A stretch of 33,391 nt of DNA from a virus: positions 1 to 33,391 of the IMG/VR virus record IMGVR_UViG_3300032285_005481, one strand, 5' to 3'. This document shows positions 1-33,391 of this stretch, in pieces (positions within the stretch are counted from its first letter, which is position 1; each line of letters begins with the position of its first letter). The notes beneath the pieces were generated by a model that saw only the letters and a program-made list of their open reading frames with translations, was not told the DNA's origin and did not search any database. The translations under genes were made by a program, and so were the position numbers.

Positions 1-138
1 TTGGATAGCGGCTCGTGGTGGTCAAATATGTGCCTTGTGTGATTTCTGAAAGCAGGCTTTACTCGGAGCAAATCAGATTGATTAATGTGGTTGTTTGCAT
101 GGCATCCGCACCTGCAGCTCAGTCCACGTGGTAATTAT

Positions 139-1011
139 TCACGGCTGTTGTAGTGCAAAGGCGATTGTCACAACACCCGATCCTCCGTTGCCTTCCTTGA
201 TGGCAATGTCCTGGGTGTGCGCCCCGCCTCCAGCTCCTCCAGTGTTGGTGCCACCGTCGCCTCCATTTCCCCCGACGGCTGGAGTCTGACCGCTTTCGCG
301 CGCCTGGCCACCTCCAGTCCCTGGGGTCTGATTCCAGGATCCGCCGCCGCCCCCGCCGTAGTACAGGCCATCGATCCATTGCACGCCATTGCCACCAGAG
401 GCACCGCGTCCATTGGGATTGCTGCTGCTGCCTACCCCGTTTTCCCCTGCCCCACCGCCACCACTACCTCCGTTGGCACCGCTATTGCCCCCTGCTCTCC
501 CGTAGGACTGTCCTCGTAAGGCAGCCGGTTGCACGGAAGCACCCCCAGCCGTGGTGTAGCCACCGCCGCCGCCCGAGCCTCCCTTGCGGCCTGCCTGCGC
601 TGCGTAAGACCCACCTCCGCCTCCGCCAAGTGCGGTTTCGCCAAGAAAGCTGCTCGCTTGGCCATCGCTGCCCGCCTGCATCGTTCCGTAGGGCCCGATC
701 CCTCCAGCTCCGACGACCAGGCTGTGGGATCCCACGCTGATCGGCACCGCCGTCGCCATCACCACGCCCCCGCCGCCGCCACCGCCGGCATGGGCAGCAC
801 CACCCCCGCCGCCGCCGCCCACCACCAGGTAGTCGATTAGGCCCTCGCTGCCGGGGTCGAGCACCACAAAGCTGTGGGTCCCCACCGCCAGGAAGCTGTG
901 CAGGCGGTAGCGCACCCCGGCCACCGTGATCTCACTCACCACCCCGCCCGTCGCCTGGATTGGCCGGAAGCCCCTGCGGCTGTTGAGGTGACCCCTTCGG
1001 CTCAGGCTCAT
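139..1011 (-). CDS. Glycine-rich phage tail fibre/appendage protein
   Basis: The protein has 290 residues. After about 60 ordinary residues it becomes dominated by glycine tracts (GGGGGGG runs) punctuated by short polar or aromatic stretches, and it closes with a conserved-looking tail (SGVVTIAF). The junction 'DYLVVGGGGGGG' is typical of glycine-rich domains in phage tail fibres and receptor-binding tips, which form polyglycine-II-like bundles in the family. I start it at the ATG at 1011-1009 because that ATG overlaps the stop of the upstream gene as ATGA, the usual coupling in this operon; an in-frame ATG lies 8 codons upstream. It is the last gene of the leftward structural series. Its role in host recognition is inferred from composition and position; no enzymatic domain is visible. 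Confidence 0.75.
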   Translation of the reverse strand: MSLSRRGHLNSRRGFRPIQATGGVVSEITVAGVRYRLHSFLAVGTHSFVVLDPGSEGLIDYLVVGGGGGGGAAHAGGGGGGGVVMATAVPISVGSHSLVVGAGGIGPYGTMQAGSDGQASSFLGETALGGGGGGSYAAQAGRKGGSGGGGGYTTAGGASVQPAALRGQSYGRAGGNSGANGGSGGGGAGENGVGSSSNPNGRGASGGNGVQWIDGLYYGGGGGGSWNQTPGTGGGQARESGQTPAVGGNGGDGGTNTGGAGGGAHTQDIAIKEGNGGSGVVTIAFALQQP

Positions 1012-1427
1012 GTGGTAGCCCCGGCCAGCACCCATTCATTGGCGGCTCGCTTGCGCAGCGACACCTCCTGCTGGGCAGCCACCAGCCCGCCATTGCGCAC
1101 GGTCACGCCACTGGCGCCAGCCACCGTGATCGCCGCACTGCCGGCGTTGTACACGTTCACCACCGTGCCGATCGCAAAGGCGACGCTCGCCTCGCTGGGC
1201 ACCGTCACGGTTACGCCCGCAGCGCTGGCGGCCACCGGCACCACCCGGCCGGCGTCTTCGATGGCCAGGGTGGTGTTGCCTGTGCGCACGGCGGTTTCCA
1301 GCAGCAGCGGGGGCGGCAGCAGCTGGGCCACCAGGTCGGCCAGGGCCGCTGCAGGCAGCCGGTAGGTGCCGGCGCCGGGGCCGCTGGCGCGGGTGATCGC
1401 CAGCAGGTCGGTGGGTTGCAGCGTCAT
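1008..1427 (-). CDS. Small tail-fibre-like structural protein
   Basis: This 139-residue protein starts with a short N-terminal block (QPTDLLAITR, then a TYRLPAAALADLV stretch) that closely resembles the N-terminus of the neighbouring protein at 1441-2106. Such 'PTDLL..xR...Y' openings are common in fibre-like proteins of cyanophages and related phages, where the N-terminus docks to the virion. The rest is rich in alternating Val/Thr/Ala (AGVTVTVPSEASVAFAIGTVVNVYNAG), which reads as a beta-rich fibre or knob. Its stop overlaps the start of the glycine-rich gene by four bases (ATGA), and the upstream gene ends 13 bases before it, so co-expression is expected. The structural role is inferred; the precise location in the virion is unknown. 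Confidence 0.65.
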   Translation of the reverse strand: MTLQPTDLLAITRASGPGAGTYRLPAAALADLVAQLLPPPLLLETAVRTGNTTLAIEDAGRVVPVAASAAGVTVTVPSEASVAFAIGTVVNVYNAGSAAITVAGASGVTVRNGGLVAAQQEVSLRKRAANEWVLAGATT

Positions 1428-1440
1428 GCCTGTCCCGTCC

Positions 1441-2106
1441 TCAAGGCAGGGCCGGCAGCGTGCTCAGATCGAGCGGCATGTAGTCGCCGGCTGGCTGGAG
1501 CACGGCCATCGCGGCCTGCAGCTGGGCGGCATCCACCACCCGCTCTGGCGTGCCGGTCTCCAGGGCCTCCAGATCCGCCAGCTGCACCACACCGGTCGCT
1601 GCCGTCGTGGCAGCTGCCACGGCCAGCAGCGGTTGGGCGGGGTCGCTCGCATCCACGCTCAGCGGCGCACTCACCCGCACCGCCACCACCCCGGCGCCAT
1701 CGGGGCCGAGGGCGGCATTGGCGCTCCAGCTGCTGCCGTCAAACAGCAGCAGGTCTCCCTGGGCGATTTCCTTGCCGTCGATGCCGCTCCAGCTCGCCAG
1801 GGCGGTGCCGCCAGCGCTGGCGAGATACACATCGCCCACCGCTGCCGTGGCTGGCGCTTCTGCACTGGTGGGGTCGATGGGCCCGCGGTAGGTGAGGGCA
1901 CCGGAGATGGCGGCATGCAGCGTGCCGTCGGCATCCACCGACAGGTTGGTGCCGGGCTTGATCGCCCCGATCGCCGCCGCCGTGGCCGGGGTGAGCATGT
2001 AGGCCTTCACGGCATCGGCGGTGGCCTTGTAGGGGGTGTCGCCGCGCTGCACCAGCAGCAGGTCGGTGGGCTGGGGCAGGGCGCGCGTGTTTGTGGTGGT
2101 GGCCAT
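1441..2106 (-). CDS. Tail-fibre-like structural protein
   Basis: The protein has 221 residues. Its N-terminus (QPTDLLLVQRGDTPYKATADAVKAYM, quoted from about residue 12) matches the pattern of the adjacent smaller protein, so the two look like paralogous attachment modules. The middle contains short motifs seen in phage head- and tail-fibre proteins: GDVYLASAGGTALASW, GKEIAQGDLLLFDGSSW and VVQLADLEALETGTPERVVDAAQL. The last resembles the segment before the C-terminal end of many fibre proteins. The gene lies in the leftward structural series, downstream of a capsid-like gene. I see no enzymatic domain or signal sequence. A fibre or fibre-connector role is an inference from composition and order. 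Confidence 0.7.
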   Translation of the reverse strand: MATTTNTRALPQPTDLLLVQRGDTPYKATADAVKAYMLTPATAAAIGAIKPGTNLSVDADGTLHAAISGALTYRGPIDPTSAEAPATAAVGDVYLASAGGTALASWSGIDGKEIAQGDLLLFDGSSWSANAALGPDGAGVVAVRVSAPLSVDASDPAQPLLAVAAATTAATGVVQLADLEALETGTPERVVDAAQLQAAMAVLQPAGDYMPLDLSTLPALP

Positions 2107-2147
2107 GGCGATCAGTTCAGAACGGAGGGAGGGAGCGGGGGGTGGCG

Positions 2148-2390
2148 TCAGGGCGGCAGGGGGCTGAGCAGCCGCAGATCCAGGGCCAGCACCACCAGCC
2201 CATCGGCTGCGGCAGCACTGAGTAGCGGCGCCAGGGCGTCCACCGCGGAGATGCCGCCGGCTGGGGGTGGTTCAGGGCTGCAGCCGTTCTGCAGTTGGGC
2301 CTCGCCCAGGAAGATCAGCCCCCGGGGCCGTGCCTCGCTGCGGCACTGAGCCGCCAGGGCCGCCAGCACAGCCGGATCGGGAGTGGCCAT
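2148..2390 (-). CDS. Small uncharacterised phage structural-operon protein
   Basis: This 80-residue protein is Ala/Leu-rich, with an N-terminal helix-like stretch (PAVLAALAAQCRSEARPRGLIFL) and a hydrophobic C-terminal part (DGLVVLALDLRLLSPLPP). It is collinear with the structural genes on either side, 50 bases downstream of the acidic LEM/SAP-like protein and 41 bases before the fibre-like gene. I do not recognise the family. Position suggests a small chaperone, connector or fibre accessory, but nothing in the sequence decides between these. Confidence 0.5.
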   Translation of the reverse strand: MATPDPAVLAALAAQCRSEARPRGLIFLGEAQLQNGCSPEPPPAGGISAVDALAPLLSAAAADGLVVLALDLRLLSPLPP

Positions 2391-2440
2391 CGGCAGCAGC
2401 AGGGCAGTGCTCCAGAGCTGTTGCCAGGCCCGGCCAGGGA

Positions 2441-3115
2441 TCAGAGCAGGGCATCCCCCAGTTCCAGGGCGGCGAGATCCTCAGCGGCGGTGCCGCTGGC
2501 CGGGGCCTCCAGGGCGATGGCCTGCTCGATCAGCTCCGCCTTGGTCTGGCTGCCATCGAGCTCCACGCCGTGCACGGCTGAGCAGTAGTCGATGATCTGG
2601 GCCTTGGTCATCGCCTGGAAGTCGGGCTGCTCGGCAGCCAGCAGGGCTTCTCCGCTGGTGGCGTCGTTGCCAGTGAGGGTTTCCGTGGGGAGCTCCGGTT
2701 CTGTGGTGCCGGGGGATTCCGGCTCAATGGGCAGCTCGAGGGCCGGCTCAGCCTCTGGTTCGCCAGCCGGGGTTGGTTCTGGATCGGGGTCTGGTTGCTC
2801 AGGCTCCGGTTCTGGCGCCGGCGCGGTCGCGGTCGCATCCGGCTGCAGCTCCCAGCCCAGGGCCTGCCAGCCGGCCAGGTGCACCGGCCAGATCGAGCGG
2901 GTCACACCGTCCTTGCTGATCAGCAGCTGGCTGGGCGGCAGCAGCGAGGCATCGCCTACCCCTGGATCCGGGGTGACGGTGAGACGCTGCTCCGGGCCGG
3001 AGAGACGCACGGGTGTCGCGGCGGGGTTGCTGCTGTCGAGGGGCTGCAGCAGCTCCAGCGGCAGGGCCTCAGCGCCGGCGGCTGCGGTGGAGAGGGTGTC
3101 GAGAGGGTTGTCCAT
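2441..3115 (-). CDS. Acidic Pro/Glu-rich protein with C-terminal LEM/SAP-like helix domain
   Basis: The protein has 224 residues. The first 90 or so look globular and contain SIWPVHLAGWQALGW. The middle, about residues 93-150, is a low-complexity E/P-rich linker. A compact segment near residues 168-200 (MTKAQIIDYCSAVHG then TKAELIEQAIAL) fits the helix-extended-loop-helix pattern of SAP/HeH/LEM modules found in small phage structural proteins, which can bind DNA or proteins. I start it at the ATG at 3115 because GAGG lies 8 bases upstream on the minus strand; a GTG 9 bases further upstream is also open. It sits between the decoration-like and fibre-like genes. A head-associated or head-tail joining role is inferred, and the linker suggests a flexible tether. 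Confidence 0.65.
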   Translation of the reverse strand: MDNPLDTLSTAAAGAEALPLELLQPLDSSNPAATPVRLSGPEQRLTVTPDPGVGDASLLPPSQLLISKDGVTRSIWPVHLAGWQALGWELQPDATATAPAPEPEPEQPDPDPEPTPAGEPEAEPALELPIEPESPGTTEPELPTETLTGNDATSGEALLAAEQPDFQAMTKAQIIDYCSAVHGVELDGSQTKAELIEQAIALEAPASGTAAEDLAALELGDALL

Positions 3116-3125
3116 CGTGCTCACC

Positions 3126-3560
3126 TCACAGCCCCTGGTTGGCGGTCAGCGCCACGGTCATCCCCACCGGCGTGGCCGGCGACACCGCCGCCCGCGCCAG
3201 CCGCAGGCAGGGCGGAGTGATCAGCTCGCTGTCGGCCGGGTTGATCAGCAGGGCAGCCCCGCTGATGATCGCCTCCACCTTCCCGCCAGCAGCGGGGATG
3301 GCCACGGCGGCGGCGGTGATCCAGCTGCCTGCCGTGCCATCGGCCAGCAGTGGCGCCAGCTCAAGGGTCACGGTCACCGCCTCGCTGTGGCCGGGGTGGG
3401 AGGCCACCAGCACAAAGGAGGAGCTGGCATCGAGGTCGGTGCCGAGGTTCACCACATCGCCGCTGCTGCGCACGTGCTCGTAGCAGTCGGTGGCGGAGTG
3501 GTTGATCCAGCCGACGAGCACCGTCTGGGCGTCGAGCAGCCGGGTGGCTTGAGAGGTCAT
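3126..3560 (-). CDS. Putative capsid decoration or head protein
   Basis: This 144-residue protein follows the major capsid-like gene (62 bases between) and precedes the acidic protein by 10 bases. The sequence is beta-rich and neutral (SSFVLVASHPGHSEAVTVTLELAPLL, GSWITAAAVAIPA, SELITPPCLRLARAAVSPATPVGMTVAL), ending with a strand. Small beta-rich proteins encoded next to the major capsid gene are often decoration proteins or head-tail completion proteins. The ATG at 3560 was chosen because the minus strand has GGAG 8 bases upstream; the reading frame stays open further upstream but runs into the capsid-like gene. The assignment is positional; no diagnostic motif was seen. Confidence 0.6.
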   Translation of the reverse strand: MTSQATRLLDAQTVLVGWINHSATDCYEHVRSSGDVVNLGTDLDASSSFVLVASHPGHSEAVTVTLELAPLLADGTAGSWITAAAVAIPAAGGKVEAIISGAALLINPADSELITPPCLRLARAAVSPATPVGMTVALTANQGL

Positions 3561-3621
3561 CAGGGGGCTCCTGGTTGGGGTGTTGGGTTTGGCTGAGTCG
3601 TTCTTGCGTTCAGGGATGGGT

Positions 3622-4554
3622 TCAGACCACCAGCGGCATGGGCGCGACGTTGTACAGGCGGGCTGCGGCCTTGCGGTTGCAGACGGCAAAGCCCACGTAC
3701 CAATCCACCCGGGTTCGGAACACCGGCGCGTCATGCACCTCCCCGAAGTCCCGAACCGAGATGCCGTAGCGGCCCTCGAACGGGCCCTGCAGCCCGCAGA
3801 CCGCCGCATCGCCGAGCACGCAGCAGTAGATCGAAGTGGTGTCTCCCGGTTCGTCGTACCCGAGCACGGCGTTGCCCTCGGCGTCCTCCTCCACCAGCAG
3901 GATTTCGACGCCCTCGAAATAGTGGCGCCCGTCGATCACCTCGTAGAGGTCGCCGCCGGCCTGACGGGAGGCGGTGCTGATCTGGCGGCGGGCGGCCTTG
4001 CTAGCGATCAGCACCTTGTCGCCGCCGTAGCCGATCACGCTGTCGGTGAGGGCTTCCAGGGCGAGCAGGTTCAGCGTGCTGCCGCCGTTGTCGACCGTCT
4101 GGTCGTCTCCGGGCACCAGCCGCTTGCTCAGCCCGTTGAAGGCCCGCGGATCGAAGGTGTCGTCGCCGTTGATGATCGCCGCCTCCAGCGTCAGGCGCAT
4201 TGAGCGCACCTTCATCTCGGTCTGGGCAGCCCGGGCCTCAGGGCCCTGCAGGTCCACGATCGAGCGGTCCACATCCAGATCACCGCCGAACAGGTGCACG
4301 AACTCCGAATCGGAGTTGATCACCCCGTAGCTCTGGCGGTAGCCCTCATTCACCGCGCGGAAGCCGACGCGGGGCAGCTTGGTCTCCGCCGGGAAGCTCA
4401 GCGAGCCGCCCACGAGGTTGCGGAAGGGCAGGCGGCGCAGCAGCTCCCCCTCTGCAAAGGTCTTGAGCACCGCCAGCTGCTCAGCGCGGCGGGCGTATTT
4501 CTGCGCCTCGATCAAGGTCAAGCCCAAGGGCACGCTCCCGGGGCCTCGCCCCAA
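3622..4554 (-). CDS. Phage major capsid-like protein
   Basis: The protein has about 310 residues and the organisation of HK97-fold-type major capsid proteins. An N-terminal helical segment (LIEAQKYARRAEQLAVLKTFAEG) is followed by a strand-rich core, a basic/acidic P-domain-like helix region, a glycine-rich middle (NGLSKRLVPGDDQTVDNGG), 'DKVLIASKAARRQI' and a late 'VRDFGEVHDAPVFRTRVDWYVGFAVCNRKAAARLYNV' strand-helix ending. The last is typical of capsid proteins in which 'W..G......AAARL' closes the A-domain. No ATG opens the frame. A TTG at 4554 has AGGAG 9 bases upstream and is my choice; a TTG at 4560 and a GTG at 4533 are alternatives. The scaffold-like gene, normally adjacent, lies about 11 kb away, beyond plus-strand cargo. 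Confidence 0.75.
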   Translation of the reverse strand: MGRGPGSVPLGLTLIEAQKYARRAEQLAVLKTFAEGELLRRLPFRNLVGGSLSFPAETKLPRVGFRAVNEGYRQSYGVINSDSEFVHLFGGDLDVDRSIVDLQGPEARAAQTEMKVRSMRLTLEAAIINGDDTFDPRAFNGLSKRLVPGDDQTVDNGGSTLNLLALEALTDSVIGYGGDKVLIASKAARRQISTASRQAGGDLYEVIDGRHYFEGVEILLVEEDAEGNAVLGYDEPGDTTSIYCCVLGDAAVCGLQGPFEGRYGISVRDFGEVHDAPVFRTRVDWYVGFAVCNRKAAARLYNVAPMPLVV

Positions 4555-4731
4555 TGACAACAGCTCCTGTTGCCAGGTCCGGGCCGGCGTGTCAGAGAAC
4601 CGTCAGCCCAGGGGGGCGGGTGGTGGCTGGCGGCTGGAGGGCAGGCGCTCCGCAGGGTGCCCCACGGCTGCTCGTCCTGAAGGCCAACGCCGCTGGGGGC
4701 GTGGTGGTCGCGTCCTGCCTGCATCACCTCC

Positions 4732-4944
4732 ATGGCCACCACACCCGTTGCCCCGGCCTGCCCCATCCGCCTCGTCTCCTTCCGTCTGGCTGCCAGGGGC
4801 AGCACGGAAGCGCGCCGCCTGTTCCTCGATAGCGAGGGGCACATCAGCGCTGCTCCCCACTGGCTGCCGCGGGAGCAGGCCCTGCTGCTGGCGCACAATC
4901 AGCAGCTGATCTGGGGATCAGCTGCCCGGGTGATCGTGCTCTGA
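4732..4944 (+). CDS. Small hypothetical protein
   Basis: This 70-residue reading frame is on the plus strand just right of the capsid-like gene. The C-terminal two thirds read like real protein (ARRLFLDSEGHISAAPHWLP, then EQALLLAHNQQLIWG and VIVL), with mixed charged and hydrophobic residues and no R/P/G skew of the kind seen in out-of-frame readings in this GC-rich DNA. No Shine-Dalgarno-like sequence precedes the ATG. It converges with a minus-strand frame and overlaps it by 27 bases. I do not recognise the family. It could be a small phage accessory gene or a chance frame. Confidence 0.35.
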   Translation: MATTPVAPACPIRLVSFRLAARGSTEARRLFLDSEGHISAAPHWLPREQALLLAHNQQLIWGSAARVIVL

Positions 4945-5181
4945 GCACCCCAGGGCCAGCGGGCTTGGGATCGCTGGCCCTCCCTCACTGGCCATGGACT
5001 GGTCCAGGGCGTCCTTCCAATCCCACAGGAGCCGGTGCCTGTCCTTGTCTTCCATCGAGATAGCCGGCACAGCCTCAGCAAGGGCGCCGGGCTGGAGGGC
5101 CTGAACGATCTCCAACGCATGGGCCTCGTCGAGGACCTGGACCATCTCGATGCCAAAGCCCTGATCCGTGCAGAAGAACAC
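4918..5181 (-). CDS. Small hypothetical protein (possible phage accessory gene)
   Basis: The predicted protein has up to 87 residues and opens at a GTG; an in-frame stop lies shortly upstream, so it cannot extend far. The composition is protein-like and acidic (FGIEMVQVLDEAHALEIVQ, LAEAVPAISMEDKDRHRLLWDWKDALDQSMAS), unlike the Arg/Pro-rich readings in the other frames. It has the same strand as the structural genes and lies immediately upstream of the capsid-like gene. No family is recognised. The lack of an ATG and of a clear ribosome-binding site means it may be a decayed gene. Confidence 0.4.
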   Translation of the reverse strand: MFFCTDQGFGIEMVQVLDEAHALEIVQALQPGALAEAVPAISMEDKDRHRLLWDWKDALDQSMASEGGPAIPSPLALGCSEHDHPGS

Positions 5182-5634
5182 GGCGTAGTGGATGGGGCCT
5201 CCCGCTCAGCACCTCTCCTTGGTAGCCATGCGGGTCCCCGGATGCCAGCAACTTGGGGCGTGATCGGCTCAGGTGGCACTGCGCTGGGGGTGGGCTATTG
5301 CGCTGAGATAGGCCATGCGGGGAATACTCAGACTTGGCCAAGAGCTACGACCGCAGCTGTTGTGGGCACAGAGTCTGTTGATGGCCCGAAGCGCTGGCGT
5401 TGACCACTCCGACTCTCGCCTTGTGTAGCGGGCTGGACAGGTGGTTTGCAGACCCGAGAACCACAGCTAGTCTTGGCTCACAGCGACTCAAAAGTCATGT
5501 GAGAGCTGGAGTTGCTGAGATTACGGAAGGGGCTCCTACATTGATTACCGGAAATTGGCAAGACGATCCACCTGGTTCTCAGAACCATCCAAGAAGTAGT
5601 TAGGCTCTCCGAAAGAGTAGTGAGGCGTTTCGCC
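5182..5634. other. Non-coding stretch upstream of the DUF4365/SIR2 cargo
   Basis: This stretch of about 450 bases has no convincing gene on either strand, and base composition shifts from GC-rich phage DNA to more even cargo DNA near 5400. It contains a small palindrome (GGTTCT-C-AGAACC) around 5573-5585. At 5599-5605 it contains GTTAGGC, which matches the R' (GTTRRRY) core of integron recombination sites, 30 bases before the DUF4365 start. No matching R'' arm was found within the preceding 130 bases, so this could be an attI-like or degraded boundary, or chance. Confidence 0.4.
5599..5605 (+). other. GTTRRRY core, possible left cassette boundary
   Basis: The heptamer GTTAGGC fits the integron R' core consensus and lies 30 bases upstream of the ATG of the first cargo gene. 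That is about the distance by which the SIR2 start follows the core of the attC-like site at 6697-6782 (R' at 6776, ATG at 6800). A heptamer alone is weak evidence. Confidence 0.25.
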
Positions 5635-6642
5635 ATGAGCCTTCCAAAAGTCCCACCCACCCAGCATCAAGAGAGAATAGGGATCAACATTGTGGCGGAG
5701 ACTCTCGCGCGGATAAACCTAGTTTGGCGGGAGACTCCATCGACAGATGTCGGTATTGATGGCCAAATCGAGTTTATAAATGACTCAGGCGAGGCAACTG
5801 GTCAGATTGTCGCTGTACAGGTGAAATCCGGCCCTTCATACCTACGCGATGGGCCCGATGATAGCTGGGCATACTATCCTTCAGATGCTCATCGTCAGTA
5901 CTGGGAACAGTTTCCGGTTCCCGTTCTTCTATTTCTCTGTGATCCAGAGAATCGACTGGTTTTCTGGGTAGATGCACGTCAGTACCTAAGGTCACCAGTG
6001 AATGAAGGGAGAAGTGCCATTCTCGTTCCCAAGCGCTCGACACTTGAAGACAAGTCGAGAGGATCCCTGTTTGCCAATATTGGCGAGATCAACGGCAGAT
6101 TTCTTGATATAGACGAACTGATTAATGTACTCATGGAGAGAAGGATAGACAAGCCCGGATTCGCGATGTCTTTCTTCGACATTTATGCAACTGGCATTAC
6201 GAACATCGCAAATACACTTTATTTTGGCATGGATATTATTTGCAAGATTGCCGAGGCGCGAGCCGAAATTGCAACCACCGGCGAAGATGAATTCCAGTTC
6301 GCATATGATTACATGCGTTTCGTGGTCGCACAGCAACTTGCAGATGTTCCTTGGTCTGAATGCATGATTGATTGGCACGATAGAAATGTTGTGCCGTCAT
6401 GGATGGCTCGTCTTACGCGAAGGGGCCGGCAAGTCGTCGATCAAGTTTATGGCCTGGAGACGAAGCTCCGTGAAAGCGGTGTCATCGACGCACATCCGTT
6501 GCTGCACATAATGCAAGAGACATCTGTTTCAATGCAGTGGTCACCCTATACTTATGCACGGATAGATCTTTCCAGGGTTCTTCAGAATGAACACCTTGGA
6601 GCCGACTGCCAGTTTGCTATCGGACCAGAGGACATACAGTGA
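5635..6642 (+). CDS. DUF4365-type protein, possible PD-(D/E)XK nuclease, putative defence cargo
   Basis: The protein has 335 residues. Residues 11-70 carry the hallmark of DUF4365: an N-terminal R-x-G segment, then GIDGQIEF (D42, E46) and IVAVQVKSGPSY (Q62, K64). The D...QxK arrangement is that of a PD-(D/E)XK-type nuclease core, and DUF4365 proteins often sit with anti-phage or mobile genes. The C-terminal half is helical, contains FGMDIICKIAEARAEIATTGEDEFQF and is unrecognised. The start is ATG 5635 with TGAGG 9 bases upstream; a GTG 15 bases earlier is less likely. An attC-like site follows 54 bases after the stop, and the SIR2 gene comes next, so this looks like an integron cassette. Nuclease activity and partnership with SIR2 are inferred. 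Confidence 0.75.
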   Translation: MSLPKVPPTQHQERIGINIVAETLARINLVWRETPSTDVGIDGQIEFINDSGEATGQIVAVQVKSGPSYLRDGPDDSWAYYPSDAHRQYWEQFPVPVLLFLCDPENRLVFWVDARQYLRSPVNEGRSAILVPKRSTLEDKSRGSLFANIGEINGRFLDIDELINVLMERRIDKPGFAMSFFDIYATGITNIANTLYFGMDIICKIAEARAEIATTGEDEFQFAYDYMRFVVAQQLADVPWSECMIDWHDRNVVPSWMARLTRRGRQVVDQVYGLETKLRESGVIDAHPLLHIMQETSVSMQWSPYTYARIDLSRVLQNEHLGADCQFAIGPEDIQ

Positions 6643-6696
6643 ATCTAAGACTGCTAGCCAATGGCACCCTTGATAAAATATGTGTTGCTATTGTGT

Positions 6697-6782
6697 GCCT
6701 AACATCCAGATACAGAAGACGGGAGCGGGAGGTGCTTTGCACCGCGATACTTTCTGCCCGCTTCTGATCTGGGGCGTTAGCC
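6697..6782 (+). repeat. attC-like integron recombination site 1
   Basis: The left core is GCCTAAC (6697-6703; consensus RYYYAAC) and the right core is GTTAGCC (6776-6782; GTTRRRY with one mismatch). Inside, CCAGAT (6706-6711) pairs with ATCTGG (6767-6772) and CAGAAG (6713-6718) pairs with CTTCTG (6761-6766). A single unpaired A at 6712 on one arm is the expected extrahelical base. An inner GGTGC-TTT-GCACC hairpin (6731-6743) forms the terminal structure. The site lies directly between two cargo genes and is oriented as expected for a cassette carrying the upstream gene. Two relatives occur at 22505-22591 and 24624-24708. Confidence 0.8.
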
Positions 6783-6799
6783 GTGGAACGACAGACTAA

Positions 6800-9700
6800 A
6801 TGAGTGAAGCCGAAGTCGATGTGGCGGATCCAATCCGCCCCTATTTGAACGAAATCGCGGAACGCTTATGGGCCGAGCGCGCCGCTGTGATGGTCGGCGC
6901 GGGCTTCAGCAAGAACGCGGGAAATGGGTTTCCCGATTGGAACCAGCTAGGCAACCTATTTTATCAAAAGGCGCATGGGGTTAGTCCTGATGCAGCCAAA
7001 CAAAAGTATCTGAATGTCCTGCGGCTCGCGGAGGAGGTTCAGGCGGCCATCGGACGGCCCGCGCTGGAGAATTTGCTGCGCTCAAACATCCCGGATCTGA
7101 ACATCGAACCTTCCGGCCTCCATGTCGAGTTGCTTGAGCTGCCGTGGGTGGATGTATTCACCACCAATTACGATACCTTACTTGAACGGGCCAGCTCCAA
7201 GGTTGTGACCCGGCGATATGAGCCGGTGGTCAATAAAGAGGATATCCCTTACGCAATCAAGCCCAGAATTGTGAAGCTCCACGGCAGTTTTCCTTCGGAG
7301 CGCCCCTTTATCATCACCGAAGAGGATTACCGGCGCTATCCGCATGACTATGCCCCTTTTGTCAATACCGTTCAGCAGGCGCTTCTTGAAAACACCTTCT
7401 GCCTGATCGGATTTTCTGGAGACGACCCGAATTTTCTTGAGTGGATCGGCTGGATTCGCGACAATCTCGGCAAGGACAAGACGCAGAAAATCTATCTGGT
7501 CGGGGTCTTTGATCTGTCGTCCGCCAGGTTACAACTTCTTGCACAGCGCGGGATTATTGTCGTTGACTTTTCGTGCTGCGATGGAATCGAGAAACACGAC
7601 CACAAAAAGGCTTTGAGTCGGTTTTTCGAGTATATAAGGTCGAAAAAATCGGATGCTCTCGATTGGCCCTATAATCCCAAATCGATGCATCCTGCCCATG
7701 GCGCGGATCGCATCGAAGAGGTTCAGAAAATCACGGAAGAATGGCGGCGGCAGCGCCTAGCCTATCCCGGCTGGCTAATCCTGCCACATGGTAACCGCGA
7801 GAATTTGTGGGCATATACGGACGCCTGGGTCGACTACCTTCCATGCACAGAACAATCACCTCCTGGGTTAGATATTCAATACGCTTTCGAGCTGATCTGG
7901 AGGCTTGAAAGATGCCTGCTGCCGGTTTTCAAAAACATCGCAGTGTTCTGCGAGAAACTCCTCGAAAAGTACTGGCCATTTCAAAACGGACATTCCCCTG
8001 CGAAATGCAGGATCCACCCCGGGGAAGAGAAATTTGAAGACCTGCCATGGAATGACATCCGGCAGGGGTGGCTGGCCATCGCGGTGGCGATGCTGCGCTT
8101 CTATCGGGAGGAGGGATATCTCGATAAATGGAAGGAAGCAGAGAACAGGCTCGAGACCCTTCCTGACAATCTTTCGGCGGAACAAAAGGAATTTCTGAAT
8201 TACGAAGGCTTTCTCTTCAGCCTTTTTACCCTGGAGCTGCCCAACGCCAAACAGCGGCTTGAAAACTGGCGGCCCAACGAAGCGCAGCCCTACTGGATGG
8301 CGAAGCGTGCTGCTGGACTTGCTGAAATTGGTTTGCTCAGTGAGGCGGAAACAATTTCCAGAGATGCACTTGAAAACGTCAGAAAAAAACTAAATCAGAA
8401 GGTTGGTACTTCAGATCTCACCCTGGTTTCCCTGGAGAGCAATGCGATGCTATTGGGGAAATACATTCAAGATGCCGCCACTCTCGGGAAGGGTGAATGG
8501 GGAACACTGCAAGACAGGAGAGCACAATTCAATGATCGCTGGAATGAGTTGAAGGGGTTCAAGTGCGATCCATGGAACGAAATAAAGCTATTCGAGTTGA
8601 CCCTGAAAAATCCGCCAGCTCAGAAGAAAACTGTTACCGAGAATAGAGAGTTTGATATCGGCCGGATCACTCAAACTCGCCACTTCAGCAGTACCGACCA
8701 AGAGGGACTTAGTGCCTATGCCTTCCTCCGATTCTGCGAAGAGGTCGGCTTGCCATATCGCATCGGTAGCTACACGATGGCAACGAAAACCGCTTTGGCA
8801 AGCCTCCAACGCATCTCGAAATACTCTTCATTTTGGGCTATTGCCACACTAGTCAGGCTGGGAAATGCGAAGGCTGTTAATAGCCTGTTTAGCCGCGAGT
8901 CCGTTTACAGATTTACTACCCATGAGGCCGATCAATTCATTCAGAACTACTTGGATGCTCTTGATAAATGCCGAGATGACATCCACGCGGGCGATGCTTT
9001 CCGAAATGACAGTTACGGTGTACGCCTCGCCCAGCTACTGCCTGAAGTCATGTCGAGACTTTGCTGCAAATGTTCAGGCGAGACCAAGCGCTGCGTCCTT
9101 GAGTTTGTCAGCGAGATCTATGCTTCACCCGACAAAATAAATTATCGGAATGTGAAGAACCTGAGCAAACGGCTCATAAGCTCTATGTCTGAAGTGGAGC
9201 AATACAGTCTGGTTCCAGACTTGCTAAAAATTCCTTTCCCCGAAGATCTGAATCTGCTGATCAATGATGACTTCCTGAACCCCTTCCTGCTGCTCGAGCT
9301 CAATCAGAAGCCCGAATGTGCCCCAGCCTTGGAAATTCAACCCGGATTGGTAGACCATTTGTTCCGGCAAGCAACGTTGGACAACTCAGATCGTCGACGC
9401 TGGGCCCTCACATCCCTTGTAACACTGTACAAGTTACAGCTGCTCGACGACGGCCAAAGCAAGAACCTCGCAGGAGCCATCTGGCGTGTAACTGATCAGT
9501 ACGGCCTGCCAGATGGTACGGATTTCTATAAATATGTGTTTTTGAGATTTCCATACCCCGAGGCCGTTGACCCTGCTCAGCTTTTCAAATACTATGTGAT
9601 GTCCACGACTTTTCCGATTCAAAAAAACAAGCAAGACAAGGAAGTCAGCATAACGGGCGGAAACATCTCCATCGTTCACGAGATTATTTGTGCGAACGGC

Positions 9701-10528
9701 AATAGCGGAAGCATCTGGACAGCGGAAGATGCCGCCGAGATCCTGCAACGCGTGCTGGAATGGTGGGACGCCGACAAAGGCAGACTGAGTGAAAAGGAAA
9801 ATATGCCTGCAGGTTTTTCATCCATACAAGAGGAGTTTCGGGCAAGATTTTCCCGTATGCTCGAACTGCTCGCTGATGTCATAGGACCTAAGCTCAGCAC
9901 AGATTCACCTAGCGAAATTAAAACATCCCTTGGTCGACTTCTTAAGGAAGTTCGGGAGTTCGAATTGCCTGGTCTTGAAGCTGAAGCAGCGTGTCTTCAC
10001 ATATACCCCGATCAGAGGGCGGACGTTTATAGCCGAATCAATGAAGCATTGATTTCGAATCAAGAAAACATACAAAGAGATGGTCTCAGGGCTATCGCCA
10101 GAATTATCCTCGATGGCAACAATGCTTCTGCGTGTTCTGTGGAACATGATCCGGGATCAATGCTCAGCCAATACCTCACATGGTGTCCAATAGATTCCAT
10201 ATGCACAGCGCTTTGGATCATCGTCCGTATTCTGAAGAACTCGCCAAACAGTTTCTCCGAACTTCTAGAGGTGGCCACCCAAAGGCGGCTAAATAGGCTT
10301 CTTATCGATACGGCATACGATGGCGACAATCCAGCTCTGAATTTTGACGAGAAACTGGAAGTCCGGCGTATTTCTTCAATTCTGGCGGCGACGCTCTGGA
10401 CCTATTACAGGTCGCGGAACTTGTCCATTGCAGAGGCTGTTGAAAAATGGCGTGCGGCGTGCTTGTCCCCAGATGAGTTTTCCGAAATCCGGAAGCCATG
10501 GCAAGATATGGATGGATTCTGTGCATAG
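6800..10528 (+). CDS. Large SIR2-domain protein, DSR-like anti-phage NADase candidate
   Basis: The protein has 1242 residues. The N-terminal 240 form a SIR2-like domain: VGAGFS (GAGFS at 33-37), FTTNYD (N123), VKLHGS (H161) and GFSGDDPNF (204-212), so the NAD-binding and catalytic residues are present. The remaining 1000 residues are largely alpha-helical, lack a recognised enzymatic motif, and probably act as sensor/oligomerisation scaffold as in defence-associated sirtuins (DSR1/DSR2). In that family, phage proteins trigger NAD+ depletion and growth arrest. The gene starts 24 bases after the core of attC-like site 1, the usual layout of a cassette gene, and base composition is lower in GC than the phage backbone. 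No clear attC follows it. The domain call is firm; the defence role and trigger are inferred. Confidence 0.85.
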   Translation: MSEAEVDVADPIRPYLNEIAERLWAERAAVMVGAGFSKNAGNGFPDWNQLGNLFYQKAHGVSPDAAKQKYLNVLRLAEEVQAAIGRPALENLLRSNIPDLNIEPSGLHVELLELPWVDVFTTNYDTLLERASSKVVTRRYEPVVNKEDIPYAIKPRIVKLHGSFPSERPFIITEEDYRRYPHDYAPFVNTVQQALLENTFCLIGFSGDDPNFLEWIGWIRDNLGKDKTQKIYLVGVFDLSSARLQLLAQRGIIVVDFSCCDGIEKHDHKKALSRFFEYIRSKKSDALDWPYNPKSMHPAHGADRIEEVQKITEEWRRQRLAYPGWLILPHGNRENLWAYTDAWVDYLPCTEQSPPGLDIQYAFELIWRLERCLLPVFKNIAVFCEKLLEKYWPFQNGHSPAKCRIHPGEEKFEDLPWNDIRQGWLAIAVAMLRFYREEGYLDKWKEAENRLETLPDNLSAEQKEFLNYEGFLFSLFTLELPNAKQRLENWRPNEAQPYWMAKRAAGLAEIGLLSEAETISRDALENVRKKLNQKVGTSDLTLVSLESNAMLLGKYIQDAATLGKGEWGTLQDRRAQFNDRWNELKGFKCDPWNEIKLFELTLKNPPAQKKTVTENREFDIGRITQTRHFSSTDQEGLSAYAFLRFCEEVGLPYRIGSYTMATKTALASLQRISKYSSFWAIATLVRLGNAKAVNSLFSRESVYRFTTHEADQFIQNYLDALDKCRDDIHAGDAFRNDSYGVRLAQLLPEVMSRLCCKCSGETKRCVLEFVSEIYASPDKINYRNVKNLSKRLISSMSEVEQYSLVPDLLKIPFPEDLNLLINDDFLNPFLLLELNQKPECAPALEIQPGLVDHLFRQATLDNSDRRRWALTSLVTLYKLQLLDDGQSKNLAGAIWRVTDQYGLPDGTDFYKYVFLRFPYPEAVDPAQLFKYYVMSTTFPIQKNKQDKEVSITGGNISIVHEIICANGNSGSIWTAEDAAEILQRVLEWWDADKGRLSEKENMPAGFSSIQEEFRARFSRMLELLADVIGPKLSTDSPSEIKTSLGRLLKEVREFELPGLEAEAACLHIYPDQRADVYSRINEALISNQENIQRDGLRAIARIILDGNNASACSVEHDPGSMLSQYLTWCPIDSICTALWIIVRILKNSPNSFSELLEVATQRRLNRLLIDTAYDGDNPALNFDEKLEVRRISSILAATLWTYYRSRNLSIAEAVEKWRAACLSPDEFSEIRKPWQDMDGFCA

Positions 10529-10792
10529 CACAATTGCCGGTTTACGGATGAAAGGTAAATGCAGGGGGTGTACGAGGGGTGCTAGCGAAAGAGTAAAAGG
10601 GCTGGAGTTAAAACCGGCTAGCAAACGCTGCACTGGTACTGATTCCGCTGCGCTCCATCAGTACCAGCGAGCTTGGTCGCATCGACATCTGAGAACCTAA
10701 CTCGCGCCGCAGACATGGTGAAGCAAGAGATCAAAACCGGTCAGTCGATGCTGTAACGAGGCTGGCAATGGGGATGGTCAGCACCCCATCCC
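10529..10792. other. Intergenic region after the SIR2 gene with a perfect 11-bp hairpin
   Basis: No gene is seen. The strongest element is the inverted repeat at 10633-10643/10657-10667. There are also imperfect copies of AAAACCGG near 10611 and 10733, the second about 120 bases after the first, and an inverted CCGGTTT near 10537. A shorter stem (GGGATGG/CCATCCC) precedes the next gene around 10771-10792. This is where the 3' attC of the SIR2 cassette would be expected, but only a weak resemblance (AAAC ... GCTTGGT flanks) is present. Confidence 0.4.
10633..10667. repeat. Perfect inverted repeat, 11-bp arms
   Basis: The arms CTGGTACTGAT (10633-10643) and ATCAGTACCAG (10657-10667) are perfect complements around a 13-base GC-rich loop. 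No T-run follows on either strand, so a simple Rho-independent terminator is unlikely. It may be a structured RNA end, a protein-binding site, or the remnant of the missing attC. Confidence 0.6.
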
Positions 10793-11518
10793 ATGACCAC
10801 CCCGATGAGCGCCGAGCGATTCACCGATCGCTTCCGCTTCTACAAAGGCCAGCCCCAGCAGCAGCGGGGCGTTCTTGAGCTACATGCCGTCATCAGCAGC
10901 AGCGACAAGGGCGCAGAGATCCTCGATGAGCAGGCCCACTGGGCGCTCGCCTACAGCGAAGAGCCGCCTGCTCCAGCCGGTGGCCTCGATCCCCGCGGCT
11001 CAGAGGAGGACGGCATGGCCGGCCCGCAGAAGCCGGCACCAGTCCAACCCGGCGACACCTACCTGCTGGTGAACGACCGCGACCAGGACATGGAGGCCTA
11101 CGACCACACCGGGGCCTTCCTGTGGAAGATCCCCTGCCTGGCTCGCGGCCAGGGCGCCGACACGGACTGGACAAGCACCAACACCGACACCCCGCCTGGT
11201 CTCTACAAGCTCGGGAAGCTCTACGCGGACTACGAGCAGAACCCCAATTCCCCCTGCAGCGATACCGCCATGGGCTACGGCTGGTACTCCTTCGATATGG
11301 AGGAGCTGGAGGGCCAGGAGAAGAAGGTTGGCCGGGCCGGGATCATGCTCCACGGCGGTGGCTCGGCCTGCGGCTGGCCCGGGGCCTGGGCACCGCAGCA
11401 GCCCTTGCACCCCACCCTCGGCTGCGTGCGCCTGCACAACGCCGATCTGCGCGACAAGGTGCTGCCCCTCTACCGCCAGGGCACGGTGTATGTGGGGGTG
11501 TTCCAGGAAAAAAAGTGA
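10793..11518 (+). CDS. L,D-transpeptidase (YkuD-fold) protein, putative lysis enzyme
   Basis: The protein has 241 residues. The C-terminal half holds the YkuD catalytic signature: IMLHGGG (H187) followed 24 residues later by HPTLGCVRLHN (C211, R213). The upstream TDTPPGLYKLG is the 'TP.G.Y' motif of the same fold. The enzyme class cross-links or rearranges peptidoglycan through an active-site cysteine. There is no signal peptide, so in a phage setting export would need a holin or virion delivery. The N-terminal 85 residues are unrecognised. Its stop overlaps the start of the next gene (TGATG), and a two-TM holin candidate follows. It is GC-rich like the phage backbone and opposite in strand to the head genes. 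The fold is well supported; a wall-hydrolysing role is inferred. Confidence 0.75.
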   Translation: MTTPMSAERFTDRFRFYKGQPQQQRGVLELHAVISSSDKGAEILDEQAHWALAYSEEPPAPAGGLDPRGSEEDGMAGPQKPAPVQPGDTYLLVNDRDQDMEAYDHTGAFLWKIPCLARGQGADTDWTSTNTDTPPGLYKLGKLYADYEQNPNSPCSDTAMGYGWYSFDMEELEGQEKKVGRAGIMLHGGGSACGWPGAWAPQQPLHPTLGCVRLHNADLRDKVLPLYRQGTVYVGVFQEKK

Positions 11519-12114
11519 TGGCGGGCCAGGCCCCAGGGGCGTGTCCCCCTAGGGAGCCATCCCTGGCCCACGCCAACCTGCAGCACTGGCTGGAGTTCTT
11601 CTGCAGCAGCGCCGTCACCGAGGCCAGCCTGGGCGTCATCCAGCCCCTCACGGCGGAAGAGGCCTGCGGTTTCCTCGGCTGCATGGTCGTCGAGACCGGT
11701 GAACCGGAGCTGGAGAACCTCGGTGTCGTGGAGGCCGGCAGTGGTGCTGGCCGCGGTGCCATGCAGTACACGGGCGTGCGCCGCACCGCCTATGACGCAG
11801 CTCGGAGGCAGGCCATCGCTGAAGGGATCGATCCCAACAGTAACGCCTGGCAGGAGCAGTACTTCGCCGAGGAGTACGCCGGCCTGCACGATCCGCCCGA
11901 GGGCTCGTTGATCGGCTGGACCCGCGTCTTTGAAGACCGCCCTGCCGGCATGGATCCAGCCGCAGCGGCGGCCTACTGGACCGGATCAGCGGCAACAGCC
12001 GAGGGCTATTTCAGGCCGGGCACGCCCCACACCGAGCGACGCCAGGCGGAGGCCCAGCGCATCTGGGGGCTGCTGCAGAACGGTGAGCTGGTGCTGCCTC
12101 CAGCTGGGGCCTGA
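11518..12114 (+). CDS. Phage lysozyme-like (tail-lysozyme/endolysin) protein
   Basis: The protein has 198 residues, starting at the ATG that overlaps the stop of the transpeptidase gene. Residues 48-95 resemble phage lysozyme domains: GFLGCMVVETGEPELENLGVVEAGSGAGRG, with the 'E...G' arrangement and GAGRGAMQYTG, where QYTG replaces the usual Q-W/F-T. A C-terminal region contains ERRQAEAQRIWGLLQNG. The family cleaves glycan strands. No signal peptide is visible. Together with the transpeptidase-fold gene and the holin-like gene it forms a tightly spaced module, which supports a lysis role. I am less sure about which lysozyme family it belongs to. Confidence 0.6.
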   Translation: MAGQAPGACPPREPSLAHANLQHWLEFFCSSAVTEASLGVIQPLTAEEACGFLGCMVVETGEPELENLGVVEAGSGAGRGAMQYTGVRRTAYDAARRQAIAEGIDPNSNAWQEQYFAEEYAGLHDPPEGSLIGWTRVFEDRPAGMDPAAAAAYWTGSAATAEGYFRPGTPHTERRQAEAQRIWGLLQNGELVLPPAGA

Positions 12115-12133
12115 TCACCAGGGAGGAGCAGCG

Positions 12134-12400
12134 ATGCAAGCCAACGCCGAGCCCCAACCGCCCAAGCCGCCGTTCGACCGCGAGCGGTTCGTGTTCAAGA
12201 CCCTGGCGGTGGTGATCGGCACCCAGCTGCTGATCTATTCCCTCGCCGCCGGCGTCTGCGGCCAGCGGGCCATGGAGGGACGTCCGATCGGTCAGATCTG
12301 CCCCGGCACGCTGGAGCAGCTGCAGGGCGGCTTTGATTCCACCCTAAACCTGCTGTTGGCGCTGCTGGGCGGAGCCGCACTGACGCGGATGGACAGGTAG
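12134..12400 (+). CDS. Two-TM small membrane protein, holin candidate
   Basis: The predicted 88-residue protein has two hydrophobic segments, about residues 23-41 (LAVVIGTQLLIYSLAAGVC) and 67-83 (TLNLLLALLGGAALTRM). They are separated by a loop with a CxQRAMEGRPIGQIC stretch and preceded by a proline-rich, charged N-terminus. It starts at ATG 12134 with GGAGGAG 6-12 bases upstream and follows the lysozyme-like gene by 19 bases. Size, two TM helices and position fit a holin that would let the upstream enzymes reach the wall. There is no conserved motif that proves it. Confidence 0.6.
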   Translation: MQANAEPQPPKPPFDRERFVFKTLAVVIGTQLLIYSLAAGVCGQRAMEGRPIGQICPGTLEQLQGGFDSTLNLLLALLGGAALTRMDR

Positions 12401-12515
12401 CGACTGGTTCCGCGAGGAGGGCTTGCTCCGGGCCTCTCCAGTCTGAGGCCCGTCCTGCGGCCGCGCCTCCGCTGGGATCGGTTCCGTCGCTGCGCCACTC
12501 CTGGCGCCGATCACC

Positions 12516-12851
12516 ATGGCCATCCAGTCCACTGGGTTCTCTGCTGCCGCCTCACCCTTCTGCAGGCCAGAAGAGGATCCGTTCCTGCTGCTCGCATCCA
12601 CGCTGCGCTCGGTGGAGGAGATCCTGCTGCGTCGTCGTGGGCTACCGCTGCGCCGCACCTGGATCGAGCAGCCCTATGGAGAAGAGGAAATCACCCTGCT
12701 GGAGGAGGAAGTGCTGCCGGCCATCCAGCAGTGTCTGGCCCGGGTCGATGAGCTGGATGAGCGGCTCTTGGCCCAGCAGGAGCTGATGCAGCGCTGTGAG
12801 ATCGAGCTGCAGCGCCAGCCACTGTCTGTGCAGAAGCTGCAGATGGCCTGA
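12516..12851 (+). CDS. Small acidic helical protein of the phage module
   Basis: This 111-residue protein is mostly charged helix: VEEILLRRRGLPLRRTW, then EEEITLLEEEVLPAIQQCLARVDELDERLLAQQELM with a heptad-like Leu/Val pattern, suggesting a coiled coil. There is no TM segment and no lipobox, so it is not an obvious spanin. It follows the holin candidate by 115 bases and is GC-rich like the backbone. No family is recognised. Confidence 0.55.
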   Translation: MAIQSTGFSAAASPFCRPEEDPFLLLASTLRSVEEILLRRRGLPLRRTWIEQPYGEEEITLLEEEVLPAIQQCLARVDELDERLLAQQELMQRCEIELQRQPLSVQKLQMA

Positions 12852-13029
12852 GCGCCATGGGTTGGGGGCTGCCGCTGTGGCCCCCTGCTTGTGTCTCGAT
12901 CCCAGGGTTAGCGGAGCAGCTCCACTGCTCGAGCGCGGTGAGCGTTCAGCACGGAGTTGCATCCATGCCCGTGGGACGTGGCTGGCCGGGCGGAGCGAAA
13001 CCCCTCCGCAGCATGCCCCTCCGGCTTGC

Positions 13030-13076
13030 GCTGGCCAGGGCTGACCCGAGGCTCGCAGGGCTCGCCCCTGGCCAGC
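13030..13076. repeat. Inverted repeat, 11-bp arms
   Basis: GCTGGCCAGGG (13030-13040) and CCCTGGCCAGC (13066-13076) are perfect complements around a 25-base loop, in the 273-base stretch between two small genes (12852-13124). No gene is otherwise seen there. It may act as an mRNA structure or terminator-like element. Confidence 0.5.
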
Positions 13077-13124
13077 CCTACGCCTGCGGGGCGTCTGGTC
13101 GGTGTTCTCCGCTCCACCCCAGCC

Positions 13125-13343
13125 ATGGCCACTCCCCAAGGCCCCGTCTGCGAAGTCCGCCTGCTCCTGATTCACCGCTATGAGCCCGGTGTCCGCAAGC
13201 TCGGCTCCACACCCTGTGAGGTCGAGTTCATGGGCCGGCGCGGCAAGCCCGTCAAAAAGATGCGGCTGATCCCCGCTGAGAAGGCATTCGCCTTTGCCCG
13301 CAAGCTGCAGGGCACCCCCGGCTGCACCGTCTCGGTCTGCTGA
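13125..13343 (+). CDS. Small basic protein of unknown function
   Basis: This 72-residue protein contains two predicted strand-rich halves: VCEVRLLLIHRYEPGVRKLG, followed by CEVEFMGRRGKPVKKMRLIPAEKAFAFARKLQG. It is basic with a C-terminal GCTVSVC. Its sequence is protein-like and its position, between two other small GC-rich plus-strand genes, supports a real gene. I do not recognise the family. Confidence 0.55.
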   Translation: MATPQGPVCEVRLLLIHRYEPGVRKLGSTPCEVEFMGRRGKPVKKMRLIPAEKAFAFARKLQGTPGCTVSVC

Positions 13344-13428
13344 GCCCAAGGGCTCAGGCCCGGCTGCCATCGGGTGGCCGGGCTGTTGCAGCAGGCCTGG
13401 CAAGAGGCGGCATCAGCCCAGCAAGGCC

Positions 13429-13731
13429 ATGGCCACCCGCACCCGCACCCGCAAGAGCGGCACCGGCAAAAGCAGCACCAGAAAACCAAGGCACCAAGCA
13501 GGACGCAGCAGCACCGCGAGCCCCGCTCCTCAACTGCCGGGCATCAGTGCGGTGGAGCGGCGCAAGCTGGCCCAGGAGGAAGCCCGCTGGCGGGCCGAGA
13601 GCGACCTGCGCACCCTGCGGCAGGCAGAAGAGATCCGCCGGGATCCCGCCCGGCTCAAGCGGGCCGCCACCATGGCCGCCGAGGAAATGAAGGCGCTGCA
13701 GGCGGTCCGGGTGATTAAGCGGGGGCGTTGA
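13429..13731 (+). CDS. Small basic, helical phage protein
   Basis: The 100-residue protein has a strongly basic, Ser/Thr/Arg/Lys-rich first 30 residues (TRTRTRKSGTGKSSTRK), which looks disordered and nucleic-acid binding. This is followed by an amphipathic helix (AVERRKLAQEEARWRAESD) and a second helix ending VRVIKRGR. It could be a DNA- or RNA-binding packaging or regulatory protein. The assignment rests on composition only. It is the last of the GC-rich plus-strand genes. Confidence 0.55.
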   Translation: MATRTRTRKSGTGKSSTRKPRHQAGRSSTASPAPQLPGISAVERRKLAQEEARWRAESDLRTLRQAEEIRRDPARLKRAATMAAEEMKALQAVRVIKRGR

Positions 13732-14160
13732 GAAGGCCGCGTAACGAGTAGCGGTGGAGTACTTCCCTCAGCAAGGCGAGTAAGCATGGCCACTCATTCG
13801 ATTGATAAGAAATCCAAGGCAGCTGCCCGCTCATGAGCGGGGCGTCCCAGACGGCCGCCTTGGCTTTCCCGCGAGACGCAGCTGGAAGCAGCTACTTGGA
13901 GACGACCAAATCCATGCATGATCTGCATGGATTTGGAGAAGGGCTGGAGCCAAGTCAGACCCTTCTGCCCTGCCTCCCTCCGGTCTTATCTGGATCCTGT
14001 GAAGACCAATAAGACCAAAGGCCCCCTCCTGCAGAGTCACTGGAGCGCAGCGGGCCTACACTGCTAGGGGTAGTGACTTCGGGCTCTTATACGGACCAGG
14101 GCGAGCCCGGCTATTGCTTCGCGAAGATCCACCCAATTATAGTCGGGTGCCAAGAATCTC
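13732..14160. other. Non-coding stretch with several palindromes before the two-TM/LPO_1073 pair
   Basis: There are 429 bases without a convincing gene. It contains a CCCGCTCATGAGCGGG stem near 13828-13843, the perfect palindrome at 13906-13936, and a CGGGCTC/GAGCCCG stem (14080-14086/14103-14109) followed by CTTCGCGAAG (14117-14126). Composition falls from GC-rich to AT-richer across it. It marks the boundary between phage module and cargo and could hold the cargo promoter, a small RNA or a decayed recombination site. Confidence 0.45.
13906..13936. repeat. Perfect 13-bp inverted repeat
   Basis: CCAAATCCATGCA (13906-13918) pairs perfectly with TGCATGGATTTGG (13924-13936) around a 5-base loop. 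There is no T-run after it on either strand. The length and perfection suggest a regulator-binding site or a hairpin RNA rather than chance. Confidence 0.65.
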
Positions 14161-14427
14161 ATGCGCTCTACTATCCGACTTGTATCTCTTGCGGCTCTTC
14201 TCGTTTCGATTGCATGGCTGGCTTACCGACCAGCGTTCGACTCCGGGCTGGCGACAATCACGACCCTTGCGACTTTTCTCTCTTCGTTTCTTCCAAAGAA
14301 GGCACCCGCTGACCCAGGCGCTAAGCAATCTCAAAAGATCTCGTCTGGCTCTATCGGCATACAAGCTGGCGGAAACGTTAGGATTGAAAAGATGGGGGGA
14401 TGCAAGGGTAACGGCAATGTTGAGTGA
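14161..14427 (+). CDS. Small two-TM protein with IQAGGNV motif, candidate membrane effector
   Basis: The protein has 88 residues. It has two hydrophobic segments, about 7-22 (LVSLAALLVSIAWLAY) and 28-44 (SGLATITTLATFLSSFL), then a KK turn and a cytoplasmic tail with SGSIGIQAGGNVRIEKM (63-79). The IQAGGNV segment recurs, nearly identical, at the N-terminus of the protein encoded directly downstream, whose start lies inside this gene (11-base overlap). The motif resembles the (I/V)Q-x-G-x-N core of RHIM/amyloid signalling motifs. Two TM helices plus such a motif fits a small membrane effector that is recruited by a partner. No clear ribosome-binding site precedes the ATG. Function is inferred; the shared motif and topology are what can be seen. 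Confidence 0.7.
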   Translation: MRSTIRLVSLAALLVSIAWLAYRPAFDSGLATITTLATFLSSFLPKKAPADPGAKQSQKISSGSIGIQAGGNVRIEKMGGCKGNGNVE

Positions 14428-15271
14428 CAAACAAGATCAGAAAGTAGAAGGTGGCTCTACCGCGATTCAGGCGGGCGGTGACGTTCACTACCATGGCCTC
14501 TCCGTCTCAGAGGTTAAAGAGCTATGCACCCTCTTTCTGCGCAGTAATTTTCCCCAACTCCGGGAAGAGGCTAGGCAGGCTGCTGAGCAGCACGTCCGAG
14601 ATTTCGCCGCACAGCTAGAGAGCCGCATTGTTAACGATGCTGCATCAATTGCATTTGAGAAATTCAGAGAATCAGATGTTCAAGCAGCAATAAATGATGC
14701 GGTCCAAGCAAGTGCTCGCAAGGGTGCCGCAGCCAACCCTATCCTTCTAACAACGTTGATTGCTGAGCGGGTTTCTAAGCAGTCTTCAGACTACAAAGAT
14801 ATCGTTATTTCAGAGGCCGTTAATGTCATTCCTAAGCTGACGCCATCTCAGATTGCGTTGCTCTCCTTTGTCCACTTTGTTAAATCGATCACGATTCACG
14901 GTCTTTCCAGTGTTGCCGCGCTTGAGCCCTGCGGAGCAATTGTGCTGAAGCTTTCTGCTTCTGGCTTCAATCTCTCCGAATCACAGAAGCACCATATTCA
15001 GTACACGGGCGCCTGCTCAATAAATAGCATCTTGGGTGGCGACATATACGAAGCATTGCGTACAAATAGCTACAGTTACTTTAATATCCCAGACGCCGCA
15101 GCGTTCAAGTCGTCCATTGCAGCGCAAGCGCCATCATTCGCAGCACTTCTTGATCAGTTCGACAAAGAACAGCTTTTCTCCTTCAATCTCACGAGCGTAG
15201 GGCAAGCAATTGCGATTGCCAATATCTCGAACTACTTAGGCAAGCTCGATTATGCAATTTGGTTGAAATAA
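14417..15271 (+). CDS. LPO_1073/Vpar_1526-type protein with N-terminal IQAGGDV motif
   Basis: The protein has 284 residues. It opens MLSDKQDQKVEGGSTAIQAG, with the motif STAIQAGGDVHYHGL at residues 14-28, followed by SEVKELCTLFLRSNFPQLREEA and a long mixed helical body ending ISNYLGKLDYAIWLK. From memory this opening matches the uncharacterised LPO_1073/Vpar_1526 family found in scattered bacteria and mobile islands. I chose the ATG at 14417; AAGG lies 9 bases upstream and the start is inside the preceding gene, so translation is probably coupled. The DNA is AT-richer than the phage backbone. Its partner carries a related motif after two TM helices. A sensor or adaptor role is a hypothesis; no enzymatic motif is visible. 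Confidence 0.7.
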   Translation: MLSDKQDQKVEGGSTAIQAGGDVHYHGLSVSEVKELCTLFLRSNFPQLREEARQAAEQHVRDFAAQLESRIVNDAASIAFEKFRESDVQAAINDAVQASARKGAAANPILLTTLIAERVSKQSSDYKDIVISEAVNVIPKLTPSQIALLSFVHFVKSITIHGLSSVAALEPCGAIVLKLSASGFNLSESQKHHIQYTGACSINSILGGDIYEALRTNSYSYFNIPDAAAFKSSIAAQAPSFAALLDQFDKEQLFSFNLTSVGQAIAIANISNYLGKLDYAIWLK

Positions 15272-15330
15272 AATATGCCATACCGCGCTCAGGCGAACAT
15301 GTACAGCCTCTCGTGCAGGTCCGCGAAGCT

Positions 15331-15495
15331 TCACGTTGCGGTCAATGCCGCGACTGGTTCAGCCTTTTGATCGATATGGACCGCAAGCTCGATGGCCGCA
15401 TCAGCCATGAGCGCCCAGCCACCGCCGATAACGACTGCGCTGCCGCCGAGCCCGAACCTTGGCGCGAGCATTACCGAACTGGGGGCTGGAGCCAT
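15331..15495 (-). CDS. Small hydrophobic protein (54 residues)
   Basis: The minus strand encodes a 54-residue reading frame with a hydrophobic centre (GLGGSAVVIGGGWALMADAAIEL) and ordinary composition throughout. It overlaps the 3' end of the basic protein at 15401-15688 in another frame, and in the overlap it looks more protein-like than that gene's Arg-rich tail. It lies in the head-gene series just downstream of the scaffold-like gene. It could be a small phage membrane or structural protein, or the two could be one gene with a frameshift. Confidence 0.4.
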   Translation of the reverse strand: MAPAPSSVMLAPRFGLGGSAVVIGGGWALMADAAIELAVHIDQKAEPVAALTAT

Positions 15496-15688
15496 CCCGC
15501 CGCCGCCTGACCCACACGCCCTTGCGGATCAGCCGGCTGTCCTGGGCATTGGCCCGACGGGCGGTCACGATCGCCCCATACCCCTTCTTCTGCTTGCACT
15601 GGGCACGGGAGCGGGCCTGGCTGGCGCTGGCGGCCGGCACCACCGTCGCGGTGGAGCGGTTGCGCCAGAACACCAGATACCAGGCCAT
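15401..15688 (-). CDS. Small basic phage protein, uncertain C-terminus
   Basis: The predicted protein has 95 residues and starts 20 bases after the scaffold-like gene, with GGTGGAG close before the ATG. The first 60 residues (WYLVFWRNRSTATVVPAAS, KKGYGAIVTARRANAQDSRLIRKG) look coding. The last 35 are strongly Arg-rich, as expected when a GC-rich gene is read out of frame. The 54-residue frame that overlaps this part looks more natural, so the true protein may end earlier or be frameshifted. The role is unknown; gene order suggests a head-connector type protein. Confidence 0.45.
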   Translation of the reverse strand: MAWYLVFWRNRSTATVVPAASASQARSRAQCKQKKGYGAIVTARRANAQDSRLIRKGVWVRRRRDGSSPQFGNARAKVRARRQRSRYRRWLGAHG

Positions 15689-15708
15689 CGCTCCACCGGC
15701 GAGATGAA

Positions 15709-16632
15709 TCAGCGCCGCGGTGCAGCAGCCCTGGGCGTGGTGCCCTTCACAGCCTCCAGGTACAGCTCGGCGGTACTCAGGGTCTGCAGGTTCACGGCTC
15801 CGCCGTGCTCATGGTTGCTCTCCGGCACAGCCGCGGAATACAGCCCGCTGCGCTGCTGGAACAGGAAGCTGTACACCGGGTGGCGGCGCAGCTCCTCCAT
15901 GTAGTCCCCGTCGCTCAAGGCCACCCCGTCGACGGTGAGGGGCTGGCCCTTGCCGTCCATCGGCAGCAGCCGCTCGCGGCCATCCACATCCCCCAGCTGG
16001 AAGTGGCTGCCGCACAGCGTCACGAAGGTGTCAAAGAACGTCCCCCGTTCATCACCGCCTACACGGCCCTCGGCCTCCAGGAACAGGCGCTCCATCAGCC
16101 GCTCCTTGCGCAGGTTGAGCATCTGGGAGCGGGCCTCATCCCGCTCCTTTTCCACGCTGCGCACCCGCCGCAGGTTGGCCTCGTTGAGCTGGCGTTCGCG
16201 ATCGGCTACCTGGCGCTCGAACTCCTCGCGCTTGCGCTCGGCGTCCTGCAGGCGGGCGTATTCGTCGGGATTGATCTCGGAGAAACGCGCCAGCTGGGCG
16301 CGGGCCTTGCGCAGTTCTTTCTCCAGCTGGTTACTGCGGCGCCGTTCGGCTCGCAGCGGGTCAGCACTACCGGTGGTGGCTGTGGGTGGCTCATCGCCGT
16401 CGCTGCCACCAGCACCAGTGCCCGGCTCAGCGGTGCCGGGGTGGTCGAGTAGATCGTCATCACCACTCGGGGCCAAGCCACCGGTTGCCTCGTCGTCATC
16501 GCCATCGAGGGGATCAAGCTCACCGGCTGGTGGAGCCATCGAACCTGCGGGGCCCTGGTTGGGCTGCTGTTGGATCTGGGGTTGGCGCTGCCAGAGCGCA
16601 GCGGGGTCTGAGAAGAAGGAGGAGGGCATCAC
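15709..16632 (-). CDS. Phage scaffolding-like protein
   Basis: The protein has 307 residues. The first 95 are acidic, Pro/Gly/Asp-rich and probably disordered. Residues 96-180 form a long charged coiled coil (LRAERRRSNQLEKELRKAR, YARLQDAERKREEFERQ, ERQLNEANLRRVRSVEKER). A compact C-terminal part follows, with FFDTFVTLCGSHF and GDYMEELRRHPVYSFLF. Acidic linker plus coiled coil plus a small C-terminal head is the architecture of phage scaffolding proteins, which template capsid assembly. Such genes normally sit directly before the major capsid gene. Here the capsid-like gene is about 11 kb further down the same strand, with plus-strand cargo in between. The ATG at 16632 has a second ATG directly after it. 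Confidence 0.7.
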   Translation of the reverse strand: MMPSSFFSDPAALWQRQPQIQQQPNQGPAGSMAPPAGELDPLDGDDDEATGGLAPSGDDDLLDHPGTAEPGTGAGGSDGDEPPTATTGSADPLRAERRRSNQLEKELRKARAQLARFSEINPDEYARLQDAERKREEFERQVADRERQLNEANLRRVRSVEKERDEARSQMLNLRKERLMERLFLEAEGRVGGDERGTFFDTFVTLCGSHFQLGDVDGRERLLPMDGKGQPLTVDGVALSDGDYMEELRRHPVYSFLFQQRSGLYSAAVPESNHEHGGAVNLQTLSTAELYLEAVKGTTPRAAAPRR

Positions 16633-16701
16633 CCATCACGGCTGTGGTGCTGCGGGCGCCCCATCCGGGCTGCGCTCGCACTCCCTGTTACCAGCCAACC
16701 T

Positions 16702-16735
16702 GGATGTGTATGACGCGCCTAGGCTTTACACATCC
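16702..16735. promoter_or_regulatory. Palindrome upstream of VapBC, likely operator
   Basis: The arms GGATGTGTA (16702-16710) and TACACATCC (16727-16735) are perfect complements, separated by 16 bases, and end 13 bases before the antitoxin ATG. VapBC complexes commonly repress their own promoter by binding such arms about two helical turns apart. Here centre-to-centre spacing is 25 bases, a little more than two turns. Confidence 0.6.
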
Positions 16736-16748
16736 GACCAGAGATGGC

Positions 16749-16970
16749 ATGCGCACCAACATCGTCATCGACGACGCCCTGATGAAGCAGGCCATGCAGG
16801 CCAGTGGTGCCCGCAGCAAGCGGGAAGCCGTCGAGCTGGGACTACGCACCCTGGTCAAGCTGCAGCAGCAGGCCGGGATCCGCGCCTTCCGGGGGCGCCT
16901 CAGCTGGGAAGGAGATTTAGAAGCCCTGCGCCTGGATGCGCAGCCGGAAGCGCCTGGACAGCAGCCGTGA
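16749..16970 (+). CDS. vapB: VapB-type antitoxin
   Basis: The 73-residue protein starts MRTNIVIDDALMKQAMQASG, the ribbon-helix-helix opening of VapB antitoxins (RTNIxIDDxLxxxA), followed by SKREAVELGLRTLVKL. The tail after residue 45 (FRGRLSWEGDLEALRLD) is the part that wraps and blocks the VapC active site in the family. It probably also binds the palindrome just upstream. Its stop overlaps the GTG start of the toxin gene (GTGA), so the pair is translationally coupled. It lies on the plus strand between two minus-strand structural genes. Confidence 0.85.
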   Translation: MRTNIVIDDALMKQAMQASGARSKREAVELGLRTLVKLQQQAGIRAFRGRLSWEGDLEALRLDAQPEAPGQQP

Positions 16971-17356
16971 TTGTTGTCGATTCCTCCGTCTGGATCGACT
17001 TCTTCAATGGGGCGAGCACCCCAGAGGTGGAGCGGCTGGATGGGCTGCTCGGGGTGACACCGCTGGCCATCGGCGACCTGATCCTGGTGGAGGTGATGCA
17101 GGGCTTCCGCACCGAGCGGGATGTGGCCACCGCTCGCCAGCTGTTCCGTTCCCTGGCCCTGCTGCCGATGCTGGGCGGCAACAACGGCTGGAAGGCGGCG
17201 GAACACTACCGGCAGCTGCGGCGTAAGGGAATCACGGTGCGCAAAACGATCGACGGGATCATCGCCACCGCCTGCATCGAAGCCAACCTGCCGCTGCTGT
17301 TCAGCGATCGAGACTTCCAGCCCTACGTGGAGCACCTAGGCCTGGAGGCCGCCTAA
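16967..17356 (+). CDS. vapC: VapC-type PIN-domain toxin ribonuclease
   Basis: The 129-residue PIN-domain protein starts at a GTG overlapping the antitoxin stop. The acidic residues expected of the metal-binding site are present: D5 (VVDSSVWIDFF), E42 (LVEVMQGF), D96 (TIDGIIA) and D114/D116 (FSDRDF). VapC toxins are Mg2+-dependent RNases that typically cut tRNA or rRNA. The length is standard. It stabilises the element that carries it or aborts infection; which role applies here is not visible. It is the only such toxin on the plus strand, inserted 16 bases before the end of the LysM gene on the opposite strand. Confidence 0.9.
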   Translation: MIVVDSSVWIDFFNGASTPEVERLDGLLGVTPLAIGDLILVEVMQGFRTERDVATARQLFRSLALLPMLGGNNGWKAAEHYRQLRRKGITVRKTIDGIIATACIEANLPLLFSDRDFQPYVEHLGLEAA

Positions 17357-17372
17357 AGCACAGCACTCACCA

Positions 17373-18542
17373 TCAGCTCGCCTGATCAGGCAGCTCATCT
17401 GCTGTTGGCACCGAGCGCCGGACTGGCAGATAGATCCACTCCCCCGCTGGCAGCGGCGTGGAGGGCAGGTACCCCGGCACCAGCAGTTGCGTCCATGCAG
17501 GAATGGGCGTGGTGGAGCGATAGACCGGCAGCAGCAGGGTGGTGCCAGCCGGCAGCGGTTCCTCGCTGGGCCAGCTGGCCAGTTCCGGATTGAACTGGCG
17601 GAGAAGGGAGAGGGTGAGTTTCTGCTCCGCCGCCACGCTGCTCAAGGTCTCGCCCTCACCGGTGAGGTACGGCTCGCTCTGCTGCAGCACCGGGTTGAGG
17701 CTGCGCAGCTTGCTTTCCGTGGTGCCATGGCGGCCGGCCAGCACCGCCAACGAATCACCCTCGACTGCGGTGATCGTCTGGGTGCTCTCCAGCTGGGGGT
17801 TGAGTCGCCGCAAGGTGGCCACGGTGGTGCCGTAGCGCTCAGCGATCAGGGTCAAGGTGTCGCCATCCCTCAGCACCAGCACGCTGTGGGGCCTGAGCAC
17901 CAGTTGGATCGCTTCCCCCAGCAGCGGCTGCACCAGCAGGCCGATGCCACCGGGGCCGTAGTCCGCCCCGAAGTGCTGCACCAGGCAACCGGCGAACTGG
18001 GCCCGCCCTCCTGATGGCAGTCCGCCCTGGGGCGAGAGCTGGGCCAGGTCCCCCAGCCACATCACCCCCTGGCAGGGGGCTTGCACTGTGCCCAGCAGGT
18101 CTGGGGCCCAGGGCAGCGGTGCCTCGTCGCGGAAGCCAGGGGTTGCCCAGTTCAGCTCGGCCGCCAGCCAGTCGAAGGTGTTGCTGGTGCTCACCGGAAG
18201 GATCGCCGCCCGGCAGAGGTAGCCGCGCAGCAGCACATCGCCCGGGTCGGTGAGGGCGGTGTCGTTGTAGCCGCTAACGATCCCCTGCTGCTCCAGGAAG
18301 CAGTCGATCACATGCCGGCGGATGGGAACCGGATTGCGGCTCTCGGGCCGGTCCACCTCAAACAGGCAGAGGCGGGCATTGGCGTAGGGCTGCAGCGCCA
18401 GCCACAGGGGAGCAGCCGCGGGCTTGGCCTCCCGGCTGTCGGTCGTTGGGGCAGCTGCAGGCAGAGACACCAGCTGGCCCCACAGTGGAGCACTACGCAG
18501 GGGGTTGAGGCCCTGGTTCAGCGGCGAGAGGGGCTGCTCCAC
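17373..18542 (-). CDS. Triple-LysM virion-associated protein
   Basis: The protein has 389 residues. Three LysM-like modules follow each other at about 220-252 (RDGDTLTLIAERYGTTVATL), 257-289 (EGDSLAVLAGRHGTTESKL) and 293-326 (EGETLSSVAAEQKLTLSLL), each with the 'GD/ETL..IA..y.....L...NP' pattern that binds peptidoglycan. The first 210 residues, with RGYLCRAAILPVSTSN and FDWLAAELNWATPGF, are unrecognised. The C-terminal end has LPAGTTLLLPVYRS-type repeats typical of short LysM-associated strands. It lies in the head/tail series between a 165-residue unknown and the scaffold-like gene. A cell-wall-binding baseplate or tail-hub role is inferred. Confidence 0.75.
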   Translation of the reverse strand: MEQPLSPLNQGLNPLRSAPLWGQLVSLPAAAPTTDSREAKPAAAPLWLALQPYANARLCLFEVDRPESRNPVPIRRHVIDCFLEQQGIVSGYNDTALTDPGDVLLRGYLCRAAILPVSTSNTFDWLAAELNWATPGFRDEAPLPWAPDLLGTVQAPCQGVMWLGDLAQLSPQGGLPSGGRAQFAGCLVQHFGADYGPGGIGLLVQPLLGEAIQLVLRPHSVLVLRDGDTLTLIAERYGTTVATLRRLNPQLESTQTITAVEGDSLAVLAGRHGTTESKLRSLNPVLQQSEPYLTGEGETLSSVAAEQKLTLSLLRQFNPELASWPSEEPLPAGTTLLLPVYRSTTPIPAWTQLLVPGYLPSTPLPAGEWIYLPVRRSVPTADELPDQAS

Positions 18543-18545
18543 CGC

Positions 18546-19043
18546 TCAACCCCGTTGCATCAGGCCCCGGAAGGGGTCGGTGTTGCACTGGCGCCAGTTC
18601 TGCAGCCGCGGCAGCAGCAGGGCCAGCTGGCCGATGTGCTGGCTGCGTTGCCGCTCCAGCACCACCGCCGGCGACGGCCCCCCGGGGTCCCACTCGGTTT
18701 CGGTCTCTTCCAGCAGCAGCTCGGTGGCGTACTCCACCACCGCCAACTTGCTCAGCGGCAGCGGGTTGGGCACCACTCCGCCAGCCACACCCTTACGCCT
18801 GCTGCGCACTGGGGTGTTCACCTCCGCCGGCGTCAGTGTGGCCAGCTGCTCATTCAGCGCCGTGATGGCATCGAGGTGGCCCTGGGCGGTGCACACCCCG
18901 GTTGGGTAGTGGGTCTGCAGCAGAGCCATCTCCCGGTTCAGGGCCGCCAGCGCAGCACTGGTCACCGGGATGGAGAGGGCAATGCGCAGGGCCTCGGTGT
19001 CACCAGGCCGCCAGGTGCAGATAGGTGGGGAGGACTGGGTCAT
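18546..19043 (-). CDS. Phage protein of unknown function
   Basis: The protein has 165 residues. It is mostly helical: REMALLQTHYPTGVCTAQGH, HLDAITALNEQLATLTP, and KLAVVEYATELLLEETETEWDPGG. The last 40 residues include VLERQRSQHIGQLALLLPRLQNW. It directly precedes the LysM gene (3 bases apart) and follows the toxin gene by 26 bases. Position between portal and scaffold suggests a head-tail connector or tail-assembly protein, but no motif supports this. Confidence 0.55.
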   Translation of the reverse strand: MTQSSPPICTWRPGDTEALRIALSIPVTSAALAALNREMALLQTHYPTGVCTAQGHLDAITALNEQLATLTPAEVNTPVRSRRKGVAGGVVPNPLPLSKLAVVEYATELLLEETETEWDPGGPSPAVVLERQRSQHIGQLALLLPRLQNWRQCNTDPFRGLMQRG

Positions 19044-19069
19044 GTCCTCCCTTGCCAGGCATTGCGCCC

Positions 19070-19525
19070 TCAGCCGGCGTCGAGCTCACGCTGCAGGCTC
19101 TCCCAGTCCTCCGGCAGCTCGCCGCGCTGAACCATCCGCGTGAACACTGCGTAGCAGTCGTTGCGGTCGCCGTCCTTGCGGGGGAAACCCAGCCAGAGGA
19201 TCAGCAGCAGGCGCCGGCCGTCTGCTTCAAAGGGGCGGAAGAACAGGCGGTAGCGATCGGGCAGTCCCAGGCCCTTGAGGCGGCCATAGCGGCGCAGGGG
19301 GCCCGTAAGAGCAAAGCGGCTGGCGTATGGATCGGCAGCGATCCGCTCCTTGATCCCCTCCATCACCGCCGCCAGCAGCTTCACCTGGGGGTGCTGAACA
19401 AAGGCCTGGGGGGCAAGCTCTTGCTTGAGCCGCTTCACCTCGGCTTTGAGCTCGGCGTATTGCCTGGCGAACAGTTGGGGCTGGAAGGTGATCTCCCAAC
19501 CGTGACGCACCAACGACGGACTCAT
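19070..19525 (-). CDS. YhaV-type toxin
   Basis: The 151-residue protein matches the YhaV toxin pattern: GWEITFQPQLFARQYAEL at the N-terminus, LTGPLRRYGRLKGLGLPDRYRLFFR in the centre and DCYAVFTRMVQRGELP near the end. YhaV is a translation-dependent RNase. Its start overlaps the antitoxin stop (ATGA), as usual for the pair. Both genes are in the same direction as the surrounding head genes, so the module sits between the portal and downstream structural genes and may read through into them. Confidence 0.8.
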   Translation of the reverse strand: MSPSLVRHGWEITFQPQLFARQYAELKAEVKRLKQELAPQAFVQHPQVKLLAAVMEGIKERIAADPYASRFALTGPLRRYGRLKGLGLPDRYRLFFRPFEADGRRLLLILWLGFPRKDGDRNDCYAVFTRMVQRGELPEDWESLQRELDAG

Positions 19526-19869
19526 GCTCCGCCCGTTTGATCCGCAGCGTCGACAGTCACGCCAGCCAGCAGCTCCTCGTCTTCTGCGGCCATGGCCTCG
19601 GTGTAGGGCACCGGACCACCTTCAGCTGACAGGGCCTGACGGCTGAGGAAGTCGAGGAAAAGCCCCAGCATCAGGCCCTCCTCTTCCGCCTCGCTGTCCT
19701 GCTGCTCTGTTGACTCCAGGCGCAGGAGCAGGGTGTCATCGCTAAGCACCTCCACCTGACCTGCAGCACCGGCGAACTGGGGATGGTCCCGATAAAAGGC
19801 AGCAGGCAGCCGCAAACCGGAGGAGTTGCCAATCCGGGCGGGGGTGACGCGGTAAGGGGTGACAGCCAT
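19522..19869 (-). CDS. PrlF/AbrB-fold antitoxin
   Basis: The predicted 115-residue protein has an N-terminal AbrB-like swapped-hairpin signature (RVTPARIGNSSGLRLPAAFY), the DNA-binding part, followed by an acidic C-terminal region (QQDSEAEEEG) expected to wrap the basic toxin. I start at the second ATG (19869); an ATG 12 bases upstream (19881) is also open. It partners the YhaV-type toxin, with which it overlaps by four bases, and probably represses the pair through the palindrome at 19888-19914. Confidence 0.7.
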   Translation of the reverse strand: MAVTPYRVTPARIGNSSGLRLPAAFYRDHPQFAGAAGQVEVLSDDTLLLRLESTEQQDSEAEEEGLMLGLFLDFLSRQALSAEGGPVPYTEAMAAEDEELLAGVTVDAADQTGGA

Positions 19870-19887
19870 GGCGAGCAGCATCGCAAG

Positions 19888-19914
19888 GGCGGACTTACGT
19901 CATGTTAGTCCGCC
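19888..19914. promoter_or_regulatory. Palindrome upstream of the YhaV-type toxin-antitoxin pair
   Basis: The arms GGCGGACT (19888-19895) and AGTCCGCC (19907-19914) are perfect complements around TACGTCATGTT, 7 bases or more upstream of the antitoxin start codons (19881 and 19869) and 10 bases from the portal stop. AbrB-fold antitoxins commonly repress at such sites. It is followed by TTTT on the plus strand only, so terminator function for the minus-strand portal gene is unlikely. Confidence 0.55.
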
Positions 19915-19924
19915 TTTTAAGCCT

Positions 19925-21505
19925 TCAGGAAGCCTCTGCAGCATCGAAGCCCAGCTGCTGGCGCAGCTCGGCCCCATCGATCAGCCCCCGCTCATGCAGA
20001 ACCAGCCACTCCTGCACTGAGGGCTGGGGTTTGCGCGGCGGTTGCGGCGGCACCATTGGGCAGATCTCAACGCTGCAGGCAGGTGCATCCGCCAGCTTTT
20101 CGCCGGTGAGGCGGGTCCACTGGCGTAGCAGGGTGCTGAGCATCGAGCTCTTCTGGCCCGCAAGCGACTGCAGCACCGCAAAGCTTTGGCCGGCAGTCAG
20201 GGAAATCTCCAGCTCTGTGCGGGCAGGGCCGTGGCCGCCGGCTGGGATCAGGGCGTCGCGGCGCATGGCTTCTTCCAGCTGCTGCAGATAGGCCCGGTGC
20301 TCCGCCAGCGAACGCGCTTCGATCTCGACCCACTGGAACTTGGCGCCCTCGGGCAGGTCCATGAAGGAGGAGGTCGAGAGCACCAGCCGCTGGGGCCGCT
20401 GGCCCTCTGCGCCGGCGGTGGCAGCCCCAGAGCCGAGGGCACCGTCGCTTCGGCGGAAGCCGTAGGCATCCACCAGGCCCGTGCGCACGCCCACTGGCAG
20501 GGCGGTGCGGGAGAGAAGGTCTTCGTATTCGCTCCGGCAGCGGTAGTGATTGAGGTACTGATGCGCCAGGCCCAGGTGGGGCAGATCGCCCTCCCCAAAG
20601 GCGGTGCCATCCACCGAGTACCAGAGGGCCGGTAGGTCAAAGCGCTGGGGCATCAGCTCCGGCTCCCCCACCGGCACCACGTCGTAGCCATCGACGGCAC
20701 CGGGGTTGGGGTTGGCCTGCCAGCTGCGCAGCACTAGGCCGTCATCGGTGACCGAGAGGCTGCGGTACAACCAGGCCGCCGGATCGGGTACCAGGCCGCC
20801 GTGGGCGTCGAGCACCACGGTGGGCACCGCGGCGTTGCCGCTGGCGAACCGCGGCGGCAGGGCCTGGCGGCGCGGTTCGCGCCAGACGATCTCCACCGGG
20901 CCCGACGCCGGAGCCGCACTGGCGGTATCGGTGGACAGGCGCCAGTTGAGTAAGTCACCACGGGGCACCAGCTGCAGGCGGGGTAGGGAGAGCCTGTCTC
21001 CCTTGGCGATGGCCTCAAGACGGTCGCCTTCTGATGGCCAGCGGTGCTGGGGCGGCAGCTGCAGGATCAGGCAGCCACCATCGCGGAGGGTGAGCAGGTC
21101 CGCCAGGAACAGGAACACCCCCAGGTCCGTGCCCTGACCGTCCACATCGGTGGCCACCCGGCTCAGCGAGTTGGGCAACTCCTGCCAGGCCAACCGCGAC
21201 AGCATCCCCGCGTAGGTTCGCAGGGCATCGCGGTAGAAGCCGGTGGGGCGGGCGGCTTCTAATCGCTTGATGTAGCAGGTCTCGGGTTCTTCTATGCCGC
21301 GAGTCAGATACACCGGCCGGCGGCTGGTGCCGTCAGGAAGCTCCAGCAGGGTCCAGCAGTCGTAAACCAGCTGCAGGCGGTCCCGCAGGCCTGAGAGGGT
21401 GGGGTGCTCCAGCCATGGGGGCTGAGAATGGAATTTGGGCTGCGTCTCTGAAGGGAAGGTGGGTCTACGGGGGGTTGTTGTCCTGCTGCGGCGGATGGTT
21501 GGCAC
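19925..21505 (-). CDS. DUF4055-type phage portal protein
   Basis: The protein has 526 residues. Residues 60-115 (RPVYLTRGIEEPETCYIKR, FYRDALRTYAGMLSRLAW) carry the usual portal-like opening of DUF4055 proteins, including the 'Y.......A.RT.Y.G...R' pattern. The middle has LPALWYSVDGTAFGEGDLPHLGLAHQYLNHYRCRSEYED, followed by a helical C-terminus with EWLVLHERGLIDGAEL. It would form the dodecameric ring through which DNA enters. It follows terminase and the sigma-like gene on the same strand but is separated by the plus-strand cassette array. The 526-residue size is ordinary for the family. Confidence 0.8.
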   Translation of the reverse strand: MPTIRRSRTTTPRRPTFPSETQPKFHSQPPWLEHPTLSGLRDRLQLVYDCWTLLELPDGTSRRPVYLTRGIEEPETCYIKRLEAARPTGFYRDALRTYAGMLSRLAWQELPNSLSRVATDVDGQGTDLGVFLFLADLLTLRDGGCLILQLPPQHRWPSEGDRLEAIAKGDRLSLPRLQLVPRGDLLNWRLSTDTASAAPASGPVEIVWREPRRQALPPRFASGNAAVPTVVLDAHGGLVPDPAAWLYRSLSVTDDGLVLRSWQANPNPGAVDGYDVVPVGEPELMPQRFDLPALWYSVDGTAFGEGDLPHLGLAHQYLNHYRCRSEYEDLLSRTALPVGVRTGLVDAYGFRRSDGALGSGAATAGAEGQRPQRLVLSTSSFMDLPEGAKFQWVEIEARSLAEHRAYLQQLEEAMRRDALIPAGGHGPARTELEISLTAGQSFAVLQSLAGQKSSMLSTLLRQWTRLTGEKLADAPACSVEICPMVPPQPPRKPQPSVQEWLVLHERGLIDGAELRQQLGFDAAEAS

Positions 21506-21747
21506 TGGCTACTGATGGGGTCAGAGCCATTGCCAGAGTCCATAATTTGCTGCGGGCAGGGCTGTGCACCATCCGCATGGCTTCAGTCAGCTCATCCGGA
21601 CAAGCGGATCGGCCAGATCAAGAAGGATGCCTTCTTATGCGGACCACGAAGGGGCGAACAATCTCTTAGCGAGGGTTCGCCCATATAGCGGTCAAGGCAT
21701 CCAATAAGACGCGATAGAGTGCTTTTAGAACGACTGCACCACTTTGG
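21506..21747. other. Intergenic region between portal start and cassette array
   Basis: No gene is seen in these 242 bases. There is a short perfect hairpin AAGAAGG-ATG-CCTTCTT (21620-21636) and a GGGCGAAC/GTTCGCCC inverted repeat (21652-21659/21675-21682) with a 15-base spacer. The second contains GTTCGCC, near the integron R' consensus, but is far too short to be attC. Promoters for the portal (minus) and the cassette (plus) must lie here, but none was assigned. Confidence 0.4.
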
Positions 21748-22485
21748 ATGATGCAAGTATTCGGAAAGCGACGCCGATCCATTGGCCGCTGGATGTGTAA
21801 CATTACTCACAACGCCTCCTCGTTTTACGCTGCGGCTGGCCTTGTTTTCGTCATATCAGCATGGAGTGCATCCAATATCACTATCGACAAGGCGAGCAAG
21901 GCTCTTTTCGCTGTTCCTGGTGCCACTGCTCTCTTTTCAATAGTCTATAAACTTTGGAAAGACGAAAGGGCTCACGAGAGGCAAGTCGAGCTCCAGGCGA
22001 GACAACAAGATTTTGCGTTTCTGCCTGCATCGCATATGGCTAGCGTAGCTTATGACAAGCACGTAGAATTTTGCGAAGAATATCTTGAAGCGGTCAACAA
22101 AGCAGTCTTTGAGCTCTGGGCTGATGGCCCCAATGTCAAAGCCTTAGACCACGCAAATAGACTTAGAGATATTCGCGATCGGCATACCGCGTGGCTGACT
22201 AGAGAGATAGAAGAGAAGCTCTTCCCGATTGAATCTGCACTACGACAGATTGGAGCAGGGTCGCACGTGTTGCCGCTCGTTCAACCTGGTTCGCAACGCA
22301 GCAAAATTGTTGATGATGTGTACAGCGCATTTGGCAAGATCACGGAATCTGGCAAGGAGAACGAGGGCTCAGCTGCTGCGGTAGCCTCAATTACCGATTC
22401 TTTGAGAGAGTTGCTTGGCATCAAGGAGCTTACTGAGCTGAGGACAGAAGTGACAAAACTCGCAAGAAAAAGACTTCGTCAGTAA
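21748..22485 (+). CDS. Two-TM helical membrane protein, cassette gene
   Basis: The 245-residue protein has a basic N-terminus, TM segments at about 25-41 (FYAAAGLVFVISAWSAS) and 51-69 (KALFAVPGATALFSIVYKL), then a cytoplasmic helical domain with HERQVELQARQQDFAFL and HMASVAYDKHVEFCEEYLEA. This layout recurs in a group of unnamed proteins I associate with integron cassettes and accessory islands; I do not know their function. The AT-rich composition contrasts with flanking phage genes. An attC-like site begins 20 bases after the stop, so this gene and site together make a cassette. It has two adjacent ATGs and no clear ribosome-binding site; an in-frame ATG lies at 21793. Confidence 0.7.
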   Translation: MMQVFGKRRRSIGRWMCNITHNASSFYAAAGLVFVISAWSASNITIDKASKALFAVPGATALFSIVYKLWKDERAHERQVELQARQQDFAFLPASHMASVAYDKHVEFCEEYLEAVNKAVFELWADGPNVKALDHANRLRDIRDRHTAWLTREIEEKLFPIESALRQIGAGSHVLPLVQPGSQRSKIVDDVYSAFGKITESGKENEGSAAAVASITDSLRELLGIKELTELRTEVTKLARKRLRQ

Positions 22486-22504
22486 AGCCAACTATCCCAG
22501 GACC

Positions 22505-22591
22505 CTCAAACATCCAAATTCAGAAAGCGGGAGCAATGGCTGGTTTATATACCGAGATCCCTGCCCGCGCATCTGGCTTGGAGCGCTAGGC
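22505..22591 (+). repeat. attC-like integron recombination site 2
   Basis: The left core is CTCAAAC (22505-22511) and the right core is GCTAGGC (22585-22591), the most degenerate pair of the three. The inner arms keep the same plan as site 1: CCAA then CAGA then GCGGG on the left, CCCGC then TCTG then TTGG on the right, with unpaired bases on one side. A GGT...ACC stem lies in the centre. The phrase AACATCCA followed by TTCAGAA repeats the corresponding segment of the other two sites. It lies between two cargo genes. Confidence 0.6.
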
Positions 22592-22630
22592 TTGCTGGAA
22601 ATAAACTCTTTGATCAGCAGGATTGCTAGA

Positions 22631-23614
22631 ATGGGAAGCGAAAGAACTTCTTGGTCTGAATTGAATCTTATCGAGAGAAGAATGGTCTCGATAATGGCGC
22701 CGGACTATAATACACAAAGGCCCGTCAAATGGCTTGATTTTGACTGCGATGATCCAGCCAAGCTGTGGGTTAAGGAAGCTAATTCAATAACAATGGACTT
22801 TGGAGGCGTCTTTCATAGTATATTCCTAAGATGGGCCGTCACCGTGAATGGCCTCCATGTGGCTGCGGATAGATATAAGTCAAGTGAATGGATAGACTGC
22901 GGGAAGCACTTTGCTGTTACGGGCTTTAGGAACGCGCTAGATGGAAGTGGGCCCTCTCAAACATATGTACGCATTTGGGATGGGCCAAGCGCATCCGAAG
23001 TACATTCAGGCTCTATTCCCATGCTTGCCGCATGGGCTTTCTGCAATATGTATGCATGCTTGGAGGAGTTTATATTCAAGCTCTTTAGAACTTACCTTAA
23101 ATCAAATCCTCTTTCCATTTGTCAGGGCAACGAGTTCAAGCACCTGCGCAAGGCATATCAAGAGAGAACTCTCACCGATGACGATCTATCTGCGTGGAAC
23201 ACGAAATGGGAGGAGAGGCTCGATTCATGGCACAGAAAAAAGCTTTACGATAAGATCGAGAATGTCTTTAACAATCTAGTTCGCAATACTGGGATTGAAA
23301 TGCCCGCCGGCTACGGGAACAAGTTTGACTTTGGCGATGTAGCGAAGACACTGGGCGGAATTGCATTGATTAGAAATTGCTTTATCCACGGCGAAACAGA
23401 TGTTCCTGAAGAGTTGGGCAACTTTTGCGACTCGCCTCAGTCGTTATTTTTTAACTATAGAACCGGTGATCGACTTGAAATCACTCTTCACGAGCTTGCC
23501 ACGTTTGAGTATTTTGCTGATACCTTTACACAAACGTTAAACACGAGCCTTTTTGAGCTGATGCATCCTGAAGTAAAAAATCTAGCAACAAAATCCATCG
23601 GACGGAAGCGATGA
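22631..23614 (+). CDS. HEPN-motif protein 1, putative RNase cargo
   Basis: The protein has 327 residues. Near its end is LIRNCFIHGET with R248 and H253 in Rx4H spacing, the catalytic motif of HEPN ribonucleases, on a predicted helix. Upstream is another helix pair around AFCNMYACLEEFIFKLFRTYL. The N-terminal 100 residues contain beta-rich segments (WLDFDCDDPAKLWV, FGGVFHSIFLRWAV) and are unrecognised. I start at ATG 22631 with AGCAGGA upstream; a TTG at 22592 directly after attC-like site 2 also opens the frame. HEPN proteins cleave RNA in toxin and abortive-infection systems. The motif is visible; substrate and activity are inferred. A second HEPN-motif gene follows 100 bases later. Confidence 0.65.
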   Translation: MGSERTSWSELNLIERRMVSIMAPDYNTQRPVKWLDFDCDDPAKLWVKEANSITMDFGGVFHSIFLRWAVTVNGLHVAADRYKSSEWIDCGKHFAVTGFRNALDGSGPSQTYVRIWDGPSASEVHSGSIPMLAAWAFCNMYACLEEFIFKLFRTYLKSNPLSICQGNEFKHLRKAYQERTLTDDDLSAWNTKWEERLDSWHRKKLYDKIENVFNNLVRNTGIEMPAGYGNKFDFGDVAKTLGGIALIRNCFIHGETDVPEELGNFCDSPQSLFFNYRTGDRLEITLHELATFEYFADTFTQTLNTSLFELMHPEVKNLATKSIGRKR

Positions 23615-23714
23615 TGCATGTATTATAGCTTAAAGTATTGCTCCACTGCTAATCTTGAGAGTTGGGTAACAACCAAAGCGCTATCGCCCTCTTGCGTCAT
23701 TCTGTGACGGGACT

Positions 23715-24560
23715 ATGGCACGTCTAGTACTCGATGAAGCGGCGATGGCTCTTGCAGTAAAGCAACTGCCTGGGCAACCAATCTTCAGCACTCCAGGTGG
23801 CGGTCTTCTTGAGCCCAGGATCATTGACATTATCGAAGAAAAGCCGAATCCAACTGGTTGGCAACCACTCAATGAGCTATCCCGCTTACTTCTCTTTGGA
23901 ACTGAGCCGTGCCGAGACATTGTCTTTCATTTAGACAAGTTCATGAATGCTCAAGATAGGCGTCGAGCAATAAAGGCGATGACAATTCCGATCTGCACAC
24001 TTATGGACATCGTCGGCGACCTACTTTCTTTGCTCAATTCGCAGGAAGCACGACGAGAGAGAGAACGCTGGCTTCCCGGCGATATTGCTACCTACAGGGA
24101 TCTTAGTCGACGCCTTCGGAAGAGGCACATGCGCGGCCCAGTTCGGGAATTTCGCAACAAGCTAGGCGCCCATGTTGATGAAACGGTCATTCAAAGTCGC
24201 ATCCCTCTACCGAGCTCAGCGGATATTTTGTCAGCATATGGGGACAGCCTTGTTCTTCTAGTTCTTTCCACGAACTATCCATCAGATTTTTTCGGTTGGA
24301 TAAGGCCAGGCTGCGGTTCTCCTGGCCCAGGGTTGGCGAGCGTCCAAACGATGTTTAGCTATCCACTGTGCGTTGAGTGGCATGTAGATCATAATGGTTG
24401 CGTGCATTCTGTTGGGCCCCTGACCTTAGCGGCTGATCCAAGACACGAGATCCGCAAGTACATCTTCGAGGGTATCAAAGCGTATAATCGGATGGCTGAC
24501 GAGAGCAATTGCGGACTTCGTCAGATAATTCAGATTGAGCATTCGCCTCATTCAATCTGA
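23715..24560 (+). CDS. HEPN-like protein 2, putative partner of HEPN protein 1
   Basis: The protein has 281 residues. REFRNKLGAHVDE at 144-156 carries R147 and H153 (Rx5H), with the RN dipeptide often seen in HEPN families. A preceding helical segment contains VGDLLSLLNSQEARRERERWL. The N-terminal 70 residues (LVLDEAAMALAVKQL) and the late GWIRPGCGSPGPG segment are unrecognised. It is 100 bases downstream of the first HEPN-motif gene, and the only attC-like site nearby follows this gene, so the two may form one two-gene cassette. Whether they make a heterodimeric RNase is an inference. Confidence 0.65.
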   Translation: MARLVLDEAAMALAVKQLPGQPIFSTPGGGLLEPRIIDIIEEKPNPTGWQPLNELSRLLLFGTEPCRDIVFHLDKFMNAQDRRRAIKAMTIPICTLMDIVGDLLSLLNSQEARRERERWLPGDIATYRDLSRRLRKRHMRGPVREFRNKLGAHVDETVIQSRIPLPSSADILSAYGDSLVLLVLSTNYPSDFFGWIRPGCGSPGPGLASVQTMFSYPLCVEWHVDHNGCVHSVGPLTLAADPRHEIRKYIFEGIKAYNRMADESNCGLRQIIQIEHSPHSI

Positions 24561-24623
24561 CCATCAATCTTGCAATGACTATCGTAGTAAGCCTGTGATT
24601 GAAATCTGGATACTTAGGGCTCT

Positions 24624-24708
24624 GTTCAACATCCCGATACAGAAGGCGAGGGCGGGAACCAGGCGCTATCCCCAGATTCCCGCCGGCCTCTGGTCCGGGG
24701 CGTTCAGT
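24624..24708 (+). repeat. attC-like integron recombination site 3
   Basis: The left core is GTTCAAC (24624-24630; full RYYYAAC match) and the right core is GTTCAGT (24702-24708; one mismatch to GTTRRRY). The arms fold CCCG/CGGG, CAGA/TCTG and GGCGGGAA/TTCCCGCC around a central loop. It shares AACATCC and GATACAGAAG with site 1, and GGGGCGTT before the core. The right core overlaps the stop codon (24704-24706) of the sigma-like gene on the opposite strand. It is the downstream edge of the cassette array. Confidence 0.75.
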
Positions 24709-25393
24709 CAATAGGAAAACCAACAACCCGAACAGAGCATGCGTCAACAACCTGAATCCACTGCTCGGGACTGATCTCCAGCCGCTCTAGCATCTCCGGT
24801 ACGCCTATCCCCGAGGTCAGCAAACGCTGCCCCCGCGCATGAATCTCCCGCCACGTCGGCGGCACCTTGACGAGAAAACCATTATCCCGCAGGAAGTGGG
24901 TGATCTCCCCATTGGCATACGTGCGCCCATAGGGTCGAAATGGACCCCGTGACGGGTCGTAGCGCCGCGCCGCTTTGATCAACCCGATCATCGCCAACTG
25001 AAGCAAGTCCTCCTTGGGGTGAACGGTTCGACGAGCGAAGTTACCGGCAATCTTCTCCGCCAGGTCCATGTGCTCAAGCGCTAGGGCATCGGCAGCGGCA
25101 TGGGGCCGCACCGGTCGTTGCCGTCGCGGCCTGCAGCGCGGAGGCCCCTGCCCCTGAGCTCTGGGGTGGTGACGCACTGGTGCCTGCAGGTTGATCTCCA
25201 GCTGCTCCACCCAGGCATGGCAGGCCGGCCGCCGGTAGCGGCGTTGCCGCAGCATGCGAACCACGTCAGCGGCATCGCCCACCAACACCACCGTGAGCGG
25301 CAGCACCAGCTGGACAGCAGCCGGAGTCAGCACTGCAGGGCGTGAGCTCTCAAGCAGCGTCGGCGCTGGATGTTCCCGCGGGACGGACACCAT
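24704..25393 (-). CDS. Sigma-70-like protein with regions 2-3 only
   Basis: The 229-residue protein resembles cyanobacterial sigma factors. Residues 110-177 hold region 2: DLAEKIAGNFARR, DLLQLAMIGLIKAARRYDPS, FRPYGRTYANGEITHFLRD and FLVKVPPTWREIHARG. Residues 190-220 fit region 3. The expected region 4, which contacts the -35 element, is absent: the protein stops right after ACSVRVVGFPID, and the stop codon lies inside the core of attC-like site 3. The first 100 residues are Arg/Pro-rich and unrecognised. It starts 8 bases after the terminase stop. It could be a truncated sigma factor or a specialised, region-4-less phage regulator. Confidence 0.7.
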   Translation of the reverse strand: MVSVPREHPAPTLLESSRPAVLTPAAVQLVLPLTVVLVGDAADVVRMLRQRRYRRPACHAWVEQLEINLQAPVRHHPRAQGQGPPRCRPRRQRPVRPHAAADALALEHMDLAEKIAGNFARRTVHPKEDLLQLAMIGLIKAARRYDPSRGPFRPYGRTYANGEITHFLRDNGFLVKVPPTWREIHARGQRLLTSGIGVPEMLERLEISPEQWIQVVDACSVRVVGFPID

Positions 25394-25401
25394 CGGCACG
25401 C

Positions 25402-26982
25402 TCAACGGCTCACCAGCAGCGGCGTCACCACCGGCTGAATGCCCTGGGCTTTCCAGTAGCGGCCCTCCAGCCAAAGGGCGCCGTGGCAGAAGGCATCCAC
25501 CAGGTCCTTGCTGCCCTTGGGGAAGCAGATGGCTTCCTCCACCAGCGGCTGGGCACGGTGGTGAAAGCGGATCTGCCCCGCCTCCACCAGGGGAGCCACG
25601 GCATGGGCGCGGGTTTCCTTGCTGCCGCGGGCGGTGATCGGCAGCATCCCCGGCACGCGGCGCCGCAACGTCTGCAGCACCGCCGGGCCATTGGCAGCGT
25701 CCTCGATCAGCACGGCATGGGGCCTGAGGCCCTGCTGCTCCAGCGCCTCCAGGCACCCCAGCAGGAAGCGGATCACCTCGGGCAGGCCAAAGCGGTGCCG
25801 GGCGGCCCAGAGCACCTCGATCTCCAGCTCCTTTGGCCCTGATGGGCCCTGAGATGCACCCGATCGAGGAATGTCAGTCCGCGCTGGTGGTGCCAGCAGA
25901 CCCGCCAAGCAGAAGCCGCAGTAGTCGCTCTCCGCCTCCCCCTTGAAGCTCAAATCGCACGAGAGGGCCAGCAGGGCGTACTGGCGCGGGCTGCCGTCCT
26001 CACGGGGGAAGGGCGGCCGGATCCACTGCCGCAGGAAGATCGACCCCGATGCCGGGCTGGGCCGCTGCTGATAGAGCGCCGCCCACCAGTAGGCGCCGAG
26101 GCGGGCTCTGATCTTGAGCAGTTCCGGCAGGGGGAAGCGCTCCGGGCAGAGGGCTTCACCCGCTTGCCGCCAGTCGGGGATCAGGGTGCAGGTGGGCGGC
26201 AGCTTTGGGCGATCGGCGGGGTCCTCGGCGATGGCCGGCAGATCAAGCACGGTCCACTGCTGCGGCGCCTCGCCCAGCTCCTGCTCATGCAGCCAGCCGA
26301 TCACGTCCTGGTGGTCCCAGCGGGTGAGCACCACCACCTGGGCCGAGAGGTTCGGCTGCTCGCTGCCGTCTGGGCCCAGCACGGAGGCCGGCTCGGCTCG
26401 GGTGAGCCACACCGAGCGCAGCCAGTCGATCAGCTTCTGCCGCATCGCCGGGGATGCCGCATCAGCGGGGCCCTTGTAGGGGTCATCGATGATCCCCAGG
26501 CTGTAGCCCTTGCCGGTGAACGGGCCATCCACACCGGCAGCGATGCAGCCGCCCCGCTGGCGGGTGAGCCAGTTGCCCACCGCAGCCGAATCGCGGGCCA
26601 GCAGGTGTCCGGTCACCCGGTAGAAGTGGCGCGCCTCGCGGGAGTGGGCGTAAGCCAGCTCAGCCGAGTACGACGCGATCGCCGCAAAGAGGTGCGGGTA
26701 GCGCTGCAGGAAGTAGGCCGGGAACAGCTTGGACACCAGCAGGCTTTTCCCGAGCCGGGGCGGACAGGTGACGATCAAGCGGCTCAGCTGGCCATCGGCC
26801 ACGGCCTGCAGCAGGTCGATCAGCACTTCGGCCCAGCGGTGGAAGCCGTAGCGGGGGTAGGCCTCGGCGATGAAGCTGCGCAGGCTCTGGGGCTCTGCAG
26901 GTTCAGCAACTGTGGTCACCGACAGGTGCAGCAGGCCGGCATCCCCCCAGGGATCCGTCTCGGGCAGCAGCAGGCCGGTCAC
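25402..26982 (-). CDS. terL: Terminase large subunit
   Basis: The 526-residue protein carries a packaging ATPase: LIVTCPPRLGKSLL (Walker A, C73-S80), SLGIIDDPYK (Walker B, D166-D167), then LTRWDHQDVIGWL. The C-terminal RNase H-like nuclease shows LSCDLSFKGEAESDYC, VLIEDAANG and KDLVDAFCHG acidic positions. It starts at a GTG whose GTGA overlaps the small-terminase stop. It would cut concatemeric DNA and power packaging through the portal encoded downstream on the same strand. Motifs for both activities appear intact. Confidence 0.92.
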   Translation of the reverse strand: MTGLLLPETDPWGDAGLLHLSVTTVAEPAEPQSLRSFIAEAYPRYGFHRWAEVLIDLLQAVADGQLSRLIVTCPPRLGKSLLVSKLFPAYFLQRYPHLFAAIASYSAELAYAHSREARHFYRVTGHLLARDSAAVGNWLTRQRGGCIAAGVDGPFTGKGYSLGIIDDPYKGPADAASPAMRQKLIDWLRSVWLTRAEPASVLGPDGSEQPNLSAQVVVLTRWDHQDVIGWLHEQELGEAPQQWTVLDLPAIAEDPADRPKLPPTCTLIPDWRQAGEALCPERFPLPELLKIRARLGAYWWAALYQQRPSPASGSIFLRQWIRPPFPREDGSPRQYALLALSCDLSFKGEAESDYCGFCLAGLLAPPARTDIPRSGASQGPSGPKELEIEVLWAARHRFGLPEVIRFLLGCLEALEQQGLRPHAVLIEDAANGPAVLQTLRRRVPGMLPITARGSKETRAHAVAPLVEAGQIRFHHRAQPLVEEAICFPKGSKDLVDAFCHGALWLEGRYWKAQGIQPVVTPLLVSR

Positions 26983-27500
26983 GGCCGTGCCTCCGGCGGC
27001 TTGATCGGCGCCCGCAGCAGCCCGCCGATTTCGGCGATCACCCGGAAGGCACCCACCGCCGCCGAGAACTGCTCGGCATCCATGGCCCGACGGGCGCACT
27101 CATTGAGGGCAAAGATCTGTTCGGCCTGGTGCCGGCGACGGTCGGTGATCAGTTCCTCCACCATCCGCTCGCGGGCGAGGTTGAGGTAGCGGTTGATCGT
27201 CTGGCTGTTGGTCACCCCCCAGCTTTCACGAGCTTTTTCGTAGATCAACGCCAGCGGAATGCGCTGGGCGATCCACAGCTGCCCCTCAGCGACGCGGCGC
27301 TCCACTTCCAGCCGGGAGGGCCGAGGGGTTGGCTGGCTCGCCATCCCCCTGGTGCGACGCGGCGGGTTGGCATGCCCGATCGGTCGGGCCGGATCGGTTG
27401 GCTCATACAGCGGCTGGCCGTTGTCGTCCTCTGCGCTGGCGGCCGAGCGCAGCTCCTCCACTGGATCAGCAGGAGGCAGGTCGTGGGCACGCTGCGGCAT
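26979..27500 (-). CDS. terS: Terminase small subunit
   Basis: The 173-residue protein has an acidic, Pro-rich N-terminus followed by a helical DNA-binding segment (WIAQRIPLALIYEKARESWGV then SQTINRYLNLARERM) and a helical C-terminal part (RRHQAEQIFALNECARR and GAFRVIAEIGGLL). Small terminases recognise the packaging site and load the large subunit. The identity rests mainly on direct coupling: its stop overlaps the GTG of the large-terminase gene. Length is ordinary. Confidence 0.75.
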   Translation of the reverse strand: MPQRAHDLPPADPVEELRSAASAEDDNGQPLYEPTDPARPIGHANPPRRTRGMASQPTPRPSRLEVERRVAEGQLWIAQRIPLALIYEKARESWGVTNSQTINRYLNLARERMVEELITDRRRHQAEQIFALNECARRAMDAEQFSAAVGAFRVIAEIGGLLRAPIKPPEARP

Positions 27501-27504
27501 CGGC

Positions 27505-27873
27505 TCAGAACGGCTGGTCCTGGGTCTTCGGGGGGCGGATGGTCCAGAAGGGCTTGCCGCGCTTCTCCGTGGCGCTGCCCTGCTGGATGGCGTTCTCCTT
27601 GGCGGCCTTGAGCTGCTGCTCGATCTGCTGCACCGCCGGCGGGAATTCGTAGCTCAGCCGGCCGGGGCTGTGGCAGAAAGCCCAGTCGTTGTGGGAGAAG
27701 GAGGGGTCCAGCTGGCCGACGGCCATCGCGGCGCTGAGAGCCTCCAGCAGCGGTTCGAGCCGCTGCTCCAGCTGCTTCTGCTGGGCCTTGATCGCGGTCA
27801 CCGCATCCAGCAGGCCATCGACGCCATCGACCGCTGGGGCAGTCGGTGCAACAGGAGCAGAAGCGGCAGCCAT
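27505..27873 (-). CDS. Phage early-module protein of unknown function
   Basis: From the ATG at 27873 the protein has 122 residues. It has a helical segment DGLLDAVTAIKAQQKQLEQ, then a compact motif (DWAFCHSPGRLSYEF) and a C-terminal KRGKPFWTIRPP. An upstream ATG at 27957 would add a hydrophobic stretch (AGLLAALLLVMAAAS) that could be a leader, but it lacks basic residues before it, so I prefer the shorter form. It sits 4 bases before the small terminase. No family is recognised. Confidence 0.55.
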   Translation of the reverse strand: MAAASAPVAPTAPAVDGVDGLLDAVTAIKAQQKQLEQRLEPLLEALSAAMAVGQLDPSFSHNDWAFCHSPGRLSYEFPPAVQQIEQQLKAAKENAIQQGSATEKRGKPFWTIRPPKTQDQPF

Positions 27874-27997
27874 CACCAGGAGCAGAGCAGCGAGCAAGCC
27901 GGCAGGGCATAGCCCAGCGCTCAGCTCACTGTATGGGCTCTGTCCTGAGAGCCGCAATCGCAGCGGCTGTTAATTCCTAATCGGCTCCTTGCTCTGC

Positions 27998-28684
27998 TCA
28001 GAAGGGTCGATGGGCCAGGCAATAACGGCTCCAGGCTCCGGCCCAGGCCGCCAGGCACTGCTCACGGCTGTAGAAGCTGCTGACGGCCGCTTCTCCGGGC
28101 TTGCTCCAGATCGTCTGACCCAGCTCGTAGTGATGCCCCTGGGCCGCCTCCAGAACCATGTAGCCGCCCAGCTGGGCGGCAGTGGAATAGGGCCGGCCGT
28201 GAGCCGAGAGGGTCTTGAGGTCGTAGAGCACCCGCACCTCCCGTCCCCGCCGCTCGCTCAGGGCCGGGGAGATGTAGGCGCCATCGAAGGCCCCGGCGAC
28301 ATTCCGGGTGAGGCAGCAGCTGAGCCGCTCGCTGGCGATCACCTGCACCTCATCCCAGAGCGGCAGCTGCAGCAGCGGCAGGATCCAGTCCCGGTACGGG
28401 TGATGACCCGGCAGGGTCTCGGCTTCCAGCAGGGCGTCGGCCGCGCTCTTGCCCACCAGGAAGCGAGCCTGGCTGTAGTGCTCCAGGGCCGCATGCACCG
28501 TGGTGCCGCGGGGCTCCCAGATCGGCCGCTTGGCCTCGATCGAGCGCTTGGCGGTCTCGCTCAGGCCATGGGCCAGCACGCCAGTGATCGAGACCGGGAA
28601 CAGGTGATCGCCCAGCCAGTACCGATGCGCTGCCTCATCCCGCCAGAGGCCGGGGATGGGATCCAGCCAGGTCGCCGTCAGCAT
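27998..28684 (-). CDS. RecB/Cas4-type PD-(D/E)XK nuclease
   Basis: The 228-residue protein has the ordered motifs of this nuclease family: a histidine-containing helix (RGTTVHAALEHYSQA), GAFDGAYI (D of the metal site), VLYDLKT (DxK) and AAQLGGYMVLEA (QxxxY). Such phage enzymes act in recombination or DNA end processing. It lies directly downstream of the primase-helicase gene (291 bases between), in the replication module. No iron-sulphur cysteines were noticed. Confidence 0.8.
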   Translation of the reverse strand: MLTATWLDPIPGLWRDEAAHRYWLGDHLFPVSITGVLAHGLSETAKRSIEAKRPIWEPRGTTVHAALEHYSQARFLVGKSAADALLEAETLPGHHPYRDWILPLLQLPLWDEVQVIASERLSCCLTRNVAGAFDGAYISPALSERRGREVRVLYDLKTLSAHGRPYSTAAQLGGYMVLEAAQGHHYELGQTIWSKPGEAAVSSFYSREQCLAAWAGAWSRYCLAHRPF

Positions 28685-28975
28685 GGCTGTTTCACCTGCA
28701 ACGGGCTGTGACAGCAGTCGTCACAGCCGAAATCCCGCTCCAGAGCAGGGGTTGAGCCGACCCTGTGACGTTGTAACCCTCTTTCTCTAAATAGAAGCAT
28801 TAGCAAGCAGCAATGTGTCCTTACGCAGGTGTGCATGGGTGTCTATGTGTGTGTGAGGGTGTCTCCCCCCGGCGAAAAGCGTTACAGCGTTACAGCCGCC
28901 GTGATCGGCTGCGCCGCAGTCGATCTGCGCATAACGGAGGGGCGTTTCGGGGTGTCATGGCTGTGACGCTGAACC
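28685..28975. promoter_or_regulatory. Intergenic region with operator/iteron-like repeats, candidate regulatory region or origin
   Basis: It has no gene, lies between the primase-helicase stop and the nuclease start, and holds several repeats. A perfect inverted repeat GGCTGTGAC/GTCACAGCC lies at 28704-28712/28720-28728, with the related CTGTGAC near 28770 and 28962. AGCGTTAC is tandemly repeated at 28878-28893, and a GT-rich strand-biased tract lies around 28828-28868. Phage replication origins often lie next to the primase gene and contain such iterons, but a repressor-binding region is equally possible. Confidence 0.45.
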
Positions 28976-31660
28976 TCAGAGAACCGCCAGTGGAATCGCC
29001 ACCGCCCGCGTGACCATGCCGGCACCGCAGAAGCGCACCGGGCCCCGGCGTTGAGCACCAGCAAGGCGCAACAGCACTACCGCCCAGCCATGGGCCCAGG
29101 CGGTCTCCCGCAGGATGTGGGCGATCGGTTCGGCCGTGTTGCTCACCAGCAGATGGGGCGGCTCCAGCCGCAATCCCTGGCGGGCCAGGGCTTGGGCAGC
29201 CAGCTCGGCGCTGATCTCCAGGTCATGGGCCTGGTGGGCAGCCAGCTCCACCAGTTCGCCGATCGTGCGGGTGACGGTGCGATCAGGGCACTCCACCCGC
29301 AACTGGTGCTGGAGGATCGTCTGGATGCAGCGCTGCTCGTCGCTGAGCTCGGTGCTCTGGCTGTAGCTCTCCCAGTCGTGGCAGGCGATGCACTGCTCGG
29401 CCTCCTCCTGGGTGGGGACGACATCGCTGAGCAGCGACCAGGCCCCGGCCATCAAGGTGCCGTACTGGTCCCCCAATCGCTGGGAGTCGAAGTGCCGCGC
29501 CGCCGCCCGGGTGAACACCCCCTCGGCCTGGCGGATCATTGGGATCAGGCCCACGGTGCGGGCGATCAGCCGCCGGCCCAGCTCAAACGAGATGTGGCGA
29601 TCCAGGTCTCGATCGAGCGAGGCCCAGTGCAGCTCCCGCTCGCCCTTCGGCAGCTCGGCGGGGTTGCGCAGGGTGAGCTGGGCAAAACGGCTGCGGTCGG
29701 CCCCCTGCTTGAGGGCCGTGGCGATCGAGCTGAGCAGGAACATCGAGCGCACCCGATAGCGGCTCACCTCACCGCTCGGAGAGCCCTTGAGGAGGGCTGC
29801 CCCGCTCTCGCTGCTGGCCACCCGCGCCAGCGAGAGGATCCCCTGCATCCGCTGCTGATCCGGCCGCTCATTGCTCTCGGCCTCGTCAAACACCACCGGC
29901 ACGGCGTCGGAGCAGATCGACTGGCGCACCGCGGCTTCTGTCGTCGAGCCGCTCACCAGCAGGGCGAAGTCACCCAGCAGGGGGGTGATGTAGCGCTCGA
30001 GGATCGCGCTCTTGCCGGAGCCCGCACCGCCGGTGAGCCACACATGGGGCCGCCAGCGCAGCGAGCCGCAGATCGGGCCGAGCACCACCCAGCCCACCAG
30101 CAGGGTGCCGGAGGCGGGCACATCCCAGTGGAAGCGATTGGCGATGCTCACGATCACCGACGCCTCCCGCACCGAGAGCGGCTCCACATCGCCGGGTCCA
30201 TCGAGGCGCGGCATGCGCTGGTAGACGTAGCGGGATCGGAAGGGCGTGGTGATCAGGTGCTCCCCCTCGGGGGTGACGAGCCGATCGCCCAGGTGCAGCA
30301 GCGGCCGGCCGTCATCCCACCAGGCCCCGCGGCCGCGGATGCGATCGGGGGTGAACAGGCCGGCAGCGATCGAGCGCTCGTAGAGGTCACTGGCCACCGC
30401 CGACCAGTTCACGCCGGTGCGGCTGGGGTAGAGGGTCTCCCAGTGGGCCAGTGGCGCCAGGGCCACCAGGTGGGTGGCGGTGTGGGCAGAGCGGGCCAGG
30501 CGCAGCACCTGCCCGGTGCGGCCGGAGCGGTAGTAGCTGGCCTCGCCGTCGTAGCCGAGGCACTGGAACGGCGCCCCGCCACCAGCAGGGGGCTCACCGG
30601 AAGCGGACTCCTGCTCGTCAGCGTTTGATGCCTCCACCGCGGCTGCTTCCGCTGCAGGTAGGGGCTGCACCCACTGCTGCAGGTGCTCGGCCGCTTCCGC
30701 TGGGCTCCAGTCGGCATCGGCCAGATCCCAGCCCTGCGGCAGATCGGCTGGAGGGTCTACCAGCTGCACAGAGCAGCCCTGTTCGCGCAACAGTGCGGCC
30801 AGCCGCGCCATGGCCTTGCGGCCCGGTGCATCGGCGTCAGGCCAGAGCGTCACCGCCTGCCCCGCAAGTGGCTGCCAGTCGGCCTTAGCGATCGCATTCG
30901 TGCCGTTGGCCCAGCTGATCACCACGTGATCGGGAAACAGCAGCGCGGCCGCATCCGCCGTGCCCTCCCCCTCCACCACCAACACCGGGGCGTTTGGCCG
31001 TTGGGCCAACCCCGGCAGGCCGTACAGGGGCCGTGGCGCCGGCCACTCGCAGGAGAAGGGATCGCGGCGGCTGGGACGGTGCCACCTGCCATCGAGCCAG
31101 ACCCGATGCAGAAAGCCCTTGCGGCCGCTGCGGCCAGGGCAGAGCCGCTGAATCCAGAACAGCGGGTTCCCCGCCGCATCGCGGTAGCACCACTGGGCGA
31201 TCGCACCCCGCTCCAGCTCTGGCGGCGCGGCATCAGCAGGTGGCACCTCAGGTTGACGCCAGGGCCGACTGGCGTGGCCGGGGAGTCCTGAGACCGCGGG
31301 GGCCTTGCCTCCGGCGCCGTTGCCACTGGACACCGGCTGGGGTCGATGCCGGCCGTTCCCCTGCGCCTCCAGACCGAGATAGCGCTCCACCTCCTCGCAG
31401 GCCTGGCGAAAGCTCCAGCGGCGCACCCGCATCAGCAGGTCCATCCCGGTCCCACCACCCCCCAGGTGGTCCTTACCGCCGCACTGGTTGCAGAACCAGG
31501 AGCCGTTGCCGTCGCGGTCGTCAAAGCGGTACCGATCCCGCCCCCCGCAGGCGGGGCAGGGCTGGTGGCGATTATTGAGCTGCTCCGCAGACAGTCCTGC
31601 CAGCGCCTCAAGGATTTCGCGCCAGCGGCCGTTGGCCGCAGTCATCACGTCGGTTGTCAT
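28976..31660 (-). CDS. Phage primase-helicase
   Basis: The 894-residue protein has four parts. A zinc finger comes first (CPACGG at 35-40 and CNQCGG at 57-62). A Toprim-like region follows (VLVVEGEGTADAAAL, E230; LWPDADAPG, D275/D277). A helicase-type ATPase comes next, with GGAGSGKS (Walker A, 544-551) and VVFDEAE (Walker B, 589-595) in a DUF927-like arrangement. The C-terminal region is helical. The layout is that of bifunctional phage and plasmid primase-helicases. The zinc finger and all nucleotide-binding motifs look intact. It starts at the ATG at 31660; another ATG lies 5 codons inside. An RHH gene precedes it by 15 bases. Confidence 0.85.
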   Translation of the reverse strand: MTTDVMTAANGRWREILEALAGLSAEQLNNRHQPCPACGGRDRYRFDDRDGNGSWFCNQCGGKDHLGGGGTGMDLLMRVRRWSFRQACEEVERYLGLEAQGNGRHRPQPVSSGNGAGGKAPAVSGLPGHASRPWRQPEVPPADAAPPELERGAIAQWCYRDAAGNPLFWIQRLCPGRSGRKGFLHRVWLDGRWHRPSRRDPFSCEWPAPRPLYGLPGLAQRPNAPVLVVEGEGTADAAALLFPDHVVISWANGTNAIAKADWQPLAGQAVTLWPDADAPGRKAMARLAALLREQGCSVQLVDPPADLPQGWDLADADWSPAEAAEHLQQWVQPLPAAEAAAVEASNADEQESASGEPPAGGGAPFQCLGYDGEASYYRSGRTGQVLRLARSAHTATHLVALAPLAHWETLYPSRTGVNWSAVASDLYERSIAAGLFTPDRIRGRGAWWDDGRPLLHLGDRLVTPEGEHLITTPFRSRYVYQRMPRLDGPGDVEPLSVREASVIVSIANRFHWDVPASGTLLVGWVVLGPICGSLRWRPHVWLTGGAGSGKSAILERYITPLLGDFALLVSGSTTEAAVRQSICSDAVPVVFDEAESNERPDQQRMQGILSLARVASSESGAALLKGSPSGEVSRYRVRSMFLLSSIATALKQGADRSRFAQLTLRNPAELPKGERELHWASLDRDLDRHISFELGRRLIARTVGLIPMIRQAEGVFTRAAARHFDSQRLGDQYGTLMAGAWSLLSDVVPTQEEAEQCIACHDWESYSQSTELSDEQRCIQTILQHQLRVECPDRTVTRTIGELVELAAHQAHDLEISAELAAQALARQGLRLEPPHLLVSNTAEPIAHILRETAWAHGWAVVLLRLAGAQRRGPVRFCGAGMVTRAVAIPLAVL

Positions 31661-31675
31661 GGCTGTCGCTGCGGA

Positions 31676-31870
31676 TCAACGACGCTCAGCGGTTGCCACA
31701 AGCGCAGGCCCCGGCAGGGCCTGACCGGCCTGTTCTGCCGCGATCGCCGCGTCGATCACCTGACGGAGCACCGCCGAGCGACTGAGGGTTCCGTGCAAGC
31801 GGCGCTGGTCAAGCCAAGCCAGCTGCGCCTCGGTGATGGAGACGCTCAGCGGTGGCGCGAAGGAGGCCAT
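31676..31870 (-). CDS. Ribbon-helix-helix (CopG-like) regulator
   Basis: The 64-residue protein has the RHH signature PPLSVSITEAQLAWLD followed by HGTLSRSAVLRQVIDAAIAA: a short strand, a helix, a turn with S-R-S and a second helix. RHH proteins bind DNA as dimers, often on their own promoter. The gene is divergent from the SF2 helicase, and the 102-base intergenic region contains an 11-base-spaced direct repeat. It is directly upstream of the primase-helicase and probably regulates both directions. Confidence 0.7.
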   Translation of the reverse strand: MASFAPPLSVSITEAQLAWLDQRRLHGTLSRSAVLRQVIDAAIAAEQAGQALPGPALVATAERR

Positions 31871-31887
31871 AGATGTCTGACGTTCTG

Positions 31888-31907
31888 AGCACAGCCTAAG
31901 CACACCC
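31888..31907. promoter_or_regulatory. Tandem direct repeat in the divergent promoter region, possible RHH operator
   Basis: AGCACAGCC (31888-31896) and AGCACACCC (31899-31907) repeat with a period of 11 bases, one helical turn, between the divergent RHH and helicase genes. RHH dimers often bind tandem half-sites with this spacing. Two copies is a small sample. Confidence 0.4.
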
Positions 31908-31972
31908 GGCATAGCTTGATAAGTTGAACATTGCTGAGACCTCCGGCTCAGTGCAAAGTCGCCGCCTTGCCC

Positions 31973-33391
31973 ATGGCCCCGATCGTCCTGCGCGACTACC
32001 AGCAGCAGTTGCTGGCCGACCTCCGCGCCGCCCTCAAGGTCCACCGGCGGGTCTGCGCCGTCATGCCCACCGGTGCGGGCAAGGGACAGACGATCGGCGC
32101 GATCGTGCAGGGGGCAGCCGGCAAGGGGCGGCGGGTGCTGGTGCTCGCCCACCGGGCCGAGCTGATCGACCAGCTCACCGGCACGGTGCGGGCCTGGGGG
32201 CTGGAGCCCGACGTGATCGCCCCCGGCCACCGGCTGCAGGGCCGGCAGGTGGCGGTGGGCTCGGTCCAGACCGTGGTCCGGCGAATCGAAGTCCTAGCGG
32301 CACCGGATCTGATCATTCAGGACGAGGCCCACCACCTGGTGGCCGGCAATGTCTGGGGCCGCGTCATCAACGCCTGGCCCCAGGCCCACCTGATCGGCAA
32401 GACCGCCACCCCCGAGCGGCTCGATGGCAAGGGGCTGGGTGTGGAGGCCGGCGGCTATTTCGAGGCCCTGGTACTGGGGCCTTCAGCAGCCTGGCTCGTG
32501 GAGCAGGGCTGGCTGGCGCGGCCCAAGGTGTTCTCCTGGCCAGGGGCCCGCAACAGCAAACTGCGGCGCCGCATGGGTGAGTTCGACCTGGAGCAGGCGG
32601 CACGCGCCTTTGGGGATCGGGCCGCCATCGGCGATGCGGTGTCGCACTACCGGCGCCGACTCCACCCGGGCACAGCGATCTGCTTTTGCTGCACGATCGA
32701 GCACGCCGAGCAGATGGCCGCGGCCTTCCGCAGTGCGGGAATTCGGGCCGCCTCCGTGAGCGGCGGCACCCCAGCGGAGGAACGAAAGCGCCTGATCGCA
32801 GGGCTGGGCACCGGCGAGGTGGAGGTGCTCAGCAGCTGCATGATCATTTCCGAGGGCACCGACATCCCCTCAGTCGGAGGCGCGATCCTGATGCGCCCCA
32901 CCGCCTCCTTGAGCCTGTATCTGCAGATGGTGGGCAGGGCCCTGCGTCCCGCACCTGGGAAGCAGGAGGCGGTGATCCTCGATCACGTCGGCAATGCCCA
33001 TCGCCATGGCCTGCCCACCGATGAGCGCGAGTGGAACCTGGCCGGCCGCCGCCGGCGGGAGGGTGTCTCGATCCCGATCAAGGACTGCCCGCTCTGCTTC
33101 TGCAGCTGCCCCAGCGCTGCCCAGGTGTGCCCCAACTGCGGCCATCTGTTCCTGGCTGACGAGCGCGATGAGCAGCGGCGGGGACTGCAGCAGGTTGAGG
33201 GTGAACTGGTGGAAGTCACGGGCGCAGCCCGGCACCGGCCCAAGCCCAGGCAGCAACAGCAACGGCCGCGGCGTACGCACCCGGCCGCAGGCTGCCGCAC
33301 CTTTGAGGAGCTACTGCAGCGCGAGGAGGAGCGCGGCTACAAGCCTGGCTGGGCCAGGCATGTCTGGGCTGCTCGGCAGCGCAGCGCTTAA
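31973..33391 (+). CDS. SF2 DEAD/DEAH-type helicase with C-terminal zinc ribbon
   Basis: The 472-residue protein begins LRDYQQQLLADL (Q-motif-like), then MPTGAGKGQT (motif I, 31-40), DEAH (117-120), TATP (144-147) and QMVGRALRP (motif VI, 318-326). The C-terminal CPLC (372-375) and CPNC (386-389) pairs suggest a zinc ribbon. Motif I has Gly where Lys-Ser/Thr is expected (GKG), which would alter Mg-ATP binding unless the family tolerates it. It is typical of phage or plasmid helicases working with replication or recombination. The start is ATG 31973. It is divergent from the RHH gene and ends exactly at the window end. Confidence 0.85.
   Translation: MAPIVLRDYQQQLLADLRAALKVHRRVCAVMPTGAGKGQTIGAIVQGAAGKGRRVLVLAHRAELIDQLTGTVRAWGLEPDVIAPGHRLQGRQVAVGSVQTVVRRIEVLAAPDLIIQDEAHHLVAGNVWGRVINAWPQAHLIGKTATPERLDGKGLGVEAGGYFEALVLGPSAAWLVEQGWLARPKVFSWPGARNSKLRRRMGEFDLEQAARAFGDRAAIGDAVSHYRRRLHPGTAICFCCTIEHAEQMAAAFRSAGIRAASVSGGTPAEERKRLIAGLGTGEVEVLSSCMIISEGTDIPSVGGAILMRPTASLSLYLQMVGRALRPAPGKQEAVILDHVGNAHRHGLPTDEREWNLAGRRRREGVSIPIKDCPLCFCSCPSAAQVCPNCGHLFLADERDEQRRGLQQVEGELVEVTGAARHRPKPRQQQQRPRRTHPAAGCRTFEELLQREEERGYKPGWARHVWAARQRSA

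Follow-up and report, generated by a model that had tools for sequence, protein, structure and literature searches.

The DUF4365 gene and the adjacent gene for a large SIR2-domain protein described here are probably separate pieces of cargo in a cassette-type array carried by a cyanophage, each working alone and recruited by integron-type recombination, probably with an integrase acting in trans; the probability of this reading is roughly 0.7. The pair looks like a swappable armoury and not like one two-gene system.

The window, i.e. the whole 33,391-bp stretch of DNA analysed, is the IMG/VR record IMGVR_UViG_3300032285_005481, a linear metagenomic fragment. Its backbone, with a GC content of ∼70%, encodes TerL, portal, major head protein, DNA primase, and helicase. 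The best matches of the TerL among annotated phages are Synechococcus phages S-CBS2 and S-CRES1-3 and cyanophage PSS2, at 34–37% identity, and the window is a fragment of a freshwater cyanophage. Three islands of ∼50% GC break the backbone at roughly 5.3–10.8 kb (island 1), 13.9–15.4 kb (island 2), and 21.5–24.8 kb (island 3). The cargo genes of the islands lie on the + strand, and the adjoining structural genes lie on the opposite strand. Directly beside island 1, at positions 10793–12114, an L,D-transpeptidase-like (YkuD) ORF precedes one that has a phage tail lysozyme domain. Scans for sigma-70 promoters and terminators gave no excess over shuffles, and an Rfam search gave no matches.

Nine close phage relatives were found and their records compared with the window. 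The sharp GC steps at the islands and the origin of the sequence as a linear metagenomic fragment would suit a chimeric assembly or non-phage DNA within the contig, but the nine relatives keep the same backbone order on either side of the islands at roughly 79–93% DNA identity and most of them have low-GC cargo of their own at island 3, making a chimera extremely improbable. The features of the window are collected in Table 1.

Table 1. Genes, attC-type sites, and leaders in the window, with the basis of each assignment
Feature	Position	Strand	Basis
Island 1 leader, attI-like (putative); inferred crossover G5599|TTAGGC	5434-5605	+	75% identity to the G006 leader
DUF4365 gene, PD-(D/E)xK nuclease-like, 335 aa	5635-6642	+	PF14280, 6.3e-27
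attC-type site between the DUF4365 and DSR2 genes	6697-6782	+	R''/R' boxes, hairpin, 88 bits (model seed)
DSR2 gene, SIR2-domain NADase family, long helical C-terminal part, 1242 aa	6800-10528	+	NF041819, PADLOC Dsr2
Hairpin closing island 1, possibly a degenerate attC	10615-10685 (about)	+	Sequence and fold; no canonical boxes
Island 2: attI-like leader motif (14088) and LPO_1073/Vpar_1526 family gene	13384-15415		Comparison with relatives; NF045477; leader motif
Island 2 gene, LPO_1073/Vpar_1526 family	14114-15271 (ORF)	+	NF045477, 1e-72, 245 bits
Island 3 leader, attI-like (putative), TTATGCGGACCA...ATATAGCG|	21636-21691	+	Shared with relatives
Island 3 cargo gene, no family match	21748-22485	+	ORF and Pfam search
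attC of island 3, same family as 6697-6782	22505-22591	+	71.7 bits, model seed
Island 3 cargo gene, weak HEPN_RiboL-PSP match	22592-23614	+	PF18735, 2.3e-5, below the Pfam cut-off
Possible diverged attC, R' GTTGGGT	23580-23667	+	21.6 bits, E 0.035
Island 3 cargo gene, no family match	23715-24560	+	ORF and Pfam search
Last attC of island 3, R' box completed by phage DNA G|TTCAGT	24624-24708	+	78.1 bits, seed; junction common to relatives

The DSR2 gene and its DUF4365 neighbour

According to two curated libraries, the SIR2 protein is a full-length equivalog of DSR2. It matches NCBIfam NF041819 at 1643.6 bits (cut-off 1400) over profile positions 3–1215 of 1215 and PADLOC Dsr2 at 1516 bits, and its SIR2 domain matches PF13289 at 1e-22. 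The original prediction described the features of the gene correctly, including intact GAGFS, TTNYD, and KLHGS motifs (residues 33, 121, and 159), and missed the surrounding phage and the membership of the SIR2 protein in a named family. The residues for NAD hydrolysis are in place: N123 and H161 correspond in the alignment to N133 and H171 of Bacillus subtilis DSR2, mutation of which lowers the NADase activity (PMC10981675).

The closest relatives of the window gene, at 68–79% protein identity and up to 88% DNA identity, come from an Opitutales MAG, a Desulfobacteraceae MAG, Gilvimarinus, and Halomonas, and the similarity between the window and these four loci comprises essentially the DSR2 gene alone. 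The occurrence of relatives in such varied bacteria indicates that the gene has moved widely. The Desulfobacteraceae relative (L073, 9992-13930) has KLNGS in place of KLHGS in a gene that is otherwise intact, so that the catalytic histidine appears to be replaced by asparagine. A scan of viral contigs found no DSR2 relatives, and the phage collection contained one match at 26%.

The likeness to DSR2 (NF041819; B. subtilis, PMC10981675) consists of the full-length curated match, the two catalytic residues, the long helical C-terminal part, and the structural matches of a predicted model of moderate confidence (mean pLDDT 68), whose 25 best PDB matches are DSR2 entries (Foldseek E 6e-10). Unlike B. 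subtilis DSR2, the window DSR2 is borne by a phage. Beyond the SIR2 domain, its sequence shows no similarity to that of the solved B. subtilis protein, and its model superposes poorly on the DSR2 structures (TM 0.15–0.28); the trigger may therefore be something other than a tail tube protein.

The D...QxK nuclease-like core proposed for the DUF4365 protein agrees with the Pfam match and with the conservation of D42, E46, Q62, and K64 across four homologs. The DUF4365 domain, with both Q62 and K64, is shared with the short-Argonaute DUF4365 nuclease TmuRE (SPARDA), in which the Q and K are reported active-site residues (PMC10810196). In contrast with short-Argonaute systems, the window gene has DSR2 as its neighbour and no adjoining Argonaute gene, and the match to PADLOC Aga_REase is limited to the N-terminal part (residues 5–135, profile positions 4–128 of 429) and ends at residue 135. 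The C-terminal half belongs to a different, unnamed type, which proteins of Rhizobium and Scytonema plasmids also have. An assignment as a SPARDA or short-Argonaute component was rejected, as there is no APAZ match and no pAgo neighbour. Full-length relatives of the DUF4365 protein were found on one Rhizobium and one Scytonema plasmid. On the Escherichia coli plasmid pLD39-1-134kb (L129, 4965-5330), a short ORF beside insertion sequences matches only residues 216–321, at 40%, and looks like a remnant of the family.

Whether the two genes form one system

The original prediction had suggested that the two genes might be one defence system, a nuclease plus an NADase. The genes are adjacent and collinear in one island, and in one genome (G511) some 5 kb lie between a DUF4365 gene and a SIR2_2 gene, but several observations make such a two-gene system highly unlikely. 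An attC separates the two genes, and DSR2 works as a single gene in published work (PMC10981675). On the Scytonema and Rhizobium plasmids, the full-length DUF4365 relatives stand beside different genes. DUF4365 is missing from all four genomes that encode the nearest DSR2 relatives (68–79%); three of these four DSR2 genes adjoin type I restriction-modification genes. The six genomes with more distant DSR2-like genes have one DUF4365 gene in total, on a different contig, and none near the DSR2-like loci. Of 289 genomes searched, 14 have DUF4365, and G511, in which other genes lie between, is the only one of the 14 with a SIR2_2 gene ∼5 kb off. The samples are small, yet recurrent linkage should have shown in them, and the reading as one system is left without support. 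The original prediction named a lack of recurrent linkage as refuting, and in the samples searched no such linkage was found.

The gene order originally described, collinear genes with an attC-like site between them, is found as DUF4365, attC, SIR2, all on the + strand, and we agree that a gene of 3.7 kb is long for an integron cassette. The description of the two as adjacent cassettes holds in part. In its favour are the intervening attC, the difference in GC content, and the lack of the island in relatives, but no attC can be recognised as belonging to DSR2, and its status as a cassette is therefore less certain than that of DUF4365. The DUF4365 gene has the layout of a cassette in the direction of the array, with GTTAGGC at 5599, the gene, and then the attC, whose R' box GTTAGCC is one letter off. 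Downstream of the DSR2 gene there is no canonical attC, only the hairpin without canonical boxes that closes island 1. This hairpin occupies the position of the last attC in G006, and phage homology resumes at about 10685.

attC-type sites, leaders, and junctions in the related phages

The attC between the two genes consists of R'' GCCTAAC, R' GTTAGCC (against the consensus GTTRRRY), and a long imperfect hairpin. The family to which it belongs numbers seven copies in four phages (three in the window, two in G006, and one each in G004 and G009), all inside cargo. A brute-force search for R''/R' boxes with folding was non-discriminating in GC-rich DNA, and a covariance model built on the seven family copies was used instead. 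The scores of these seven seeds are high by construction, whereas an eighth copy, in G009, is a non-seed and was detected at 40.6 bits (E 5.6e-7). The model found nothing comparable in the non-phage loci searched, plasmids searched by blastn had no similar attC, and a scan with the attC core pattern yielded a single partial match in addition to the known G004 copy (L100). The helix shows limited covariation, with compensatory change in 5 of 26 pairs and a slightly unfavourable RNAalifold covariation term, and the support for the attC sites comes from the sequence family, the boxes, and the hairpin jointly.

Islands 1 and 3 carry putative attI-like leaders at their left ends, and the leaders end at the expected G|TT point. 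At island 1, the leaders of the window and G006 are 75% identical though the cargo differs, and the identity stops at AG|TTA(G/T)GC; G006 has other genes at this site, including another SIR2 gene, and the island is absent from G005 and G007. Island 2 is absent from G001, G002, G005, G006, G007, and G008. In the relatives without islands 1 and 2, these are missing as whole blocks, including the leaders. The leader at the left end of island 3, TTATGCGGACCA...ATATAGCG|, is common to the window, G005, G006, G007, and G009, and a similar motif is present in island 2.

Island 3 is a hypervariable cargo site. Its contents are different in every relative, and none of the records compared has an empty island 3. 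The right end does not shift along the phage sequence; it lies at G|TTCA in most records and adjoins what reads as the stop codon of an opposite-strand gene. An attC-like hairpin is present at this junction in seven of ten records (p<0.05 each), and jointly the junctions stand out against other positions in the islands (Mann-Whitney p=4e-5); G002, G007, and G008 have no convincing hairpin there.

The cargo of the relatives is varied. Island 3 of G001 contains a Lamassu LmuA/LmuB pair (L095, 2527-5983) where the window has three other genes, in DNA that is not low-GC. The SIR2-domain gene at island 1 of G006 (L084, 3180-4814) is ThsA-like, unrelated to DSR2, and occupies the same site as DSR2 in the window; the cargo of this phage also includes an alpha/beta hydrolase. 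G005 harbors a GmrSD-type enzyme, G003 a DinD-like gene, and G009 an HNH protein. The presence of Lamassu, GmrSD, and SIR2/ThsA-like genes in the relatives indicates that defence genes are common in these sites. In the window itself, the island 2 ORF has a weak match to the candidate defence family PDC-S47, and the gene probably begins within the ORF as listed; the gene in the island 3 ORF at 22592 likewise has its true start inside that ORF.

Recruitment of the cargo and relation to known systems

As independent cargo, the two proteins would each contribute a separate defence. DSR2 would be an abortive-infection NADase that uses its helical C-terminal part to detect a protein from another phage during infection; once triggered, its SIR2 domain would destroy NAD+ and the infected cell would stop. 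The DUF4365 protein would act as a PD-(D/E)xK nuclease against foreign DNA, with its own separate trigger. A carrier residing as a prophage would shield the host, and hence itself, against competing phages. Should the phage have a tail, as its siphovirus relatives do, and should its DSR2 respond to the tail tube protein as in B. subtilis, the carrier would have to escape setting off its own cargo. Judging from weak PF00589 matches, G005 and G007 encode putative phage tyrosine recombinases (407–443 aa), which would suit a temperate life; by the IntI model they are not integron integrases.

The cargo was probably recruited by integron-type recombination at the phage sites, with crossover at G|TT. 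Cassette insertion at this point would account for a junction that stays in place, cargo genes that share one direction, and contents that change. A search for intI (TIGR02249) in 12 phage records, all of them fragments, gave none over the cut-off (best 17 bits), and the integrase is therefore assumed to come most likely from either the host or some co-resident bacterium. Cyanobacteria are known to carry chromosomal integrons. Ordinary phage recombination must also act, since islands 1 and 2 are absent in one piece, leaders included.

The absence of whole islands together with their leaders, the lack of intI in any record, and the unconvincing hairpins at 3 of 10 junctions also fit ordinary morons that arrived by homologous or illegitimate recombination, in which the attC sites would be disused passengers from bacterial arrays; such routes for phage attC clusters are discussed by Qi et al. 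2023 (PMC9892861). This origin is unlikely, as the island 3 junction is fixed to one nucleotide with different attC families in different phages and the leaders stop at the G|TT point. Integron-type recruitment with an integrase in trans is thus preferred for the two genes. The broader proposal, that a freshwater cyanophage lineage keeps attI-like docking sites and swaps defence cassettes (DSR2, Lamassu, GmrSD, SIR2 genes, and nucleases) via a host integrase, is evenly poised.

Prophage and satellite defence hotspots, such as those of P2/P4-like elements, are fixed sites that hold different defence systems in related phages. The islands share with them the varying defence systems at fixed sites of related phages and differ in that the window contents are bounded by attC-type sites. 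The integron parts and attC clusters described in phages by Qi et al. 2023 (PMC9892861) likewise combine attC sites with same-direction cassettes and lack an integrase; here, in contrast, related phages share docking positions and leaders, the contents vary, and the cargo is defence-rich. Chromosomal integrons store defence genes as attC cassettes, according to Darracq et al. 2025 (as reviewed in PMC12409362). The window array is similar in holding defence genes as attC cassettes and different in being phage-borne and without its own integrase. Phage-borne attC clusters, defence cassettes, and prophage defence hotspots are already known kinds, and the context of the gene pair is of more interest than the pair itself. 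If true, a phage family with conserved docking sites would join chromosomal defence integrons and prophage hotspots, and would provide a route for bacterial defence cassettes between hosts, with the phage as a mobile carrier of the bacterial cassette pool.
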